64,000 nucleotides of DNA from Acidobacteriota bacterium (GTDB lineage: Bacteria; Acidobacteriota; Blastocatellia; Pyrinomonadales; Pyrinomonadaceae). A model generated the notes under the pieces. It had not been told where the DNA came from and made no database searches. It worked only from the letters and a program-made list of their open reading frames with translations. The number at the start of each line of letters is the position of its first letter. The first letter of the stretch is position 1. The stretch spans positions 1-64,000 of the forward strand of contig QHXQ01000022.1 of assembly GCA_003223935.1 (NCBI GenBank). Direction: 5' to 3'. The translations under genes were made by a program, and so were the position numbers. Shown here piece by piece: positions 1 to 64,000 of the stretch.

Positions 1-1188
<1,188 letters not shown>

Positions 1189-1369
1189 TTAAGCGCGCCT
1201 CCTTGAAAATAAAATGGGGCCGCGGGCACGACCAACTGATCGCGCACGGCATTCGGGCAAATGAACTGGCGGATTGGAAGCAAAGACGAGCGTAGCAAAG
1301 CACGGGGCGGGCGGCAAGCGGCGGACACACGCGCACGGTCGCACTGCGACGGCGCGCAACGAAGCGAGG

Positions 1370-2215
1370 TTATGGTTGTTGCAACAGCCTTGCGTAATCT
1401 TCCTTCGTGATTAGCATCTCGACGAGCGGCTTGCCCTTCGCGTCGGTCGGCACAAGGGCAGCGCGGCCGTTAATTGTGACTTCGAGCGCGTTGGCTTTGC
1501 TCTTCGAGTATTGCAAACTCAAGGTATCGGTCGCCGTCAAATCTTTAACTTGATCGGCGTGCAGTGTGCCATCCGTTGAAGGTTCTGCATCCACGCGCGT
1601 GCGCAACCAAACATCTTCGCCCTTCGCTTTGACCTGCACGTTTAAGCCCTTCGTGGCAACGGGCGCGGTGGGCGTCGGTTGCTGCGTTGCGGGCGCTTGC
1701 GTGTTCGCGTTGGCTGTGGGGGCGTTCGTCTGCGTCGGTTGTTCGGCGCGCGTCTCGTGGCGGCGTTGATACCAGTGGAGCGCGGCATAGACGCCGAGCG
1801 AGATGACGGCGAGGATCAAGACGCTCAAGACAATCGTGACGAGCGGCGAGCGCGCCGTCTCGCCGTCTGTGTAGAGGCGCGATGGTTGCCGCGAGGTCGG
1901 CAGTTCATCCGGCGTCTCGCCTTGCGCGCGCGCCGTGCGTTCGTAAGCGCGGATCGCGTCCGCCTCGTTGAAACCGACCGACTTGGCGAAGGCTTTGACG
2001 AAACTGCGATTGAAGATGCCGCCGGGCAGGTTCTTGTAATCGTCGGCTTCGATGGCTTCGAGATAGCGCCGTGAGATGCGCGTCTGATCGGAGATGTCGC
2101 GCAGCGAGAGGTTGCGCTCGACGCGCGCACGCCGCAGTTGTGCGCCGAGCGACGACTCTGCCCCCGTGTTCTGTGCGCGCTCGTCGGGCGTTGAGTCAGA
2201 GGTTTTGGCGTTCAC
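1370..2215 (-). CDS. RodZ-like helix-turn-helix membrane protein
   Basis: The 281-residue protein has RodZ architecture. A Cro/CI-type helix-turn-helix occupies about residues 24-93 (LRRARVERNLSLRDIS, then ISRRYLEAIEADDY), followed by one transmembrane helix at 124-148, a Pro/Thr/Gln/Ala-rich periplasmic linker (152-188) and a C-terminal beta domain of the DUF4115 type (189-281). RodZ couples MreB filaments to the cell-wall elongation machinery; that role is family knowledge and is not shown here. The N-terminal helix-turn-helix in RodZ usually binds MreB rather than DNA. It could also be a membrane-bound regulator of the same architecture, since no mre genes are nearby. Confidence 0.8.
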   Translation of the reverse strand: MNAKTSDSTPDERAQNTGAESSLGAQLRRARVERNLSLRDISDQTRISRRYLEAIEADDYKNLPGGIFNRSFVKAFAKSVGFNEADAIRAYERTARAQGETPDELPTSRQPSRLYTDGETARSPLVTIVLSVLILAVISLGVYAALHWYQRRHETRAEQPTQTNAPTANANTQAPATQQPTPTAPVATKGLNVQVKAKGEDVWLRTRVDAEPSTDGTLHADQVKDLTATDTLSLQYSKSKANALEVTINGRAALVPTDAKGKPLVEMLITKEDYARLLQQP

Positions 2216-2353
2216 GTCTCGCGCTGTTTTAAGAAGACTGATGGCAGTCGCGCCGGTCTCGCGCTCGAAGCTAGTCGTGATCGCTTATGCGGAGAAGACC
2301 GTCGAGACTTTGGCGCACTATAGCTTGCGCCGCGCGAGACTGTCAAACTTTAG

Positions 2354-2420
2354 GACAGTGATCAGTGGTTAGTGAAATCAGTTTTATACTGACCACTGAC
2401 CACCGACCACTGACCACTGC
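2354..2420. repeat. Intergenic 7-mer hairpin, CAGTGGT/ACTGACC word
   Basis: The left arm (about 2355-2374) carries CAGTG-ATCAGTGGTTAGT words. The right arm (2388-2419) is a tandem run of the complementary 7-mers ACTGACC, ACTGACC, ACCGACC. It lies in the 312 bp gap between two divergent genes, about 110 bp upstream of the first BMC gene. Nothing else was recognised in this gap except a GAGGA ribosome-binding site before 2529. Confidence 0.8.
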
Positions 2421-2528
2421 TCTGTGGCTTGATTCTTCGCGCGGGCGGTGCTAGGTTGAAGCGTTCAAGGACAACCCGAACGCGAACCGTTTTCAATTCT
2501 ACAACTACGAAAAGCGAGGACACCGTTT

Positions 2529-2927
2529 ATGCCTCTCGAAGCACTTGGCATGGTCGAGACCAAAGGGTTCGTCGGCGCGGTCGAGGCCGCCGACGCGATG
2601 GTTAAGGCCGCGAACGTTCAACTGATCGGCAAAGAGTACATCGGCGCTGGTTACGTGACGATCTTCGTGCGCGGCGACGTGGGCGCGGTCAAGGCCGCGA
2701 CCGACGCGGGCGCAGCCGCCGCCCGCCGCGTCGGCGAACTCATTAGCGTCCATGTCATCCCCCGCCCGCACACGGAAGTCGAGCGCGTGCTGCCGCGCAA
2801 CGGGCGCACCGGCTACAGCCCCGACGAGCGCGCCCTGCAAGGCGGCACAGCCGGCCAACTCGGCGAAGGCGAAGGACGCTCGCTTCCAGCCGGTGCGCGG
2901 GAGAACAACAAGGAACGGGCGAAGTGA
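2529..2927 (+). CDS. BMC-H hexameric microcompartment shell protein (first copy)
   Basis: This is a single BMC-domain shell protein whose hexamers tile the facets of a bacterial microcompartment. The BMC fold covers about residues 1-90: [23 protein letters not shown], then the [15 protein letters not shown] turn and [21 protein letters not shown], ending in the [14 protein letters not shown] strand. The remaining 40 residues form a hydrophilic Gly/Arg/Glu-rich tail not needed for the fold. A GAGGA ribosome-binding site lies 8 nt before ATG 2529. It is the first gene of the locus and is followed by a hairpin and the aldehyde dehydrogenase. A second BMC-H at 9646-9969 shares most of the core but lacks this tail. 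Confidence 0.95.
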
Positions 2928-2928
2928 G

Positions 2929-3016
2929 AGAAGGCAGAAGGCAGTAAGCAGCAAAAGCAGTTGGCGCCGCGTTATATTTTTCTGCCTTCTGCCTACTGCT
3001 TACTGCCTTCTGCTTT
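2929..3016. repeat. Intergenic 7-mer hairpin, GCAGAAG/CTTCTGC word
   Basis: It begins 1 nt after the TGA of the BMC-H gene. The left arm contains AAGGCAGAAGGCAGTAAGCAG and the right arm the complementary CTTCTGCC, TACTGCT, TACTGCC, TTCTGCT words, followed by a TTTTT run. This copy is followed by a GGAGGTG ribosome-binding site, so the downstream gene does not start directly at the hairpin. Confidence 0.9.
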
Positions 3017-3030
3017 TTCGGAGGTGTGTC

Positions 3031-4842
<1,812 letters not shown>

Positions 4843-4845
4843 ATG

Positions 4846-4924
4846 CAGAGGTCAGAGGTTAGAGGTTAGAGGTCAGTTGAAAAACTGTTCTTGCTAACCT
4901 CTGATCTCTGACCTCTAACCTCTG
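4846..4924. repeat. Intergenic 7-mer hairpin, AGAGGTT/AACCTCT word
   Basis: It starts 3 nt after the TGA of the aldehyde dehydrogenase and ends 5 nt before the next ATG. The left arm is CAGAGGTCAGAGGTTAGAGG and onward; the right arm is CTAACCTCTGATCTCTGACC and onward. No Shine-Dalgarno sequence separates it from the start codon of the BMC-P gene. Confidence 0.92.
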
Positions 4925-4929
4925 TTCTT

Positions 4930-5262
4930 ATGTTTCTAGGCAAAGTCGTCGGCACAGTCTGGTCCACGAAGAAGTCGCCCGATCTTGAGGGCGTGCGGTT
5001 TCTGCTCGTGCATCCGATTGAATTAGATAAAGAGCCGACGCGCAGCATCGTCGTCGTGGCGGATCGTCTGGGCGCAGGCATCGGCGAAGTCGTCATGTGC
5101 GCTTACGGCAAGGCAGCGCGCACGGCCATCGGCGATCAAGATATGGCGATTGAAGCGGCCGTCATCGGCATCGTGGATCGCGTGGACGTGCAAGACACGC
5201 CCTCGGACGATCTACGCGCCACCGCGCAGGAACTGAGAACAGGCGATAATGGAAGACCGTAG
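4930..5262 (+). CDS. BMC-P pentameric vertex protein (EutN/CcmL family)
   Basis: A 110-residue EutN/CcmL-type protein whose pentamers cap the vertices of the microcompartment shell. The family signature is clear: FLGKVVGTVWSTKK at the start, LEGVRFLLVHPIELD, then VVVADRLGAGIGEVVMCAYGKAAR and EAAVIGIVDRVDV. The last 20 residues are a hydrophilic tail. The start is ATG 4930, the only Met before the fold. It has no ribosome-binding site and sits 5 nt after the right arm of a hairpin, so translation probably depends on coupling or on a leader without SD. It lies between aldehyde dehydrogenase and ACT genes, as expected for shell and cargo genes cotranscribed. Confidence 0.95.
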   Translation: MFLGKVVGTVWSTKKSPDLEGVRFLLVHPIELDKEPTRSIVVVADRLGAGIGEVVMCAYGKAARTAIGDQDMAIEAAVIGIVDRVDVQDTPSDDLRATAQELRTGDNGRP

Positions 5263-5344
5263 TCAGTTTTCAGTTTTCAGTTTTCAGTTTTCAGCCAAGT
5301 CCAAAGCTGATCTCTGAAAACTGAAAACTGAAACTGAAAACTGC
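5263..5344. repeat. Intergenic 7-mer hairpin, CAGTTTT/AAAACTG word
   Basis: It begins directly after the TAG of the BMC-P gene. The left arm holds four to five copies of CAGTTTT; the right arm holds AAAACTG, AAAACTG, AAACTG and AAAACTG. It ends CTGC and then TTT-ATG, so the right arm stops 3 nt before the ATG of the ACT-domain gene. A near copy lies at 60758-60832. Confidence 0.93.
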
Positions 5345-5347
5345 TTT

Positions 5348-5827
5348 ATGGCGAATGAAGAGTTGATCTATCGCATCACGCGTGCGGTGTACGGGCGGCT
5401 GGGCGCGGGCGCAGACGAGCGCGCGGTCGAGCAGTTGGTGACGGACATCTATCGCGCGATTGAGCCGGTGGTGACGACGAACGGCGACAGCGCGAGCACG
5501 ACGGGCAGCGCGAGCGGGGCGCAGGGCGAGCGGACGGCGCGGGGTGCGGGTTCGCCGGAGCGTCTGATCGTGTCGGTCTTTGGTGTGGATCATCCGGGCA
5601 TCGTGGCGGGTGTGGCGCAGATTCTGGCGGAGTCCGAGTGCAGCATCGTGGACATCAATCAGACGGTCGTGCAGGGCAAGTTCGCGATGGTCATCATCGC
5701 TGACATGGCGCGCGCCGGGCGCTCCGTCACCGAACTCAAAGAACGCTTTCGCACGGCCGGCGAACGTCTGGGCGTCCGCATCTACGCCCAACGCGAAGAC
5801 CTCTTCAACGCGATGCACCGGGTTTAG
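5348..5827 (+). CDS. ACT-domain protein with encapsulation-peptide-like N-terminus
   Basis: A 159-residue protein. Residues 72-150 form an ACT domain (VSVFGVDHPGIVAGVAQILA, then DINQTVVQGKFAMVIIAD), a small-molecule-binding regulatory fold. The ACT protein that usually accompanies DUF711 genes is about 90 residues; this one carries about 70 extra N-terminal residues. These comprise an amphipathic helix EELIYRITRAVYGRL, a second predicted helix VEQLVTDIYRAIEPVV, and a Ser/Thr/Gly/Ala linker (46-70). This helix-plus-linker arrangement is what BMC cargo uses to bind the shell lumen, so luminal location is inferred. The ATG directly follows a hairpin with no SD. The ligand is unknown; DUF711 lies two genes downstream. 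Confidence 0.88.
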   Translation: MANEELIYRITRAVYGRLGAGADERAVEQLVTDIYRAIEPVVTTNGDSASTTGSASGAQGERTARGAGSPERLIVSVFGVDHPGIVAGVAQILAESECSIVDINQTVVQGKFAMVIIADMARAGRSVTELKERFRTAGERLGVRIYAQREDLFNAMHRV

Positions 5828-5903
5828 TGGTCAGTGGTCGGTGGTCAGTGATCAGTTACAAACTGCCTGCACTGACCACCGACCACTGACCACCGACCAC
5901 TGC
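5828..5903. repeat. Intergenic 7-mer hairpin, CAGTGGT/ACCACTG word
   Basis: It begins at the TAG of the ACT gene. The left arm is AGTGGTCAGTGGTCGGTGGT and onward, the right arm ACTGACCACCGACCACTGAC and onward, ending CTGC and TTT-ATG. It uses the same word as copies at 2354, 33956 and 60130 and leaves no room for a ribosome-binding site before 5907. Confidence 0.93.
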
Positions 5904-5906
5904 TTT

Positions 5907-6512
5907 ATGGAGCCTGAGATCGCACGACGATGTATGACTTGCGGCGCGGCGGTGCGCGGGCGCGCGCGCTTCTGTCCGCAGTGCGGGCAAGACATGAGCG
6001 AAGCCTCGACGTTGAACCGGCCGGCCTTAGTCGAGGAGCAAACGGGCACGCCGTCGGGGCGGCTGGTGGACGAGGCAGAGCGTGTGGCGCGTGCGCTAAA
6101 CGATAGCATGCCGCCCTTGTCTGCCGACGCAGGCAGCACACAGGCGATCAGCGATCAGAAGCAATTAAACGAGCCGGCCGCGCCCGAACAAGCGCCCGCG
6201 CTGACGACGCAGCCGACGGCACAGACGCAGACGGGCGCAGACGCCACAAACACTCCGCTCGCTGACGCTGCATTGACGAATGACGCAGGCGACGCACGCG
6301 CGCAAGCGGTGTATTCGGCGGCGGCTGCGTCGTCATCGCGTTTGAGCAATGTGCGCGCACGCGCGGGCGAGCGGGTCGGGCGTCTGCGCGAGGCTTCGGT
6401 CGTCGTGTTTGATGAGGCGCATGATGATCCGGCGTTGCGCTTCGTGCTCGTCGCCGCCGCGCTGTTTGTCATCTTCCTGCTGATCCTGCTCTTCAGTTAC
6501 ATCCTTCGTTAA
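5907..6512 (+). CDS. Zinc-ribbon protein with C-terminal membrane anchor
   Basis: A 201-residue protein not assigned to a named family. Residues 9-26 form a zinc ribbon with two CxxC knuckles (CMTCG and CPQCG: Cys9, 12, 23, 26). A long low-complexity, Ala/Thr/Gln-rich region follows (about 40-150), then a basic stretch with SSSRLSNVRARAGERVGRLR. One hydrophobic helix lies at the very C-terminus (FVLVAAALFVIFLLILLF) with two or three residues after it, giving a tail-anchored topology with the ribbon in the cytoplasm. It sits between the ACT and DUF711 genes, which suggests a link between the microcompartment and the membrane; this is inference. The start is ATG 5907, 3 nt after a hairpin arm, with no SD. 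Confidence 0.85.
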   Translation: MEPEIARRCMTCGAAVRGRARFCPQCGQDMSEASTLNRPALVEEQTGTPSGRLVDEAERVARALNDSMPPLSADAGSTQAISDQKQLNEPAAPEQAPALTTQPTAQTQTGADATNTPLADAALTNDAGDARAQAVYSAAAASSSRLSNVRARAGERVGRLREASVVVFDEAHDDPALRFVLVAAALFVIFLLILLFSYILR

Positions 6513-6530
6513 TTCTTCAAGCCGACCATC

Positions 6531-7898
6531 ATGGAATACACGCAGGCCGAAATCTTGCAGACCATCAGGATGACCGAGATGGAGCACTTGGACGTGCGCA
6601 CCGTCACGCTTGGCATCTCTCTGCGCGACTGCGCCTCTGAGTCAATCGAGCGCACAGCCGAGCGCGTGCGCGCGAAGATCGAACAGACGGCGGCGCGACT
6701 CGTTGCCACGGTTGACGAGATCGCAGACGAGATCGGCCTGCGGGTGGCGAATAAAAGAATCTCGATCACGCCCGCGTCGCTCGTCGCAGGCGCGGCTCGT
6801 TCGGCGAGCGATTGCGTGCAGCTTGCGCGCGCGATTGATGAGGCGGCGGGCCATGTCGGCGTTGATTTCATCGGCGGCTACTCCGCGCTCGTGCACAAAG
6901 GTTGGACGGATACCGAAAGCATCTTTCTCGATTCGATCCCCGAAGCACTCGCGACAACTAAACGACTCTGTTCGTCTGTCAACGTGGCGACGACACGCGC
7001 GGGCATCAACATGGATGCGGTGCGGCGCGTGGGCGAGTTGATCAAGGAGATGGCAGAACGGACGCGCGAGCAGGGCGGCCTCGCGTGCGCGAAGTTCGTC
7101 TGCTTCGCCAACGCGGTCGAGGACAATCCGTTCATGGCGGGCGCGTTTCACGGCGTGGGCGAGCCGGAAGCGGTCGTCAACGTCGGCGTCTCCGGCCCCG
7201 GCGTCGTCAACCACGCCGTACGCCATGCGCCGCGCGATCTGCCGCTCGATGAGTTGGCAGAGCTGATCAAAAGACTCTCCTTCAAACTCGCGCGCGCAGG
7301 CGAACTCGTCGGGCGCGAAGCCGCGCGCCGGCTCGGCATCCGCTTCGGCATCATCGATCTGTCACTCGCGCCGACGCCCGCGCCCGGCGATTCGGTCGCA
7401 GAGATCATCGAAGGCTTCGGCTTCGAGCGCGCGGGCGCGCCGGGCACGACCGCCGCGTTGGCGCTCTTAACCGACGCAGTGAAGAAGGGCGGCGCGATGG
7501 CTTCGAGCGCGGTCGGCGGCATGAGCGGCGCGTTCATTCCGGTCTCTGAGGACGCAGGCATGATCGAAGCCGCGCGCGTCGGCGCATTGACTTTGGAAAA
7601 ACTCGAAGCGTGGACGAGCGTCTGCTCGGTCGGTCTCGACATGATCGCCGTGCCCGGTTCGACTTCAGCCGAGACCATCGCCGCGATCATCGCCGACGAA
7701 ATGGCCATCGGCGTGATGAACAACAAGACGACCGCCGTGCGCATCATCCCTGCACCGGGCAAAGACGTGGGCGAGCAAGTTGAATTCGGCGGCCTGCTCG
7801 GCACAGCGCCTATCATGCCGGTCAACCGTTTCGCCTGCGCCGACTTCATCCGGCGCGGCGGACGCATCCCCGCGCCGATCCATTCGCTGCGGAATTAG
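6531..7898 (+). CDS. DUF711 (UPF0210, PFL-like) family protein
   Basis: A 455-residue, full-length member of UPF0210/DUF711. Characteristic parts are the N-terminal [20 protein letters not shown], the [13 protein letters not shown] segment, [46 protein letters not shown] and the C-terminal [13 protein letters not shown]. The family is described as having a pyruvate-formate-lyase-like fold, but no glycyl-radical motif (RVxGY type) is visible near the C-terminus, so radical chemistry is not supported. Biochemical function is unknown. It normally pairs with a small ACT protein; here that partner lies two genes upstream inside a BMC locus. It is the only unassigned enzyme-sized protein in the locus and so the best candidate to generate or consume the encapsulated substrate. 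Confidence 0.93.
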
Positions 7899-7934
7899 CG
7901 CGCAATTAAAAACTGATCGCGGACGAATAAGCTA

Positions 7935-8240
7935 ATGGCGAAAATGTTTGATTATCGAGTCTGTCAGGTGCAGCAATCGCATGTGACGTTTGTGAACGGC
8001 GAGTGGCAAGGGCACGTGCCACTGTCAGAGGCCGCGGGCGCGACCGATCCGTTTACTTCGTGCCCGAAGGTCTGGGACTATCTGCAACGTGTCGGGCCGG
8101 ACGGCTGGGAACTCGTCGGCGCTGCCGTACGGCCGGCGAGCGCGAATCTGCGGGGCCAGCTCGCGCCGGCTGATGGCGAACTCACGGCGGCGCTCACGCA
8201 CGACAGCTACGATGTCCTCTATCTGAAGCGCGAGCTTTAA
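7935..8240 (+). CDS. Small DUF4177-like protein of unknown function
   Basis: A 101-residue protein without a confident family. It has an N-terminal strand (FDYRVCQVQQSHVTFVNGEW) and a DUF4177-like core in which a WDYLQRVGPDGWELVGAAVRP segment is followed by a final strand YDVLYLKREL. Such proteins fold as small alpha/beta domains and often sit in operons as accessory factors. It lies 36 bp after the DUF711 gene and 37 bp before a POTRA protein, all on the same strand, so cotranscription is likely. The upstream sequence before ATG 7935 has no clear Shine-Dalgarno motif. No transmembrane or signal sequence is present. Confidence 0.8.
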   Translation: MAKMFDYRVCQVQQSHVTFVNGEWQGHVPLSEAAGATDPFTSCPKVWDYLQRVGPDGWELVGAAVRPASANLRGQLAPADGELTAALTHDSYDVLYLKREL

Positions 8241-8277
8241 GCACAACTGTCTTCATCTGAGCAAGCAAGGAGCATTC

Positions 8278-9621
8278 ATGTTTTATCCTCGCAAGTTGTT
8301 AATTGTCACGCACACGGCTCGGCGGCGCGTTTTGCGGCCGCTCTTAATCATTTGCGCCTTTGCGCTCGTCGCCAAGTTCGCGCCCGCGCAGCCCGCACAA
8401 CAGATAAGGCTCGCTAAGATTGATGTCGTGGGGTTGCGGCAGATGACGACCGAGAAGTTCGTCGCGGCAAGCGGGCTGCAAATCGGCCAGCAGGTTGATG
8501 TGCCGACGCTCGACGCGGCGGCGCAACGGCTGCTCGACACGGGCCTGTTCACCAAGTTGAGCTATCGCTACCGGGTGACGGGCGCGGGGGCTGTGGTCAC
8601 TTTTATCATCGAAGAGACGCAAGCCAGCAGTCTGCCTGTCGTCTTCGACAACTTCATCTGGTTCAGCCGCGACGAACTGTTGACGGCAGTGCGCCGCGAA
8701 CTGCCTGCGTTCGACGGCACAGCGCCGGATACACAAGGCGCGACCACTGCAATCACGAAGGCGCTCAATGATCTGTTGGCCGCGCGCCACATCGCCGGAC
8801 AGGTCGAATACACTCTGGGCACGGACGAGCGCGGCGGCCACCCGCGCCACGTCTTCACAATCAAAGGCGTGCACATGCCCGTCTGCAAGTTGCACTTTCC
8901 GGGTGCGACGGATGTGAGCGAAGGCGAGTTGAGCAAAAACTCGCAGCCGCTCTTTGAGATGGACTACTCGCAGGAGAACGTCGCCACGTTTGCTGCGAGC
9001 AATTTGATTCCGCTCTATCGGCAACGCGGCCACTTGCGCGCGAGTTTTGCCGCGCCGTCGGCGACGGTAGTGGACGCGAGCGCGCCGGCCAACTGCAAAG
9101 GCGGCGCGGACGTGACCGTGCCTGTGAGTGAAGGCTTGATCTATCTCTGGGACAAGGCCGAGTGGACGGACGCGGGCGCGCTCGCCGCGCCTGAACTTGA
9201 TGCCGCGCTTAACATGAAAGCGGGCGAGGTGGCCGACGGCTTGAAGCTTGATAAAGGTTGGCAAGCAGTCCAACGCGCTTACGGGCACAAAGGCTACTTG
9301 GATGCGCGCGTCAAACCCGTGGCTACGTTTGACGATGAGCAGAAGCGCGTCAGCTACGTCGTGCAGCTCACACAAGGCGCGCAGTATCACATGGGCGCGT
9401 TCAACGTCGCAGGTCTGCCGGAAGCGGATGCGGCGCGCGTCCGGGCCGCTTGGCAACTCGCGCTCGGCGCGGTCTATGATGCCGACTACCTGTTGGAGTT
9501 CATGAAGAAACTGCCGGCGCTGCACATTCAAGGCTTCGGCACGAAGTTCAGACAGACCGGCGCCGAACTCAAACCCGACCGGCAGAAGCAGACGGTTGAC
9601 GTGACGCTCACTTTCAAATGA
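8278..9621 (+). CDS. Periplasmic POTRA-domain protein (BamA/TamA-like, no barrel)
   Basis: A 447-residue exported protein. A basic N-terminus and hydrophobic segment (about 18-36) form a signal peptide, followed by a first POTRA domain (IRLAKIDVVGLRQMTTEKFV, then LDAAAQRLLDTGLFTKLSYR) and further POTRA-like repeats containing YRQRGHLRASFA and YGHKGYLDARV. BamA-family proteins end in a 16-strand barrel ending in Phe; here the protein stops after VDVTLTFK, so the barrel is missing or separate. AAGGAG 8 nt upstream supports ATG 8278. It sits between DUF711-linked genes and the second BMC-H gene on the same strand. A periplasmic protein among cytosolic microcompartment genes is odd. Confidence 0.8.
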   Translation: MFYPRKLLIVTHTARRRVLRPLLIICAFALVAKFAPAQPAQQIRLAKIDVVGLRQMTTEKFVAASGLQIGQQVDVPTLDAAAQRLLDTGLFTKLSYRYRVTGAGAVVTFIIEETQASSLPVVFDNFIWFSRDELLTAVRRELPAFDGTAPDTQGATTAITKALNDLLAARHIAGQVEYTLGTDERGGHPRHVFTIKGVHMPVCKLHFPGATDVSEGELSKNSQPLFEMDYSQENVATFAASNLIPLYRQRGHLRASFAAPSATVVDASAPANCKGGADVTVPVSEGLIYLWDKAEWTDAGALAAPELDAALNMKAGEVADGLKLDKGWQAVQRAYGHKGYLDARVKPVATFDDEQKRVSYVVQLTQGAQYHMGAFNVAGLPEADAARVRAAWQLALGAVYDADYLLEFMKKLPALHIQGFGTKFRQTGAELKPDRQKQTVDVTLTFK

Positions 9622-9645
9622 GGACGCGCGATTGAGAGGAGAGAT

Positions 9646-9969
9646 ATGGAAGCACTGGGCATGGTCGAATGTATGGGTCTCGTGGCGATGATCGAGGCGG
9701 CGGACGCGATGGTGAAGGCGGCGAATGTGCATCTGGTCGGCTACGAGCGGATTGATGCGGGGCTGGTGACGGCGATTGTGCGCGGCGAAGTGGCGGCGGT
9801 GCGCGCGGCTGTGGATGCGGGCGCGGCGGCCGGCGCGCGCGTCGGCAAGGTCGTCGCGACGCACGTCATTCCGCGCCCGCACGCGGATGTGGACGAGGCC
9901 ATGCCGGTCTTGCACACAGGCGAGACGACGCGCAAGAAGATCAGCGGCTCGGTGCATACGCGCGATTGA
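9646..9969 (+). CDS. BMC-H hexameric microcompartment shell protein (second copy)
   Basis: A compact 107-residue BMC-H shell protein that forms hexameric facet tiles. It has the full BMC fold: [57 protein letters not shown] and [18 protein letters not shown]. The core closely matches the copy at 2529-2927, but the tail is short ([18 protein letters not shown]). Two BMC-H paralogues usually give different pore chemistry; the residues lining the pore cannot be assigned with confidence here. GAGGAGAG directly before ATG 9646 is a strong ribosome-binding site. It is the last shell gene of the locus and is followed by a perfect 29-bp inverted repeat. Confidence 0.96.
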
Positions 9970-9987
9970 GTTAGGGCAGAGGAGATT

Positions 9988-10063
9988 AACCACGAAGCCA
10001 CAGGAAATAACACGAACAGGAACTGCGCCGCCTTTTCGTGTTATTTCCTGTGGCTTCGTGGTT
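9988..10063. repeat. Perfect 29-bp inverted repeat, CACGAA word family
   Basis: The arms 9988-10016 and 10035-10063 are exact reverse complements around an 18 nt loop. The left arm is built from related words (CCACGAAG, CCACAGG, AAATAACACGAA). It lies between the end of the BMC locus and a DinB-like gene. A second hairpin with the same AACCACGAA opening lies at 55647-55721. It could act as a terminator, but no U-tract follows. Confidence 0.92.
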
Positions 10064-10115
10064 CAACTCTTTTGCTCCCAACGATCATATTTCGATGAAC
10101 AACGGAGGATGAGAG

Positions 10116-10640
10116 ATGAGCAGCGCGGCGGATAGGTATCGGCGTTGGTTCGCGTATGAACAGGACAGCCACGCCAAAATGTTGGCGGCGCTGGCGGCCG
10201 TTACAGAAGAGTTGCGGGAGCGGGAAGCTTACCGGCAAGCCGTCACGCTGATGGCGCACATCGTTGCGGCGCGACGGTTGTGGCTCGCGCGCTTTGGTCT
10301 GACGGCAAATGTGCCGGCCGATTTCGCGCCGCAACAGGTCGCCGACTTCTTCCCGGAAAATATCTCCTTAGCAGAAGTCGCGGCGCGTGTGGATGAGACG
10401 CAGGCAATATGGGCGAGATACTTGGACGGACTGACGGACGCGGAACTCGCGCGCGTCTTCGAGTATCGCAGTTTGGAAGGGCCGCGCTTTCGCAACACCA
10501 TCGAAGAGATACTGACGCAGTTGTTCGGCCATTCGCTGTATCATCGCGGCCAGATCGCCATGCTGCTGCGCTCAATCGGCGCAGAGCCGCCCGTCACAGA
10601 CTTTGTGTTCTGGGCGCGCGAGCCTGTGCCGGAAGCTTGA
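10116..10640 (+). CDS. DinB-family metal-dependent four-helix protein
   Basis: A 174-residue DinB/YfiT-type four-helix bundle. Members bind a divalent metal through three histidines; matching residues here are the His in VTLMAHIVAARR and the pair in GHSLYHRGQIAMLL, which is the hallmark C-terminal motif. Some relatives are thiol transferases or damage-induced proteins, but the substrate here is unknown. GGAGG about 7 nt upstream supports ATG 10116. It stands alone after the BMC locus, separated from it by a long inverted repeat, and converges on the NHL-repeat gene with a shared hairpin terminator between them. Full length for the family. Confidence 0.88.
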   Translation: MSSAADRYRRWFAYEQDSHAKMLAALAAVTEELREREAYRQAVTLMAHIVAARRLWLARFGLTANVPADFAPQQVADFFPENISLAEVAARVDETQAIWARYLDGLTDAELARVFEYRSLEGPRFRNTIEEILTQLFGHSLYHRGQIAMLLRSIGAEPPVTDFVFWAREPVPEA

Positions 10641-10734
10641 GCGAGCAGATTAGTTGCGGGTTGATAGCATCCGCCCGCACAGGCCAGCGAAGGGCGCGCA
10701 CTCAACGCGCGTAAAGCGCAAGCTAAAGGATGAA

Positions 10735-10764
10735 GCCCCGCTCAAGTCGTGACCTGAGCGGGGC
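10735..10764. terminator. Hairpin between convergent genes, likely bidirectional terminator
   Basis: A 10-bp stem, GCCCCGCTCA pairing with TGAGCGGGGC, encloses a smaller GTC-GT-GAC stem. It lies between the ends of the DinB-like gene (plus) and the NHL-repeat gene (minus). U-tracts are weak on both sides. Confidence 0.7.
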
Positions 10765-10783
10765 GTTCGTCACTTAAGTTCGC

Positions 10784-12865
10784 TTACTTAAACCTGAAGT
10801 TCGCGCGGTGGATGCTACCGTCGTTCAACTGGACGACCAACTGACGACAAGTCCCGGCCCATGCCGCGTCAGTCTTCCAGACGTAGACGTACTGGTCTGT
10901 CGCAGGATCATAGCTCAGGCTACTGCTGCCTGCCGTCACAGTGTCCTGCAAAGTCGTCGCCGGATCAGACGAGTTGCACATGCTAGGCCCCGAAGCGGGA
11001 GAGTCGGGCGCGAATATATTCAGGCCCTTGTTTCCGCTCAGACTGAACTTGACGGGGATGGCACGCCCTGCGTTGACCACGTTCACCGTCGGCAGGTTCG
11101 CCACCGGCGGGAAGAAGCCCGCGAAGTCGTAGAGCACCGTAACGGTGAACGAGCAGGAACTGGTGTTGCCGTTGTGATCGTCTGCTGTGGCGTTGACGAT
11201 TGTCGTACCGATGGGGAAGTTCGCGCCAGACGTATGGTCGGTTGTGACCGTGACGTTCGACGAGCAACTGTCGCCAGCCGTCACCGTGAAACTCACGGGC
11301 ATCGAGGTGGCGTTCGAGTTCGGCGGTAGGTTGACCATGATATCGGCCGGGCAAGAGATGACCGGCGCAGTGCTATCAACTACCTGCACAGTGCGTGTAG
11401 CTGTGGCGGTGTTAGCGCCGTCGGTGGCCGTGTAGGTAATGGTGTACGTGCCGGGCGTGTTCGCGTCAACGCTGCCCGAGGTGTTCACGGCGACGCTGCC
11501 GGCGCAAGTGTCGTGCGCCGTTGCGCCCGGATCGGAGAAGCTCGTATGACATTCGACGGTCATCGGGTTGGGCCCATTTAGAGTGATCATTGGGGCCATC
11601 GTGTCTTGGATGTTGATGACTACGTCATCGGTGGCGGAGTCGCCGCCTGTGTCCATGACGGTCAGTGTGATGGTGTGCGAGCCGTTCGGCAGAGAGACGG
11701 TCAACATCGCGCCCGTGCCGAGCGTCGTCATGCCCTCCGTCCAAGTGTAAGATGAGATCGTGCCGCTGCCCGGAGTTGAGCCTGTGCCGTCGAGCGTCAC
11801 GGATGTCAGTCCGCCCGTGCACTCCAAGGTCTGATCCGGCCCCGCGTCGGCCACGGGAGACGCAGTAGCAGCGCCGAACTTTTGGACGCGGTCGTTGCCG
11901 GTGTCTGCGACGTAGGAATTGCCGGCCGTGTCCGCCGCCACGTCTTGCGGGCCGCTGAACTCACCATCGCCAGTGCCCGGGTCTGGGCCGCCGCAGGTGG
12001 AGATGAATGTGCTAGTGGCCGAAAACTTTTGGAGGCGGTTATTGCCTGTGTCGGCGACATAGATGTTACCCGCGCCGTCGGCCGCGACACCTTGTGGTCC
12101 GTTGAATTGGCCATCGCCCGTGCCATTGCTGCCCCACTTGGTGAGGAACGTGCCGGTTGAGTTGAACTTCTGTATCCGATTATTGTTCGTGTCAGCGACA
12201 TAGACGTTGTCGGCCGCATCAACCGCGACGCCTTGCGGCCCGTTGAACTGGCCGTCGCCCGTGCCGTTGCTGCCCCACTTGGTGAGGAACACACCAGCGG
12301 ACGTAAATTTTTGTATCCGATGGTTGCCGATGTCTGCCACATAGACGTTGCCCGCAGAGTCCACTGCCACGCCGCCAGCACCGAAGAATTGGCTGTTGCC
12401 GCTGCCCTGTGTGCCCCACGATAAAACGAAAGCGCCACTTGAGTTGAACTTCTGTACCATCCCGCTTGAGCGATCAGGGTCTGAGTCCGTCACATAAATA
12501 TTGCCCGCCGAATCCACCGCCACGCCGGAAGCAGCGATGACCGCGCCGGTGCTGCTGCCGCCGGTGCCGAACTTGAACTGGAAGACTCCGCTCGAATCAA
12601 ACTTTTGTACGCGGTCATTCTGATCTGCGACATAGACATTGCCGGCACTGTCGGTCGCTATGCCTCTAGGGGTAATGAACTGCCCGTTGGCTGAACCCGT
12701 ACTGCCCCACTTCAAGAGAAAATTGCAGGCCGCCGCGGCCGCGCTTGGCCAGACCAACGGAGCGGCCAGCAGGGCCAGTGCCAGCGCAGGCCAGAGATAT
12801 TTCAGCCAACGCAAACTAGACGACGATGTTGTTGCACGATGGGAACGCGGGTTATGTGATCTCAT
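10784..12865 (-). CDS. Secreted NHL beta-propeller protein with PKD, HYR-like and PxKF-type domains
   Basis: A 693-residue exported protein. The signal peptide is residues 1-46 (LALALLAAPLVWPSAAAAA). Six or seven NHL repeats follow to about residue 335, each with a GVAVDSAGNVYVAD-type strand and an RIQKF motif. A PKD-like domain (about 338-420) is next, then a DUF5011-like Ig domain opening MITLNGPNPMTVECHTSF, a HYR-like domain opening APVISCPADIMVNLPP, and a C-terminal PxKF-type domain (RAIPVKFSLSGNKG, ending NFRFK). This is a cell-surface or secreted binding protein of unknown target. AGGAG 7 nt upstream fixes ATG 12865. Two adjacent NHL repeats are nearly identical (KWGSNGTGDGQFNGPQGVA in both), suggesting recent internal duplication. 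Confidence 0.9.
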   Translation of the reverse strand: MRSHNPRSHRATTSSSSLRWLKYLWPALALALLAAPLVWPSAAAAACNFLLKWGSTGSANGQFITPRGIATDSAGNVYVADQNDRVQKFDSSGVFQFKFGTGGSSTGAVIAASGVAVDSAGNIYVTDSDPDRSSGMVQKFNSSGAFVLSWGTQGSGNSQFFGAGGVAVDSAGNVYVADIGNHRIQKFTSAGVFLTKWGSNGTGDGQFNGPQGVAVDAADNVYVADTNNNRIQKFNSTGTFLTKWGSNGTGDGQFNGPQGVAADGAGNIYVADTGNNRLQKFSATSTFISTCGGPDPGTGDGEFSGPQDVAADTAGNSYVADTGNDRVQKFGAATASPVADAGPDQTLECTGGLTSVTLDGTGSTPGSGTISSYTWTEGMTTLGTGAMLTVSLPNGSHTITLTVMDTGGDSATDDVVINIQDTMAPMITLNGPNPMTVECHTSFSDPGATAHDTCAGSVAVNTSGSVDANTPGTYTITYTATDGANTATATRTVQVVDSTAPVISCPADIMVNLPPNSNATSMPVSFTVTAGDSCSSNVTVTTDHTSGANFPIGTTIVNATADDHNGNTSSCSFTVTVLYDFAGFFPPVANLPTVNVVNAGRAIPVKFSLSGNKGLNIFAPDSPASGPSMCNSSDPATTLQDTVTAGSSSLSYDPATDQYVYVWKTDAAWAGTCRQLVVQLNDGSIHRANFRFK

Positions 12866-13707
12866 TTCTATCTCCTCTGCAAGTCGGGTTTAGGTGAGAC
12901 AGTCTATTCGTCTGTCAGTTGATCTTGGTGGGGTTGAAGAGTGACGCTCGCACTCATCAGGGGGCAAGTTGCGCGTCGTGCGGCGGAACAATATGCCCGT
13001 GACAAAGACTTGTCAATAGCATGCGTCACATGGTAGCCGGATAAAGGCAGTGGTCAGCAGATAGTAAGCAGATATCAGCGCAGTGGTCGGTTATAGTTCA
13101 ACGCTATACGGTTGAAGTATTGATTGGATGCAAGCCGCCGCTTGGCGCGCCCGACGGATGGCTTTCGGGCGCGTCGAGTCAGATGCTTAAACGCCGGAGG
13201 TTTTCGGCGGAAAGTTGCGCGCTGTTGCCCTTCGCGCGCGTGTGCTGTGATGCAGCGGTACGCTCATTGCTCTACATGTCGCACGTAACGAAAATGGTTA
13301 AGTAAAGGGAACAGAGGGTAAGCTCGGAGACGACAGCGAGCGAAAGGCTTTGGGGGAGGCTGCTCTCTCGCTGCTCACGTGGTTCTTTGGGGGAACGGGG
13401 CTACGGTTGAGCGCGGTCGTCGAAGAGCCGCAAATAAATAGGCTGCTGATTAACGTTTCCTTTGCAGGTTTGGGGGAGCCTGTAGAGGAGTGATTGGCAG
13501 CCCATTTATTTTGCCCGCCGGACACTGCTCCATCCGACCCCTACGCCCACGCCGCACGCACGGCAAAACCACAAAAACCCGCCAAATTAGCATGAAACGA
13601 TAATCTGCGCGCTGCTCAAAAAGGCAACAAATGGCGCGGCGCGGCATCTAAATTGATGCTTAATAAGGTAGCAAATTAAGCAGCATTCAGAGGAGTTAGA
13701 AGTCATC
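12866..13707. other. 842 bp intergenic region, no gene recognised
   Basis: This stretch separates the divergent NHL and BON genes and presumably holds both promoters. Around 13045-13090 there is a degraded, non-palindromic trace of the CAGTGGTCAG / AGCAGATA 7-mer words. Short open frames (for example 13120-13305) lack ribosome-binding sites and coding character. An AGAGGAG ribosome-binding site for the BON gene ends the region. No RNA gene was recognised. Confidence 0.6.
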
Positions 13708-14277
13708 ATGAAAATGTTCAAAAGCAAACTGCTGACGCTCGTCGCGGCGCTCGCTATGACTGTGGGCGCGGCGTTGGTCGCGCCGAACACAGTGCAGGCG
13801 CAAGCGTTGGATCAGACGCAACTCGGCAAGCGCGTCCGGCATGAACTCGTGACGCTGCCGTACTACGGCGTGTTCGATAATCTGGCTTATCAGATCAACG
13901 GCAACACCGTGACGCTCTACGGTCAAGTCGTGCGCCCCACGACGCGCTCGGACGCCGAAGCACGCGTGGCGCATCTGCCCGGCGTGACGCGCGTCATCAA
14001 CCGCATCGAGGTGTTGCCGCTCTCCGGGTTTGACGATCAGATACGCGCGCGCGCCTATCGCACCATCTTTAACACGGCGGGCTTGTACCGCTACGCGATG
14101 GGTGGCAATCCGTCGCTGCACATCATCGTCAACAACGGCCACCTGACGCTCGAAGGCGTGGTCGCCAACGAGATGGACAAGCGTCTGGCTTACATAGCAG
14201 CGCGCCAAGTGCCGGGCGTCTTCTCGGTCACGAACAACTTGCGGACAGACCGCGACGAAAGCCGCAGCGTCCGCTAA
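13708..14277 (+). CDS. Periplasmic protein with two BON domains
   Basis: A 189-residue exported protein. A signal peptide (KSKLLTLVAALAMTVGAALVA, cleaved near VQAQA) is followed by two BON domains at about residues 35-100 and 108-182. Each shows the BON pattern of a strand with a glycine (GNTVTLYGQVVRP; NGHLTLEGVVANEMDK) and a terminal VTRVINRIEVLP or VFSVTNNLRTD strand. BON domains bind phospholipid surfaces in OsmY-like proteins, so an envelope-stress or membrane-association role is inferred. AGAGGAG 11 nt upstream supports ATG 13708. The gene stands alone with its own terminator at 14317-14356. Confidence 0.9.
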   Translation: MKMFKSKLLTLVAALAMTVGAALVAPNTVQAQALDQTQLGKRVRHELVTLPYYGVFDNLAYQINGNTVTLYGQVVRPTTRSDAEARVAHLPGVTRVINRIEVLPLSGFDDQIRARAYRTIFNTAGLYRYAMGGNPSLHIIVNNGHLTLEGVVANEMDKRLAYIAARQVPGVFSVTNNLRTDRDESRSVR

Positions 14278-14316
14278 GCAGACTGAGATCACGGCGAAGT
14301 AAAGCGCGATCTGATC

Positions 14317-14356
14317 AGACCGGATGGAAATAGTATTCTATCCGGTCTTTTCTTTT
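14317..14356 (+). terminator. Rho-independent terminator after the BON gene
   Basis: A 9-bp stem, AGACCGGAT pairing with ATCCGGTCT, with a 14 nt loop, is followed by TTTCTTTTCG. It lies 40 bp after the BON stop codon. Confidence 0.9.
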
Positions 14357-14503
14357 CGTTCTATTTTCTTCGTCGTTCGCGTTCACGCACGTCGCTTGCA
14401 AGATTTGTCGGGGCCGCAGGAAGAGTGATAAAGTGTGGGGCACACGAAACAAGCAGCAGGTTTGATCGGCTCGGCGCGTGAGTCGGGCGGAGGGGATTGC
14501 GGC

Positions 14504-15076
14504 ATGACGACGGCCGAAGTTGAAACACAACCACCGAGCGATGTGGAGTTGGCGCGCGCTTCGGCTGCGGGCGATACAAACGCCTTCGAGCAGCTTTATC
14601 GTCGCCACTTCCGGCGCGTCTATGCGCTCTGCTTCCGCATGCTCGGCAACCCGACCGAAGCTGAAGACCTGACGCAAGACGTCTTCACGCATCTCTTCAA
14701 CAAGATCGGCAGTTTTCGCGGCGAGTCGGCCTTCACCACTTGGCTGCATCGGCTCACGGTCAATCAAGTGCTCATGTACTTTCGGCGCAGGAGCGCACGG
14801 CCCGAGTTTACGACCGAAGAGGGCGAGACGCCCGTGCAGATCGTGCGCGGCACGGAGAACCCGAACAAGATGCCGATCATTGATCGCATCGCCCTTGAGC
14901 GCGCCATCACGCAACTGCCGCCCGGCTATCGCACCGTCTTCGTCCTGCACGACGTCGAGGGGCACGACCACGACGAGATCGCTCACATACTCGGCGTCTC
15001 CGAAGGCACGTCGAAGTCGCAACTCCATAAGGCGCGCTTAAAATTAAGGCAGATCCTCAGACAACAGACCGCATAG
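14504..15076 (+). CDS. ECF-type RNA polymerase sigma factor
   Basis: A 190-residue sigma-70 family factor of the ECF type. Region 2 spans about residues 25-95 ([20 protein letters not shown], then [20 protein letters not shown] and [18 protein letters not shown]). Region 4 lies at the C-terminus ([48 protein letters not shown]). The start is ATG 14504, set by GGCGGAGGGG about 9 nt upstream; an in-frame GTG at 14435 would add 23 residues without a comparable site. The adjacent downstream gene is a zinc-finger anti-sigma protein, the usual pairing. The target regulon is not visible here. Confidence 0.93.
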
Positions 15077-15150
15077 TTCAAGAGTCTAAGAGGTGTTCGC
15101 GGAAGCAAGTTCCGCGCGATTCCGTCCTGTGGTAATGCAAGGAGTGGTGC

Positions 15151-15393
15151 ATGGACTGTGCTAAGTATTTGGAACTGTTGAGCGACTACTGTGATGGGAC
15201 GCTCGACGACGAGACACGTGCGCTCGTGCAGATGCATCTGGGCGAGTGCCTGCCCTGCGACGGCATCCTCCACGACCTCGACACAATCGTCCGCACCGCC
15301 GTCATCCTGCGCAGCGAAACCAACAGCATCACTTACCCCGACGAACAGATCATCTGGCAACGCCTGAGCCTATCAAAGCAGATCATCCACTGA
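15151..15393 (+). CDS. Small soluble zinc-finger anti-sigma factor
   Basis: An 80-residue zf-HC2-type protein. The zinc-binding set is Cys3, His29, Cys33, Cys36 (HxxxCxxC). It has no transmembrane helix, so it is a cytoplasmic ZAS-type anti-sigma factor that probably holds the sigma factor encoded 74 bp upstream in a redox- or metal-sensitive way; this is inferred from family and synteny. The C-terminal coding end (IIWQRLSLSKQIIH and its stop) is duplicated at 16837-16881 between the two Nramp genes. A hairpin follows, and the Nramp genes converge on it from the other side. Confidence 0.85.
   Translation: MDCAKYLELLSDYCDGTLDDETRALVQMHLGECLPCDGILHDLDTIVRTAVILRSETNSITYPDEQIIWQRLSLSKQIIH
15349..15393. 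repeat. Tail of anti-sigma gene, member 1 of a 45-bp direct repeat
   Basis: 45 bp including the anti-sigma stop codon match 16837-16881 at 37 positions by eye. All eight differences are transitions, and both copies keep a stop codon. Together they bracket the first Nramp gene. Confidence 0.75.
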
Positions 15394-15399
15394 GCGCAT

Positions 15400-15458
15400 T
15401 GCGGAATGCGGATTTCAGATTGCGGATTGAACGAACCGTTGTCCGTTCAATCCGCAAT
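15400..15458. repeat. Intergenic hairpin, GCGGATT word
   Basis: The words ATTGCGGA, ATGCGGATT and ATTGCGGATT lead into a 15-bp stem, ATTGCGGATTGAACG (15419-15433) pairing with CGTTCAATCCGCAAT (15444-15458). It lies exactly between the convergent anti-sigma and Nramp stop codons and may serve as a bidirectional terminator. Confidence 0.75.
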
Positions 15459-16841
15459 TCAATGTCCCCACGTTAGCAACAGCCCGGCGGCGGCGGCGAA
15501 CATCATAGCCGTTGCGCCCCAGCCCAGCACGTTGGCGAGGCGGCCGTTGATGCGTTTGCCCAGCACGCGCCGGTTGTTCGAGATGAGCATGATGACCACT
15601 AGGAGCGGCGGCGCGAGCAGTCCGTTGATGACCGCCGTCCAGAAGAGCGCCTTGATCGGATTGATGCCCAAAAAATTGATGCTCAAGCCCACGAGCGTCG
15701 CCACCGCGATGACCGCGTAGAACCCTTTCGCACCGCGCGGCTTCTCGTCCAGCCCGTAATTCCAACCGAACGTCTCCGCCACAGCATAAGCACACGAGCC
15801 GGTCAGCACAGGCACGGCGAGGAAGCCCGAACCGATGAGGCCGATGGCGAAGAGGATCGTCGCACTATTGCCCGCGAGCGGCCGTAGCGCCTCGGCCGCG
15901 TCAGTGGCCGATTGAATGTCTGTCTTGCCTGAAGCGTGCAGCGTGGCGGCGGCGGCGAGGATGACGAAATAGAAGATCAGGTTGCAGAAGAGCATGCCGA
16001 TGTTCGTATCCCAACGTGCGCCCTTCAGTTCTGCGTCGGTCGCGCCTCTGCGCTCTCTGACGGTCTTGCGCCCGATCTTAATCTCCTCTTCCACCTCTTG
16101 CGAAGCCTGCCAGAAGAACAGATAAGGCGAGATGGTTGTGCCGAGGATGGCGACGAGCGTGAGCAAGTATTGCTGATCGAAGCTGAGGCGCGGGATGAAC
16201 GTAGCCTTGAGCACCTGATGCCAATCGGGATGTGCGAGAAAGGCCGCACCGACGTAAGCGAACAAACTGAGCGTCAGCCATTTGAAGATGCTCGCGATCA
16301 GTTTGTACGAACACCAGACCTGCATGACGACGATCAAAAGTGCGATGGGCACGATCAGCACTTTGATCGGCACAGGCACGAGCAGGTTGAACGCGGCGGC
16401 GATTGCGCCGATGTCCGTGCCCGCGTTGATCACGTTGGCGACGACGAGCAGGAGGACAGTCGGATAGAGTAACCAACGCGGATAGTATGCGCGTAAGACG
16501 CCTGCGAGACCGCGCCCCGAAACCATCCCGACCTTCGCGCAAGTGTACTGCACACCGGCCATGAGCGGCAGCGTGACGAGCGCCGTCCAGAGCGTGGCGA
16601 AGCCGAGCGCCGCGCCGGCCGTCGCGTATGTGCCGATGCCCGATGGGTCGTCGTCCGATGCGCCCGTGATCAGACCGGGGCCGAGGAGCGCGAGCAAACG
16701 TTTGAGCGGATTCGCCTCGCGCGCCGCTTCGACCGTCGCCGCGCCTTCGGCCGGCTCTTTGTACGGGATGCGTCTGCCGTCTCGCTCGGCCTCACTGTCC
16801 TTGTCGGCGCGTGCCATTGGCTTTGGGCTGTTCGTAATCAT
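15459..16841 (-). CDS. Nramp-family divalent metal transporter, paralogue A
   Basis: An inner-membrane Nramp-superfamily transporter of 460 residues with about 11 hydrophobic segments. TM1 carries GPGLITGASDDDPSGIGTYA, where classical Nramp has a DPGN motif. In TM6 the usual MPHN-type metal site is replaced by TISPYLFFWQASQEVEEE, so the canonical soft-metal methionine is missing. Substrate could be Mn, Mg or another divalent ion. Start 16841 is favoured by AGGTG 7 nt upstream; ATG 16817 aligns better with the paralogue N-terminus and is the alternative. It lies directly downstream of paralogue B on the same strand, as a tandem duplication. Confidence 0.9.
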   Translation of the reverse strand: MITNSPKPMARADKDSEAERDGRRIPYKEPAEGAATVEAAREANPLKRLLALLGPGLITGASDDDPSGIGTYATAGAALGFATLWTALVTLPLMAGVQYTCAKVGMVSGRGLAGVLRAYYPRWLLYPTVLLLVVANVINAGTDIGAIAAAFNLLVPVPIKVLIVPIALLIVVMQVWCSYKLIASIFKWLTLSLFAYVGAAFLAHPDWHQVLKATFIPRLSFDQQYLLTLVAILGTTISPYLFFWQASQEVEEEIKIGRKTVRERRGATDAELKGARWDTNIGMLFCNLIFYFVILAAAATLHASGKTDIQSATDAAEALRPLAGNSATILFAIGLIGSGFLAVPVLTGSCAYAVAETFGWNYGLDEKPRGAKGFYAVIAVATLVGLSINFLGINPIKALFWTAVINGLLAPPLLVVIMLISNNRRVLGKRINGRLANVLGWGATAMMFAAAAGLLLTWGH

Positions 16842-16881
16842 CTGGCAACACCTGAACCTATCGAAGCAGATCACTCATTAG
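16837..16881. repeat. Copy of the anti-sigma gene tail, member 2 of a 45-bp direct repeat
   Basis: Matches 15349-15393. It lies at the 5' end of Nramp paralogue A and 37 bp downstream of the stop of paralogue B, the same relative place that the real anti-sigma tail has next to paralogue A. It reads as the junction relic of a tandem duplication of [anti-sigma tail + Nramp]. It now holds the ribosome-binding site and first codons of paralogue A. Confidence 0.75.
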
Positions 16882-16917
16882 GTGCGCCAGCTAAATCCTC
16901 TGCCCTGTCGGCGGCTG

Positions 16918-18285
16918 TCAATGACCCCAAGTTAAGATGAGGGCGATGGCCGCCGCAAACATCACCGCAGTTGTAATCCAACCTAAGACGTTAATCCCTA
17001 GTCTATTCACTCGGCCGCCCATGATCTGCTTATTGTTAGCAATGAGCATGATGATCACGAGCAGCGGCGGGGCCAGAAAGCCATTAATAACTGCTGTCCA
17101 GAAGAGCGCGCTGATCGGGTTGATCCGGACGAAGTTGATCAGCATGCCGATGAGCGTCGGGACAATGATGGCCGCGTAGAATAGTTTGGCGCGGCGCGGC
17201 TTCGCGTTCAATCCATGCTTCCAGCCTAATGCTTCGGCCAACGCATACGCACTCGATCCGGTAAGGATCGGCACGGCCAAAAAACCGGCCCCAATCAGAC
17301 CTAGCGCCAACAGAAAGTAAGCGCCGTTGCCGGCCAGAGGCCGGAGCGCCTGCGCGGCGTCCGTGGCCGATTGAATGTTGGTCTTATGCTCTTTGAACAG
17401 CGTAGCGGCTGTCGCAAGGATGATGAAGTACATCACGACGTTGGAGAAGAACATGCCTGTGTTGACATCCCAACCGGCGTACTTCAGTTCTTTCTCGGTC
17501 GCGCCCTTGCGCGCCTGAAGAGTGCGGCGGCCCATGCTGATCTCTTCTTCAACCTCTTGACTGGCCTGCCAGAAGAAGAGGTAAGGCGAGATGGTCGTGC
17601 CGAGGATGGCGACAAGCGTCGAGAGGAATGTGCTATCGAAGCGTAGCGTTGGGATGAACGTGCCGTGAAGAACTGCGCGCCACTCAGGCTTGGCGAAGAA
17701 CGCCGAGCCGACGTAAGCGAACAGAGCCAGCGTGAGCCACTTGAAGATGCTGGAGATCAGCCGGTACGAACACCAGACTTGGAGCACAAGGATGGCGAGC
17801 GCAATTGGTATGATCATCACAGTGACGGGGAGCGGCACTAACAAGTTGAACGCCGCCGCGATAGCGCCGATGTCTGCGCCCGCGTTGATCGTGTTGGCGA
17901 GTACAAGCGCCGCGACCACCGGATAGAGCAAAGCCTTCGAGTAGTGCTTGCGCAGCACACGTGCCAGCCCCATGCCTGTGACCATGCCGATCTTGGCGCA
18001 GATGAATTGAATCGCCGCCATCATCGGAAAAGTGAAGAGCGCCGTCCAGAGTGCGGCGAAGCCAAGCTGTGCGCCCGCGACGGCGTAAGTGCCGATGCCC
18101 GAAGGATCATCGTCCGATGCGCCGGTGATCAAGCCGGGGCCGAGTATTTTGAAGAAGCGTTTGACGGGATTGCGCTCACGCTCGACGGCCGCTTCGAGTG
18201 AGCCTGTGCCGCCCGCCGTTTCCTTGTGTGGGATCGTGTCCGCCCGCTTCGGCTTGTCTTCGTCCTTCTTTGTATCTTGTGCCAT
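16918..18285 (-). CDS. Nramp-family divalent metal transporter, paralogue B
   Basis: A 455-residue membrane transporter that aligns with paralogue A over its whole length. It shares the TM1 motif LGPGLITGASDDDPSGIGTYA (shortened here to the conserved DDDPSG), the TM6 motif TTISPYLFFWQASQEVEEE and the TM8-9 motif RINPISALFWTAVINGFLAPP. The hydrophilic N-terminus (about 35 residues, Lys/Asp/Glu-rich, ending NPVKRFFKIL) is typical of this subgroup. It lies 26 bp downstream of an outer-membrane barrel gene and in line with MgtE, so a metal-uptake transcription unit on the minus strand is likely. Loss of the classical Met in the metal site is shared by both paralogues, so it is an ancestral trait. 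Confidence 0.92.
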   Translation of the reverse strand: MAQDTKKDEDKPKRADTIPHKETAGGTGSLEAAVERERNPVKRFFKILGPGLITGASDDDPSGIGTYAVAGAQLGFAALWTALFTFPMMAAIQFICAKIGMVTGMGLARVLRKHYSKALLYPVVAALVLANTINAGADIGAIAAAFNLLVPLPVTVMIIPIALAILVLQVWCSYRLISSIFKWLTLALFAYVGSAFFAKPEWRAVLHGTFIPTLRFDSTFLSTLVAILGTTISPYLFFWQASQEVEEEISMGRRTLQARKGATEKELKYAGWDVNTGMFFSNVVMYFIILATAATLFKEHKTNIQSATDAAQALRPLAGNGAYFLLALGLIGAGFLAVPILTGSSAYALAEALGWKHGLNAKPRRAKLFYAAIIVPTLIGMLINFVRINPISALFWTAVINGFLAPPLLVIIMLIANNKQIMGGRVNRLGINVLGWITTAVMFAAAIALILTWGH

Positions 18286-18311
18286 CCGATGTTTCCCGTC
18301 GTCGAAGTCGA

Positions 18312-19115
18312 TCAGAAGTCCAATGAGAAACCGAGTTGCGCGCCCGCGCGTGGGCTGGCCCGAAAGCGTCCGGCGACGAGACCAAAGTCAAAGGTCAGAC
18401 CCTTGTGCAGTTCATAGTTGCCACCGATGAGCGTTTGCAACTGTCCCTTGCTCAGTTGAAAGTTGCTCGTGACTGCGCCGGTCAACTCTGCGCCGAGGTC
18501 GAGGCGCTTGGTGAACTGTCTGACGAGCGAGCCGCCGCCGGTGAAGACGCGCCCACGCGTGCGTATGCCGAGCAGACCGTTGATGGTGTTGCCCGCAAAC
18601 AACAGTCCGCCGTTTAAGCGCAACTTGGTTTTAGCGCTGACCGATTTTTGCAGGATGCCGTTGAGGTAATAGTCTGTTAATCCAGTGCCAAGTTGTTTCG
18701 CTTGATTGCCGGTCGGGAATTGCACGACCGCACTGATCGTCATCGCTGGCCAGCGCGAGCCTCTGCGCTCCTTGAGGAAGTTGTATTTGACGTGCAGCGT
18801 CGAATCGCCAACGCCGAAGACGGTCTGCGGGCTGACGACACGCGAACTATGGAGGGCCAAGAGCGGCGGCGCAAAGCCCACTTCGACACCGCGCCACAAA
18901 CCGTAATCCAACTCGACGTTCGTCGTGTTCTGCGTCTTCGCCGGATAGAGCGCGCGTTGCAGCAGATCGTATTCGTCGCTGACTTGCAGGTGGAACTTGC
19001 CTTTGGCCGTTACGTCCGCGTCGTCGGTGACGAAGGGCTGTTGCGCCTGCGCGGTCAATGGCAGCAACCAGAGAAACAAGACGAACGCGACAGAGCGCGC
19101 GGCGTGAGTTGGCAT
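18312..19115 (-). CDS. Outer-membrane beta-barrel protein, putative transporter family
   Basis: A 267-residue protein with a signal peptide (VAFVLFLWLLPLTAQA, cleaved before QQPFVTDDA) followed by alternating polar and hydrophobic strands. It opens PFVTDDADVTAKGKFHLQVS, runs through GDSTLHVKYNFLKERRG and AVVQFPTGNQAKQLGTGLTD, and ends AGAQLGFSLDF with a terminal Phe, as outer-membrane barrels do. It resembles the MetA/phenol-degradation-type porin family. GGGAG 9 nt upstream selects ATG 19115 over an upstream in-frame start at 19172. It lies between mgtE and two Nramp genes, so outer-membrane passage of metal ions is a reasonable but unproven guess. Confidence 0.82.
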   Translation of the reverse strand: MPTHAARSVAFVLFLWLLPLTAQAQQPFVTDDADVTAKGKFHLQVSDEYDLLQRALYPAKTQNTTNVELDYGLWRGVEVGFAPPLLALHSSRVVSPQTVFGVGDSTLHVKYNFLKERRGSRWPAMTISAVVQFPTGNQAKQLGTGLTDYYLNGILQKSVSAKTKLRLNGGLLFAGNTINGLLGIRTRGRVFTGGGSLVRQFTKRLDLGAELTGAVTSNFQLSKGQLQTLIGGNYELHKGLTFDFGLVAGRFRASPRAGAQLGFSLDF

Positions 19116-19226
19116 GCAGGTTGCTCCCTTGTTCGGAAATGTCGAGGAGTAAGTGCCCGGAATAAATAGCATAATCCGGCTCGCGGCCGCGACGAAAATT
19201 CAACTGCCGAGTTGCCCCAGCGCCGC

Positions 19227-20600
19227 CTAAAGCAGCGTGCCGCGCAGGATGATCATGGCGACGCTGAAGTAGATGATGAGGCCCGTTACGTCCACCAACG
19301 TGGCGACGAAGGGCGCGGATGATGTGGCCGGGTCGAGACCGGCGCGCCGCAGAGCGAAGGGCAGCATCGAGCCGGCGAGCGAACCCCAGAGCACGATGCC
19401 GACGAGCGCCAGCCCAATGGTCAACGCGATTAAGGGCCAGTGCGGCCCGTAAATGGTCGAGAACGCCGACCAGATCGTGATGCGTAAGAAACCGATGGTG
19501 CCGAGGATCGCGCCGAGCGCGAGGCCCGATAGAAGTTCGCGCCGCATCACATGCCACCAATCGCGCAGCCGCACCTCGCCGACCGCCATCGCGCGAATGA
19601 CGAGCGTCGAAGCCTGCGAGCCGGAGTTGCCGCCGGAAGAGATGATCAAAGGGACGAAGAGCGCGAGCACGACCGCTTTGGCGATCTCGCCTTCAAAAAA
19701 ACCCATCGCCGTCGCCGTGAGCATCTCGCTTAAGAAGAGGATGACCAACCAACCCGCGCGCTTTCGCACCATGCGCCCGATGGTGATCCGCATGTATGGC
19801 TCGTCAAGAGCTTCCGAACCGCCGATCTTCTGTATATCGCGCGTCGCTTCCGCCTCGGCCACGTCGAGCACATCGTCAATCGTGACGATGCCGATGAGCA
19901 TGCCGTCCGTGTCGGTCACGGGCAAGGCGGTGAGCGATGTGCGACGGAACAGGTTGATCGCGTTCGCGTGATCGTCCGTCGCTTTGAGCGCGTCGAAGCG
20001 GTTGTCCATGATCTCCGCGACCGTTCTGTCGAGCGGCGCGAGCAGGAAACTGCGCATGCGTATGTCGTCAATAAGGACGCCGTGCGCGTCCACGACATAG
20101 ACCATGTTCAACGTCTCGCTGTCCTGCCCGTGACTGCGCACGTAGTCGAGCACTTCCTGCACCGTCCAATTCGGCTGCACGGCGATGTAGTGCGGCGTCA
20201 TCAAACGCCCGACGCTGTCTTCGGGATAGCCCAACAGCTTGACAGCTTCAGCGCGCTCCTCTGGACTAAGCAGTGTCAACAGTTGCTTGGTCGCCGCGCC
20301 CGGCAGTTCTTCCAAGAGCCGCGTGCGGTCATCGTCCGCCATGCCGTTGAGGATCGCGGCCACCTCCTCTTGCGCGAGCGATTTCAGCAACTCCTCTTGT
20401 TCTTCGAGCGGCAGGTATTCAAAGGTGGTGGCGGCGAGTTTGCGCGGCAGGACGCGGAACAGCAGCGCTTGATCATCTGTGTGAATTTGAATGATCAGGT
20501 TGGCAATTTCGGAGGGCGGCATCTTTTCCAGCGCCTCGCGCAAGCCGGAGAAGTCGCGCGTGCGCACCGCCGCCGCCAAATCAATTTGTGCTAACGACAT
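19227..20600 (-). CDS. mgtE: MgtE-type magnesium transporter
   Basis: A 457-residue magnesium channel/transporter of full family length. It has the N-domain of superhelical repeats (LREALEKMPPSEIANLIIQI, then LLKSLAQEEVAAILNGMADD), two CBS domains (GRLMTPHYIAVQPNWTVQEV and DRTVAEIMDNRFDALKATDD), a connecting helix, and a C-terminal pore domain with five helices including the FVPLIISSGGNSGSQASTL signature. The CBS and N domains close the pore when cytosolic Mg is high. It is the upstream member of the minus-strand metal-transport group. No Mg riboswitch was recognised in its 100 bp leader. Confidence 0.97.
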   Translation of the reverse strand: MSLAQIDLAAAVRTRDFSGLREALEKMPPSEIANLIIQIHTDDQALLFRVLPRKLAATTFEYLPLEEQEELLKSLAQEEVAAILNGMADDDRTRLLEELPGAATKQLLTLLSPEERAEAVKLLGYPEDSVGRLMTPHYIAVQPNWTVQEVLDYVRSHGQDSETLNMVYVVDAHGVLIDDIRMRSFLLAPLDRTVAEIMDNRFDALKATDDHANAINLFRRTSLTALPVTDTDGMLIGIVTIDDVLDVAEAEATRDIQKIGGSEALDEPYMRITIGRMVRKRAGWLVILFLSEMLTATAMGFFEGEIAKAVVLALFVPLIISSGGNSGSQASTLVIRAMAVGEVRLRDWWHVMRRELLSGLALGAILGTIGFLRITIWSAFSTIYGPHWPLIALTIGLALVGIVLWGSLAGSMLPFALRRAGLDPATSSAPFVATLVDVTGLIIYFSVAMIILRGTLL

Positions 20601-20698
20601 GATGGGGATTGCCTCTCGGAAGATTACAGTAGAGCGGGCCGATAATAAGCCGAGCGGGGATTACTGTCGAGACACAGAGGAAATGATGAGAAGAAATG

Positions 20699-20772
20699 AT
20701 GAAGGCAGAATGATGAATGATGAATTAAAGACGACTATTTTCTAATTCATTATTCATCATTCTGCCTTCATC
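20699..20772. repeat. Intergenic hairpin, AATGATG / GCAGAATGATG words
   Basis: The left arm 20699-20728 (GATGAAGGCAGAATGATGAA and onward) and right arm 20743-20772 are near-perfect complements, with tandem AATGATG / ATGATGA 7-mers. It lies 8 bp beyond the stop of the minus-strand VWA gene, between it and mgtE. The same words recur at 52215-52295. Confidence 0.92.
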
Positions 20773-20779
20773 GTTGCTC

Positions 20780-22027
20780 TTAAGGTTTGCGGTCGGGCGG
20801 CGTCAGCTTATTGCGGTTGGGCGCGGGCGCGCTGATGTTGCCGGCAGTGGCGATGCGCCCCGTGCGCGTGATGGCGATGCGCTTGTCGCGTTTGTCGTTG
20901 CTGGCGATCTGCACGCGGATCGCATGGAACTGGCCGTCGCGCGCTTTGTTGGTCGGGTAGTAGCCGATGACGTACTGCGTGCGCAGGTCGCGCGTGATGT
21001 CCTGCGCGATCTGCGGTAGCTCCGAGATTGAGTTGGGGAAGAAGGCGCGCCCGCCCGTCTCGGTCGCCAACTTATTGATCAGGTTGACGGCCTTGTCCTT
21101 CGTGCTCTTGCGGATCAAGCCGCCGTTCTGCGCGTCGAGTTCGCCGGTGAAGCCGATGACGTAGAGTTGCACGTCCATCTCACGTAGGCGCGCGAACAGC
21201 TCAGACTCTTTGTAAAAGCTGGAACGGTCTTCGCCATCGGTGACGAGGATGAGCGCGCGACGGCGGCGGTCGTTCAGGTCATTGCCCTTTTTGTAATTGG
21301 CGACGCGCTCGGCCGACAGCAGCGTGGCATCAATGATCGCGGTCTGCCCGCCTTCGATGTAGAGGTTGTCGAGCGCGTCCATCAAGGCGTTTTCGTCGGC
21401 GGTGAAGTCTTGCAGGACTTCGATCTTGTCGCTGCTGATGAAGCGCACGAGAAACGTCTCGTCGCCCGACTTGTTGCTGTTGATGATCGTCTTGGCGGCA
21501 TCAATCACTTGATTGAGGAGCGGGCGCATCGAGCCGGAATTATCAACGACCAAGCCATAGCTGATCGGCACTTCCTCGCGCGTAAAGAACTTGATCTCCT
21601 GCGGCACGCTGTCCTCATAGACGCGGAAGTCGGCTTGCTGAACATCATGCACAGGCCGGTTGTTGCGATCAATCACGCGCACGTTCAGGTTCACCAGATT
21701 GGTATCAATCGTGATGAGTTCATCTGGATTGATCTCCTGACCTTCGGGCGTCGGCGTCGGCGTGGGCGTTTGCGATGAAGGCTTGACCTGTATGACCGGC
21801 CCCGGCTGGTTCGTGCTCGGCGTGGGCGTCGGTTGCTGCGACGTTTGCGTCGTCGTGGTCGTGGTCGGGCGCGTTTGTTGGTTCGCGTTGGTGACGGCGC
21901 GACGCGGGCGCTGTTGCGCGTTAGTTGTGGGCAGCAGCGCGGCGAGCGTCGCGCAGGCGGCGACGAGCAAGAGCGCGCCGAGCGTGGCGATGCGGCGCAA
22001 GGTGCGATCAGCGTGCAGACGAAACAT
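20780..22027 (-). CDS. Exported VWA-domain protein (first of a pair)
   Basis: A 415-residue exported protein. A hydrophobic N-terminal segment (GALLLVAACATLAALLPTTNA) is followed by a Thr/Gln/Pro-rich linker, a short beta region (LNVRVIDRNNRPVHDVQQAD) and a von Willebrand factor A domain with the MIDAS motif VDNSGSM, plus VTDGEDRSSF and GYYPTNKARDGQFHAIRVQI. VWA domains bind ligands through a metal ion; the partner here is unknown. Start 22027 is preferred because GGGGGAG lies upstream and the signal segment follows; an open frame continues to 22228 without such features. A second, related VWA gene lies directly upstream. Confidence 0.88.
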   Translation of the reverse strand: MFRLHADRTLRRIATLGALLLVAACATLAALLPTTNAQQRPRRAVTNANQQTRPTTTTTTQTSQQPTPTPSTNQPGPVIQVKPSSQTPTPTPTPEGQEINPDELITIDTNLVNLNVRVIDRNNRPVHDVQQADFRVYEDSVPQEIKFFTREEVPISYGLVVDNSGSMRPLLNQVIDAAKTIINSNKSGDETFLVRFISSDKIEVLQDFTADENALMDALDNLYIEGGQTAIIDATLLSAERVANYKKGNDLNDRRRRALILVTDGEDRSSFYKESELFARLREMDVQLYVIGFTGELDAQNGGLIRKSTKDKAVNLINKLATETGGRAFFPNSISELPQIAQDITRDLRTQYVIGYYPTNKARDGQFHAIRVQIASNDKRDKRIAITRTGRIATAGNISAPAPNRNKLTPPDRKP

Positions 22028-22278
22028 GACGGATAATTTCTCCCCCGGCTCTGGCTTTTCCGCCGCACAGTCAGAAGCGCCCGGCACGCCCAACCTGTTT
22101 AAGAGTTGAGAGGTGTTCGCGGGCGCTTCTTCGGACGAGCCAAACATTTTGGCTGTGGCGCGCGGCTGGGGCAAAGAGCCTAATAATCTTTCAAGCGTCG
22201 AGCGCCCTGCGGGGCGCTTCGCGGACACTTTTTAGAAGAACTTCGAGCCGCGAGCGTTGCCAATCTTCGGCCAACTTA

Positions 22279-23400
22279 CTAACGCGGGTTCAACGTCGCA
22301 TAATAACCGTCTTTACTGCGCACGAACAGGTGCGGCAGCCCGCGCGGCGGCGTGACCTTGACCTTGATGCGATGCCAGCGCCCGTCGTTCGTGAAGTTCG
22401 ACGGCTTATAGCCGATGGAATACTGATGGCGCAACTCGATGGCGATGCGCTCGAAGATTTCGTTCATCTCGGCGGCCGATTTCGGGAAGAAAGCCTTGCC
22501 GCCTGAGACGGACGCCAACTCGTCTAGGATCGCTTCGCCCGCGACATCCAGTTCGCTCCCGCCGCCGCCCTCGATGCCGATGCCGTAGATGAGCACGTCG
22601 GTCTCTTTGAGCATCTTGCGCAGTTCGCTGAAGGTGTAGCGCGAGTTGTTGTCCTGCCCGTCGCTGATGACAAGAAGCGCACGCTTGGGATGGACGCCGT
22701 GCGAGACGCGCTCGACGCCGAGATAGCAAGCATCATAGAGCGCCGTCTGCCCCTTCGTCTGCACGAAGGTCAACTTGTCGAGCATCGCATCACTGTCGCG
22801 CGTCTTGTCCATCAAGAGTTGCGCGCGCGAATTGAAGCCGATCAAAAAATACTCGTCGTTGTTGTGGCTCGTATCAATAAAGTGGCGCAGGGCTTCGCGC
22901 GCCTTCTGAATCTTGTCGCCGCTCATCGAGCCGGACACGTCGAAGATGACGCCGAGACTGATCGGCACGTCCTCGTCCGAGAAAAAAGTGATCTGCTGCG
23001 GCTCTTTGTCATCAAAGACGGTGAACGCGTCTTTGTTAAGACCGGTCACATAACGGTTGTACACGTCCGTCAGCGTGACGTTGAGCAAGACGAGATCGGC
23101 GTTGACGATCACCTGTTCGCCGTCGGCAACGGGTGTGCCGACCACCGTCGAAGCGTTCGCCGCAGCCGCGACGGGCGTGGCGACCGGCGCACCGCTCGTC
23201 AGACTATTCGTCGCGCCGCTTGTGCTCGCCGTGTTCGGCGTGGGCGACGGGGCGGCGGCCGTAGCGCCTTGATTGGCCGTGGCCGGCGGTTGTTTCTGTT
23301 GGGCGATGACGGGCGCGAGCGCGACGGCAGCAAGCAGTGCGACGAGCGCAGAGCGAGAGACGAGAGCGACTGAAACGTAGAGGTGTCGCGGCGGTCTCAT
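22279..23400 (-). CDS. Exported VWA-domain protein (second of a pair)
   Basis: A 373-residue paralogue of the neighbouring VWA protein. It has a signal peptide (ALVALLAAVALAPVIAQQ), a Pro/Thr/Ala/Ser-rich spacer, the strand LVLLNVTLTDVYNRYVTGL, then the VWA domain with the MIDAS sequence FDVSGSMSGDK, VISDGQDNNSRYTFSELRKM and the shared C-terminal motif HQYSIGYKPSNFTNDGRWHR. AGGAGGG 5 nt upstream decides for ATG 23400. Such pairs are frequent in acidobacterial genomes, but their function is not established. The pair is transcribed on the minus strand with about 250 bp between the genes, enough for a separate promoter. Confidence 0.9.
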   Translation of the reverse strand: MRPPRHLYVSVALVSRSALVALLAAVALAPVIAQQKQPPATANQGATAAAPSPTPNTASTSGATNSLTSGAPVATPVAAAANASTVVGTPVADGEQVIVNADLVLLNVTLTDVYNRYVTGLNKDAFTVFDDKEPQQITFFSDEDVPISLGVIFDVSGSMSGDKIQKAREALRHFIDTSHNNDEYFLIGFNSRAQLLMDKTRDSDAMLDKLTFVQTKGQTALYDACYLGVERVSHGVHPKRALLVISDGQDNNSRYTFSELRKMLKETDVLIYGIGIEGGGGSELDVAGEAILDELASVSGGKAFFPKSAAEMNEIFERIAIELRHQYSIGYKPSNFTNDGRWHRIKVKVTPPRGLPHLFVRSKDGYYATLNPR

Positions 23401-23682
23401 AAACCCTCCTGATGTTTGGAGTCCACGGAGAACTCCGGCGAAGCGAAACAGACCAAGCGCCGGATGATCGTAGAGCTTGACGCTTGCGCACGAGCGGCAC
23501 AGCAAGCGTTAGGGATGTCCAAGTTGTCCTGACCAAAGCAGGCGCGACGAGTTGGGGAGACTCCGGGAAACCGCTCGCATTGTACGACTCGCACACGCCG
23601 CACGCAAGGCACATCTATGATCAAACGGTCATTACGCTGCAACTTTTTATTCGAGCCGACGTGTTAGACGGACGCCTGCGTG

Positions 23683-23726
23683 AAAAAAACCGCTCGCAAG
23701 TGCTGAAGGACTTACGAGCGGCTTTA
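23683..23726 (-). terminator. Rho-independent terminator on the minus strand
   Basis: Read on the minus strand, AAGCCGCTCGTAAG pairs with CTTGCGAGCGGTT and is followed by TTTTTT. It lies 33 bp beyond the stop of the frameshifted gene at 23759-25364. The rest of the 358 bp gap (23401-23758) holds no recognised gene. Confidence 0.88.
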
Positions 23727-23758
23727 TGTTCAGGCACGACTGAGCGACGTGCCGCGCC

Positions 23759-25364
23759 TCAAGACCCTCTGACGAGGAACACATCCCACGCCCACCGTCC
23801 AACCTGCGCCCCGTGCGCATCATAGACCTTCGCTCGATAACGGAAATGATTGCCGTACTCGTCCGTGCGCCGCGCCTCTTTGTAGTCGAGATCAATTCGC
23901 ATCACACCGAGCGACGGCAGCGTGTGCAACTCTTCGGGTTGTGAGAGACCGTCATGATTCGCATCTTGCCACAGTCGTAAGCGCGAGAAGACCGCATCGC
24001 GGCTGTCAATCACACCGTCACCATTGCCGCCCTGCTGTGGCTTGTCGTACTCAGCGAGGGCAAGAAATCCATTTGGCGTGGTTGAGAGCGGCTGCGGTGT
24101 GATGTCACCGAATAGTTCCGTGCCGTTATCAATCACACCGTTACCGTTGCGGTCGAGCGCAAGCCAAGCATCATCGGAATTAGCGACTGTCCATGCCAGC
24201 CGCTCGCGGGTGCCGTCAGCATTGAGATCGAAGTTGACGCCGTTTTGTGGATTGGTCAAGGCGAAGCCGTTGCCGGCCACGTCGATCAGGATAGGGCTGT
24301 ATTCACATGCGCAAGCCTCTGAGTCCCAGTATCCGTTAATGTGACCATTGTCCGTGCTGCAATCCTGCGGGGCGCACCCACCGTCGGCAATCTGAACGCC
24401 GCGATGGTGAGCGCTTAAAATTGGAGATAAGATTGGGTGAGCAAGTTGTGCCGTCACTTTTCTTACATAGCACAGTCTCCAAATCTTTTCGTGCATCACG
24501 CAGTCCAAGTAGCTCAATGCTGTCATCAAAAACGTTATGCGAGTAGGTACAACCGCTACCACCGGTTCCACAGTCGAGATGCTGAGTAGTAACAAAAACT
24601 GTGTTGCAAGGAAGCGTTGGGTCCTGAAGCAGCAAGAACTTCCACAAAGGGAAGTTCTCGTTGTTCAATATTGCCGGCGCGTATGTGCTTTGTAAGCTGG
24701 CATTCTGGAATAACAACAAGGGTGGCCTACTGGGAAGGGCCGACCGGTCTGGTGGTATTGGTCTGATTAGCGGCACTTTGGGGTTAAACTTCCGCTTGGG
24801 ATCGGTAGGATCGGGATACAGTATATCGCCTCCGTTCCACGCCGTCCCATCAGTAAACGTAACAAATTCCACCATTATTCGCGCGCGCGTAATCTTCTCA
24901 GGATAACCGAGTTCTACCAACGCTGCCTTAATAAAAGGTAAGTTGGCTTCGAGCAGCTTAACGTCCACGCTCTCGCCGGGTAAGACTTGCTTCTGCGCCC
25001 CGGCGTCTTGAGCGTCTGAAGGGTCAAGCCCGTAAACCAATTTTTCACTGAAAGTCGATATCGTCTCAGAAGTCCCTTCCGGTCGGGGGAAGGATAGATC
25101 AAGCACTATGCGTGCGATGGGTTTGTCGGAGACGTTCTGCACAGTCACCGTTAGCCCCTTTAGCCAATCATCTTCCTCCAAGAAATTTTTGCCTAACTCA
25201 ATAGGCTTACCTTTAGTTTTTAGCTTAAGTATTTTTATCGGCTCTGTACGCCATGATAGTTTATTGATGACTCGTTCCTGCCCTTGTGCAAATCCGCTCA
25301 CGGGCAGAAGCATAGCCACACCTATTAGGTTCAGAAGCATTTTGCTTACGTTGAGAGAGGACAC
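23759..25364 (-). pseudogene. Secreted acidobacterial-type protein broken by one frameshift
   Basis: Two overlapping frames (24336-25364 and 23759-24595) together make one protein of about 534 residues. The first part has a signal peptide (MLLNLIGVAMLLPVSGFAQG) and a conserved domain with TVTVQNVSDKPIARIVLDLSF. The second continues with a Cys-rich bridge (DGGCAPQDC, then [19 protein letters not shown]) and EF-hand/dockerin-like Asp/Asn segments ([35 protein letters not shown]), ending [12 protein letters not shown]. The frames need joining near 24410-24430, where the coding strand reads AATTTTAAGC; one base too many in the T-run would explain it. The start is GTG 25364 with AAGGAG 8 nt upstream. 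By eye, base composition is less GC-rich than in neighbours. Sequencing error is possible. Confidence 0.72.
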
Positions 25365-25623
25365 GGGAATTCTCCTTATTGAGAAGAGAACAGCAACGCT
25401 CTGAAAGTCAAAAGAAGAGAGATGAGCCTTCTAGCTCTAAGCTGTTCAGGTTTATATGAGACTGACAGCGCGAGTTGTCAGCAGGGCTACGAGGCAAGCG
25501 AACGATAGTCTTGTCAAGCGTGAAAGTCAACGAAATTGTTCAAGCAACATTCCGCTGCAACTTTCTCGGCACAGCAGCGTGTAAGCGGACGCCCGCGCGT
25601 GGGTGCGGACGCAGCACGCATGT

Positions 25624-25629
25624 TATACT
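25624..25629 (+). promoter_or_regulatory. Possible -10 element for the secretion operon
   Basis: TATACT followed by CAAGCG lies about 60 nt before the gspF start. The clear tRNA promoter at 48588 has the similar TATAATCAAGCG. The -35 region is poor (GGGTGC), so support is weak. Confidence 0.3.
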
Positions 25630-25654
25630 CAAGCGCAAATTTTCCTCATTGATT

Positions 25655-25689
25655 CAATGAATCAATGAACCAATGAATCAATCGTAACG
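25655..25689. repeat. Short tandem array ATGAATCA preceding gspF
   Basis: ATGAATCA, ATGAACCA, ATGAATCA and ATC form an 8-bp tandem array that opens with the small palindrome TTGATTC-AAT-GAATCAA. It ends 5 nt before ATG 25690 and leaves no Shine-Dalgarno site. The word length is 8, not 7 as in most other arrays here. Confidence 0.75.
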
Positions 25690-26922
25690 ATGGCTGAGTT
25701 TATTTGTCGTTTGGGCACGCCGGCGGGCGAGGTGGTGACGCGGACGGTCGAGGCGGCCGGCGTGCAAGAGGCGCGCGTGCGGCTTGAGAGCGAGGGCTTT
25801 CGCGTCTTCTCGGTTGCACCGCCACGAACGCGCGGCGCGGCGGCGCTCACGCGCGGCGGACGCGGCGGCACGCAGGCGCGCGTCAAGGCGGGCGACTTCC
25901 TGCTGTTCAATCAACAACTCGCCGCGCTTATCCGCGCCGGCATCCCGATCCTGCAATCCATTGCGATGCTGCGCCGCCGGGCGACGAGCGCGCGCCTGCG
26001 TTCGCTGCTTGGCGACGTGGAAGAGAAGATACGCGGCGGCATGGCTTTGTCGGCGGCGTTCGCGGCGCAAGGGCCGGTCTTTCCGCGCATCTACACCGCT
26101 TCGATCCTCGCGGGCGAACGCTCTGGCGCGCTCGACGACGTGCTCAATCGCTACAACGCTTACATGCGGCGCGGCGTCGAAGTCCGACGCAAGATTCGCG
26201 GCGCGCTCGCCTATCCGATCTTTCTGTTGTGCGCCTCAGGCGGCATGGTCACGTTCTTGACGCTCTACGTCGTGCCGCGCATGCAGCGCCTGTTTCAAGG
26301 CTTCAATCAAAATCTGCCGTTTATTACGACGGTCGTGGTCGGCATCTCCGGTTGGGTTGCGGCGAACATCTTCTGGTTCGGGCCTCTGCTGCTCGGTCTC
26401 ATCGCGGTCTTGGTCTTCTGGACGCGCACGCCTGCGGGCCAAGTCTTCGTGGATCGCGTGCTGCTGCACGTGCCGATTGCCGGGCAACTGATCCGCCAAC
26501 TCGCCATCGCGCAAGTCACACGCTCGCTCTCGACACTACTGGCGGGCGGCATCACGCTTGTCGAATCTTGGGAGATCGCGGCCGAGTCAATCACGAACCG
26601 CGAGTTACGCGCGCGTAGTTCAAGCATCTTGCCGCTCGTGCGCGAAGGGCGTTCGTTTACGGAGAGTCTGGAGACCGCCGGTTGGATTCCGCCGCTTGCG
26701 CTCGACATGATCGGCGTGGGCGAGCGTTCAGGCAGTTTGCGCGAGATGTTGGAGGAGGTGGCAACCTTCTATGATGCCGAATCCGAAGTGCGGCTTGAAC
26801 AGTTGACGACGGTGCTTGAACCTGCAATTCTGTTGGTGATGGGCGGGGTCGTGATCACGATCCTCTTAGCCATCTACCTGCCGATTGTGCAGTCCATCTC
26901 GAATGTCTCGACGATGCGCTAG
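25690..26922 (+). CDS. Type II secretion / type IV pilus inner-membrane platform protein (GspF/PilC)
   Basis: A 410-residue polytopic inner-membrane protein of the GspF/PilC family, the platform that the assembly ATPase acts on. It contains two T2SSF domains: the first at about 65-190 (FLLFNQQLAALIRAGIPILQ, then LDDVLNRYNAYMRRGVEVRR) and the second at about 268-395 (QLAIAQVTRSLSTLLAGGI, then ALDMIGVGERSGSLREMLEE). Three transmembrane helices follow the family layout, the last being LLVMGGVVITILLAIYLPIV. The N-terminus reads AEFICRLGTPAGEVV, a short beta domain. It is the first gene of a six-gene run F-E-D-G-G-M. ATG 25690 has no SD. Confidence 0.95.
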   Translation: MAEFICRLGTPAGEVVTRTVEAAGVQEARVRLESEGFRVFSVAPPRTRGAAALTRGGRGGTQARVKAGDFLLFNQQLAALIRAGIPILQSIAMLRRRATSARLRSLLGDVEEKIRGGMALSAAFAAQGPVFPRIYTASILAGERSGALDDVLNRYNAYMRRGVEVRRKIRGALAYPIFLLCASGGMVTFLTLYVVPRMQRLFQGFNQNLPFITTVVVGISGWVAANIFWFGPLLLGLIAVLVFWTRTPAGQVFVDRVLLHVPIAGQLIRQLAIAQVTRSLSTLLAGGITLVESWEIAAESITNRELRARSSSILPLVREGRSFTESLETAGWIPPLALDMIGVGERSGSLREMLEEVATFYDAESEVRLEQLTTVLEPAILLVMGGVVITILLAIYLPIVQSISNVSTMR

Positions 26923-27013
26923 ATGCGGGGCAGTCAATCCGGTCATTTAGTGCATCTGATACACTTTGGACTAGAAAACCCCCCGGCGCGAAACTCGAAC
27001 CCGAACGGAATCT

Positions 27014-28732
27014 ATGACGACCTCTCTTGAAAACACGACGCCGCGCACGCACGGCCACAACGCGCCTGCGCCGCTCCCAGAAATCGGCTTGCCCCCGGAG
27101 GTGCGCGCTGCCCAAGAACTCGCGCGCCGCTATCGTCTGCCCTACATAGACCTGTTGCCGCCCGACGGCCCTTCGCCGATTGACTACGCGATCTTGGCCG
27201 AGCTGCCCGTTGACCTGATGGTGCGCAATCAGTTCGTGCCCCTGCGCCGCGAAGGCCGCCGCCTGCACGTGGCGATGGCCGACCCGACCGACCTCGAACG
27301 CTTGGACGAATTAGCCAGCGCTCTGCACGCGCGCATCGTCCCGCACGTGGCCACGGCCGGCGCGATTGATGTGGTCTTGCGCAAAGGCGATGCGACACAG
27401 CGCGTCTTGCAAGAGGCTGCGTCGGGTTTTCGCATCTCGCTCGTCAAAGAGACGGAGCAGGGTGAAGAGGTCTTAGACCTTGATCGTCTGGCGACCGACT
27501 CGGACATGTCGCCGATCATCAAACTGGTTGACACGATCATCTATAACGCGATGGAGTCGCGCGCTTCAGATATACACATTGAGACGCGCGACACAGAGGT
27601 GCAGGTCAAGTACCGGATTGACGGCGCGCTCTACGCCAAAGTTGATCCGATTGACATCTCGTATCATCAGACCTTGATCTCGCGCATCAAGGTTATGTCT
27701 GAATTAGATATTGCCGAGCGGCGCATCCCGCAAGACGGTCGCTTCCGCGTCCGCTACAAGGGGCGCAACGTTGACTTCCGCGTCTCGGTCATGCCGACCG
27801 TGCACGGCGAGGATGCGGTCATTCGTATTCTCGACAAGGAGCAGATCAACGAGAAGTTTCGCAATCTGAACTTGGACGTAGTCGGCTTCGACGAAGATGA
27901 CCTGCGCCACTTCCGCCGCTACATCGCAGAGCCTTACGGCATGGTGCTGGTGACAGGCCCGACCGGCTCAGGTAAGACGACTACTCTGTACGCTGCCTTA
28001 AACGAGATCAGAAACGAAGAAGACAAGATCATCACCATCGAAGACCCGGTCGAGTATCAACTGCACGGCATCACGCAGATTCCCGTGAATGAGAAAAAAG
28101 GTCTCACGTTTGCGCGGGGCTTGCGTTCGATCCTGCGTCACGACCCCGATAAGATCATGGTCGGCGAAATCCGCGACGAAGAGACGGCGCAGATCGCGAT
28201 TCAGTCGGCGCTCACAGGCCACTTGGTCTTTACCACCGTCCACGCCAACAACGTGATTGACGTGATCGGGCGTTTCTTGAACATGGGCGTCGAGCCTTAT
28301 AATTTCGTCTCGTCTTTGAACTGCGTGCTGGCGCAGCGCCTCGTGCGCGTGCTCTGCGAAGTCTGCAAGCGGCCGTATCATCCGGCGGACGACGAACTGA
28401 TCGAAGCGGGCTTGAAACCGTCCGAGTATTGCGACGGCATCTTTTACATGAGCGTTGGCTGCGACGCTTGCAACCACACGGGCTATCGCGGGCGCACAGC
28501 CATCCACGAGTTGCTCGATCTCTCGGACGACATCCGCGAGATGATCATCGAGCGCCGGCCGGGTTCGGAAGTGCGGCGCGCCGCCGAGGCCGAAGGACTC
28601 GCGTCCTTGCGCACGTCTGCGCTCAAAAAGGTCTTAGCCGGCACCTCGACGCTGCACGAGATCAACCGCGTCACGTTCGTCGAAGAAGTTAAGCTGAACG
28701 GAAACGGGAACGCAGTAGGCAGTAAGCCGTAG
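27014..28732 (+). CDS. Secretion/pilus assembly ATPase (GspE/PilB)
   Basis: A 572-residue hexameric AAA-type ATPase that powers pseudopilus or pilus assembly from the cytoplasmic face. It has an N-terminal MshEN/GspE-N domain (about 35-150), the Walker A motif GPTGSGKTTT (about residue 315), Asp box ITIEDPVEYQL, Walker B DKIMVGEIRDEETA, His box TGHLVFTTVHANN, and the C-terminal zinc site with two CxxC pairs (CEVCKRPYHP and CDACNHTGYRG, about residues 448-485). The full motif set argues for an extension-type ATPase rather than PilT. It is 91 bp after the F gene. The last five codons and the stop lie within a degenerate 7-mer array (GTAGGCA words). Confidence 0.96.
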   Translation: MTTSLENTTPRTHGHNAPAPLPEIGLPPEVRAAQELARRYRLPYIDLLPPDGPSPIDYAILAELPVDLMVRNQFVPLRREGRRLHVAMADPTDLERLDELASALHARIVPHVATAGAIDVVLRKGDATQRVLQEAASGFRISLVKETEQGEEVLDLDRLATDSDMSPIIKLVDTIIYNAMESRASDIHIETRDTEVQVKYRIDGALYAKVDPIDISYHQTLISRIKVMSELDIAERRIPQDGRFRVRYKGRNVDFRVSVMPTVHGEDAVIRILDKEQINEKFRNLNLDVVGFDEDDLRHFRRYIAEPYGMVLVTGPTGSGKTTTLYAALNEIRNEEDKIITIEDPVEYQLHGITQIPVNEKKGLTFARGLRSILRHDPDKIMVGEIRDEETAQIAIQSALTGHLVFTTVHANNVIDVIGRFLNMGVEPYNFVSSLNCVLAQRLVRVLCEVCKRPYHPADDELIEAGLKPSEYCDGIFYMSVGCDACNHTGYRGRTAIHELLDLSDDIREMIIERRPGSEVRRAAEAEGLASLRTSALKKVLAGTSTLHEINRVTFVEEVKLNGNGNAVGSKP

Positions 28733-28750
28733 GCTGTAGGCGGTCGCAGA
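28713..28750. repeat. 7-mer array GTAGGCA overlapping the end of the ATPase gene
   Basis: Words GTAGGCA, GTAAGCC, GTAGGCT, GTAGGCG and GTCGCAG run in tandem. The TAG stop of the ATPase gene is inside the array (28730-28732), so its C-terminal VGSKP is encoded by repeat sequence. Only one arm is clear. Confidence 0.7.
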
Positions 28751-28912
28751 ACTGCCCAATGCCTGACTTCGACGGTTCGCTTTTAAGGAACGCTTCCCGC
28801 GCATGAACGTGTAAGCAGACGAGCCGCTGCGCTTGTTACCTGTGGCCCGCGCGCGGCAACAGCTTCTCCGGCGGATTGAACTACTGACCACCGTTTTAAG
28901 ATGAGGATTGCG

Positions 28913-31693
28913 ATGAATTACAAAGCCTCCACTGCTGCACGCGCCTGCGCTGCGCTGCTCGTCGTCGTCTGCCTGCTGTTTGCGCCGATGGCGGCGCTGG
29001 CGAAGAAGGGCGAGAAGAATTACAACCGGGGCATCCAGTACGAGAAGATGCACCAATGGATGCAGGCCGCGCAGGAGTTCGCGTTGGCGGTTGCGGCCAA
29101 TCCTTCAGATACAGAGTATCAACTCCACTATCGCCGCGCCGTCTTCAACGCCTCGCAGAACTTCATGGAGCAGGGCCGCACGCTCGCCGATCAAGGCGAC
29201 TACGTGGGCGCGTACAACGCCTTTCGCCAAGCTTACGGCTACGATCCGATCAACGATCTGGCGGCCTCCGAGATGGAGCGCATGCTCCGCTTGCAGCGCG
29301 AGAAAGAGGGGCGCATCAGCAATACTAACGGCGGCGGCAATACGAACGGCAACGGCGTAAGCGGCACAGGCGCAAGCGTGCAGAGCGCACCGGCGGCCGA
29401 CGGCGTCGCGCACGTGCCCGCGTCTTATCGGCCGAACACGCCGCAACAGCCGCCGACGTTGGAACGCAGTCAGCAGCAGCGCGTCATCAAGTTCAGCGGC
29501 GATCTGGAAGTCTTTATTAAGCAACTGGCCCGCGACCTCGATCTGAACGTCATCTTCGACCGCGACTTTCCTAAGCGCCCGATCAATATCGAACTCAACA
29601 ACGTGACGACCGCCCGCGCTCTCGATTTCGTCTTCACCGCGCAAGGTCTCTTCTTCCAAAAACTTGATCGGCGCACGATCCTCGTCGCCGATCAATCGAA
29701 GCGCCCGCAGTATCAGCAGTTGGTCTTGCGCACCTTCTATCTCTCGAACATGAATCCGAACGACGCACGCTCGCTGATTCAATCGGCGCTGCCGCCCAAC
29801 GCCGGCCGCCAAGCGCAAGTCGTGCCGAACGTGCAGACCAACAGCATCACCGTGCGCGACACGCCTGAGAACATCGGGCTGATCGCCAAGCTCTTGCAGA
29901 ACGTGGACAAAGATCGCGCCGAAGTGGTGATGGACGTGAGCATCTACGAGGTGTCGCGTAACAACCTATTGCAGATCGGCAACCAGTTGGGCGACGCGAC
30001 CTCGCTCACCAACGGCTTGGGCGGTCTGCTGACCAGCACCTTCCCGTTCGGCGCGGGGCAGAATCGCATCACCGGCGCAACGACCGGCAGCGGCAAGACC
30101 GGCGGCACAACCGGCACGGCCACGATTGTCCCGAACATCGTCGGCGGCGCGCTTCTGTTGCCGTCTTCAACCATCAGTCTGTTCCAATCGAAAGACAACA
30201 CGCGCCTGCTTGCGTCCACACAGGTGCACGCCTTCGATGGCGAACAATCAACCGCGAACATCGGGCAGAAAGTGCCGGTGCAGACCGCCGCCGTCTCGTC
30301 TTTTCTAGGCAATGGCACCAACACGACGACCGCCGGTTCGCCGGCCACCTCCGGCCTATTCAACGGCGGCTATCCGGTCATTCAGTATCAAGACACGGGT
30401 CTCAACATGAAGTTCACGCCGACAGTCTTCCCGAACCAAGAAGTGCAGGTGAAGATGGAGATCGAGTCGAACGACGTGGTGGGCGGCGCGTCGAACCTGA
30501 CGCCGGTCTTCAGCCAACGCCACATCAGCGGCACGGCGCGCATCCCGAATAATCGGACGATGATGATCGCCTCGATCTCGCAGGACAAACAGGCGGACGG
30601 CCGGCGCGGCGTGCCCGTGCTCGGTCTGATCCCGCTCTTGGGTCGCCTGTTCGCCACGCCGACCAAGAGCGACTCCGATTCAGACATCGTCATCACGGTC
30701 ACGCCGCGCGTCTTGCGTGCGCCGACCATCACGCCGGAAGACTTGGAGATGCGCGATAGCGGCACGCTCTCGTCGCCCGCGAGCCAGTCGCTCGAAGCCC
30801 TCGTCGTCGAAGCCGACCGCGAAGACCAACTCGCCAGCGCGCGTCAGTTGCCGACCAACGCCTCCGTGCAACTGCCGGCGCCACTGCCGAACCTCACCGA
30901 CCCAGAGCCGCCGACCTTCGTGCCCGCACCGGCTGCTTTGACGACAACCGCCAGCAACAACAACACGAGCGCGAACACAAACACGACGACCGGCAACACG
31001 AGCGCACAGAGCACGGCGCAGCCGGCCGACAATCGAACGCCGTCGAACTTGATGCCGCTTGCGCCGGCCGCTCTGACGAACGGCGCGAATAGAGATATAT
31101 CGCTCGTCGTGCCCGCGCTCAATACAGGCGCGGCGCAGCCCGTCCCCGCAGTGAATAACACCTCTGCGCAGGTCGTGCCGGCCCTGTTGACGAATCAACC
31201 TGCAACCGTACCGGCGGTCGAGAATCGCACCGCGTCGGCTGGGCCGGTTGCCTCAGCCGATCAAGCGGCATCGTCGGGCGCGGCGTTGTTGCTGGTGACG
31301 AATCAACCGGAGATGCGCGTCGGGCAAAAGCAGCGTTTGATGATTTTGGTCAGGACCGGCACGCCGCTCAGTCTTGCGGCGACGACGCTCCGTTTTGATC
31401 CGCGTCTGTTCGCCGTGCGCGCAGTGACGAAGGGTAATCTCTTCGATGGCGCGCAGAGTGGCGCGACGCTTACGCAGTCGGTTGATCCTACGGGATCGCT
31501 CCTCGCCGTCGTCGCGCCCGCCGCCGGCATGCAGATCAAAGGCATGGGCGTATTGCTCCTCGTCGAAGTGGAAGCGCTCGCGCCGGGCGAAAGCGACATC
31601 ACGTTCGAGCAGACGGGCGTCCACTTCATGGCCGCCGACGGTCGCAGCATCGCGCCGCAGTTGGCGCAAGCGCACTTTGTAGTGAAACAGTGA
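28913..31693 (+). CDS. Secretin (GspD/PilQ-like) with C-terminal cohesin-like domain
   Basis: A 926-residue outer-membrane secretin that forms the exit pore. A signal peptide (CAALLVVVCLLFAPMAALA) is followed by a TPR-like region (about 35-125), a Gly/Asn linker, an STN-type domain (about 190-260, IFDRDFPKRPINIEL), an N1-type domain (270-330, RTFYLSNMNPNDARSLIQSA) and the secretin channel (about 425-600, ending VPVLGLIPLLGRLFATP and IVITVTPRVLR). A long Asn/Thr/Ala/Pro linker (about 610-790) leads to a cohesin-like beta domain (about 795-926, MRVGQKQRLMILVRTGTPLS onward). GAGG 6 nt before ATG 28913 favours it over ATG 28901. The stop overlaps the next start by 4 nt. Confidence 0.93.
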   Translation: MNYKASTAARACAALLVVVCLLFAPMAALAKKGEKNYNRGIQYEKMHQWMQAAQEFALAVAANPSDTEYQLHYRRAVFNASQNFMEQGRTLADQGDYVGAYNAFRQAYGYDPINDLAASEMERMLRLQREKEGRISNTNGGGNTNGNGVSGTGASVQSAPAADGVAHVPASYRPNTPQQPPTLERSQQQRVIKFSGDLEVFIKQLARDLDLNVIFDRDFPKRPINIELNNVTTARALDFVFTAQGLFFQKLDRRTILVADQSKRPQYQQLVLRTFYLSNMNPNDARSLIQSALPPNAGRQAQVVPNVQTNSITVRDTPENIGLIAKLLQNVDKDRAEVVMDVSIYEVSRNNLLQIGNQLGDATSLTNGLGGLLTSTFPFGAGQNRITGATTGSGKTGGTTGTATIVPNIVGGALLLPSSTISLFQSKDNTRLLASTQVHAFDGEQSTANIGQKVPVQTAAVSSFLGNGTNTTTAGSPATSGLFNGGYPVIQYQDTGLNMKFTPTVFPNQEVQVKMEIESNDVVGGASNLTPVFSQRHISGTARIPNNRTMMIASISQDKQADGRRGVPVLGLIPLLGRLFATPTKSDSDSDIVITVTPRVLRAPTITPEDLEMRDSGTLSSPASQSLEALVVEADREDQLASARQLPTNASVQLPAPLPNLTDPEPPTFVPAPAALTTTASNNNTSANTNTTTGNTSAQSTAQPADNRTPSNLMPLAPAALTNGANRDISLVVPALNTGAAQPVPAVNNTSAQVVPALLTNQPATVPAVENRTASAGPVASADQAASSGAALLLVTNQPEMRVGQKQRLMILVRTGTPLSLAATTLRFDPRLFAVRAVTKGNLFDGAQSGATLTQSVDPTGSLLAVVAPAAGMQIKGMGVLLLVEVEALAPGESDITFEQTGVHFMAADGRSIAPQLAQAHFVVKQ

Positions 31694-32442
31694 AAGCAGA
31701 AAGCAGAAAGCAGAAGGCAGAAAGCAGAAGGCAGAAAGCAGAAGGCAAGCGAGAGCAAGCTACTGCCTACTGCCTATTGCCTACTGCCCACTCCTCTGCC
31801 GGTTGGACGCTCATTGAACTGGTCATCACGATGACCGTGTTGGCGATCCTTTCGGTCGGCGTGATCCCGCTCGTCAAGACGGCCGTAAAGCGGCAACGCG
31901 AATATGAGTTGCGCGCGGCACTCAGGCAGATGCGCGAGTCGATCAAAGAATTTCACCGCGACACGGTCGGGATGCAATGCACAGGCATCGGCAGCGTTAG
32001 CAGTGCCAACAGCGCACCCGCAAGTGGCCCACAGGCAGCCACGCCACCAAACGGGCAGGGCGGCGGCGTCAACATTGATCCGCGCAGCAAGGTCGTTATC
32101 GCCGATTGCACGATCTTCGGCGTGGACAACATCGAACGCTACCCGCCGAGTCTGGACGCGTTGGTGCAGGGCGTGAACGTTGTGCCGCGCGTGCCTCTGG
32201 GGGGCGCGCCGAATATCAATCAGAGTCCGACCGAGACGAGCGGCGGGTTGCTGGCGAACAAGAAGAAGATTTACCTGCGCGCCATTCCGAAAGACTCAAT
32301 GACCGGCAAAGACGATTGGTGTCTGCACTCGCCCTTCGACGACCCCGGTACATGCTCCGACAACCCAGACGCGGGCATCTTCGACATCACCTCCAAAGCA
32401 GACGGGACGGCACTCGACGGGACGAAGTACAGTGATTGGTAA
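31690..32442 (+). CDS. GspG-like pseudopilin with repeat-encoded leader peptide
   Basis: A 250-residue type IV pilin-like protein. The prepilin site is SSAG|WTLIELVITMTVLA, with Glu at +5 and a hydrophobic N-terminal helix, then KRQREYELRAALRQMRESIK and a C-terminal globular region with GspG-type features (KKIYLRAIPKDSMTGKDDW, DGTKYSDW). The leader is 38 residues if the GTG at 31690 is used, and residues 2-34 are encoded by a 7-mer hairpin. It therefore shows the heptapeptide period KAESRKQ / KAESRRQ / KAEGKRE, then ATAYCLLPTAHSSAG. An in-frame TTG in the right arm would leave a 9-residue leader, but with no SD and no positive charge. Residue +1 is Trp instead of Phe. Confidence 0.85.
   Translation: MKAESRKQKAESRRQKAEGKREQATAYCLLPTAHSSAGWTLIELVITMTVLAILSVGVIPLVKTAVKRQREYELRAALRQMRESIKEFHRDTVGMQCTGIGSVSSANSAPASGPQAATPPNGQGGGVNIDPRSKVVIADCTIFGVDNIERYPPSLDALVQGVNVVPRVPLGGAPNINQSPTETSGGLLANKKKIYLRAIPKDSMTGKDDWCLHSPFDDPGTCSDNPDAGIFDITSKADGTALDGTKYSDW
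31693..31793. repeat. 7-mer hairpin GCAGAAA/CTACTGC inside a coding sequence
   Basis: The left arm has about nine GCAGAAA/GCAGAAG words (31697-31747); the right arm has CTACTGC, CTACTGC, CTATTGC, CTACTGC (about 31761-31788). It is the same word family as the intergenic hairpin at 2929-3016. Here it lies wholly within the leader-coding part of a pseudopilin gene. Confidence 0.92.
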
Positions 32443-32443
32443 A

Positions 32444-32550
32444 ATGCAGAAGGCAGAAGGGCGTGAACAAAAAACGGCCCTCGTTAGCAATAGACCGCAA
32501 CGCTTGCGGCGGCTGCCTGCTGCTTTCCGCCTGCTGCCTTCTTCTGCGTC
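32444..32550. repeat. Degenerate 7-mer hairpin inside the second pseudopilin leader
   Basis: The left arm TGCAGAAGGCAGAAGGGCG (32445-32463) faces a right arm of CTGCCTGCTGC, CCTGCTGCC and TTCTTCTGC words (about 32514-32547), with a small GCGG inverted pair inside the loop. It is more degraded than the copy at 31693-31793. Confidence 0.8.
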
Positions 32551-32920
32551 CGGCTTCACGCTGCTTGAGTTGATGATCGTGATTTCGATCATCATCGTGC
32601 TCGCGGTCATAGTGTTGCCGCAGTATCAACGCACAGTGCAGCAGGCACGCGAGTCCGTGCTGCGCGACGACCTGTTCCAGATGCGCAAGATGCTCGACCA
32701 GTATGCCGCCGACAAGGGCAAGCTGCCCGAATCGCTCGATGAACTGGTCAACGCCGGTTACCTGCGCGAAGTGCCGGTTGATCCGATGACCGGGCAGCGC
32801 GACTGGGTGCCGCAGACCGGCCAAGACCCGAACTCTTCGGAAGGCGGCTCCGGCGTCATTGACGTGCACAGCGCCTCCTCCGACACGGCACTTGATGGTT
32901 CGACTTATAACGAATGGTGA
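32444..32920 (+). CDS. GspG-like pseudopilin, second copy, leader from repeat
   Basis: A 158-residue major-pseudopilin-type protein. The prepilin cleavage site is SSASG|FTLLELMIVISIII, followed by VIVLPQYQRTVQQARESVLR and the GspG domain with DQYAADKGKLPESLDELVNA, YLREVPVDPMTGQRDW and the C-terminal SSDTALDGSTYNEW. Asp/Glu residues near the C-terminus may bind calcium, as in GspG. ATG 32444 is 1 nt after the previous stop; GTG 32432 is an alternative. The leader (about 37 residues, MQKAEGREQK to LPSSASG) is again built from 7-mer words of the GCAGAAG/CTGCCTGCTGC type. It probably forms the pseudopilus shaft with the preceding protein. Confidence 0.9.
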   Translation: MQKAEGREQKTALVSNRPQRLRRLPAAFRLLPSSASGFTLLELMIVISIIIVLAVIVLPQYQRTVQQARESVLRDDLFQMRKMLDQYAADKGKLPESLDELVNAGYLREVPVDPMTGQRDWVPQTGQDPNSSEGGSGVIDVHSASSDTALDGSTYNEW

Positions 32921-32927
32921 CAAGGAC

Positions 32928-32993
32928 AGTGCTGTGTGACAAGTGATGAGATAAAGACAAGCAATTAACTCGTCACTTGTCACTCAGCACTGC
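32928..32993. repeat. Intergenic 7-mer hairpin, GTGACAA/TTGTCAC word
   Basis: The left arm AGTGCTGTGTGACAAGTGAT and the right arm CTCGTCACTTGTCACTCAGC are complementary with small interruptions. It ends CACTGC and TTTTCT-ATG, so the next start codon (33000) follows within 7 nt with no ribosome-binding site. The same word recurs at 61211-61291. Confidence 0.92.
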
Positions 32994-32999
32994 TTTTCT

Positions 33000-33953
33000 A
33001 TGGCGAATCCATTGGCAAGACTAATCAAGCCGCGCTGGCCGTCGGCTGCGGTCGGGTTGACGGGCGAGGGCGCGGCCGTCGTGTCGCTTGATCGGCGGCG
33101 CGATGCGTTGGTCGTGCGGCGCGCGGGCTATGTGCAGTTGCCTGATGGTTTGTTGCGGCCGAGTTTTGAAGAGGCGAACGTCGCCGACGTTAATGAGTTG
33201 ACGGACGTGCTTGGCGATCTGGTGCGCAGCACTGGTTTGATGAAGCGGCGGCGTTGGTCTGTGGCGCTACCGGAAGCGGCGACGCGCACCGCGATCATCA
33301 CGATGGAGTCGCAGCCCGGCTCACGCGCTGAACTTGAAGAGATGCTGCGCTGGAAAACCGAGCGCACGTTCGGTCATGCGCTCGATGAGTTGCGCGTCGC
33401 GCGCGAGAGTTTGCGTGCGGACGCGCAAGGGCGCGCGCGCTATCTCACCACGGCCGTGCGGCTGTCTGTGCTGGCTGAATATGAAGCGGCGTTCGTCGCG
33501 TTGGGGTGGCAAGCGGGTTTGATCCTGCCGCGTCACATGGGCGAGGCTTGGTGGTTGATGCGCGAACGCACGTCTGCGCCGTCGCTGCTAGTAAGCACGC
33601 ACGCCGAAGGCTTCACGGCCGTGCTGCTGCGCGGCGGTCAACCCTTGCTCGTGCGCAGCATTGTCTGCGACCCGGAAGACCGCGCCGACGAACTCTATCG
33701 CTTCCTGCTCTTCTACCGCGACCGCATGGCTGCACAAACGGACGCAGGACTTGCGCCCGAACAGATCGAACAATTGCTCGTCGCCGGGCACGGTCTCGAA
33801 CCGCAAACTGCGCACACGCTCGTCGCCGAAACGCTCAACGCCAATCCGCGCCTCGTCAGCGCTGCCGACGTACATCTCGAATTTCCCGCTCACAATTTCG
33901 ACTTCAACCTGATCGCCGCGCCCGCAGGTCTCGCCGCGCTCGCGTGGGCATGA
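33000..33953 (+). CDS. PilM-like actin-fold protein of the secretion/pilus apparatus
   Basis: A 317-residue protein resembling the actin-like ATPase PilM, which links the cytoplasmic ATPase to the inner-membrane alignment complex. It has an N-terminal actin-fold opening (SAAVGLTGEGAAVVSLDRRR), the middle segment WSVALPEAATRTAIITME followed by ELEEMLRWKTERTFGHALDE, and a late glycine-rich part (EQLLVAGHGLEP) near the nucleotide site. The similarity is by pattern and position, not strong motif identity. It ends the operon; PilN, PilO and PilP partners do not follow here. ATG 33000 comes just after a hairpin arm with no SD. Confidence 0.8.
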   Translation: MANPLARLIKPRWPSAAVGLTGEGAAVVSLDRRRDALVVRRAGYVQLPDGLLRPSFEEANVADVNELTDVLGDLVRSTGLMKRRRWSVALPEAATRTAIITMESQPGSRAELEEMLRWKTERTFGHALDELRVARESLRADAQGRARYLTTAVRLSVLAEYEAAFVALGWQAGLILPRHMGEAWWLMRERTSAPSLLVSTHAEGFTAVLLRGGQPLLVRSIVCDPEDRADELYRFLLFYRDRMAAQTDAGLAPEQIEQLLVAGHGLEPQTAHTLVAETLNANPRLVSAADVHLEFPAHNFDFNLIAAPAGLAALAWA

Positions 33954-33955
33954 AA

Positions 33956-34030
33956 GGCAGTGGACAGTGGTCGGTGGTCAGTGATCAGTGAGAACAGTCT
34001 TTCACTGTCCACTGTCCACTGTCCACTGCT
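33956..34030. repeat. Intergenic 7-mer hairpin, CAGTGGA/TCCACTG word
   Basis: The left arm GGCAGTGGACAGTGGTCGGT and onward, and the right arm CACTGTCCACTGTCCACTGT and onward, ending CTGC and TTTT. It starts 3 nt after the PilM stop. Unlike most members it is followed by about 50 bp, probably a promoter region, before the next ATG. Confidence 0.92.
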
Positions 34031-34033
34031 TTT

Positions 34034-34063
34034 GAAACTTCCCCCACTGTGTTAGCGTAACAC
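34034..34063 (+). promoter_or_regulatory. ECF-like promoter elements with a short dyad before a sigma gene
   Basis: GAAACTT (34034-34040) resembles an ECF -35 element, and GCGTAA (34055-34060) could be a -10, 14 nt apart. The latter overlaps the perfect dyad GTGTTA-GCG-TAACAC (34049-34063). It lies 17 nt before the ATG of the ECF sigma gene, where an autoregulated promoter or operator would be expected. Confidence 0.4.
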
Positions 34064-34079
34064 CACTGTTCAAGAGCTT

Positions 34080-34667
34080 ATGAGCGCACTGGCCCCGACA
34101 TTCGAGAGCTTGGCCGATTACGAGTTGGTCGCGCGCGCGTTGACCGGCACGGACACCAGCTTTGAGGAACTCGTGCGTCGTTATCAGCGCCCGATTGTCT
34201 CCTACGTCTATCGCATGACGGGCGATTACGAGGCGGCGCTCGATCTCACGCAGGATGTCTTCATCAAAGTCTATGGCTCGCTCGCGCGCTATCGCGCCGA
34301 GTTTAAGTTCTCCACTTGGATCTATCGCATCGCACACAACGCCGCGATTGATTACCTGCGTCGGTGCGGGCCGCGCACGCAGGAGCTTGAAACCGAAGAC
34401 GGCTACGTGCGCCCGATTCCGAGCGGGGTCTTAACGCCCGAACAGGAGAGCGAGCACAAGGAGCGACGCGCAGAGATCGAAGATGTGATTCGCCAATTGC
34501 CCGCCGCCTATCGTGAGTTGATCATCCTGCGACACGGACACGATCTCAGTTACGACGAGATCGCAGAGGTGACGGGGCTGCCGCTCGGCACGGTCAAGAA
34601 TCGCATCTTTCGCGCGCGCGAAGCGATGCGCTCGCCGCTCATCGAGCGCGGCATCACAGGGATTTAA
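34080..34667 (+). CDS. ECF-type sigma factor (second module)
   Basis: A 195-residue ECF sigma factor of SigW/RpoE-like layout. Region 2 is at about 20-95 (FEELVRRYQRPIVSYVYRM, DLTQDVFIKVYGSLARYRA, FSTWIYRIAHNAAIDYLRR) and region 4 at about 130-185 (IRQLPAAYRELIILRHGHD, YDEIAEVTGLPLGTVKNRIF, ARE). ATG 34080 lacks a strong SD but starts cleanly at region 2's lead-in. It begins a run of five co-directional genes; the zinc-finger anti-sigma factor lies 31 bp downstream. The upstream dyad and GAAACTT element suggest self-activation. Confidence 0.95.
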   Translation: MSALAPTFESLADYELVARALTGTDTSFEELVRRYQRPIVSYVYRMTGDYEAALDLTQDVFIKVYGSLARYRAEFKFSTWIYRIAHNAAIDYLRRCGPRTQELETEDGYVRPIPSGVLTPEQESEHKERRAEIEDVIRQLPAAYRELIILRHGHDLSYDEIAEVTGLPLGTVKNRIFRAREAMRSPLIERGITGI

Positions 34668-34698
34668 GCGAACAAAGGGAAGCTAACGACAAGCAGCG

Positions 34699-35298
34699 AT
34701 GAACGCCGAACTCGACACGCCCGCGCACAATAGTTGTTGCCCCGAAGAGGCCGCAGCTTATCTCGACGGCGAGTTGAGCGGCGCAGCGGGCACGCGCTTC
34801 GAGCAGCATGCGCGTGCATGTCCGGCGTGCGCCGAAGTGCTCAACGAGCAGAAGCGTCTGCTCTGTCTGTTGTCGGTCGCGTTTGGCGAGCCATTAGTGC
34901 AACAGCCGGCCTTGCCGCGCGATTTTAGTCGGGTCGTGCGTGCGCGCGCACAGTCAGACATGGGGCGCGTGCGCGGTCGGGTTGAACGAAGACGCGCGCT
35001 CGTTGCGTGCATCGCGTTAGCTACGCTCGCGTGTGCGCTGCTCGGTATGTCGGCGCTCGGCGAGGCGCTCGCGCCCGTGCGCGTCGTCGCGCATGCGCTG
35101 CTCGCGGCGCTCGACATGATCGGGCACACGTTGGCAGAGACAGGGCGCGGCGCAGGCGTCATCCTGCACGCGCTCGGCGAACAGATGACTGGCGTGCCCA
35201 TCGCGCTCCGACTTCTGCTGTTCGTTGGCCTATCGGGCGCAATCATTCTGCTCCTCCGCCTGATCAACAACTATCACCGCACACGCCTCCCCGATTAA
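34699..35298 (+). CDS. Transmembrane zinc-finger anti-sigma factor
   Basis: A 199-residue zf-HC2 protein. The N-terminal zinc-finger reads CPEEAAAYLDGELSG, then FEQHARACPACAEVL, with Cys13/14, His37, Cys41 and Cys44 (HxxxCxxC). The rest holds two hydrophobic stretches (VACIALATLACALLGMSALG and ALRLLLFVGLSGAIILLLRL), so it is membrane-bound with the finger in the cytoplasm. It should sequester the sigma factor encoded just upstream and release it on an envelope signal, as related ZAS proteins do. The next gene is a bactofilin-like membrane protein. Confidence 0.9.
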   Translation: MNAELDTPAHNSCCPEEAAAYLDGELSGAAGTRFEQHARACPACAEVLNEQKRLLCLLSVAFGEPLVQQPALPRDFSRVVRARAQSDMGRVRGRVERRRALVACIALATLACALLGMSALGEALAPVRVVAHALLAALDMIGHTLAETGRGAGVILHALGEQMTGVPIALRLLLFVGLSGAIILLLRLINNYHRTRLPD

Positions 35299-35354
35299 GC
35301 AAACACACGCGGACGCGCCGCCTTCGATCACTGCTTGCTGGCGCGCACCTATGA

Positions 35355-36362
35355 TTGACGAGTTACTTGCTGAAGACCGACGTGAACGCGATCACTTGCG
35401 ACCGCATACCCTGCGCTGATGCGCTCAAGGCACTGATTAAATCAGTCGCGCTTGTCTGCGCGCTCGTCTGCGGTGTGTGCATCGCCGTCTGCGCGCAAGG
35501 GGAGCCGCAGCCGAACACGGATGAGCAAGCCCCGCTCGTCGTCGAAGGCGATACGTGCCGCGATGTGATTAGCCTCGGGCGCACGGTCGTCATCCGCGGT
35601 GAGATCAAGCATGGCGTGGTCGCGCTTGGCGGCGATGTGATCGTCGAAGGTCGGGTCGAACAAGACGTGGGCACGGTCGGCGGCTCTGTTCTGCAACGCG
35701 ACGGCTCTTACATCGGCGGCGACGTAGTGGTTGTTGGCGGCACATATCATCACGGCAAGAACGCACCAGGTCGCAGTCCGACGAGCGCGACGATCATGAT
35801 CGCGGGTTACGAGGACGAGTTGCGTAGCCTCTTGCGCAACCCGGCTTCGATCTTGACGCCGCAGTGGACGCTCAAGGCTTTGGGCCTGCGCGTGCTCGCC
35901 GTGCTCTTCTGGTTCATCGTCTCGCTGGCATTAACGGCCGCGACGCCCGGCGCGATCAGTCGCGCGGCCACGCGCCTGCGGCTGACGAGTCTGCGCGTCG
36001 CTGTGATCGGACTTTTGAGCGCGGTCGTGATCAGCTTCGGTGTGCCGGCTGTGTCGCTTGTGCTGCCGCCGATTGTGAGCGTGTTGGTCTGGGCGAACGC
36101 GCTGCTACTATTGATCGTCGCATATCTCTTCGGGCGCGTGGCGATCCACGCGGCGACGGGGCGTTGGTTGCAGCGCGTGTTGCTCAAGGAGCAGAATCGT
36201 AGCGAGTCGGTCGCGTTGTTGTTGGGCACGCTCTTCTGGGTCGTCGTATTGTCGCTGCCTTACGTCTGGGTGCTCGGCGTCGCAGGGCTATTGGTGACGA
36301 GTCTTGGTCTCGCATTGACGGCGCGCTACCGGATCGGCTGGCGGCTGCCCGCGCGCAGTTGA
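35355..36362 (+). CDS. Bactofilin-like polymer domain with four-helix membrane part
   Basis: A 335-residue protein. After a hydrophobic N-terminal segment (SVALVCALVCGVCIAVCAQG) comes a right-handed beta-helix-like stretch of the bactofilin/polymer-forming type (DVISLGRTVVIRGEIKHGV, ALGGDVIVEGRVEQDVGTV, GGDVVVVGG; about 65-130). Then come four or more membrane helices (LRVLAVLFWFIVSLALTA; AVIGLLSAVVISFGVPAVSL; and two further). It may sense or shape the envelope; function is unknown. The start is uncertain: TTG 35355 begins the frame, and GTG 35382 would also keep the signal segment. It is placed between two ECF modules and its end overlaps the next gene by 4 nt. Confidence 0.8.
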   Translation: MTSYLLKTDVNAITCDRIPCADALKALIKSVALVCALVCGVCIAVCAQGEPQPNTDEQAPLVVEGDTCRDVISLGRTVVIRGEIKHGVVALGGDVIVEGRVEQDVGTVGGSVLQRDGSYIGGDVVVVGGTYHHGKNAPGRSPTSATIMIAGYEDELRSLLRNPASILTPQWTLKALGLRVLAVLFWFIVSLALTAATPGAISRAATRLRLTSLRVAVIGLLSAVVISFGVPAVSLVLPPIVSVLVWANALLLLIVAYLFGRVAIHAATGRWLQRVLLKEQNRSESVALLLGTLFWVVVLSLPYVWVLGVAGLLVTSLGLALTARYRIGWRLPARS

Positions 36363-37012
36363 AGCTTGAGCGCGCGCGAAAATTTTACGACTCACGGCCC
36401 TTAAGCGCCCGACCGGCTAACAGATTCGTGCAACAGTCCGACGAACCGACCGATGCTGCGCTCGTCGCGGCCGTGTGCGCGGGCGACGAGCAGGCGTTCG
36501 AGCAACTCTTCGAGCGTCATCGCCGCCGGGTGGCGCGCATCGCCGCGCGCTTCTTCTCGCGGCCAGAACAGATCGAAGAGATCAGCCAAGAGAGCTTCAC
36601 TAAAGCTTACCTCGCGCTCTCAGATTTCGCCGGTGCGCACGCCGCTTCGTTTGCTGCATGGCTCGCGCAGATCACCGTCAACACTTGCTACGACGAGCTG
36701 CGCCGCATGCAACGTCGGCCCGAACAACAGCTTGACGAACTCAACGAAGCGGAGACGCACGAACTCGCCACGCATCTGCGCTCTAGTAATACTTCGCATG
36801 ATCCAGAAGCTGCGCTCATCTCGCGTGATCTGGCCCGCAAGCTGCTCGCGCGCCTCACGCCCGAAGACCGGCTCGTCCTGACCTTGCTCGATGCCGAAGG
36901 ACTCTCCGTGCGCGAGATCGCGCAACTCACGGGTTGGTCAGCGCCCAAAGTCAAAGTCCGCGCCCATCGCGCGCGCGCACACCTGCGCCGCGTGCTGCGA
37001 AAATATCTGTAA
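36359..37012 (+). CDS. ECF-type sigma factor (third module)
   Basis: A 217-residue ECF sigma factor. Region 2: FEQLFERHRRRVARIAARF, EEISQESFTKAYLALSDFA, FAAWLAQITVNTCYDELRR (about 48-118). Region 4: LARLTPEDRLVLTLLDAEG, VREIAQLTGWSAPKVKVRAHRA (about 160-210). The first possible start is TTG 36359, overlapping the previous stop by 4 nt; GTG 36428 would give a 194-residue protein closer to typical length and is a strong alternative. It is followed 93 bp later by a short single-pass membrane protein in the anti-sigma position. It is the second sigma gene in 2.5 kb on this strand. Confidence 0.93.
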   Translation: MKLERARKFYDSRPLSARPANRFVQQSDEPTDAALVAAVCAGDEQAFEQLFERHRRRVARIAARFFSRPEQIEEISQESFTKAYLALSDFAGAHAASFAAWLAQITVNTCYDELRRMQRRPEQQLDELNEAETHELATHLRSSNTSHDPEAALISRDLARKLLARLTPEDRLVLTLLDAEGLSVREIAQLTGWSAPKVKVRAHRARAHLRRVLRKYL

Positions 37013-37104
37013 TTCCGCGCGAAATTTCTGTAACCGCGCACGCCCGTGAGCCGTCTTTTTATTTGTCAGTCAGCGAAACATCGCGCGCCTGAAATGAGGG
37101 ATCA

Positions 37105-37539
37105 ATGTTCAGCCAAAGAGAGCAGCAAACGACCGATGAGCAACTCGACCGCGTCGGGCAGGCGCTCGTGCGCGCGTGCGTGAACGATGAAGCCGTCGAA
37201 CAAACCGCCAACGCGCCGTTTCTCTACACACGCTTGCGCGCGCGCATCCGTGCGGAGCAAGCACGACGCGCAGAGACGGGCGAAGGCTGGCTCGCGCTGT
37301 TGACTATCTCACGCCGCGCTGTGCCCGTGCTGACAGTTGTGACGGCGCTCGTCTTTGCGTTGATGCTCTGGCTCGCAAGCGGTGCCAGCGCGACTACGTC
37401 GAACAGCTTCAATGATGAAGCTTTCTTCGATGCGCGCGAAACGGGCGTTGAGCAGACCGTGCTCGCCGGCTCGAACAATCTGTCGCGCGATGATGTGCTC
37501 AATATCGTCGTCGAACGTGAAGGGCAGGGCGGACGTTAA
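37105..37539 (+). CDS. Small single-pass membrane protein, possible anti-sigma factor
   Basis: A 144-residue protein not assigned to a family. Residues 1-75 are charged and helical (DEQLDRVGQALVRACVNDEA, RLRARIRAEQARRAET), one transmembrane helix follows (VPVLTVVTALVFALMLWLASG), and about 50 residues end outside (ETGVEQTVLAGSNNLSRDDV). There is no zinc-finger motif. Its place directly after an ECF sigma gene and before a Spy-like periplasmic protein, and the cytosolic-helical/TM layout, suggest an anti-sigma role; this is inference from position. It adjoins the next gene with no gap (stop TAA at 37537-37539). Confidence 0.75.
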   Translation: MFSQREQQTTDEQLDRVGQALVRACVNDEAVEQTANAPFLYTRLRARIRAEQARRAETGEGWLALLTISRRAVPVLTVVTALVFALMLWLASGASATTSNSFNDEAFFDARETGVEQTVLAGSNNLSRDDVLNIVVEREGQGGR

Positions 37540-37947
37540 ATGGTTATGACGAGTCGCACGCGGCTTAAAATCTGGTTGGTGCTCGCGCTCGTGTTCATCT
37601 TGGGCAGCGCGACCGGCGCGGCGCTCGACGTGCTCTATCACGCACGCGCCGGCGCGCGTTCGGCAGATGCGCGCGGGCACGACGTGCAAGCGCACTTCGA
37701 CGTCATGCGGCGCGATCTGAATTTGACCGACGAACAGGCGACCGCGATCCGCGCGATCCTCGACGAGACGCGTGAAGAGTATCGCGCTTTGCGCACGGAG
37801 TTGCGCCCGCGTTTTGAGGAGCCGCGCCTGAAGGCGCGCGCGCGCATCCGGGCGCTCTTGACGCCGGTGCAGCAACAGAAGTTCGACGCGATGAGCGCGC
37901 AGCAAGACAGCAAACGCGAAGAAGAAGAGCAACGTCGCCCGCATTGA
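37540..37947 (+). CDS. Spy/CpxP-like periplasmic protein
   Basis: A 135-residue protein. An N-terminal hydrophobic segment (KIWLVLALVFILGSATGAAL) is a membrane anchor or signal peptide, followed by a helical domain with LNLTDEQATAIRAILDETRE and ARARIRALLTPVQQQKFDAM. These are the two paired LTxxQ-type motifs of the Spy/CpxP/heavy-metal-sensor fold. Such proteins are periplasmic chaperones or stress sensors. The highly charged C-terminus ends EEEEQRRPH. Its place after a sigma factor and a small membrane protein fits an envelope-stress module, by analogy with Cpx systems. Start ATG 37540, or 37546 two codons later. Confidence 0.82.
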   Translation: MVMTSRTRLKIWLVLALVFILGSATGAALDVLYHARAGARSADARGHDVQAHFDVMRRDLNLTDEQATAIRAILDETREEYRALRTELRPRFEEPRLKARARIRALLTPVQQQKFDAMSAQQDSKREEEEQRRPH

Positions 37948-38073
37948 CGTTTTGCCTCGTTTCGTTCGAGTCAAACCGTAGAACTTGGCGCGCGGCAAAA
38001 TTTTTGCAACGAAATCTATCGCTCCGCTCAATACATAAGGGAGCATTCTGTTCGATACTGGCAGAGAGGAAGT

Positions 38074-39366
38074 ATGAAAAAGTTTCTGGCTATCTTCATA
38101 TTATGCGCTGGCCTGTTAGTGAACGTCGTGCATGCGCAACAGCCAGCCACGACCACCGCAGCGCCCGCAGGTCAAGCGAGCACGTCCATCTCGCCCAACC
38201 GTGTGGCCGGCGAAGTGACTGCGCTCGATGCCATCGGGCACACCATCACGATCAAGACCGACGGCAGCGGCGCGCTCGTTTCCGTGCAACTCAACGACGC
38301 GACTAAATACTATCGCGCCAAGCCCGAAGCGCTCGCGCACGCAGACAAACTGACGCCGGCCGATCTATTGCCGATCACGCCGGGCGACATACAGATCGGT
38401 GACCGGCTCGTCGCGCTCGGCAAAGTGGCAGACGATCAGAAGTCTGTGCCCGCGCGCGTCGTCATCATGATGACGAAGGCGGATCACGCCGCGAAGCAAG
38501 AGCATGACCGCGAAGAGTGGCGGCAGCGCGGCGTCCTCGGCGTCGTCACGGCGCTCAACCCTGCGACCCGTGAGATCACGGTCAACGTGCGCGGGCGCGA
38601 GGGCGCACATCCAGTCGTCGTTGCGGCGACAGAGACGACGAAGTTTCGGCGCTACGCGCCCGACTCCGTGAAGTTTAGCGATGCCAAGCCGAGTTCGTTG
38701 ACCGAGTTGAAAGTTGGCGATCAACTGCGCGCGCTTGGTGAGCGCAGCGCCGACGGTGCGCGCTTCACGCCCGAAGAGATCGTTTCAGGTTCGTTCCGCA
38801 CGCTGCTCGGCACCGTGACGGCTGTTGACGCGGCCCACAATCAGATCACGATCAAAGACAATCAGACCAAGCAACCGCTCACCGTTCTCATCAGTCAGGA
38901 CTCGTCTCTGCGCCGCCTGCCGGAGCAGATGGCGCAGATGATGGCGATGCGCGGACAGGGCGGCGCGGGCGGCCCTGGCATGTTCGGCGGCGGACGACCC
39001 GGCGGCCCAGGCGGTCAGCCGCCTGCGAATGGTCAACCTCCGACGGGCGGCCCGCCGCAGCAAACTGGCGAGCAGGGCGGCATGGGCGCGCGACGCATGG
39101 GCGGTGGCGGCGGCTTCGACATGCAGGCGATGCTTGAACGTCTGCCCCCGACGACCGTCGCCGAGTTGAAGCCGGGCGATGTGATCATCGTGTCGAGCAC
39201 GACGGGCGCAGACCCGACGCGCTTGACGGCGATCAACGTGATCGCTGGCGCGGACGCACTGCTCGCCATGATGCAGACACGCCCACAACAGACGGGGCCT
39301 GCCGGAGCAAATCTCGGCAGCACAGGCTTGCCGGCCGGCCTCGATTTCGGCATCGGCTTGCCCTAA
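38074..39366 (+). CDS. Secreted DUF5666-like repeat protein with Gly/Pro-rich insert
   Basis: A 430-residue exported protein. A signal peptide (KKFLAIFILCAGLLVNVVHA) is followed by three related beta-domains resembling DUF5666: VAGEVTALDAIGHTITIKTD, LGVVTALNPATREITVNVRG, LGTVTAVDAAHNQITIKDN. Each ends with a GDQLRALGE- or GDRLVALGK-like turn. A Gly/Pro/Gln-rich low-complexity segment (about 293-350) splits the last repeat from LPPTTVAELKPGDVIIVSST. Location is periplasm or cell surface; function is unknown. It ends with a terminator at 39375-39438 and precedes a large outer-membrane protein that also carries a Gly-rich insert. Confidence 0.82.
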   Translation: MKKFLAIFILCAGLLVNVVHAQQPATTTAAPAGQASTSISPNRVAGEVTALDAIGHTITIKTDGSGALVSVQLNDATKYYRAKPEALAHADKLTPADLLPITPGDIQIGDRLVALGKVADDQKSVPARVVIMMTKADHAAKQEHDREEWRQRGVLGVVTALNPATREITVNVRGREGAHPVVVAATETTKFRRYAPDSVKFSDAKPSSLTELKVGDQLRALGERSADGARFTPEEIVSGSFRTLLGTVTAVDAAHNQITIKDNQTKQPLTVLISQDSSLRRLPEQMAQMMAMRGQGGAGGPGMFGGGRPGGPGGQPPANGQPPTGGPPQQTGEQGGMGARRMGGGGGFDMQAMLERLPPTTVAELKPGDVIIVSSTTGADPTRLTAINVIAGADALLAMMQTRPQQTGPAGANLGSTGLPAGLDFGIGLP

Positions 39367-39374
39367 TGAATTGC

Positions 39375-39438
39375 GGGGCGCGAGCGAATTTGAAATCTCA
39401 AATGTCAGATTTCAAGTTGCCTCGCGCCCCTTTAGTTT
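39375..39438 (+). terminator. Long hairpin terminator
   Basis: An outer stem GGGGCGCGAG (39375-39384) pairs with CTCGCGCCCC (39421-39430) and is followed by TTTAGTTTT. The inner arms TGAAATCT and AGATTTCA form a second stem. It follows the stop of the DUF5666-like gene by 8 bp. Confidence 0.85.
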
Positions 39439-39514
39439 TACGCAACCGGGCACGAAGTGAGTTGAAGTAACCATAGGCATAAAGTTAACGTAAGAGGGAA
39501 GCTCTGCAAAAACT

Positions 39515-42500
39515 ATGCATACATATTCAGCAATCATCAAACGCTCTTTGAGCTTCGCGCTCGTGTTGTGCTTGAGTCTGACGGTTTTCGCACAACAACA
39601 GCCCGGCTCTTTGCGCGGGCAGATCGCGGACGAGTTCGGCGGTCTGATCGTTGGCGCAACCGTCACGCTCATTGACGCGACGGGCGCGCAGAAGACCGCG
39701 CAGACGGATAATCAAGGCGTCTATGTCTTCAACAATCTCGCGCCGGGCAAGTACGCTGTAAACGCAACGGCGGCCGGTTTCGCCGTCTATGATAACTCGG
39801 ACGTTGAGATCACGGCGGGCAAGCGGCAATCGCTCGACATCAAGTTGAGCGTGGCGCTTGAAAAGCAGGAGGTGACGGTCGCCAGCGAAGCGCCCGTGAG
39901 CACCGAAGCGGAAAATAACGCGAGTTCACTCGTCATCAAAGGCACAGACCTCGATGCGCTGCCCGACGATCCAGACGATCTGGCCGCCGCCTTGCAAGCG
40001 CTCGCCGGCCCAGCCGCCGGCCCCAACGGCGGGCAAATCTTCATTGACGGTTTCACCGGCGGGCGCATCCCGCCGAAAGAGTCGATCCGCGAGATTCGCA
40101 TCAATCAAAATCCGTTCTCGGCCGAATATGATCGACTCGGCTTCGGGCGCATAGAGATTCTGACCAAGCCGGGCACGGACAAGATGCGCGGGCAGGCGTC
40201 TTTTAGTTTCACGGACGAGAGTTTCAATTCGCGCAACCCTTACGCGCCGACACGCGCGCCCTATCAAGCGCGCAACTTCGGCGGCAACCTCTCCGGCCCG
40301 CTGGCCAAAAAGAAGGCTTCATTCTTCCTCGACTTCGAGCGGCGCAACTCGGACGACAACTCGATCATCAACGCAGCTTTCATCAACCCGACGACCTTCA
40401 CGGACACGCGCATCAATCGCACGATCCTTGTGCCGCGTCGCCACATCGAGTTCAGCCCGCGCCTCGATTATCAGTTGAACGCGAAGAACACAATCGTCGC
40501 GCGCTACACCTTTGAGCGGAATCAGCAGAACAATCTCGGCACGAGCGAGTTACAACTTGACGTCGATCCGTTCTTCGGCATCAATCGCACATATAATTCG
40601 ACTGACACAGAGCATGCGTTCCAAGCGACGGAGACGGCGATCATCTCGCCGACCGTCATCAACGAGACGCGCTTCCGCTTCGAGCACAACCCGCGCTCCT
40701 CAGGCGGCGACATCTCCGTGCCGGTCGTCAACGTCGCGGGCGCGTTCGTCGGCGGCGGTTCAAACGCGGGGCCGGCGCGCAACACGACGAACCGTTTCGA
40801 GTTGCAAAACTACACTTCGTTCACGCACGGGCCGCACTCGATGAAAGCGGGCTTGCGCGTGCGCAGCGTGAGCATTTCGGATTCCACGCAACAGAATTTC
40901 AACGGCACATATATCTTCGCCGGTCTCCAGCCCGTGCTCTCGCCGGTGGATGGATCGGTCGTCGTGCCAGCGATCACTTCGCTCGATCAATATCGCTTCT
41001 TCCGCGAGGGCGTGGCCGGTTTTCTGCCTTCGCAGTTGAGCATCGCGGGCGGCAACCCGTTGGCGACGGTCAAGCAGACGGACTACGGCGCGTTCATCCA
41101 AGACGACTGGCGCGCGCGCCCGAATCTCACTTTGAGCGCGGGGTTGCGCTACGAGAATCAGACGAACATTCACAGCGATCTCAACTTCGCGCCGCGCCTG
41201 TCCTTCGCTTGGTCGCCGGGCAGCACGGGCCGGCAACCGAAGACCGTGCTGCGCGGCGGCTTCGGTGTCTTTTATGATCGGGCCAACGAAAGTCTGACCT
41301 TGCAGGCCAATCGCTTCAACGGCACGAATCAACGGCAGTTCATCATCGGCGCGCCTGCGCCCGGCGACAACTCAACGGACGCGCAACAACGGCGCGCGAT
41401 CCTCGCGCAGTTCCCGCGCATACCGGACATCTCGGTCTTGAGCGCGTTCGCCATCCCGCAGTCCGTGCGCCGCGTCGATCCAAACTTGGAAGCGCCTTAC
41501 ACGATCCAATCAGTCTTCAGCGTCGAGCATCTCTTGCCCTACAAGATCACTGCGACCATCAACTACATCAACACGCGCTCGCTCCACATGCTGCGTTCGC
41601 GCAACATCAACGCGCCCTTAAACGGCGTGCGCCCGTTGGGCGATGCGGCGGGCAACATCTTCGAGTACGAGTCGAACGGCCGGCTCAACCAGAATCAGAT
41701 CGTCTTCAGCGCGAACACGCGCTTCAATCCGAAGTTCACGCTGTTTTCAAACTACACGCTCAGTTGGACGAACAGCGACACGGACGGCGCGTTCACGTTC
41801 CCCGCAAACAACTACGATCTCAGCCAAGAGTACGGGCGCGCTTCGATTGACGTGCGCCATCGCTTCTTCTTCGGCGGTTCGTTCACGCTGCCTTGGTGGG
41901 ACTTGCGTCTGAACCCACTCGTCATCGCCACTTCGGGCCGGCCTTTCAACATCACGACTGGCTTCGACAACAACGGCGACACGCAGTTTCTTGATCGCCC
42001 GGCCTTTGCGACCGCGACGACCAATCCGGCCTTCTTGAAGACGACGCAGTTCGGCAACTTCGATCTGCGCCCCGCGCCGGGCACGCCCCTGATCCCGCGC
42101 GACTTCGGTCAGTACCCCGGCATCTTCACCGTCAACCTGCGGATCAACAAGACGTTCAGTTTTGGCGCAGTACGCGGCAGCCAAGCGGCCGCGAACAACC
42201 AACAGGGCGGCGGGCAGACTGCCAACAGCAATGGCGGCACTGGCGGTCGTGGCGGTCGTGGTGGCGGCGGTGGTGGACGGGGCGGTGCTGGCGGTGGTCA
42301 GGGCGGCCCGTTTGGCGCGGGCGGCATCTTCAACGGCGGTGGTGGCGGCCCGCGCGGTGGCGGCGGTGGTGGTGGTGGCGGCGCTGCCGGCCTCTTCGGC
42401 GGCGGTGGGCGCAACGATAAACGCTACAGCCTGACGCTGAGCCTCAACTTCAATAACCTACTCAACCACACGAACCCCGGCGTCATCGTCGGCAACCTGA

Positions 42501-42610
42501 GTTCGCCGCAGTTCGGACAGACGATCTCTTCGGGCGGCTTCTTCGGCGGCGGCGGTGGTCGTTGCCCCGACAATCGTTGCGTCGAGGCGCAGGTTCGCTT
42601 CAACTTCTAA
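39515..42610 (+). CDS. Oar-like TonB-dependent-receptor-type outer-membrane protein with Gly-rich loop
   Basis: A 1031-residue outer-membrane protein. After a signal peptide (SLSFALVLCLSLTVFAQQQ) comes a carboxypeptidase-regulatory-like domain (about 28-115; LRGQIADEFGGLIVGATVTL), a plug-like domain (about 120-230; IRINQNPFSAEYDRLGFGRI) and a large beta-barrel ending VEAQVRFNF with a terminal Phe. Segments such as YGAFIQDDWRARPNLTLSAG are typical of the family. Near the C-terminus (about 890-965) lies a stretch of nearly pure Gly/Arg/Ala (for example GGRGGRGGGGGG), presumably an extracellular loop. The substrate is unknown. A second family member lies at 48777-52085. Confidence 0.93.
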   Translation: MHTYSAIIKRSLSFALVLCLSLTVFAQQQPGSLRGQIADEFGGLIVGATVTLIDATGAQKTAQTDNQGVYVFNNLAPGKYAVNATAAGFAVYDNSDVEITAGKRQSLDIKLSVALEKQEVTVASEAPVSTEAENNASSLVIKGTDLDALPDDPDDLAAALQALAGPAAGPNGGQIFIDGFTGGRIPPKESIREIRINQNPFSAEYDRLGFGRIEILTKPGTDKMRGQASFSFTDESFNSRNPYAPTRAPYQARNFGGNLSGPLAKKKASFFLDFERRNSDDNSIINAAFINPTTFTDTRINRTILVPRRHIEFSPRLDYQLNAKNTIVARYTFERNQQNNLGTSELQLDVDPFFGINRTYNSTDTEHAFQATETAIISPTVINETRFRFEHNPRSSGGDISVPVVNVAGAFVGGGSNAGPARNTTNRFELQNYTSFTHGPHSMKAGLRVRSVSISDSTQQNFNGTYIFAGLQPVLSPVDGSVVVPAITSLDQYRFFREGVAGFLPSQLSIAGGNPLATVKQTDYGAFIQDDWRARPNLTLSAGLRYENQTNIHSDLNFAPRLSFAWSPGSTGRQPKTVLRGGFGVFYDRANESLTLQANRFNGTNQRQFIIGAPAPGDNSTDAQQRRAILAQFPRIPDISVLSAFAIPQSVRRVDPNLEAPYTIQSVFSVEHLLPYKITATINYINTRSLHMLRSRNINAPLNGVRPLGDAAGNIFEYESNGRLNQNQIVFSANTRFNPKFTLFSNYTLSWTNSDTDGAFTFPANNYDLSQEYGRASIDVRHRFFFGGSFTLPWWDLRLNPLVIATSGRPFNITTGFDNNGDTQFLDRPAFATATTNPAFLKTTQFGNFDLRPAPGTPLIPRDFGQYPGIFTVNLRINKTFSFGAVRGSQAAANNQQGGGQTANSNGGTGGRGGRGGGGGGRGGAGGGQGGPFGAGGIFNGGGGGPRGGGGGGGGGAAGLFGGGGRNDKRYSLTLSLNFNNLLNHTNPGVIVGNLSSPQFGQTISSGGFFGGGGGRCPDNRCVEAQVRFNF

Positions 42611-42778
42611 CGAGCAGAGGTTCAAGCGAAACTTACTGACGGCTTTCCTCGTTAACACTGCTTGACGACTTTGCGTCTTTACGTGAGACAATTCTCGCGC
42701 GCGAGGCGCAAAGTCGTCGAGTTAGTGAGTCGGACAGTTCCGACCCGACCTGCCCCGTCAAACCCGAAGGAGTAAGTA

Positions 42779-43558
42779 ATGAAAATCTTAACCCCCACAT
42801 ACACGCGCGTCCTGCTCGTGTTCTTGCTCGCCGCCACCGCGGCGCACGCGCAACAGGCGCAGACGAAAGCACCGGACAAACCAGCCGCCGCTTCTTCCGC
42901 CAAGGCGACCGCATCGCCTGCGCCCGTCATTACGGCTGAGAGTACGCCGCTTGAACTCGCGCGCGCAGCTTTTCAAGCGCAGGGCGGCGAGAAGTTTCGC
43001 CAACTGAAAAACATGGTGCTCATCGGCGCGGTGGACATGTACTCGCCCGGCTCGACGCAATCGCTCACGGGCAAATTCGGTCTCATCTTCGCGGGCGAGC
43101 GCATGCGCATGAACATTCAAACGCCGCTCTTTCAACTTGAGGGCATCTTCGACGGCGAGCGCAGTTACGTCTCTATGCCGCGCGTCACGCTACCGCCGAT
43201 GAATAAATACGGCTTGCCCACCCTTGCCAAGTTCGATCAAACGGGCTACACCGTCACGGCTCTGCCCGACAAGAAGAAGCAGCGCGCCTTCCGTATCACT
43301 GACATAGATGGCCATGCGACCGATTTTTATATTGACGCGACAACCGCTCGGCTCGTCCGCTTCGAGGTCACGTTCAATGATCTACTCTTCAGCGTCGAGA
43401 ACACGAAGGTGCAAGAGTTCGAGGGCGTGCTCGTGCCGGTCAACTCCACTTGGCGGATCGATCTGCCGACCGGCCCCGCCTACGCCGAGTTCCACGCCAA
43501 AGAGATCAAGGTCAATCAAACCCTACCCGCCGACGCCTTCGCCATTCCCGGTCAATAA
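42779..43558 (+). CDS. Secreted LolA-like-fold protein of unknown function
   Basis: A 259-residue exported protein. A signal peptide (VLLVFLLAATAAHAQQ) and an Ala/Lys/Pro spacer (20-55) are followed by a beta-rich domain starting LARAAFQAQGGEKFRQLKNM, with FGLIFAGERMRMNIQTPLF, LPDKKKQRAFRITDIDGHAT and VNSTWRIDLPTGPAYAEFHA. The pattern matches outer-membrane-lipoprotein-sorting/LolA-like proteins that cradle lipids, but specific residues cannot be assigned. A clean GGAG ribosome-binding site precedes ATG 42779. It follows an Oar-like receptor by 168 bp and is followed by a hairpin and rsmI. Confidence 0.78.
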   Translation: MKILTPTYTRVLLVFLLAATAAHAQQAQTKAPDKPAAASSAKATASPAPVITAESTPLELARAAFQAQGGEKFRQLKNMVLIGAVDMYSPGSTQSLTGKFGLIFAGERMRMNIQTPLFQLEGIFDGERSYVSMPRVTLPPMNKYGLPTLAKFDQTGYTVTALPDKKKQRAFRITDIDGHATDFYIDATTARLVRFEVTFNDLLFSVENTKVQEFEGVLVPVNSTWRIDLPTGPAYAEFHAKEIKVNQTLPADAFAIPGQ

Positions 43559-43560
43559 GA

Positions 43561-43659
43561 AGGCAAAAGGCAAAGGGCAATAAAAGACCGTAGTCAGAGC
43601 GCGTTCTGCTTTGCGCTCCGGTTGCGGTCTTTAACTTTTGCCTTTGGCCTTTTGCCTTT
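43561..43659. repeat. Intergenic 7-mer hairpin, GCAAAAG/CTTTTGC word
   Basis: The left arm AGGCAAAAGGCAAAGGGCAA and onward, and the right arm ACTTTTGCCTTTGGCCTTTT and onward, are complementary. An inner stem with AAAGACCG / CGGTCTTT and GAGCGC / GCGCTC extends it. It starts 2 nt after the previous stop and ends 11 nt before the ATG of rsmI. Confidence 0.92.
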
Positions 43660-43670
43660 ACCATAACGGT

Positions 43671-44543
43671 ATGTCAGACGCCGCAACGCCGGGCACGCTT
43701 TATCTCGTCGCCACGCCCATCGGTAATCTCGAAGACATCACAGCGCGCGCCTTGCGCGTGCTCAGCGAAGTTGACTTGATCGCCTGCGAAGACACGCGCC
43801 ACACGCGCAAACTCCTGACGCACTTCCGTATTCAAACCAAAACGATCAGCTATCACGAACACAACGAACGCGAGCGCGCGACGAAACTCTGCGCGCTCAT
43901 CGCTTCAGGCACGAACATCGCCCTCGTCTCCGACGCGGGCACGCCCGCCATCAGCGATCCCGGTTATCGCCTCGTGCGCGCCGCCATCGAGCACAACATC
44001 CGCGTCGTCCCCGTGCCCGGCCCCACCGCTTTCGTCGCGGCGCTCATCGCTTCGGGTCTCCCGACCGACGAATTCTTCTTCGGCGGCTTCCTCCCTTCAC
44101 GCACATCAGCGCGCCGTGCACGACTCGCCATCTTGCGCACGCTCCCTGTCACGCTCATCTTCTACGAGGCCCCGCACCGCATCGCTCAGACGCTCACAGA
44201 TGCACGCGAAATCTTGGGCGAGCGCGAGGCGTGCGTCACACGCGAACTAACCAAACTCCACGAAGAGATCGCGCGCGGTCGGTTGAGCGATCTCGCTGCG
44301 CACTTTGGCAACGAACAATCCGCACGCGGCGAGATGGTGCTCGTTATTGATCGGCGCGTCATCGCAGACGACACTACAGCGCACGAGCCGACGCCGAGCA
44401 TCGCCACACTCGTCGCCGCACTTGAAGCCGAAGGACTCGACTCGCGCGCCGCCTTAAAACGCGCCGCCCGCGCGGTAGGCTTAACTCGCGCCGAAGCCTA
44501 CCGCCGCCTCGTCGCCGAACGCGCGCAAGCACGGAATGAATAA
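43671..44543 (+). CDS. rsmI: 16S rRNA (cytidine-1402-2'-O)-methyltransferase
   Basis: A 290-residue tetrapyrrole-methylase-fold enzyme that methylates the ribose of C1402 in 16S rRNA using S-adenosylmethionine. Family motifs are all present: GTLYLVATPIGNLEDITARA, DLIACEDTRHTRKLL, LVSDAGTPAISDPGYRLV, VPVPGPTAFVAALIASGLPT, FGGFLP and LIFYEAPHRI. The C-terminal extension contains LDSRAALKRAARAVGLTRAE, a small helix-turn-helix-like end found in the family. ATG 43671 is the start that matches the family N-terminus; an upstream in-frame extension would lie in the hairpin. The gene stands alone and converges on the Nfn-like gene. Confidence 0.97.
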   Translation: MSDAATPGTLYLVATPIGNLEDITARALRVLSEVDLIACEDTRHTRKLLTHFRIQTKTISYHEHNERERATKLCALIASGTNIALVSDAGTPAISDPGYRLVRAAIEHNIRVVPVPGPTAFVAALIASGLPTDEFFFGGFLPSRTSARRARLAILRTLPVTLIFYEAPHRIAQTLTDAREILGEREACVTRELTKLHEEIARGRLSDLAAHFGNEQSARGEMVLVIDRRVIADDTTAHEPTPSIATLVAALEAEGLDSRAALKRAARAVGLTRAEAYRRLVAERAQARNE

Positions 44544-44591
44544 TGTGTGTGGTTCAGTTCTGCCGGTTGGGACGATTAGAGACAGACGTTA

Positions 44592-47500
44592 CTAATGCAT
44601 CTCTGTCTCTGCCGCTCTGAATAATTTATCGAGCCACAGATTCGCCAACTTCTCCTGCACAGTGTTGGCGCGCAGACGCGCGTTGAGGTTTTGGAAGTCC
44701 ACTTCGTCGAGCAGTTGATCTTGATTGAAGCAGGAGAAGACGAACGACTCCGCGCCGGTCTCAGGATTGACGTGGCGTTGGAGGCACTGCGCGCAGACCT
44801 CTTTCATCATGCACTGCATCGGGCTGTTGATTGAGCCGACGCCGACATGCGCGGGGTTCAAGTGCGGCGCGAGCACTTCATGGCGCGCTTGCTTCACCGC
44901 CGCCATCATGCGATCCGAGCCGATGGCGATGATGCGCTCAACTGTGCGCAGGTCGAACATCGGCGCGCCGAATTGGCCGTCGGCGTAAGCTTTGATCGCT
45001 TGCACGATGTTGCCGCGAAAGTGCATGTCTTGCGGCCGGCGCGGTGCAATCGCCGCGCCGGTGTCGGTTGACCAGATGACTTGATCGGTGGCGGCTTCGA
45101 TCTCTTCGCGCTTGAAGAGGTCTTCACCTTTTTTATAACCGGCGAAATAGATGACGCGACAGTGTGCTTCGCGCAGCGCCTTCGCAATCGAGAAGAGGAC
45201 TGCGTTGCCAAGTCCACCGCCAGCGAGCAGCACAGTTTCATTCGTCGGAATCTCGGTCGGCGTCCCGGTCGGCCCCATCACGACGACCTGTTGACCGGGT
45301 TTGAGCGTCGCACACAGGCGCGACGACGCGCCCATCTCCAAAACGATCAGACTGAGCAAGCCCTCAGCTTTATCCACCCACGCGCCGGTCAGTGCCAAGC
45401 CTTCCATCATCAACTTCGTGTCGCTGACGACCTGCGCATCGGTCTCATAATTCTGCAAGCGATAGAATTGACCGGGATGAAACTTGCGCGCTTGCATCGG
45501 CGCACGCACGATGACCTCGACAATCGTCGGCGTCAGCCGATCAACACGCACGACGCGCGCCACGAGTTCATCGTCAAGATGTTCGATAAGACGCGCGAAC
45601 TGCGCGGCGTGTTCTGTCTGTTCTGTCTGCGCGCCACCGTTGGCAGCTTCAACGGCCGCGATCTCTTCACTGAAGAGCGCGGCGATCTGTTCGTAGCCGT
45701 GTCGCGCCGAAGCCATCGCTTTGACGACGTTGCCCGCGTAAGTAGGATGGTTATCGCCGTAGTAGGTGACGAAGCGGCCGTCTGATTCGTAAGACGTGAA
45801 AAAGGCGCGCTCGCCTTTCGCAGCGGGTGTGAGCCGCCACGCGCCGTCGGCTGTGCGCTCAAGTTTGTGCGGCGCGAAGAACTCGCGCCACTCGTCCAAA
45901 GCGAACGTGCCCGGTTGCTCGCGTTCGTAGATCGTGTTGGGACTCGTGCCCGCCGCAACGCAGACAGTGCGCGCGGGCAGGCGCACAAGTTCACCTGACG
46001 GTCGCCATTTCTTCGTCTCCGCGTCTTGGCACATGCGCTCGAAGATGAGCGCCGCGACCGCACCGCGTTCATCCGCGACCGCTTCGACCGGCGTCATGTT
46101 CTCGATGAAGTTGATCCCTTCTTCAAGCGACTTGACGACCTCTTCATGATTTAGACGATAAGCAGGCGCATCCTGCAAACGTTTGCGATAGACGATTGAA
46201 ACGCCGCCCCACGCGCGCACGAGCGGCACGAAGTCGGGCGGCTCACCCGCCGCACGCGCACGCACGCGCTCGTCTCTCACCGCGCGGCCGTGCGCGAGAA
46301 ACTCTTCATAGACAGCACGCTCTTCCGCATCGAAGCGCGCGAAGATTTCCGCCTCACCAAACTCTTTGACCAACTCCTCGTGGCGCGCGAGCAGTTTCTC
46401 GACCTGCACTGGATAATAAGCGAACAACTCAGTCGCGGTATCAATCGCGGTCAGTCCGCCGCCGATCACAACGGCGGGCAGACGCACTTGCAAGTTGGCG
46501 AGCGCGTCTCGTTTGAACGCACCGGTGAGTTGCAGGGCCATCAAGAAATCGGAAGCCTTGCGGATGCCGCGCAAGAGGTTATTGCGCATGTTGATGATGG
46601 TCGGTTTGCCCGCGCCGGTGGCGATGGCGATGTGATCAAAGCCGAGCGCCCAAGCGTCTTCAATCGTGAGCGTGCCGCCGAAGCGCGTGCCGCCGTAGAA
46701 GCGAAAGCGCTCGCGGCGCGCGAGCGTCAAGTGTATGAGCGTCAAGAAATTTTTATCCCAACGCACGGTGATGCCGTACTCGGAGACGCCGCCGAAGCCC
46801 GCGAGCACGCGTGTCTGCAAGGGCCCTTCGATCTCGCGCACGTCGCGGATCGCGCGCGGCACATGTCGGCCGCCATCGCCCGTCAATGTTCTATCGAGCG
46901 GTTCGATCTTCAAGCCGTCAATGCCGACCACGCCGAAACCTTCGTTCAAGAGATAGTGCGCGAGCGTGTAGCCTGCGGGGCCGAGGCCGACGACGAGGAC
47001 GTTGCGGCCGTTGTAGGGAAGCGCAAAGGGGCGTTTCGCGTTGAGCGGGTTCCAGCGTGTTAAGAGCGAATAGATTTCAAAGCCGTAAGGCAACTGCAAC
47101 ACGTCTGTCAGCACGCCTGTCTCGGCTTGCGGGATGTTGACCGGCTCTTGCTTCTGGAAGATACAAGACTTCATGCAGTCGTTGCAGATGCGATGACCTG
47201 TGCCGGGACACATCGGGTTGTCAATCACGACGAGCGCGAGCGCGGCGATCGAGTCGCCCCGTTTTTGCAACAGGTGCATCTCAGAAATCTTCTCGTCGAG
47301 CGGGCAGCCTTCGAGCGCGATGCCGAGCGGGTTGCGTTTGAACGCGCCCGTGTTCGACGCACCTTCGCGCAACCCCTTCGAGCAGGAATCCTTGTCGCGC
47401 TCGTGGCAGTAGAGGCAGTAATTAACTTCGTCGAGCACTTGGCGCGGCGTGGCGCGTGGGTCGGTCAGCGCGAAGCCGTCGCGCCGCCGCAAGTTTTGAT

Positions 47501-48389
47501 CAAGCCCGCGTACCAGTTCGGGCAACTCTGCGGCGGGGCGTTCGAGTTGCACGAGATGTTCGTAGTTGAGTGGATGCGGAAAATGGAACGAGACCCAACC
47601 GCGCACGCGCTCATGCGCCGCCGGCTGGGTCGCGTGCGCCGCCGCCCAAGCTTCCAAGAGTCGCAACGCAGACCGGACGAAACTGAGATTCGGCTCGGTC
47701 GCGCTCGCGTCAACGAACGGCGCAAGCAATGTTTCGGCGTCCGTTCCGGCAACGCTTTGACGTATGCGTTCGATCTCTCGTGTGATCTCGGTTATCGCTT
47801 CACCATCTGTCGCTGCGTCCTTCTTCGCGCCGCGTTTGTCGAGTTGTTGCTCCCAAGCGAGCAGGCGCGTGGTCATTTGCGCGCTGCCGAGTTCGTCATC
47901 CGTAGCGAGCGTGTCGGCGAAGGCGGCGTGACGTAATGCCTTGAGCGCCGCGTGTGCAGCGTCAGCATCAATCGTCAATGCTTGCTCGGCCGGGAATTTT
48001 TTGAGCGCGCGCCGAGTTGTGAAAGTTTTGAACTGAACAATTGGGTCTTGCGCCGTGATCTGACCAATGTGCGTTGCGCGTTCGCGCTCGACGCCGAACA
48101 GGCGCGCGATGAAGCGCGAGAGATGCGGCGCGACGGCGATGAGCAGTTCTGATTCCTGCTTCGTGCCAGCGATGTTCGCGCCGCGCGCTTCGAGGTAGGT
48201 CATCAGCGAGCGGTGCCGTGATTCATCTTCACGCGCAACTTCGGCATAAAAAACGCCTGCCAATTCGCGCAGGCGTTCGGGGCGGTAGAGATCGCTGTAG
48301 GTAAAATCCGCAATGCCGAGCGGGAAATCCGCGCCCATCGCGTCCGTCGGTGCAGACAGATTATCGCTGTCGAGAAAAAGTTGCTGCAT
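44592..48389 (-). CDS. Giant Nfn-like flavoprotein fusion (GltD-like plus PyrK/FNR-like modules)
   Basis: A 1265-residue protein. Residues 1-310 match nothing recognised. Eight cysteines at 325-409 (CLYCHERDKDSCSKG; GCPLD; MCPGTGHRICNDCMKSC) look like two [4Fe-4S] sites, as in GltD/NfnB-type subunits. An FAD-binding Rossmann motif (VVGLGPAGYTLAHYLL, about 467-482) and a second nucleotide motif (VVIGGGLTAIDTATE) follow. From about residue 945 a ferredoxin-reductase domain begins (RKFHPGQFYRLQNYE, VVMGPTGTPTE, LLAGGGLGNAVLFSIA), ending with a PyrK-type [2Fe-2S] set (Cys1193, 1199, 1202, 1220). In bacteria with electron-bifurcating NfnAB these two parts are separate subunits. A transhydrogenase or ferredoxin:NAD(P)H role is inferred. 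Monocistronic. Confidence 0.82.
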   Translation of the reverse strand: MQQLFLDSDNLSAPTDAMGADFPLGIADFTYSDLYRPERLRELAGVFYAEVAREDESRHRSLMTYLEARGANIAGTKQESELLIAVAPHLSRFIARLFGVERERATHIGQITAQDPIVQFKTFTTRRALKKFPAEQALTIDADAAHAALKALRHAAFADTLATDDELGSAQMTTRLLAWEQQLDKRGAKKDAATDGEAITEITREIERIRQSVAGTDAETLLAPFVDASATEPNLSFVRSALRLLEAWAAAHATQPAAHERVRGWVSFHFPHPLNYEHLVQLERPAAELPELVRGLDQNLRRRDGFALTDPRATPRQVLDEVNYCLYCHERDKDSCSKGLREGASNTGAFKRNPLGIALEGCPLDEKISEMHLLQKRGDSIAALALVVIDNPMCPGTGHRICNDCMKSCIFQKQEPVNIPQAETGVLTDVLQLPYGFEIYSLLTRWNPLNAKRPFALPYNGRNVLVVGLGPAGYTLAHYLLNEGFGVVGIDGLKIEPLDRTLTGDGGRHVPRAIRDVREIEGPLQTRVLAGFGGVSEYGITVRWDKNFLTLIHLTLARRERFRFYGGTRFGGTLTIEDAWALGFDHIAIATGAGKPTIINMRNNLLRGIRKASDFLMALQLTGAFKRDALANLQVRLPAVVIGGGLTAIDTATELFAYYPVQVEKLLARHEELVKEFGEAEIFARFDAEERAVYEEFLAHGRAVRDERVRARAAGEPPDFVPLVRAWGGVSIVYRKRLQDAPAYRLNHEEVVKSLEEGINFIENMTPVEAVADERGAVAALIFERMCQDAETKKWRPSGELVRLPARTVCVAAGTSPNTIYEREQPGTFALDEWREFFAPHKLERTADGAWRLTPAAKGERAFFTSYESDGRFVTYYGDNHPTYAGNVVKAMASARHGYEQIAALFSEEIAAVEAANGGAQTEQTEHAAQFARLIEHLDDELVARVVRVDRLTPTIVEVIVRAPMQARKFHPGQFYRLQNYETDAQVVSDTKLMMEGLALTGAWVDKAEGLLSLIVLEMGASSRLCATLKPGQQVVVMGPTGTPTEIPTNETVLLAGGGLGNAVLFSIAKALREAHCRVIYFAGYKKGEDLFKREEIEAATDQVIWSTDTGAAIAPRRPQDMHFRGNIVQAIKAYADGQFGAPMFDLRTVERIIAIGSDRMMAAVKQARHEVLAPHLNPAHVGVGSINSPMQCMMKEVCAQCLQRHVNPETGAESFVFSCFNQDQLLDEVDFQNLNARLRANTVQEKLANLWLDKLFRAAETEMH

Positions 48390-48563
48390 AAACCCGTCTT
48401 GTAGCCGGAGATTGGTTCAGGAGAGTTAGTTGAGTATCAGTCCGCATGAACGAAACGACGCGCTGGCGGCGCGACCGAGACAAGTATAACATCAGCTTGC
48501 ATTGTAACCGTAAAGCAGACTGGTGCGCTGTGACTGAGGTCACACGTGAACGCTGTAAGCGGC

Positions 48564-48593
48564 TTGCCAACTTCATTGCAGCCCAACTATAAT
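48564..48593 (+). promoter_or_regulatory. Sigma-70-type promoter of tRNA-Glu
   Basis: TTGCCA (48564-48569) and a perfect TATAAT (48588-48593) are separated by 18 nt. Transcription should start near 48600, about 24 nt before the mature tRNA 5' end. It is the best promoter match seen in the window. Confidence 0.85.
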
Positions 48594-48623
48594 CAAGCGT
48601 CTTTTGAGACAAAGAAGTTATAA

Positions 48624-48698
48624 GGCCCGTTCGTCTAGGGGTTAGGACGTGGCCCTCTCAAGGCCAAAACACGAGTTCAAATCTCGTACGGGCTACCA
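48624..48698 (+). tRNA. tRNA-Glu (anticodon CTC)
   Basis: A 75 nt tRNA including an encoded CCA end. Acceptor GGCCCGT pairs with ACGGGCT (first pair G-U). The anticodon stem TGGCC/GGCCA encloses loop CTCTCAA with anticodon CTC, which reads GAG. The T arm is ACGAG-TTCAAAT-CTCGT. It has its own promoter (48564) and terminator (48702). It lies in the gap between the Nfn-like and Oar-like genes. Confidence 0.96.
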
Positions 48699-48701
48699 AA
48701 T

Positions 48702-48740
48702 AACCGGCGATCATCGCATTGATGATCGCCGGTTTTCTTA
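48702..48740 (+). terminator. Rho-independent terminator of tRNA-Glu
   Basis: A perfect 14-bp stem, AACCGGCGATCATC pairing with GATGATCGCCGGTT, with a 5 nt loop and followed by TTCTT. It begins 4 nt after the CCA end. It may also stop transcription from the convergent Oar-like gene, though with a poor U-tract on that strand. Confidence 0.95.
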
Positions 48741-48776
48741 TCGCGAGGCATTCATTCTCTTTCAGCCCCCGTCCCT

Positions 48777-51700
48777 TCAGAACAGCAGGCGCACGGCGAA
48801 TTGGAAGTTGCGCGGGCCGCCACCGCCGAGGAAGGGATTGCCGATGCCGACGTCGGGCGTGACGGTGAGCGGTAGGAAACCGATGCCGCGCCCGGTCACG
48901 GGGTCAATGCCGTTGAAGCTCGCGTCCACGGCGAACGCGGGCAGCAGGGGCGAAGCGAAGTTCGGATGATTGAACAGATTGAAAATCTCCGTGCGCAGTT
49001 GCAGCTTGACGCGCTCGTTCAATGGCGTCGTCTTGAAGATCGAAAAATCGAAGTTGCGATAGCCGGGGCCAATGAGCGCGTTGCGGCCTAAGCTGCCGAA
49101 GTGCATCGTGCCGGGGAGACACGCGGCGGCGCTGCCGTCGCCTGTCGGGTCGAGCGTGCAAGGCACTTTGAAGGCGGCGAGATTCAAGAAACGGTCGGGC
49201 CCGCTCGTGCCGGCGAAGGGATCACCGACGAGGTCTGGGCGCGGGAAGAATTCGCCCGTGCCGTTGTAGTCGTCGAATAGATTAACGTGGAACGGATTGC
49301 CACTGCGCAAAGTGAGGATGCCATTCAACTGCCACCCGCCGCCGATGCGCGGATGCGCGCCGAAAAAGTTCGGCACGTCGTAGGTGAACGTGGCGACGAA
49401 GCGTTGACGCACGTCGAAGTTGGAGTTGGCGCGTTCGAGGTCTGCGCGGAAACTGTTGTCGGGTTGCGTCGCGTTGGCGACGTAGTCCTGCCCATCCGAG
49501 GCGTTGTCAATCGAATGCGACCAAGTGTAGTTGAGCGAAGCGGTGAAGCCGCGCCTTTGTCTGAGCGTGAGGCTCGTTTGCAGCGCGTTGTAGCTTGAAG
49601 AGGCTGAGGCTTCGAGCAGGTTGACATAGAAGAACGTGCCGCCCGACGGCGCGAAGGGGCCGTTATCAAAGGGGCGCGCGGTTGAGACCGCCGGGTTGAC
49701 GGGTTGATTGATGTCGCGATAGCGAAACAGCTTGCGCCCTTGCGAGCCGACGTAGCCGACTTGCAACACGACATTGCGCCAGAGTTCCTGCTGCACGTTC
49801 ACGTTGTAATTCTGCACATAAGGTGTGCGCATATTTCGATCAACGGCGAAGACATCTGAGTCGCTAAAGCCATTGAAGATGGGCACGCCTGATTGAATCT
49901 GCGCGACGGTTGAGAAGGAGAAGAGGATCGGCGCAGGCCCCACAGGATTGTAAGCCGGCCCCGGATTGAATGTATTGAAGGGCAGTTGCCCGACGAAGAA
50001 GTCTTGCGAGAAGGCATCGTAAAAGAGGCCCCAACCAGCGCGCACGACCGTCTTGCTCTTGCCGGTCACGTCATAGGCTAGCCCAACGCGCGGCGAGAAG
50101 TTGTTCCAATCGTTGTTGTAGAGTTGATCGAGACCGTTTGTGCCGACGAGGACGAGGCCGCGTGTGCGGTCAAAGTTGCTCAAGCGATTGTTCTGTTCGC
50201 TGATGACGCCGAAGAAATCGTAACGCAGGCCGGCGTTCAAAGTGAGCTTGCGGGTCGCGCGCCAGCTATCTTGAATGTAGGCGGCGTGCGAGTTCTGCGC
50301 CGTGCCGCGTTGCGAGTCGCCGCGTGCGGCGCGACTGCCAGATGAACTCAAGTTGCCGGCCAGAAAATCTGCGAACGTGTCGAAGGTCAGACGCCCGCGA
50401 TAGCCTGCGTCGAAGAAGGCATCGACGAACGTGCGGCGAAATTCATAACCGAATTTGAGATCGTGACCCGTTAGCTTCCAAGAGAAGTTGTCAATGAACT
50501 GATAATTTGTATCTATGCGCCCGCGCGGGTTGCCGATGTTTGAGCCGATGGAGGCGATGGTTGCGCCGCCGAACGTCGCGTCGCTGCGAAAGCGGATGAA
50601 GGGCAGACCGAAGTCGCGCGCGTTGGTGATGCCGTTGTTAAGACCGATGCTGCGCGGATCAAAATCGCTGTCTTCGGGGAAGAAGCTTTCGCGGAAACGG
50701 TTGTAGCCGAAGCGCGCCTCGTTCACCTTCTGCGACGAGAGAATCTTGAGATAAGAGAGCGAGACGAGATGCACGCGCGTCGGCGTGACGGTGTTATAGC
50801 CGGGCAGGATGTTGCCGCCTTGCAAGGCGAGCGGGAACGATTGATTGCTGTTGCCGAAATAGTAACGGCCGGTCAGTTGGTTGTGCTCGTTGAATGAATG
50901 ATCGATCTTGGCGATCACGCTGTCCACATCGTTCATGGCGCGCGTTGTGGCGAACAGGTTCGGACTGGGATCGAAGAGCGGCATGGTGCGGTTCGGCGCG
51001 GGCCAAGGGTTGCGCGCAAGCAGACGCGCGATGACCGGATTGGTCGCGCCGCCGAGCGCAGCGATCTCGCGCGGGTCGGGCACGCGCGCCGTCGAGTTCA
51101 AACCGACGCGCTCGCGCTGTCCTTCGTAAGCGGTGTAGAAGAAGGTGCGCTTCTTGACGATGGGGCCGCCGAGCGCGAAGCCGAATTGATTGTTACGCAG
51201 AGCGGTCTGCGGGTCGGGTTTCGGGTTGAAGAAGTTGCGCGCGTCGGTCGCGTTGTTGCGCAAGAACTCGAACGCTGCGCCGTGCAGATCGTTTGTGCCC
51301 GACTTGGTGACGAGGTTGACGATGGCACCGGAGTTGCGCCCGTACTCGGCTTCAAAGTCTGAGAGGACGGCGGCCTCGGCAATCGCTTCGATGGGCAGGA
51401 TGGTGGCAGGCGTGCCGAAGACGCCGGCCTCGTTGATCGCGGGGAGATTGCGATAGCCGTCGTTCATGTCCGTGCCGTCGAGCAGATAGTTGTTCGCGCG
51501 CCCGCGATTGCCGTTGGAACTGAACAGGCCGAACGAACCGGGCGAATCTGTCGCGCCCGAAGGATCGGCCGTCGCGCCCGGCACGAGCACAAGGAACTTC
51601 GTGAAGTCGCGCCCGTTGACTGGCAACTCCGCAACCTCTCGCTCTGAGATCGTCCCGCCGAGCGTGTTGTTCGTCGTCTCGACCTGATTGGTGTCTGAAC

Positions 51701-52085
51701 GAACTTCAATAACTTCCTCAAGCACACGCGCGCCGATACTAAAATCTACGCGGCGCTCTTGCGCCACCTCAACGAGCACATCAATCGCTTTCTTAGTCTC
51801 AAGTCCAGAGCTTTCGACCATCACTTCATAAGTGCCTATTGGGAGTTCGGTGATGGTGTAATTCCCCTGATCATCTGTGACTGTCGAACGCTCGATGCCG
51901 GTGTTAACATTTTTAGCTATGATCGTCGCGGCCGGCACGACTGCACCGTTCGGATCGGTGACAGTGCCGAGAATCGTGCCGCGAAAAGTTTGCGCGTGGG
52001 TGGGCGCGTTGAAGAGACAGATGAGCGCGCAGAGCAAGAACGTGATGAGCGCGAGACGGAGCAGAGCGGTCGTCGGGTTGAACAT
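48777..52085 (-). CDS. Oar-like TonB-dependent-receptor-type outer-membrane protein
   Basis: A 1102-residue outer-membrane protein. The signal peptide (LITFLLCALICLFNAPTHA) is followed by a carboxypeptidase-regulatory domain (GTILGTVTDPNGAVVPAATI; TELPIGTYEVMVESSGLETK), a plug-like domain with LPVNGRDFTKFLVLVPGA, YLLDGTDMNDGYRN and AEYGRNSGAIVNLVTKSGTN, and a long barrel ending GPRNFQFAVRLLF. It has the full length and complete motif set of the Oar-like family common in Acidobacteria and Myxococcota. No TonB box was assigned. The ligand is unknown; such proteins are proposed to take up oligosaccharides or other large substrates. It is transcribed alone toward the tRNA. Confidence 0.95.
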   Translation of the reverse strand: MFNPTTALLRLALITFLLCALICLFNAPTHAQTFRGTILGTVTDPNGAVVPAATIIAKNVNTGIERSTVTDDQGNYTITELPIGTYEVMVESSGLETKKAIDVLVEVAQERRVDFSIGARVLEEVIEVRSDTNQVETTNNTLGGTISEREVAELPVNGRDFTKFLVLVPGATADPSGATDSPGSFGLFSSNGNRGRANNYLLDGTDMNDGYRNLPAINEAGVFGTPATILPIEAIAEAAVLSDFEAEYGRNSGAIVNLVTKSGTNDLHGAAFEFLRNNATDARNFFNPKPDPQTALRNNQFGFALGGPIVKKRTFFYTAYEGQRERVGLNSTARVPDPREIAALGGATNPVIARLLARNPWPAPNRTMPLFDPSPNLFATTRAMNDVDSVIAKIDHSFNEHNQLTGRYYFGNSNQSFPLALQGGNILPGYNTVTPTRVHLVSLSYLKILSSQKVNEARFGYNRFRESFFPEDSDFDPRSIGLNNGITNARDFGLPFIRFRSDATFGGATIASIGSNIGNPRGRIDTNYQFIDNFSWKLTGHDLKFGYEFRRTFVDAFFDAGYRGRLTFDTFADFLAGNLSSSGSRAARGDSQRGTAQNSHAAYIQDSWRATRKLTLNAGLRYDFFGVISEQNNRLSNFDRTRGLVLVGTNGLDQLYNNDWNNFSPRVGLAYDVTGKSKTVVRAGWGLFYDAFSQDFFVGQLPFNTFNPGPAYNPVGPAPILFSFSTVAQIQSGVPIFNGFSDSDVFAVDRNMRTPYVQNYNVNVQQELWRNVVLQVGYVGSQGRKLFRYRDINQPVNPAVSTARPFDNGPFAPSGGTFFYVNLLEASASSSYNALQTSLTLRQRRGFTASLNYTWSHSIDNASDGQDYVANATQPDNSFRADLERANSNFDVRQRFVATFTYDVPNFFGAHPRIGGGWQLNGILTLRSGNPFHVNLFDDYNGTGEFFPRPDLVGDPFAGTSGPDRFLNLAAFKVPCTLDPTGDGSAAACLPGTMHFGSLGRNALIGPGYRNFDFSIFKTTPLNERVKLQLRTEIFNLFNHPNFASPLLPAFAVDASFNGIDPVTGRGIGFLPLTVTPDVGIGNPFLGGGGPRNFQFAVRLLF

Positions 52086-52214
52086 TGGGACGAAAGACCT
52101 CCTCGCAGAATGCGATCTGTGTGCGTCGAGCTTGGCCCTGATCCTTTGATCGTCGGGCGCGAGGTTGGACTGAAACGAAGCGAGTATAGCCGAGCGCGGG
52201 TTGGAGTCAACAGA

Positions 52215-52295
52215 GGAAAATGCAGAATGCAGAATGCAGAATGATGAATGATGGACAGTTGCTTTCTAATCATCATTCATCATTCTGCATTTTCC
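52215..52295. repeat. Intergenic 7-mer hairpin, ATGCAGA / AATGATG words
   Basis: The left arm has ATGCAGA three times followed by ATGATGA words; the right arm 52270-52294 reads CATCATTCATCATTCTGCAT and onward. It ends directly at the stop codon of the minus-strand lipoprotein gene (52297). Confidence 0.92.
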
Positions 52296-52296
52296 T

Positions 52297-53055
52297 TTAC
52301 AACCGGCTGAGTGCTTTTTGCGCGAGCGTCCTGGCTTTCTTTTGGCGGACGGCATCGGTGTCCGTGCCGCCGAGGCTGATGCGGATGAAGCGGTCGCCCT
52401 TCAGGGCGTAGAGCGCGCCGCTCACGCGCCCGTTGACCCAATAAGCTTCGTCGCCGACGCCGCTCACGCGTTGCGGCGGTGGGCCTTTCTCTTCTTCCTC
52501 TGCGCCGCGCCCGCCGCCCGTTTTGTCTTTGTCCTTGTCTTTATCTTTTGCGCGGTCGCGCTCCCTTTCTTTGTCGCGCTCGCCCTCTTCGGCGGCGCGC
52601 GTGAAGTTCTCGCGCCAAAATGCGCGCGGACTTGTACGGCTTCCGGGCATGGCTTGCGTGACTTCGAGGCTGACCGACTTGGTGAAGGTCGGCGTCGTGT
52701 AGAAGCACTGCGCGATGGCGAACGACGAGTCGCTGCGCTGGCTCGGCTTCGTCTCCTTGATCTCTTCGCCTTGCACGGCCTTGATGTCGTCGGACGTTAA
52801 GAGCGCACAAGCGTCTTTGGCGTTGGCACTGACGGGCACGTTGGGTTGCGTGCCTGTTGATGCAGACGTGTTGGCGGCCGTCTGCGGCGAGCCGGATGCT
52901 TGCGGCGACGCGGCCGGCTGACTCGTCGTCATAACGGTCTGTTCGGTGGTTGTTTGCGCGGGCGCGTTGGCTGTCTGGTTGGTATTCGAGTTTGAAGCGC
53001 AGCCAGCGAGCGGTAAGGCGCATAGGAACGAGACCAAGAGCAGCTTAAAGCGCAT
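52297..53055 (-). CDS. Lipoprotein of unknown function with charged low-complexity segment
   Basis: A 252-residue lipoprotein. The signal peptide ends in a lipobox, LAGC (cysteine 19), followed by a Thr/Gln/Ala/Ser-rich linker. A conserved-looking domain begins KDACALLTSDDIKAVQGEEI, with QCFYTTPTFTKSVSLEVTQA, a form seen in proteins annotated as DUF3558-like. It is interrupted by a strongly charged stretch (EGERDKERERDRAKDKDKDK) and ends with GDEAYWVNGRVSGALYALKG and FIRISLGG. The likely place is the inner or outer membrane facing the periplasm. The next gene upstream on this strand is a DsbA-like protein, which could oxidise its two cysteines; that link is speculative. Confidence 0.78.
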   Translation of the reverse strand: MRFKLLLVSFLCALPLAGCASNSNTNQTANAPAQTTTEQTVMTTSQPAASPQASGSPQTAANTSASTGTQPNVPVSANAKDACALLTSDDIKAVQGEEIKETKPSQRSDSSFAIAQCFYTTPTFTKSVSLEVTQAMPGSRTSPRAFWRENFTRAAEEGERDKERERDRAKDKDKDKDKTGGGRGAEEEEKGPPPQRVSGVGDEAYWVNGRVSGALYALKGDRFIRISLGGTDTDAVRQKKARTLAQKALSRL

Positions 53056-53126
53056 CTGAAAGATTCCTCCGAACGTTGATGAATTTATGATCGAGCTTCG
53101 CTAACAGCTTGTCTTTTTAACTGACC

Positions 53127-53831
53127 TCAAAAACTCTTGCCGGCGAGCGCGGCGTCGAGAAACGAACGCAGATCGGTCGGCGTCTGCAATTTATCGGCGG
53201 GCAGTTCGCGCCCGTTCAAGAAAAAGGTCGGCGTGGATTTGACGCCGAGCGAGTTGCCGCGCTCGTGATCGGCGACGATGCGCGCGTCCACCTCCGCACT
53301 GTCCATGTCGCGTTTGAAGCGTTCAAGGTCGAGACCGATGGCGCTGGCATAAGTTTCAAAGATGGCGCGCGGGTTCGCATCCTTCGACCAGTCGCGTTGT
53401 GTGCGAAAGAGCCGGTCGTGCATCTCCCAGAACTTACCTTGCACGCCAGCGGCTTCGGCCGCGTGCGCGGCCACGAGTGCGCTCTGATGCGCCTGCGTCA
53501 AAGGGTATTGCCGAAAGATGAAACGCAGCTTGTCGCCGTAGTCCGTTCTGATCTTCTCCACTTCGGGATAAGCGTTGCCGCACGGCGGACACTGATAATC
53601 GCCGAACTCTTCGAGCGTGAGCGGCGCATTCTCCCGACCGCTCGCGTGCGGCGGTTGCGCGCCCGGCGCACCCACCGCGACCGCGCCCGTGCCGCTAGAC
53701 TTGCGCGCCGAACGCCACAGCCACGCGCCTACGGCGACCGCCGCGACGAGCACAACGGCGATGATGATGAACGGCAGATAGTGTTTCGTCTGCGGCGGCG
53801 GCGCTTGTCTGGTCTCTCGTTTTTTACTCAT
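53127..53831 (-). CDS. Membrane-anchored DsbA-like thiol oxidoreductase
   Basis: A 234-residue protein. The N-terminal anchor (YLPFIIIAVVLVAAVAVGAWLW) is followed by a thioredoxin-fold domain with active site CPPC in GDYQCPPCGNAYPEVEKI, FRQYPLTQAHQSALVAAHAA, the helical insert (QRDWSKDANPRAIFETYASAIGL, here given only as its endpoints QRDWSKD and ASAIGL), and the cis-Pro loop GVKSTPTFFLNGRELP. CPPC occurs in DsbA-type DSBA/Thioredoxin_4 proteins that oxidise or isomerise exported proteins. It presumably acts in the periplasm, tethered to the inner membrane. It stands between a lipoprotein and a Fn3/PKD gene, all minus strand, and is preceded by a strong hairpin at 53890. Confidence 0.93.
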   Translation of the reverse strand: MSKKRETRQAPPPQTKHYLPFIIIAVVLVAAVAVGAWLWRSARKSSGTGAVAVGAPGAQPPHASGRENAPLTLEEFGDYQCPPCGNAYPEVEKIRTDYGDKLRFIFRQYPLTQAHQSALVAAHAAEAAGVQGKFWEMHDRLFRTQRDWSKDANPRAIFETYASAIGLDLERFKRDMDSAEVDARIVADHERGNSLGVKSTPTFFLNGRELPADKLQTPTDLRSFLDAALAGKSF

Positions 53832-53889
53832 GCGGTGCGCGTAAGTTTATGGCGCGCGGTACACGGCTGGCAACCTCTTCGCGCCCGAA

Positions 53890-53931
53890 ACACGACTAGC
53901 GCCACGTGACGTTCGACGGCGCTAGTCGTGT
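53890..53931 (-). terminator. Perfect 14-bp hairpin terminator
   Basis: ACACGACTAGCGCC (53890-53903) pairs perfectly with GGCGCTAGTCGTGT (53918-53931) around 14 nt. It lies just beyond the stop of the Fn3/PKD gene and upstream of the DsbA-like start. The U-tract is short (TTT on the minus strand). Confidence 0.75.
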
Positions 53932-53958
53932 GTGCGCTCAACTGTTCAGCGCCACGCG

Positions 53959-55340
53959 CTACTGCACGGTGATGATCACTTCGGCGACGTTGACGCTCTG
54001 CCCGCCGCGCGAGTCCTTCACGATCAGCGAGGCGCGATAGCTGCCCGCGACCGGATAGACGTGCGCGAGCGCGGGCGTCGTCTGCGTCACGACCGAGCCG
54101 TCGCCGAAGTTGAACGTGTAGGACGCGATTGCATCGCCCGCATCCGGGTCGCTCGATTGCGCGCCGCTAAAGTTCACCGTCAGCGGCAGCGCGCCCGTCG
54201 TCGGCGAAGCATTGAGCACGGCCGTCGGCGGATGCTGCGGGCGGCAGAAGTTCGAGCCGATGAGCGTGTAAGCGGGCGTCGTGTCGGTCTTGTCAAGCGC
54301 GCTCGAAGAGATGACGTTCGTGCCGCCGGTCTGACCGAAAGTGCGCGGACTGATGTTGGTCAACGTCTGACCCGCCGCAGGCGAACCGACCTGACTATCC
54401 TGCACGACAATCGTGATCGTGCCGGCCAGTTTGTTGACCGTACCGATGGCCGCGCCCTTGCGATTCGGCGCGTTGGTGTTCGAGGGCGGCACACTCGTCG
54501 GCGGAATCGGCAGCGCCGGCCCGACATCGCCATAGTCGAAACTGAACACGCCGTTGTTATCAGTCTTCGCCGCGACGTACTGGCGCGGCCCCGTGCCCCA
54601 ATCCCAGATCACGTACCAATAGCTGTTGGGCGGCACGGTGCTTAAGTCTTTCAACTGCAAAGTGAATGCGGGCCGGCCCTGCCCGTCGCCGACGTAAGGC
54701 TCTGCGATGAACAACTCTTGGATGTCGGGCGACGGGGGCGCGGGCGGCGTGTCCGCGCCGTCCTTGACCACGCTCACGCCCGGCATGTTGCACGGATCGC
54801 CCGCCGAAGCGATAAGCATCGGCGTGACTTCATCCGAAGCACATGGCTGGCTCTCGCCGACCGCATTCACGGCCGTCACCATGTAGTAGTAGGTCGTGCC
54901 GGCTTGCGCCGTGATGTCGTCGAAGCCTGTGGACGGGCCGAGATTGACAAGCAGGGCGCGCGGCGACGTGCTCGTGCGGCGATAAACCTTGTAGCCGGTG
55001 ACGGCCGCGCCGCCGTTGTCGGGCACGGGCCAAGTCAGATGCACGCCCGCAGAATCGGCCGTGGCGGTGACGAGCGGATTGCCGGGCACGTTTGCGCCCG
55101 CCGGGTCGAAGTCATGGAAGAGTGGGCGACCACCGGACTGGCGCGCGATGGAAGCGAGCGCCGTGTAGGTGAGCGGATTCGTGGCCGTGTTCGCCGTCGT
55201 GAGCGTGCCGCTTGCGGGCGTGGCCGCTTCACTGCGCGTGCTCAAGAGAAGCGCGGCAGCAGACAGCAAGCGAGGGCGCAAACAAAGCGCAGGCGCGCGC
55301 TGAAATTCTGTTGGCGAATGGGCAGCAGATACCGTGACAT
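53959..55340 (-). CDS. Secreted Fn3/PKD protein, signal peptide split by a frameshift
   Basis: The main frame (53959-55281) encodes a fibronectin-III domain (VTATADSAGVHLTWPVPDNG, GYKVYRRTSTSP, GTTYYYMVTAVNAVGES), a middle region of unknown type and a C-terminal PKD domain (LPLTVNFSGAQSSDPDAGD, YTFNFGDGSVV, VIITVQ). The only start in that frame is a TTG at 55281 without SD. A different frame starts at ATG 55340 with AAGGAG 6 nt upstream. It reads MSRYLLPIRQQNFSARLRFV and CALACC before hitting a stop at 55242. Joining the two gives a perfect signal peptide (basic start, CALACCLL core, STRSEA site). One base is therefore probably missing between about 55244 and 55281, either mutation or sequencing error. 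Confidence 0.75.
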
Positions 55341-55757
55341 TGACGTCTCCTTAATTTACGGCGAAGTCTGCGCGCGCTCTTGCCGGACAATGGAGCGGCG
55401 ACTACGGGCGTCGAGCAGATTTTCAAACTTCGGACTCAAAGCGACGGGTACACGATAGCCACGCGGCTTGAGAAATCCTTGAGGAAAATTTGAGCCGGGA
55501 AAATTTCGAGGATGGAATGTTTGATCAGACCGCGTACGATTTAGCGATGGATCGGCGCAACATGAAGAGGCGGAGAAAAAATGATCTCGTGCCAGATTGC
55601 AAATTAATTTGAGGGGTTCTGAATGAAAGAAGAGAGAAAAGATTAACCACGAAATCACACGAAGTGACACTAACCAAGAATGCCCGCTTGTTCGTATCTG
55701 TTGCTTCGTGTGATTTCGTGGCTAATTACCCAGCGGCTTAATTCAAGCCGCGCTGAT
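55341..55757. other. Intergenic region with an AACCACGAA-type inverted repeat
   Basis: 417 bp between two minus-strand genes; no gene was recognised. It holds an 18-bp perfect inverted repeat, CCACGAAATCACACGAAG (55647-55664) pairing with CTTCGTGTGATTTCGTGG (55704-55721), the same word family as 9988-10063. It probably acts as the 3' end of the rtcB unit and holds the promoter of the Fn3/PKD gene, whose ribosome-binding site AAGGAG lies at about 55347-55352. Confidence 0.75.
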
Positions 55758-58217
55758 TTAGAAATGCGCGCTCGGTTTTTTGCCGCGCCTGCGTCGGCGG
55801 AGTTTGCGCTCGTCCGCGCCTTTGAGCGATGCGAGCGGCCACAAGCGATGCTCGATCTCTGCGAGGCCCGCTTCGACGACCGCGCGCACAACCTCTTCGG
55901 CCGGCTTGTAACAAGGCGCAGCTTCATCCAGAGGCACGCGCCCGTCCGTGTTGACGACGATGCCAGCCGCTCTGTACTCGTCATCAATCGCGCGTTGCGA
56001 GAGCGTCCGCACAGCTTCGCCGCGCGACAGACGCCGGCCCGCACCGTGATTGACCGAATAACCACTACGCGCCGCACCCGCGAGCGGCCGCAGGATGTAA
56101 CTCCAATCTTTATTGCTGCCGGGGATCAAGACCGGATGACCGGTCGTCTCCCAGAAAGTGCCTTGCAAGGCAAGGTGTCCGGCCGGAAACGCGCGCGTCG
56201 CGCCCTTGCGATGCACCCACACGTCGCCCAACTCCGGGTGCTGTTCGTGCTGCACGAGGTTGTGGCTGATCTCATAGATCAACTCAAGGTCTGCGCCGAA
56301 CGTCTCACGAAAAGCTTCCGCCACCTGCTCGAAGATGATCAAGCGATTTAAGATCGCGTAGTTGCCACCGGCCGCGACCGCATTCAAATAATCGCGATAG
56401 TGCGCGGAATCAGGCGTGAAGTAGCCGAGATCAATGTCTGTGATCTGATCTGGGCGTTCACTGCGTGCCAACTCGAAATAGTTGGTCGCCAGCCCATGCC
56501 CGAAGCCGCGACTGCCCGTGTGCACCTGCACAAAGAGCGTGCCCGTCTGCTCCGAACGTTGCAACTCGATGAAGTGATTGCCGCCGCCGAGACTGCCGAG
56601 TTGATTCAAGCCGCGTTCGGGTTGACCTTTACCGCCCCAAGGAATCTCCCAATCATCAGCCACCGGAATGCGATGCCGCTCTGCGCGACTCCGATCAAAC
56701 GTCGCGCCGTAGCGTTCGACGTAATACTCCGCGCCGCCGCGCACGAGGTTATTGAACTCCTCTTTCGACAACGCGCCCAACTTCACGCTCTTCCCGCCCG
56801 CGCCCATGTTCACACGCTCCATCACCGCGCGGTTGAACTGCAAACGCTTCTCCTGTGTCGCCGCATCTGCCTCAACCTCTGAGCGCGCCGACATCATCCC
56901 GCAGTTGTGTACGAACACGCCCGCATCAAGCGCAAAGTTGCCATATTCGGGGACTGTCAAGCAGTACACATCGGCAACCTGGGCCAACGGCTCGACGGAA
57001 ACTACTTTGTGATTGTAGCCATGCCGCCAGCGTCGGTGATTATGAATACCGAATCCACCTACGAAAACTTCGCCGCATGTCTCGCAAGTATGTTGTAGAT
57101 GAGCGACCTCAGATGACTTGCGACGCCCCTGTTCGCTCACATTGTAAGCCTGCAAATACTTCTTTCCGCGCGCGCCGTTACCGGCGACAGACTGCTTGAA
57201 GTGTTCAGGCTTATTAGTCATGTACGCGAGAATATTTTTGGTGCCGCGCGCGGCGAAATACGCGCGCCCTTCCGCCGTCTTCGCTTTATCGGCAAGTGCC
57301 TGCTTTCGTCTTGCTTCGAATGCTTCCGAGTGGAAGTGTGTGTTCCGCGCCACGATTGACTTGTGATAGCTCATGTGATCGCGGTCGCCCATGAAGACTA
57401 AATTCTCAGGCCGGTTGTCGAATGGGTTGAAGTTCTTATGATGGATGATCGTCCGCTGTCCCTTGAAAGCAGGAATCTCTCCGAGCAGTCCGGCACGCGC
57501 CATCATCCAGTGAACTCTTTGCTCATGCTCTGTAGCCGGATGCCTGACAGTTGTGTAACCATCCTTGTCGCGCCGAGAGTAAAACGGCATGAGTGAAGTT
57601 TTAGGGGTTAAGCCTTGTGCTTGACGATAAGTACCATCGCGCAGCATGAACTCGTGATCGGGCGTGCAGAAAATCTCTCTGCCGTTATCCAATGTTACTT
57701 TGATGAGTGGCGCGTTTGTGCGCGTCTTTTGGGCCGTAGCTTCAGCCACGACGATCTTCTGTTCGGCTGAAATCGAATAGACAAAAAACTTCTCTTCGCG
57801 CTCGGCAAGCTCGCCAATCGGATACGAATGCCCGTCAACCGTTGGCACGAGCGTATCGGCCGTGAAGCAGCCGATGTCGTAGCCCACCGGCCCCATCGCC
57901 ACTGCGCCGCTCTCGTAATCGGTGATGAGCACGCAGCCGACGGGCACACCGTAGCCATAATGTGCATCGGGTGTGATGACGACGAGGCGCACGCCGGGGA
58001 AGCGCGTGGCGTTGACGATCTGGCGATAGAGAATATCTTCGGCTTCATTGAACAACGTCGGCGTGAGAAAGAGACGCACGGGCACGTCACCCGTGTCTTC
58101 GGTCTGTAACTCGTAATAGCCGTCACCATGCCAACGCGCGAGGTGCTTCCAGTTGTCTTTGTTCTTGAGTTCTTTGGCGACCTTGAGTGCGTTCGCATCC
58201 GTCTGTTCTTTGGCCAT
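55758..58217 (-). CDS. rtcB: RtcB RNA ligase precursor with an intein at the active-site cysteine
   Basis: The 819-residue precursor consists of a 116-residue N-extein, a 322-residue intein and a 381-residue C-extein. The spliced enzyme would be 497 residues, the normal size of RtcB. RtcB ligates RNA 2',3'-cyclic phosphate or 3'-phosphate ends to 5'-OH ends using GTP and Mn. Extein motifs are VVITPDAHYGYGVPVGCVL, GYDIG|CGMMSARS, GGGNHFIELQ, QVHTGSRGFGHG, DVWVHRKGATRAFPAGH and the guanylylation-site region SVNHGAGRRLSRGEA. The intein lies just before the metal-binding Cys of DIGCGM, so ligase activity needs splicing. GGGAGAACG before ATG 58217 fixes the start. Last gene of an aroA-aroK-rtcB unit. 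Confidence 0.95.
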   Translation of the reverse strand: MAKEQTDANALKVAKELKNKDNWKHLARWHGDGYYELQTEDTGDVPVRLFLTPTLFNEAEDILYRQIVNATRFPGVRLVVITPDAHYGYGVPVGCVLITDYESGAVAMGPVGYDIGCFTADTLVPTVDGHSYPIGELAEREEKFFVYSISAEQKIVVAEATAQKTRTNAPLIKVTLDNGREIFCTPDHEFMLRDGTYRQAQGLTPKTSLMPFYSRRDKDGYTTVRHPATEHEQRVHWMMARAGLLGEIPAFKGQRTIIHHKNFNPFDNRPENLVFMGDRDHMSYHKSIVARNTHFHSEAFEARRKQALADKAKTAEGRAYFAARGTKNILAYMTNKPEHFKQSVAGNGARGKKYLQAYNVSEQGRRKSSEVAHLQHTCETCGEVFVGGFGIHNHRRWRHGYNHKVVSVEPLAQVADVYCLTVPEYGNFALDAGVFVHNCGMMSARSEVEADAATQEKRLQFNRAVMERVNMGAGGKSVKLGALSKEEFNNLVRGGAEYYVERYGATFDRSRAERHRIPVADDWEIPWGGKGQPERGLNQLGSLGGGNHFIELQRSEQTGTLFVQVHTGSRGFGHGLATNYFELARSERPDQITDIDLGYFTPDSAHYRDYLNAVAAGGNYAILNRLIIFEQVAEAFRETFGADLELIYEISHNLVQHEQHPELGDVWVHRKGATRAFPAGHLALQGTFWETTGHPVLIPGSNKDWSYILRPLAGAARSGYSVNHGAGRRLSRGEAVRTLSQRAIDDEYRAAGIVVNTDGRVPLDEAAPCYKPAEEVVRAVVEAGLAEIEHRLWPLASLKGADERKLRRRRRGKKPSAHF
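56904..57869 (-). other. Intein with HNH homing endonuclease inside rtcB
   Basis: 322 residues, precursor positions 117-438. The N-terminal splice block is Cys1 in CFTADTLVPTVDGHSYPIGE. Block B has the TPDHEFMLRDG His, and the C-terminal block is VYCLTVPEYGNFALDAGVFVHN (here shortened: YCLTVPEYGNFAL then GVFVHN), followed by Cys+1 of the C-extein. All residues for class 1 splicing (Cys1, TxxH-like TPDH, penultimate His, Asn, Cys+1) are present. The insert carries an HNH-type nuclease (IIHHKNFNPFDNRPENLVFM) and a zinc-finger-like CETCGEVF with a late HNHRRWRH. By eye the DNA is less GC-rich than the exteins, consistent with later invasion. Confidence 0.93.
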
Positions 58218-58249
58218 GATCGTTCTCCCTAGCTTGCTCTTAGCTTTGT

Positions 58250-58750
58250 TCACAGTCTCGTCAAAATCTCCGTCACGATTTCAGCCACGCTCTGTGCCGC
58301 GTTGATGTGGTGTCGGGCGAGTTGATAATACATGCGCCGCTCATCATAGCGCGCGCGTGCTGCGGCCGGGTCGCGCGCGAGCGGACGCACGCTCTGGTCG
58401 CTCTTGATGCGTTGCCAGCATAACTCAAACGGGGCGTCGAGCCAGACGGTGACGCAGTCGTGTTGTGCGACGAGCGCGCGATTGCGTGCGCTGGGCCAAG
58501 CGCCGCCGCCGAGCGCGATGATGCGTGCGTCTGACGCAAGCGCGGCGGCGAGTGCTTCGGTTTCAATCTCGCGGAAGCGCGCTTCGCCGTCCGCGTCAAT
58601 GATCGCGGGCACGGTGCGCCCTGTGCGCGCGGCGATAAACTGATCGAGGTCGAGCCAAGCGCAATTGAGCCGCGCAGCGAGCGCGCGCGCGACGGTTGTT
58701 TTGCCAGCGCACATGAAGCCGGTGATGATGATGCGTGGTGGTGTCGTCAT
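58250..58750 (-). CDS. aroK: Shikimate kinase
   Basis: A 166-residue P-loop kinase that phosphorylates shikimate with ATP in the aromatic amino-acid pathway. Motifs: Walker A GFMCAGKTTVARALA, the shikimate-binding DLDQFIAARTGRTVPAII, FREIETEAL, the GGGAWP loop, and the lid RPLARDPAAARARYDERRMYY. The usual lid arginine is present. It overlaps aroA (upstream on this strand) by 4 nt, so translation is coupled, and rtcB begins 33 bp further on. Full length for the family. Confidence 0.95.
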   Translation of the reverse strand: MTTPPRIIITGFMCAGKTTVARALAARLNCAWLDLDQFIAARTGRTVPAIIDADGEARFREIETEALAAALASDARIIALGGGAWPSARNRALVAQHDCVTVWLDAPFELCWQRIKSDQSVRPLARDPAAARARYDERRMYYQLARHHINAAQSVAEIVTEILTRL

Positions 58751-60108
58751 CGCTCAAGCACAGAGTCTAGGAGCGGGAAGAATTCGGGGAAAGAGATACG
58801 AACGGAGTCTGCGCCCGCAAGTTCTGATTCGCCTGTGGCGATGAGCGCGGCGACCGTGCAGGCCATTGCGATGCGATGGTCGCTGTAAGCATCGAGCCGC
58901 GCGCCGCGCAGCGCGACGGGGCCGTTGACGAACAAGCCGTCCTCGTACTCTTCGACCTCCGCGCCGAGCGCGCGCAGATTCTTGACCATTGCACTAATAC
59001 GATCCGTCTCCTTCACGCGCAACTCGCGCGCATCACGAACACTCAGCCCGCCCTGAACTTGCGTGCCGAGCACACAGAGAATCGGCAGTTCATCAATCAG
59101 TGCCGCGATCACAGAGCCGCGCAAGACGTTCGCGTCACGCGCGACGGGCGCGAGCCGGCCTCGACCACGCACGCGCACGTCACCGACGGGTTCGTTCGTC
59201 TGTTCGCGTGTGTGCTCAACGCGCACGTCTGCGCCGAGCGCGCCGAGCATGTCGAGGATTTGCGTGCGCGTCGGATTCAAACCGACTTCGCTGATCGTTA
59301 GCTCGGAATCGGGCAGCAGCGCCGCCGCGACGAGGAAGAACGCGGCCGAAGAGATGTCGCCCGGCAATGTGCAATCGCGCGCCGCAAGCCGCGCGGGGCC
59401 GGCCAGCGAGACGATGTGCGCCGATGTGTTCGTCTGCGCTTCAATCATTTCAGTCTCAGCGTGTGCCCGTACATTGATCTCTTCAGTCGTCGCAACCTCG
59501 ACGCCGAACCAACGCAGCAGACGTTCTGTGTGATCGCGCGTCGGCGTGCGCTCGACGACTGCGGTGCGCCCGTCGGCGTTGAGACCGGCGAGCAGGACGC
59601 ACGACTTGATCTGCGCGCTGGCCACAGGCGGCGCGTAACTGATCGACGCGAGCGGATGTCGCCCGTTGATGATGAGCGGCGCGCAGCCAGCGCGTGATTC
59701 AATGCGCGCGCCCATCTGTGCGAGCGGTTCGATGACGCGCCGCATCGGGCGCGTGCGCAGCGACTCGTCGCCCGTGAGCACGCTGTTGAAACGTTGACCG
59801 GCGAGTATGCCTGCGAGCAGGCGCATGGTCGTGCCGCTGTTGCCGCAGTCGAGCGGTGCGACCGATGCACGCGGCAGCTTGAGACCTGCGCCTTCGATCT
59901 TGACCGTCGTGCCCTGTCGTCTGACCGACACGCCGAGTTGTTCGAGGCATGCGAGCGTCGCAGCGCAGTCGGCGCTCGTCGCAAAGTTCTCGATGCGCGT
60001 GCGTCCGCCATCGGCCAACGCTGCTAACAGAGCCGCGCGATGCGAGAGCGATTTATCGCCGGGCACGGGCAAGAGTCCACGCATACGTCGTGCGGGCCGA
60101 ATCTTCAT
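58747..60108 (-). CDS. aroA: 3-phosphoshikimate 1-carboxyvinyltransferase (EPSP synthase)
   Basis: A 453-residue EPSP synthase that joins phosphoenolpyruvate to shikimate-3-phosphate. Motifs: GDKSLSHRAALLAALADG, DCGNSGTTMRLLAGILAG (the family's LGNAGTA-like region), DESLRTRPMRRVIEPL, GDISSAAFFLVAAALL, ELRVKETDRISAMVKNLRAL and YSDHRIAMACTVAALI. The PRPARR start matches the family. NSGTT rather than NAGTA places it with class II-like enzymes; tolerance to inhibitors cannot be judged from sequence reading alone. It begins the aroA-aroK-rtcB unit and is separated from the divergent RsbW-like gene by a 7-mer hairpin. Confidence 0.96.
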   Translation of the reverse strand: MKIRPARRMRGLLPVPGDKSLSHRAALLAALADGGRTRIENFATSADCAATLACLEQLGVSVRRQGTTVKIEGAGLKLPRASVAPLDCGNSGTTMRLLAGILAGQRFNSVLTGDESLRTRPMRRVIEPLAQMGARIESRAGCAPLIINGRHPLASISYAPPVASAQIKSCVLLAGLNADGRTAVVERTPTRDHTERLLRWFGVEVATTEEINVRAHAETEMIEAQTNTSAHIVSLAGPARLAARDCTLPGDISSAAFFLVAAALLPDSELTISEVGLNPTRTQILDMLGALGADVRVEHTREQTNEPVGDVRVRGRGRLAPVARDANVLRGSVIAALIDELPILCVLGTQVQGGLSVRDARELRVKETDRISAMVKNLRALGAEVEEYEDGLFVNGPVALRGARLDAYSDHRIAMACTVAALIATGESELAGADSVRISFPEFFPLLDSVLER

Positions 60109-60129
60109 GCGCGAATCTTAAAACAAAAA

Positions 60130-60209
60130 GTGGTCAGTGGTCAGTGGTCGGTGATCAGTAGAAACTTTTTCTTTTACTGATCACCGACCACTGACCACTG
60201 ACCACTGAC
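60130..60209. repeat. Intergenic 7-mer hairpin, CAGTGGT/ACCACTG word
   Basis: The left arm GTGGTCAGTGGTCAGTGGTC and onward, and the right arm ACTGATCACCGACCACTGAC and onward, are near-perfect complements around GAAACTTTTTCTTTT. It lies between divergent genes, so this copy is not between a stop and a start on one strand. Confidence 0.93.
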
Positions 60210-60214
60210 AGTTC

Positions 60215-60244
60215 TTGACAGTCGCGCGGCGGGCGTGTTACATC
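60215..60244 (+). promoter_or_regulatory. Likely promoter of the RsbW-like gene
   Basis: A perfect TTGACA (60215-60220) lies 18 nt before TACATC (60239-60244), or 17 nt before TTACAT. About 100 nt of leader precede the start at 60345. Confidence 0.5.
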
Positions 60245-60344
60245 GTGCAGCGCTCTAAATTTCCAATGCTTGCCGGGGCCGCGCACGCCGGACTCTCGAC
60301 GAGCGGCGCGAGCGAAGTGCGGCGCGAACACGCGGGCTGCGATT

Positions 60345-60758
60345 GTGACGGACGAGACGACAGAATTGGTGTTGCCGAGCCGCGTCGAGTCAATCGCCGA
60401 AGCGGCGGCGGCGGCGGATGAAGTGGCGCGCCGGTTGGCGTTGAGCGAAGAGGCTGCATACGGGTTGGATTTGGCCGTGCGCGAAGCCGTCACCAACGCA
60501 GTGCTGCACGGCAATAAGCAGGACGCGAGGCTGTCGGTCGAGATCACTTTCGCCGACACGGGCGCGCAATTGGTCGTAACGGTGCGCGACCGCGGCGCGG
60601 GTTTCGATCCGGCGCACGTCGCCGATCCGACCGACCCGCAGAACCTGTTGAAAGCGTCGGGGCGCGGCATCCTCTTCATGCGCTCATTTATGGATGAGGT
60701 CGAATGGACGCGCCACCCCGAAGGCGGCACGGTCGTAAGAATGACGAAGAAGAAATAG
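60345..60758 (+). CDS. RsbW/SpoIIAB-like serine kinase (GHKL ATPase)
   Basis: A 137-residue anti-sigma-type kinase with the GHKL fold. N-box: LDLAVREAVTNAVLHGNKQD. G1: VRDRGAGFDP. G2: GRGILFMRSFMDEV. The C-terminus GGTVVRMTKKK completes the fold. Such kinases bind a sigma factor or phosphorylate a STAS-domain antagonist; the STAS gene lies 103 bp downstream, so a partner-switching pair is likely. Start GTG 60345 gives typical family length; the frame continues open upstream to TTG 60270 with a Pro/Arg-rich stretch unlike the family. No sigma-B-type factor lies in the window. Confidence 0.9.
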   Translation: MTDETTELVLPSRVESIAEAAAAADEVARRLALSEEAAYGLDLAVREAVTNAVLHGNKQDARLSVEITFADTGAQLVVTVRDRGAGFDPAHVADPTDPQNLLKASGRGILFMRSFMDEVEWTRHPEGGTVVRMTKKK

Positions 60759-60832
60759 TTTTCAGTTTTCGGTTTTCAGTTTTCAGCAAAGACAAAGCTG
60801 ATCTCTGAAACTGAAAACTGAAACCGAAAACT
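60758..60832. repeat. Intergenic 7-mer hairpin, CAGTTTT/AAAACTG word
   Basis: It starts at the TAG of the kinase gene. The left arm carries CAGTTTT, CGGTTTT, CAGTTTT words and the right arm AACTG, AAAACTG, AAACCG, AAAACTG. The loop AGCAAAGACAAAGCTGATCT nearly matches the loop of the copy at 5263-5344, so the two are related over their whole length. Here a GGGAG ribosome-binding site follows before ATG 60862. Confidence 0.93.
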
Positions 60833-60861
60833 GATTACTTCCCGAAGGGAGACTCCCTGTA

Positions 60862-61209
60862 ATGGCTGAATTGAACATTTCCGAACGGCAGGCCGGCGAC
60901 GTGACGGTGCTTGACCTCAGCGGCAAGATCACGATTGGCGAGGGCAGCGTGTCCTTGCGCAGCGCGATCCGCCGCCTCATTGACGAGGGCAAGAAGAAGA
61001 TTCTCTTGAATCTGGCGGATGTCGGCTACGTGGATTCGAGCGGCATCGGCGAACTGGTCTCCAGCTACACCACGATTGGCCGCGAAGGCGGGCAACTGAA
61101 GCTCCTCAATCTGACGCAGAAGATTCAAGACCTGCTCGCCATCACCAAGCTGCTCACGGTCTTCGACGTGTACGAAGACGAAGCCACCGCGCTCAACAGC
61201 TTCAAATAA
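60862..61209 (+). CDS. STAS-domain anti-sigma factor antagonist (RsbV/SpoIIAA-like)
   Basis: A 115-residue STAS protein. Family features are [20 protein letters not shown], then [20 protein letters not shown] with the phosphorylatable serine pair in DSSG (residues 59-60), and [20 protein letters not shown]. Phosphorylation by the neighbouring kinase would switch binding partners, freeing or holding a sigma factor or another output protein. GGGAG about 8 nt upstream supports ATG 60862. It is cytoplasmic. The gene is in line with the kinase gene, divided from it by a hairpin that may reduce or uncouple expression. Confidence 0.95.
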
Positions 61210-61210
61210 A

Positions 61211-61291
61211 GCAGTGACAAGTGACGGGTGACAAGTGACGAGTAACAGACTTGTCCTAGCTCGTCACTTGTCACTTGTCACCCGTCACTGC
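61211..61291. repeat. Intergenic 7-mer hairpin, GTGACAA/TTGTCAC word
   Basis: The left arm GCAGTGACAAGTGACGGGTG and onward, and the right arm CTCGTCACTTGTCACTTGTC and onward, ending CACTGC and TTTCT-ATG. It starts 2 nt after the STAS stop and ends 5 nt before the ATG of the DUF2062 gene, with no ribosome-binding site. Confidence 0.94.
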
Positions 61292-61296
61292 TTTCT

Positions 61297-61785
61297 ATGT
61301 TTCGCGCCGCGTTCCGCCGTCTGCTCGCGCTGGACGATCCGCCCGAGCGGACGGCGCTTGCTTTTGCCATCGGCGTCTTTATCGCCTTCACCCCGTTCCT
61401 TGGTCTGCACACAATCCTCGCCACGCTCATCGCATTTCTGTTTCGCTTCAACAAGATTGCGATCTACACGGGCACGTTCATCAACAATCCGTTCCTGACG
61501 CTCGTGCCGATCATCTTCGCCTCTTACGGTCTCGGCGCACGCCTGCTGGGCCGGCCCGTGCGGCTGCCGCGCGCAGGCTTGCGTCTGCTCGCAGAGCCGC
61601 ACCCGCTCGTCGGCACATATTGGCACGAACTCTTCCGCCACGGTTGGGACATCTGGCTGCCCTTCGCCGTCGGCGGCTTATGCCTCGCCGTCGTTTGTTC
61701 GTTGCTGGCCTATCCTGTTACCTTACACCTGCTGCGCGCCGGCCGTAGGTTGAGGGCGCACCGGCAAGCGGATGAGAACGGTTAA
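61297..61785 (+). CDS. DUF2062 integral membrane protein
   Basis: A 162-residue membrane protein with DUF2062 features: RTALAFAIGVFIAFTPFLGL, ILATLIAFLFRFNKIAIYTG and TFINNPFLTLVPIIFASYGL (the conserved NNPFT-like segment), then a C-terminal helix FAVGGLCLAVVCSLLAYPVT. Three to four membrane helices. Function is not established for the family. ATG 61297 immediately follows a hairpin (5 nt) without SD, and the N-terminus FRAAFRRLLALDDPPER is the usual amphipathic lead-in. No neighbour suggests a role. Confidence 0.9.
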   Translation: MFRAAFRRLLALDDPPERTALAFAIGVFIAFTPFLGLHTILATLIAFLFRFNKIAIYTGTFINNPFLTLVPIIFASYGLGARLLGRPVRLPRAGLRLLAEPHPLVGTYWHELFRHGWDIWLPFAVGGLCLAVVCSLLAYPVTLHLLRAGRRLRAHRQADENG

Positions 61786-61894
61786 GCCGCGACGGACAAC
61801 GCCGCGCACGGCCCCGCTCATCTCTCGTCACGGCCGTCCTTGCTTTCGGCTCCCTGACACGGCAGCAATACAGTAACTGGCAAAACACCGATTT

Positions 61895-63778
61895 ATGACG
61901 AAGCATTTTTTGATCGCCTTCGCGCTTGCCTGCACGCAGACGCTCACGCTGGCGCAAACCACTACGCAAAAGAATCAAATGCCTGCGCCGCCGCGCCCGA
62001 CGTCTGCACCGCCGCCGCGCGCGAACAGCTTCGATCTTTCCGACTACGGCGTGCAGTTTGCGCCCGACCAACGCCTGATCGTCGTGATGGCTGCGCTCGA
62101 CGCAGCCGGTTTCGAGCCGACGCCAGATAAACAGCCCATCGGCTTTCGCGCGCAGGTGCGCAGAGATCAAGCCGCCCTCGAGCCAGACCTCGTGCAGCGC
62201 CTGCGCCGGTTCTATGAACTCAATAAACTGCCGGGCCCACACACGCCCGCCGAGCAAGCCGCGCGTTACGTCTCGCTCGCGTTCGCGCTCTCGCCGCCGC
62301 CTGAACTGGAAGCGCCCGCGCGCACGGATGATCTCTTTCCCGGCGTCCTTGAAGTGCTCGACTTCGCGCCGCTCGTGCGCGAGTTCTATCACAGGTCCGG
62401 CATCGAAGCGCGCCTGCCCGATTACTTTCATCAGTATCAAGCGGCCGGCGATACCCTGCGCCCGCAGACCGCAGAGATGGTGCGCTCGGCGCTCGCCTTC
62501 CTGCACACGCGCCCCGTGACGACTGTGACTGAGAATGTCGTGGTCAGCAGTCCGACGGCAGAGCAGAAGAAGAAGGCGGGCGGGCGGCAAGTGATCATCC
62601 CGCGCGAGCATGAACGCCGTTTCGTCGTCGTGCCCGACTTGCTGGCCGCGCCCGGCGCGATCAATCTCCGCGTTATTCGTGATGACTACTTTCTGGTCGT
62701 GCCGGCGACCACCGATCCGCGCACATCGGAAGTGCGCCGCGCCTATCTGCAATTCATGATCGACCCGCTCATCCTGCGCTACAACCGCGAGATCGCACTA
62801 CGCCGGGCAGACCTGAAGACGCTGCTCGGCAGTGTACATGTGCAAGAGACCACACCGGCGAAAAGTGGCAAGGAAGAGATCGAACAATTTGTCGAGGTCA
62901 CAGACCCGCCGCATTATGACGTGTTCACCGCCGTCGCGCGCTCACTCGTCGCGGCGTCGGACGCGCAGATGACTGCGACGGCGCGGTTGCAAGTGAAGAC
63001 GCAGGAGGCGAGCGCGCGGCTGGCGAAAGCGAAAGAGGCTGAGCGCGCGCAGATCACGCAGGAGTTGCAAGCGGCGCGCGCCGCCATCGAAGCCGAAAAG
63101 ATCGCGCAACTCGCCGACGCCTACGAGCGCGGCGCGGTGCTCGCCCTCTACTTTGCAGACCAACTGCGCGAGCAAGCCGAGGCCGGCTTCGACATCGGTG
63201 ATCTCTTCGCAGACCTGATCGCGCGCTTCGACGTGGCCCGCGAACAGCGTCGCCCCGCCGAATACGCCGCCGTGCGCGAGCGCGTGTTGGCGGCGCGGCG
63301 CGCACGCGAGTCTGCGCGCAGCACGGTCGAGGATGAACCGGAGATCGCGCGCCGCGCTTTGCTGGTTAAAAATCTGGACGAGGCGAACGAGTTGCTGCGC
63401 GTGAAGAAGTATGACGAGGCGGAGACGCGGCTGAAGAGTCTGATGCAAGATTATCAAGGCGAGCCGCGCATCTTCTTTGCGCTCGCGCAGGTGGCGAGCA
63501 GTTCGGCGCAAGACACGTTCGATGAAGACCTGCGCGCCGAACGTCTGGGCCGCGCGCTCGCCAACTATCGCTTCGCCGTCGAGCACGCTGTGCTCGACAT
63601 TGACACCGACCGCGCGCTCGCCTCACGCGCGCACACGGAGATGGGGCGCATTCTCTCTTATCTGGAGCGCAATGATGAAGCGTTGAAAGAGTTCGACGCC
63701 GCGATTCAGTTGGGCGACGTGCCCAACGGCGCGTACAGGGATGCACTGGCCGAAAAGCGCAAACTGCAACAGCCATGA
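61895..63778 (+). CDS. Exported TPR protein of unknown function
   Basis: A 627-residue exported protein. A signal peptide (KHFLIAFALACTQTLTLAQ) and a Pro/Ala-rich segment lead to a domain starting DYGVQFAPDQRLIVVMAALD, of a type often seen in acidobacterial proteins without assigned function. A middle region (about 170-340) contains VVVPDLLAAPGAINLRVIRD. From about 360 the chain is highly helical and charged (SARLAKAKEAERAQITQELQ), and the C-terminal 150 residues hold TPR-like repeats (DEANELLRVKKYDEAETRLK; EMGRILSYLERNDEALKEFD). Location is probably periplasmic. The 109 bp before it carry no recognised signal. Confidence 0.8.
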   Translation: MTKHFLIAFALACTQTLTLAQTTTQKNQMPAPPRPTSAPPPRANSFDLSDYGVQFAPDQRLIVVMAALDAAGFEPTPDKQPIGFRAQVRRDQAALEPDLVQRLRRFYELNKLPGPHTPAEQAARYVSLAFALSPPPELEAPARTDDLFPGVLEVLDFAPLVREFYHRSGIEARLPDYFHQYQAAGDTLRPQTAEMVRSALAFLHTRPVTTVTENVVVSSPTAEQKKKAGGRQVIIPREHERRFVVVPDLLAAPGAINLRVIRDDYFLVVPATTDPRTSEVRRAYLQFMIDPLILRYNREIALRRADLKTLLGSVHVQETTPAKSGKEEIEQFVEVTDPPHYDVFTAVARSLVAASDAQMTATARLQVKTQEASARLAKAKEAERAQITQELQAARAAIEAEKIAQLADAYERGAVLALYFADQLREQAEAGFDIGDLFADLIARFDVAREQRRPAEYAAVRERVLAARRARESARSTVEDEPEIARRALLVKNLDEANELLRVKKYDEAETRLKSLMQDYQGEPRIFFALAQVASSSAQDTFDEDLRAERLGRALANYRFAVEHAVLDIDTDRALASRAHTEMGRILSYLERNDEALKEFDAAIQLGDVPNGAYRDALAEKRKLQQP

Positions 63779-63780
63779 GA

Positions 63781-63878
63781 AGTCAGAACCGCCTGTGGTA
63801 GCGGGCGGGTTGTGGTTGCATTATCCGGCTTATGGTCAGGGACGTTTACCCGCCCGCTACCGCAGGCGGTTCTGACTC
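63781..63878. repeat. 30-bp REP-like inverted repeat
   Basis: The arms 63781-63810 (AGTCAGAACCGCCTGTGGTA and onward) and 63849-63878 match as reverse complements at 29 of 30 positions, with a 38 nt loop. It lies between convergent genes. It is GC-rich with no 7-mer periodicity and so differs from the other hairpins here. It may be a dispersed REP-type element or a terminator. Confidence 0.85.
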
Positions 63879-63893
63879 CTTCTTCAAAGCAAT

Positions 63894-64000
63894 ACCGTCT
63901 TAACCAATCGCGGCGCAATCACGCGCGGCGTGATGGTCATGCGTGGCATCACGATGCGCGGTGTGCGGACTTTGATGCGCGGGAGCGTGAGCGCAATCGG
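63894..64000 (-). CDS. 3' end of a gene entering from the right edge
   Basis: The last 35 codons of a minus-strand frame ending ITPRVIAPRLVKTVLL and TGA. The visible part is rich in Arg, Pro, Val and Ile with a loose PRxxV/PRI repetition (LPRIKVRTPRIVMPRMTITP). No family can be named. Support is an open frame with a stop placed just outside the inverted repeat. Confidence 0.5.

Follow-up and report, generated by a model that had tools for sequence, protein, structure and literature searches.

The ACT protein of 159 amino acids encoded at 5348..5827 is probably a UPF0237-type ACT domain extended at its N-terminus by a module that targets it to the Acidobacteria-type (ACI) microcompartment. Its gene lies in a cluster on the forward strand of the window, the whole stretch of 64,000 nucleotides that was analysed, in the order BMC-H, aldehyde dehydrogenase, BMC-P, ACT, zinc-ribbon, DUF711, two more genes and a second BMC-H. 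The first BMC-H hexamer shell protein (2529..2927, PF00936) is followed by a CoA-acylating aldehyde dehydrogenase (AldDH, 3031..4842) with a long C-terminal extension, which scores 581 bits against TIGR02518, under the cut-off of 620. The start of AldDH is the ATG at 3031, and the analyses took 3025-4842, with two further upstream codons. An EP-like helix (4483..4533) forms a conserved stretch flanked by variable linkers in this enzyme, and its C-terminus (4720-4806), after the second variable linker, is another conserved element that is recognisable in distant families too. Directly upstream of the ACT gene is a BMC-P (EutN/CcmL) pentamer shell protein (4930..5262, PF03319). Downstream lie a zinc-ribbon protein (5907..6512), a DUF711/UPF0210 protein of the PFL/RNR-like barrel family (6531..7898; PF05167 at 607.7 bits, NF003700 and 2ha9) and, after the two further genes, the second BMC-H hexamer shell protein (9646..9969, PF00936).

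The preliminary description had given the ACT protein about 70 extra residues in front of the ACT fold, and this was borne out. ACT_6 (PF13740) matches residues 71-145 and the UPF0237-type model NF001220 matches residues 72-159 (5561..5824) over model positions 3-90 of 90, with 94.9 bits against a cut-off of 74, so that about 71 residues stand before the ACT fold. The closest solved relative, 1zpv, is a free-standing protein of 91 amino acids that aligns to residues 70-159 only, and five clostridial ACT proteins adjoining DUF711 align only from about residue 65-74 onward, in keeping with the earlier statement that free-standing partners of DUF711 have about 90 residues. In an AlphaFold2 model of the full protein, for which 38 rows were aligned (the window together with 34 of the 43 acidobacterial and three of the five clostridial relatives), helices are predicted at residues 2-18 and 24-44. 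The first 40 residues have block-mean pLDDT values of 64-71, residues 43-65 fall below 50, and most of the ACT domain exceeds 90. Residues 1-42 (5348..5473), modelled by themselves on an alignment of the window and 32 of 43 relatives, gave helices at 2-18 (5351-5401) and 24-38 (5417-5461) with a mean pLDDT of 90. The helical part spans approximately residues 2-40, and residues 43-70 (5474..5557) form a hypervariable Ser/Thr/Gly/Ala linker; the preliminary description had named a Ser/Thr/Gly linker.

No known domain could be assigned to the two-helix module. When the N-terminus was compared with Pfam, no family recurred in over 4 of the 33 members and no E-value was below 0.03, and a fold search with the module returned nothing under E=1. 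When the module profile was compared with PDB sequences the lowest E-values belonged to designed alpha-repeat proteins, and no single stretch passed. The module was not found elsewhere in the genome of the window, where the next best match had E=0.6, nor on other proteins of the fetched loci, which gave only chance-level matches and the split ACT of L044.

The extension is well conserved. A genome scan recovered 48 loci, 43 of them acidobacterial and matching from residue 1 or 2 to 159, and five of them clostridial and matching from about residue 65-74. The scan patterns took in N-terminal stretches, so the search was rerun with the ACT domain alone. With this query 45 of 119 genomes of the same family matched, 44 in open frames of 145-249 amino acids and one (G088) in a split frame. 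Over the 44 aligned proteins, among which the row of L044 may be partly out of frame, mean column entropy was 0.48 bits over residues 1-20 and 0.72 over residues 27-40, against 2.58 over the linker (41-70); over residues 71-159 it was 0.61. The helices match the ACT domain in conservation. The linker is hypervariable and of varying length. The N-terminal start is kept in nearly all of the 44 proteins, and within the family of the window the module is unusually strongly conserved, its polar residues being near-invariant. Differences at codon positions 1/2/3, measured in 20 of the 43 homologues, each against the window, were 0.167/0.101/0.431 in codons 1-42 and 0.158/0.083/0.480 in the ACT domain. 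Because the two profiles resemble each other, the extension is, judged by its codons, translated and under purifying selection like that of the ACT domain. Between families the sequence drifts: identity to the window over residues 1-42 is 64% in family f6, 24% in f20, 31% in f10 and 14% in f36, and the pattern persists.

The gene content of the locus matches that of the AldDH satellite of an ACI microcompartment, with an optional cassette of BMC-P, ACT and DUF711. In the passages of Sutter et al. 2021 (PMC8217296) that describe the ACI type, the main locus holds a class II aldolase, a BMC-P triplet and BMC-H, and AldDH is consistently on a satellite locus. The genome of the window has such a main locus on another contig (C25, L098), with a PF00596 aldolase, a PF00936 BMC-H and three PF03319 BMC-P genes, and its sole AldDH match at E<=1e-30 falls in the window. 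The arrangement is that of the published satellite, likewise from Acidobacteria, in which AldDH is placed away from the main locus with its class II aldolase and BMC-P triplet; the satellite described here adds an extra BMC-P, the ACT protein and DUF711. Two genes of the main locus contig may be noted in passing. Upstream, L098:7571-8347 encodes a redox repressor (PF06971 and PF02629), which we take to be Rex-like, and L098:11833-12285 encodes a protein of 150 amino acids whose N-terminus is EP-like, whose C-terminus carries a CDHCAMCSSRGF motif and which is without a Pfam match.

Comparison with relatives that have no ACT gene shows where the cassette sits. The AldDH of the window matched in 17 of 18 genomes searched, at one place in 16 and at two partial ones in G024; G108 had no match. 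All 11 ACT-negative AldDH loci examined have BMC-H before AldDH and are without BMC-P, ACT and DUF711 beside it, and a similar zinc-ribbon protein comes after AldDH in five of the six whose whole length was read. At ACT-positive loci the zinc-ribbon gene, after which DUF711 comes, is separated from AldDH by BMC-P and ACT. The possibility of a compartment separate from ACI was rejected, since relatives without ACT share this BMC-H/AldDH satellite locus but lack the cassette. In all 43 related loci BMC-P is the gene immediately before ACT; the zinc-ribbon protein is seen in 41 of the 43, and DUF711 is downstream in 38; of the five loci without it, four end at a contig end. Among the family genomes, 38 of the 45 with ACT have at least four BMC-P copies, vs one of the 74 without it, and 41 of the 42 family genomes (of 119) in which DUF711 was found also carry ACT. 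The fifth locus without DUF711, L033, does not end at a contig end; it has a long ACT, BMC-P and AldDH, with no DUF711 within 2.6 kb downstream. DUF711 was also not found genome-wide in G022, a long-ACT genome whose matching coordinates lead us to infer that it is the source of L033. DUF711 may possibly have been lost there and ACT kept.

Across the phylum the long ACT protein tracks shell genes. Among 396 Acidobacteriota genomes a UPF0237-type ACT was found in 30 at E<=1e-8, and on reading of the loci 28 of these proteins proved to be long, spread over eight families, and two, both from family f28, to be short. Shell proteins were found in all 28 long-ACT genomes, in 26 by PF03319 and in the other two, G174 (98% complete) and G248 (67% complete), by PF00936; BMC-P occurs in 164 of the 396 genomes overall. 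PF00936 was present in all 19 long-ACT genomes tested, the other nine of the 28 resting on BMC-P, and absent from all seven short-ACT genomes tested (the two of f28 and five Clostridia). The terminal extension is thus absent from every non-microcompartment homologue seen (seven short ACT proteins, against 28 long). The association of BMC-P with the long ACT has a Fisher p of 5e-9 by genome and a hypergeometric p of about 5e-5 at the genus level, both of which take no account of common ancestry. The long-ACT group forms one side of a single branch, with full support, on a tree of DUF711 built from 28 chosen rows, from which L042 was left out because its contig ends before DUF711. It looks, on this tree, as if the long ACT was acquired once, not repeatedly, and then retained in genomes with shells, and the association with shells may accordingly reflect one event.

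Linkage within genomes gives a mixed picture. ACT lies beside shell or AldDH genes in families f1, f5, f6, f7 and f20, and DUF711 is on another contig than ACT in f5, f6 and f7 and in one genome of f3 (G167). In f5-f7, then, ACT goes with the organelle genes rather than with DUF711. In f3, f10 and f36, which make up 12 of the 28 long-ACT genomes, no match to the shell or AldDH proteins of the window was found near ACT in the 10 genomes whose surroundings were read (L131, L132, L137 and L139-L145, up to about 8 kb per side); long-ACT genomes of these families carry shell genes elsewhere. ACT adjoins BMC-P in G338, without an AldDH match nearby. No match to the BMC-P of the window was found in f20 and f7 in the stretch read around ACT. 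In f7 the place that BMC-P holds in other families, between AldDH and ACT, is taken by a protein of 428-474 amino acids (L135:8411-9697 and L136:6379-7803); the L136 copy gave no confident Pfam family.

The preliminary description had read the extension as an encapsulation peptide in the standard layout of microcompartment cargo tags, and this claim stands in part. Helix 2 scores 10-12 of 12 on the published paired hydrophobic/hydrophilic signal motif, at the same place, in eight of eight family representatives, and the motif sum over both helices beats shuffled sequences at p<0.05 in seven of the eight (f10, p=0.10). For comparison, the published CutF tail scores 11/12 and CutH 10/12, the AldDH helix of this locus scores 11/12, and the aldolase tail of L098 reaches only 8/12, so the motif test is not exhaustive. 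As any amphipathic helix leans to the motif pattern, the fit of both ACT-protein helices suggests compatibility with a signal sequence, not function. Both helices had been described as amphipathic and both are predicted, but the hydrophobic moment exceeds that of shuffled sequences for helix 2 (p=0.0001) and not for helix 1 (p=0.24). The moment was dropped as a discriminator because the AldDH, aldolase and CutH helices fail it as well. The flexible linker indicated by the entropy of 2.58 bits, the variable length and a pLDDT below 50 agrees, like the motif fit, with the cargo-tag layout, whereas the presence of two helices departs from the single helix of 15-20 residues. As to the encapsulation peptide itself, the linker, the motif fit and the tracking of shell genes (28/28 long proteins; PF00936 in 0/7 short) speak for it, although the module is conserved far above the published Pdu signals within the window's family, was found on ACT proteins only and was not found beside shell genes in three families. 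A passage of PMC12108088 reports that the PduE extension aligns with signals yet does not target. The concave shell face had been proposed earlier as the docking site; encapsulation peptides are placed in the groove between tessellating hexamers, on the convex side, in the relevant part of PMC11157265.

Several known systems resemble the present one in part. The signals of PduD, PduP, PduL, PduM, PduB and CutF have one helix and the ACT module has two; within-family conservation of the module is strong, far above that of the published Pdu signals; and the known signals are on enzymes or structural proteins, whereas this module is carried by a regulator-type domain. PduM and PduB, presented in PMC12108088 as non-enzymatic, structural microcompartment proteins bearing a targeting extension, are like the ACT protein in being non-enzymatic with an extension and unlike it in their structural roles, the portion of that paper describing them mentioning no ACT domain. 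The UPF0237 and UPF0210/DUF711 pair of Streptococcus pneumoniae (1zpv and 2ha9) has the same ACT family and the same partner, usually in adjacent genes; known UPF0237 ACT proteins have about 90 amino acids and no extension, unlike the 159 amino acids with extension here. For the widespread DUF711/UPF0237 pair we know of no function. The terms 'ACT domain', 'DUF' and pfam05167 do not occur in the main text of Sutter et al. 2021 (PMC8217296), and in the portions of the literature covered nothing relevant was found that joins microcompartments or encapsulation peptides with an ACT domain, DUF711, Blastocatell- Acidobacteria or a helical hairpin.

Three other explanations of the extension were weighed. 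The helices could be an oligomerisation or partner-docking domain, binding ACT itself, AldDH or BMC-P, so that contact with the compartment would come through the partner and possibly at the outer face. A unit of about 40 residues with two helices that is well predicted by itself, near-invariant in its polar residues in the window's family and found on ACT proteins only would suit such a role, as would the BMC-P gene that adjoins ACT in each of the 43 family loci and also in G338. However, both helices fit the signal motif, the surroundings of ACT that were read in f20 and f7 contained no match to the BMC-P of the window, and identity to the window falls to 14-31% in f20, f10 and f36 while the pattern stays. 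We consider partner docking possible but rather unlikely. It is quite improbable, in our estimate, that the extension serves to modulate DUF711 or the ACT dimer and is unconnected with the compartment, the co-occurrence being due to shared Acidobacteriota ancestry. The single long-ACT origin on the DUF711 tree, the failure to find ACT beside shell genes in f3, f10 and f36 and the finding of DUF711 in 25 of 25 ACT-bearing genomes tested would all agree with modulation, but shell genes in 28 of 28 long-ACT genomes, against BMC-P in 164 of 396 overall, and the families in which ACT stays with shell or AldDH genes while DUF711 is elsewhere argue against it.

That the extension is disordered or dispensable, left over from a wrongly placed start codon, seems hardly credible. 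The linker is indeed variable and predicted to be disordered, but codons 1-42 are under purifying selection like that of the ACT domain, and nearly all of the 44 proteins keep the N-terminal start. For residues 1-40 this explanation was rejected by the entropy and codon-position tests.

If the extension is a targeting module, as we favour, helices 2-18 and 24-38 would dock onto an enzyme core or the inner shell surface, and residues 43-70 would serve as a flexible tether. The ACT domain would bind a small metabolite and control or assemble with DUF711, as the short homologues presumably do, and this work would now be sited at or inside the organelle. The targeting itself, a luminal position, the ligand and physical contact between ACT and DUF711 are inferred here, and small-molecule sensing is suggested by the ACT fold. 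None of 28 DUF711 sequences carries an N-terminal extension, and DUF711 aligns with 2ha9 over almost its whole length, so that ACT would probably be its carrier if it does enter the organelle. A more ambitious and, we think, unlikely version makes ACT an adaptor whose module would carry the untagged DUF711 piggyback into the ACI organelle under metabolite control, giving the lumen a new activity. In the excerpts concerned, DUF711 shares one barrel superfamily with pyruvate formate-lyase and ribonucleotide reductase (PMC4390871), and ACI is among the microcompartment types without an obvious aldehyde-producing enzyme (PMC8217296, Sutter et al. 2021). Together these make the adaptor attractive, and DUF711 might then possibly supply the missing aldehyde-forming step. 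If an ACT regulator did carry such a signal, a metabolite-responsive component would be present within some microcompartments or on their surface. The DUF711/UPF0237 pair would thereby gain a physiological setting, and the ACI organelle of soil Acidobacteria would seem to have an accessory part.

Two other features of the cluster may be mentioned. The zinc-ribbon protein has a low-complexity middle and a C-terminal hydrophobic segment that, as read from the sequence, is probably membrane-anchoring, and it is retained after AldDH in ACT-positive and in most of the ACT-negative satellite loci read; it could possibly be a membrane anchor or an assembly factor. Four of the spacers in the cluster (2928-3019, 4847-4924, 5263-5333 and 5828-5902) each consist of one long inverted repeat, built from its own short repeated unit, with arms of about 20-29 nucleotides, and similar repeat-like read-through is seen upstream of ACT at other Pyrinomonadaceae loci.

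Follow-up and report, generated by a model that had tools for sequence, protein, structure and literature searches.

The Rickettsia palindromic elements (RPE; Ogata et al. 2000) are sequence-related repeats of 105-146 bp that are inserted in protein genes (review PMC2229807), and in Yersinia an RU-2/YPAL element is proposed to contribute part of the YPO1552 signal peptide (PMC2229807). Repeats built from seven-nucleotide units have also been described. The TAACTGA heptanucleotide repeats of Beggiatoaceae occur mainly as direct repeats upstream of start codons and include stops (PMC4679880), and the P6b stems of Nostoc trnL introns consist of 7-nt repeats, with motif replacement within the stem (PMC4476775). 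The coding tandem repeats of Borgs, in turn, have unit lengths divisible by three (PMC9879509).

The locus presented here lies in a window of 64,000 nucleotides (the whole stretch of DNA analysed), which is part of a draft genome of 5.27 Mb; the named relatives closest to it are Pyrinomonadaceae, a family of soil Acidobacteria, and other Blastocatellia (Acidobacteriota). Its two adjacent pseudopilin genes, termed gene 1 and gene 2, carry hairpins made of 7-mers within their prepilin leaders. As with RPE, palindromes that are common in intergenic DNA turn up in frame within protein-coding genes too and are tolerated there, and such a repeat was indeed found both in intergenic positions and in frame inside a gene. 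In contrast with RPE, many unrelated 7-mer hairpins occur at one site, in a leader that is predicted to be removed, and in place of one shared sequence family the leaders hold 39 heptamer families. As in YPO1552, a noncoding repeat contributes to an export signal; however, YPO1552 is one proposed new protein whose signal peptide is hydrophobic, whereas the present case concerns a conserved pseudopilin in which a leader was already in place; it recurs across the family and comes with frame and start-codon tests. The Beggiatoaceae repeats resemble the leader arrays in being tandem 7-nt units at mostly noncoding positions, and the Nostoc stems in placing 7-nt repeats in a stem, although the latter lie inside an intron. 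Borg repeats likewise shape protein segments under a reading-frame constraint, but the leader unit is 7, and the constraint is on total insert length only. We know of no report of repeated hairpin capture by prepilin leaders, and a literature search gave none among the titles and abstracts listed; it likewise gave no paper on 7-mer hairpins in Blastocatellia.

The operon comprises GspF-, GspE- and GspD-like genes followed by the two pseudopilin genes. The T2SSF gene (25690-26922), 5' of the secretin and pseudopilin genes, and the T2SSE gene with MshEN (GspE; 27014-28732, stop codon 28730-28732) precede the GspD-like secretin gene (28901..31693, + strand; PF00263 with E 3.2e-30, PF03958, and TIGR02517 at 132 bits, below the cut-off). 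The secretin gene ends in a TGA (31691-31693) that shares bases with the GTG start of gene 1 (GTGA); gene 1 extends over 31690..32442 (+) and has its predicted cleavage after the Gly at 31801-31803. Gene 2 (32432..32920, +) has a conserved GTG at 32432 that overlaps the gene 1 stop (GTGATTGGTAA) and an alternative start at ATG 32444, and its predicted mature protein begins at Phe 32555. Both products present the hallmarks of type IV prepilins and pseudopilins, i.e., Gly(-1), a hydrophobic or aromatic residue at +1, Glu at +5 and a hydrophobic N-terminal helix, the predicted cleavage contexts being G^WTLIELVI in gene 1 and G^FTLLELMI in gene 2. Model TIGR02532 scored over its cut-off in both genes, and PF07963 was over it in gene 2 (25.5 bits) and 0.1 bit under it in gene 1 as translated (21.1 bits, cut-off 21.2). 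The gene 2 product is GspG-like and not a T2SS GspG equivalog, with TIGR01710 at 46.5 bits against a cut-off of 88.85. Given that the six other prepilins of the host genome (L001-L004, L006 and L007) have ordinary short leaders, the long leaders belong to this operon and not to pilins generally.

An earlier note, made from the sequence of the window alone, had described long leaders encoded by 7-mer hairpins in both pseudopilins, and these are present. Translated from GTG 31690, gene 1 begins with (V/M)KAESRKQKAESRRQKAEGKREQATAYCLLPTAHSSAG^WTLIELVI, a 38-residue leader, and gene 2 yields MQKAEGREQKTALVSNRPQRLRRLPAAFRLLPSSASG^FTLLELMI, a leader of 37 residues from ATG 32444 or 41 from GTG 32432. 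The left arm of gene 1 (31692..31747, +) has eight heptamer copies, GAAAGCA or GAAGGCA, which code for KAESRKQ, KAESRRQ and KAEGKRE with periods of 7 and 14, and its right arm (31760..31800, +) has CTACTGC-type heptamers coding for ATAYCLLPTAHSSA; Tandem Repeats Finder scored these arrays 105 (left) and 54 (right). The gene 2 hairpin has a partly decayed left arm at 32443..32463 (+; GCAGAAGGCAGAAGG) and a right arm at 32510..32550 (+; CTGCCTGCTGCTTTCCGCCTGCTGCCTTCTTCTGC). The 7-residue peptide period that had been attributed to both leaders is clear in gene 1 but is reduced to about 1.5 units in gene 2. Each leader RNA folds at about -43 kcal/mol, better than dinucleotide shuffles (z of -3.5 for gene 1 and -2.1 for gene 2). 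An intrinsic terminator was rejected, as the sequence reads no T run after either leader hairpin.

The assignment of the leader repeat to a class of intergenic hairpins also stands, 7-mer hairpins being frequent between genes in the host genome. A survey of 20 stretches plus the window, amounting to 371 kb without N runs and 7% of one genome, detected 32 heptamer hairpins, of which 28 are intergenic and 4 overlap the 3' end of a gene. These counts are lower bounds, since the ungapped stem detector (score of at least 15) does not pick up decayed hairpins, the window's two leader hairpins among them. None of the 32 hairpins found with this detector in the 371 kb lies within a CDS, the distance to a stop codon is between -5 and +11 nt in 24 of 30 cases, and in only 2 of 31 can the next gene's frame be read through the hairpin without a stop. 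Among those surveyed, the hairpins of the host genome lie immediately after stop codons, outside genes. Within the window, an untranslated hairpin with the same architecture as the leader hairpins, and with stop codons in its arms, is found 6 nt past the gene 2 stop (32927..32992, +), another untranslated heptamer hairpin (33953..34033, +) lies right at the stop codon of the gene that follows (33000-33953), and a decayed GTAGGCA-type array, read by eye, spans the GspE stop codon (28711..28742, +). These hairpins suggest that Acidobacteriota hold a large class of 7-mer hairpins anchored at stop codons, one that has apparently been little described.

Orthologues of gene 2 were found in 112 of 119 family genomes, most of the sampled genomes being draft metagenome bins, and their upstream flanks were compared along with those of further class members. 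The start-codon counts are based on the 125 loci in which the end of gene 1 was located. This end, [S/N]DW-stop, is conserved, and the potential gene 2 start GTG ACT GGT AAR (V T G K; V[TI]G) overlaps with its final codons. A GTG or ATG occupies the conserved overlap site in 88 of the 125 loci. Where this start is present, 85 of 88 loci are in frame and stop-free up to the cleavage site, the exceptions being L055, L127 and L141; where it is lost, the figure is 9 of 37, which is near chance (Fisher 7e-17). Loci with both a heptamer array and the start are open in frame in 41 of 42 cases (binomial at 1/3, 8e-19). Among these 41 open array loci, 17 lack any further ATG, GTG or TTG ahead of the cleavage site, and in 37 no start codon follows the last array.

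Independent evidence, on the ribosome-binding site, comes from a Gly codon of gene 1 that begins 13 nt before the gene 2 GTG, i.e., at Shine-Dalgarno distance. This codon reads GGA or GGG in 74 of the 81 loci that bear the start versus 14 of 33 start-lost loci (Fisher 9e-8), and in all 38 array loci with Gly at the position, while the same two codons account for 184 of 713 (26%) of the other gene 1 Gly codons. A Shine-Dalgarno-like motif is present in 76 of 88 start-bearing versus 16 of 37 start-lost loci. The retention of GGA/GGG at a synonymous position indicates that a ribosome-binding site and a start are maintained upstream of the repeat, and such conservation offers a way of mapping true start codons. 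Since related genomes are non-independent, all these p-values are too small, and the case for recurrence rests on the 7-12 tree changes and 39 heptamer types reported below. The computational comparison demonstrates that the leader extensions are translated with their frame preserved; the proposal that the repeat is read within the prepilin leader is thus upheld by frame, stop, start-codon and Shine-Dalgarno evidence from 125 orthologous loci.

For gene 1, fewer data give the same answer on translation as gene 2 does. In 20 of 20 cases, an array ahead of its cleavage site can be read in the pilin frame without a stop (the other two frames, 23 of 40), and a start lies at or before the array in 19 of 20 array loci. 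Were initiation to occur after the repeat, for example at TTG 31777 in gene 1 and at a TTG near 32504 in gene 2, the long leaders would be an annotation artefact. A hexamer-based gene model did set the gene 1 start at TTG 31777, and neither start in the host genome has a strong Shine-Dalgarno sequence: a clear one is absent before the gene 1 GTG, and the one before the gene 2 GTG is weak (GGGACG). However, the family-wide frame, stop and synonymous-codon evidence, and the array loci that offer no other start codon, make such late initiation very improbable. In particular, TTG 31777, which lies in the right arm of gene 1 and would yield a 9-residue leader without K/R, is disfavoured when judged from the relatives, even if the gene 1 start codon in the host genome is less certain than that of gene 2. 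Given the weak Shine-Dalgarno sequence, the gene 2 start may be ATG 32444, which has arisen 12 nt downstream of the GTG and is still 5' of the hairpin.

The earlier note had asked for a comparison with orthologues that lack the repeat. In many orthologues only one arm or no array at all is detected, and in about 27 the leader is short and hairpin-free. These hairpin-less relatives of gene 2 have complete leaders of 9-12 residues that begin at the same start codon, mostly contain K/R and end in Gly(-1). Short leaders with the same overlap include VTGKTRQRG, VTGKVKQAG, VTGKFGQKG, VIGKLRQAKG and VTGRRIGSSAG, and the Acidobacteriota outgroup Terracidiphilus has MRTGKPKHEAG, likewise with a stop/start overlap. 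Sister pairs differ by an insert that lies after the conserved start and ahead of Gly(-1), as with L070 (9 residues) and L072 (46 residues), and L133 and L136 form another sister pair that includes a short leader. Given the complete leaders of the hairpin-less orthologues, the repeat entered a leader that was already there, and the possibility that it created the leader is ruled out.

In 30 of 46 leader loci, the array starts 1-9 nt past the stop of gene 1. On the gene 2 tree, the array and short states require 12 changes, at least 7 of them by well supported branches, and 39 heptamer types occur among the leaders, which argues against a single ancestral insertion. Computationally, the insertion is shown to be recurrent and to have extended a pre-existing leader. 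The locus can be regarded as a replicated natural experiment across more than 100 genomes, in which noncoding repeats become coding and one can read where this happens, from which ancestral state and under which constraints (frame, stops, hydrophobicity). Two suggestions of the earlier note are not sustained: the repeat does not supply a missing prepilin charge, as the short leaders are already complete and mostly carry K/R without it, and this is not a rare single case, with at least 7-12 state changes and 39 heptamer types across the family. Its broader suggestion, that an intergenic repeat landed at the start of the genes and was exapted, holds as to the intergenic class and the translation; however, the repeat lengthened an existing leader, and its exaptation is improbable.

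Hairpins at the junction downstream of gene 2 served as a control set for selection on the insert. Stops occur in 79 of 87 control frames, and the leader inserts are open. Compared with these neighbouring intergenic hairpin frames, the inserts are more hydrophilic (GRAVY -0.86 vs -0.23) and more basic (net charge of 0.13 vs 0.07 per residue), which speaks for a true exaptation, in which the Lys/Arg-rich repeat peptide is now needed in the targeting signal. Yet the charge difference is not significant against the open control frames alone (p 0.28, n=8), the insert peptides are unrelated to one another, with net leader charges from -1 to +9, and short leaders suffice in close relatives, including both sister pairs, so that true exaptation appears improbable. 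The pattern fits tolerance together with purifying selection against stops, frameshifts and hydrophobic stretches.

Another reading is that the hairpin is retained for its RNA structure, for instance to affect mRNA stability, processing or coupling behind the stop of the upstream gene, with the peptide a by-product that has to stay open. This agrees with the occurrence of hairpins right after stops in the host genome, and after gene 2 in relatives, with the variation of the 7-mer sequence at one leader while the arm-loop-arm architecture recurs, and with the better-than-shuffled folding of both leader RNAs. In Nostoc trnL introns, two 7-nt motifs swap within one stem (PMC4476775). On the other hand, the many orthologues that are single-armed or without an array, and those with short hairpin-less leaders, indicate no strict need for the structure, and we regard this reading as possible but tentative. 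It is rather unlikely that the leader hairpins have a dual use, as a required junction RNA whose structure, rather than sequence, is conserved via repeated 7-mer replacement while its nucleotides have to encode an acceptable prepilin leader in all these lineages.

We consider it probable that hairpins anchored at stop codons had to become coding where genes overlap, and that they are tolerated in a leader that is predicted to be cleaved. Pyrinomonadaceae genomes are rich in hairpin elements in which tandem 7-mers are combined with their reverse complement. As the start of a pseudopilin overlaps the preceding stop (GTGA in the host for gene 1, and GTGACTGGTAA or similar for gene 2), a hairpin at that stop would land downstream of the next gene's start codon but ahead of its prepilin cleavage site, and would have to be read. 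Stop-codon anchoring is the presumed cause of the hairpin placement. Prepilin peptidase cleaves off the prepilin leader up to Gly(-1). Since all residues up to this Gly are removed, almost any peptide may be bearable, and hairpins have been gained and lost there repeatedly; the long leaders are probably still processed by the peptidase, and the insert is probably tolerated rather than useful. The insert is kept in frame, stop-free, hydrophilic and mildly basic by selection, and a stop-free 7-mer array, giving one heptapeptide in all three frames, is acceptable in any phase. This suggests that prepilin leaders tolerate nearly arbitrary N-terminal extensions of 30-65 residues. Among plasmid records, none but distant relatives of the operon were found, e.g., in Eleftheria terrae.

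The leader of gene 2 (32432-32920), whose start overlaps the stop codon of the adjacent pseudopilin gene 1 (31690-32442), has its residue 4 determined by which stop codon ends gene 1. Across the junctions in L038-L164, TAA yields K or N at this position, TAG yields R or S, and TGA yields E or D; a basic residue prevails, being present in 70 of the 85 junctions. One clade (L140, L142, L144, L145, L147 and L150) has lost the conserved GTG start of gene 2, and its gene 2 instead starts at an ATG formed by the gene 1 stop codon (TAATG or TGATG), which gives the clade a short overlap start again.

Considering the window together with the surveyed stretches of its own genome (L196-L215), the distance from stop codon to heptamer hairpin lies between -5 and +11 nt in 24 of 30 cases, and this close placement is independent of the hairpin sequence.

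In the Bryobacteraceae locus L193, the leader preceding the gene 2 orthologue is occupied by a repeat unlike the heptamer hairpins, which includes the palindrome-like GGGGGCGCCCAGCCCCC and encodes GG[V/D]RGRPAPVEP approximately four times. Given this different repeat, the gene 2 leader seems to take up repeats beyond the Pyrinomonadaceae as well. Within the window, Tandem Repeats Finder reports a 141-bp unit at 12082-12350 (approximately 1.9 copies, 81% match), which bears no relation to the heptamer hairpins.

A related operon is found in the Eleftheria terrae plasmid record NZ_CP106952.1 (L216), where a cohesin-domain protein is followed by three overlapping pseudopilin-like genes. The C-terminal part of the window's GspD-like secretin (28901-31693) may be similar.
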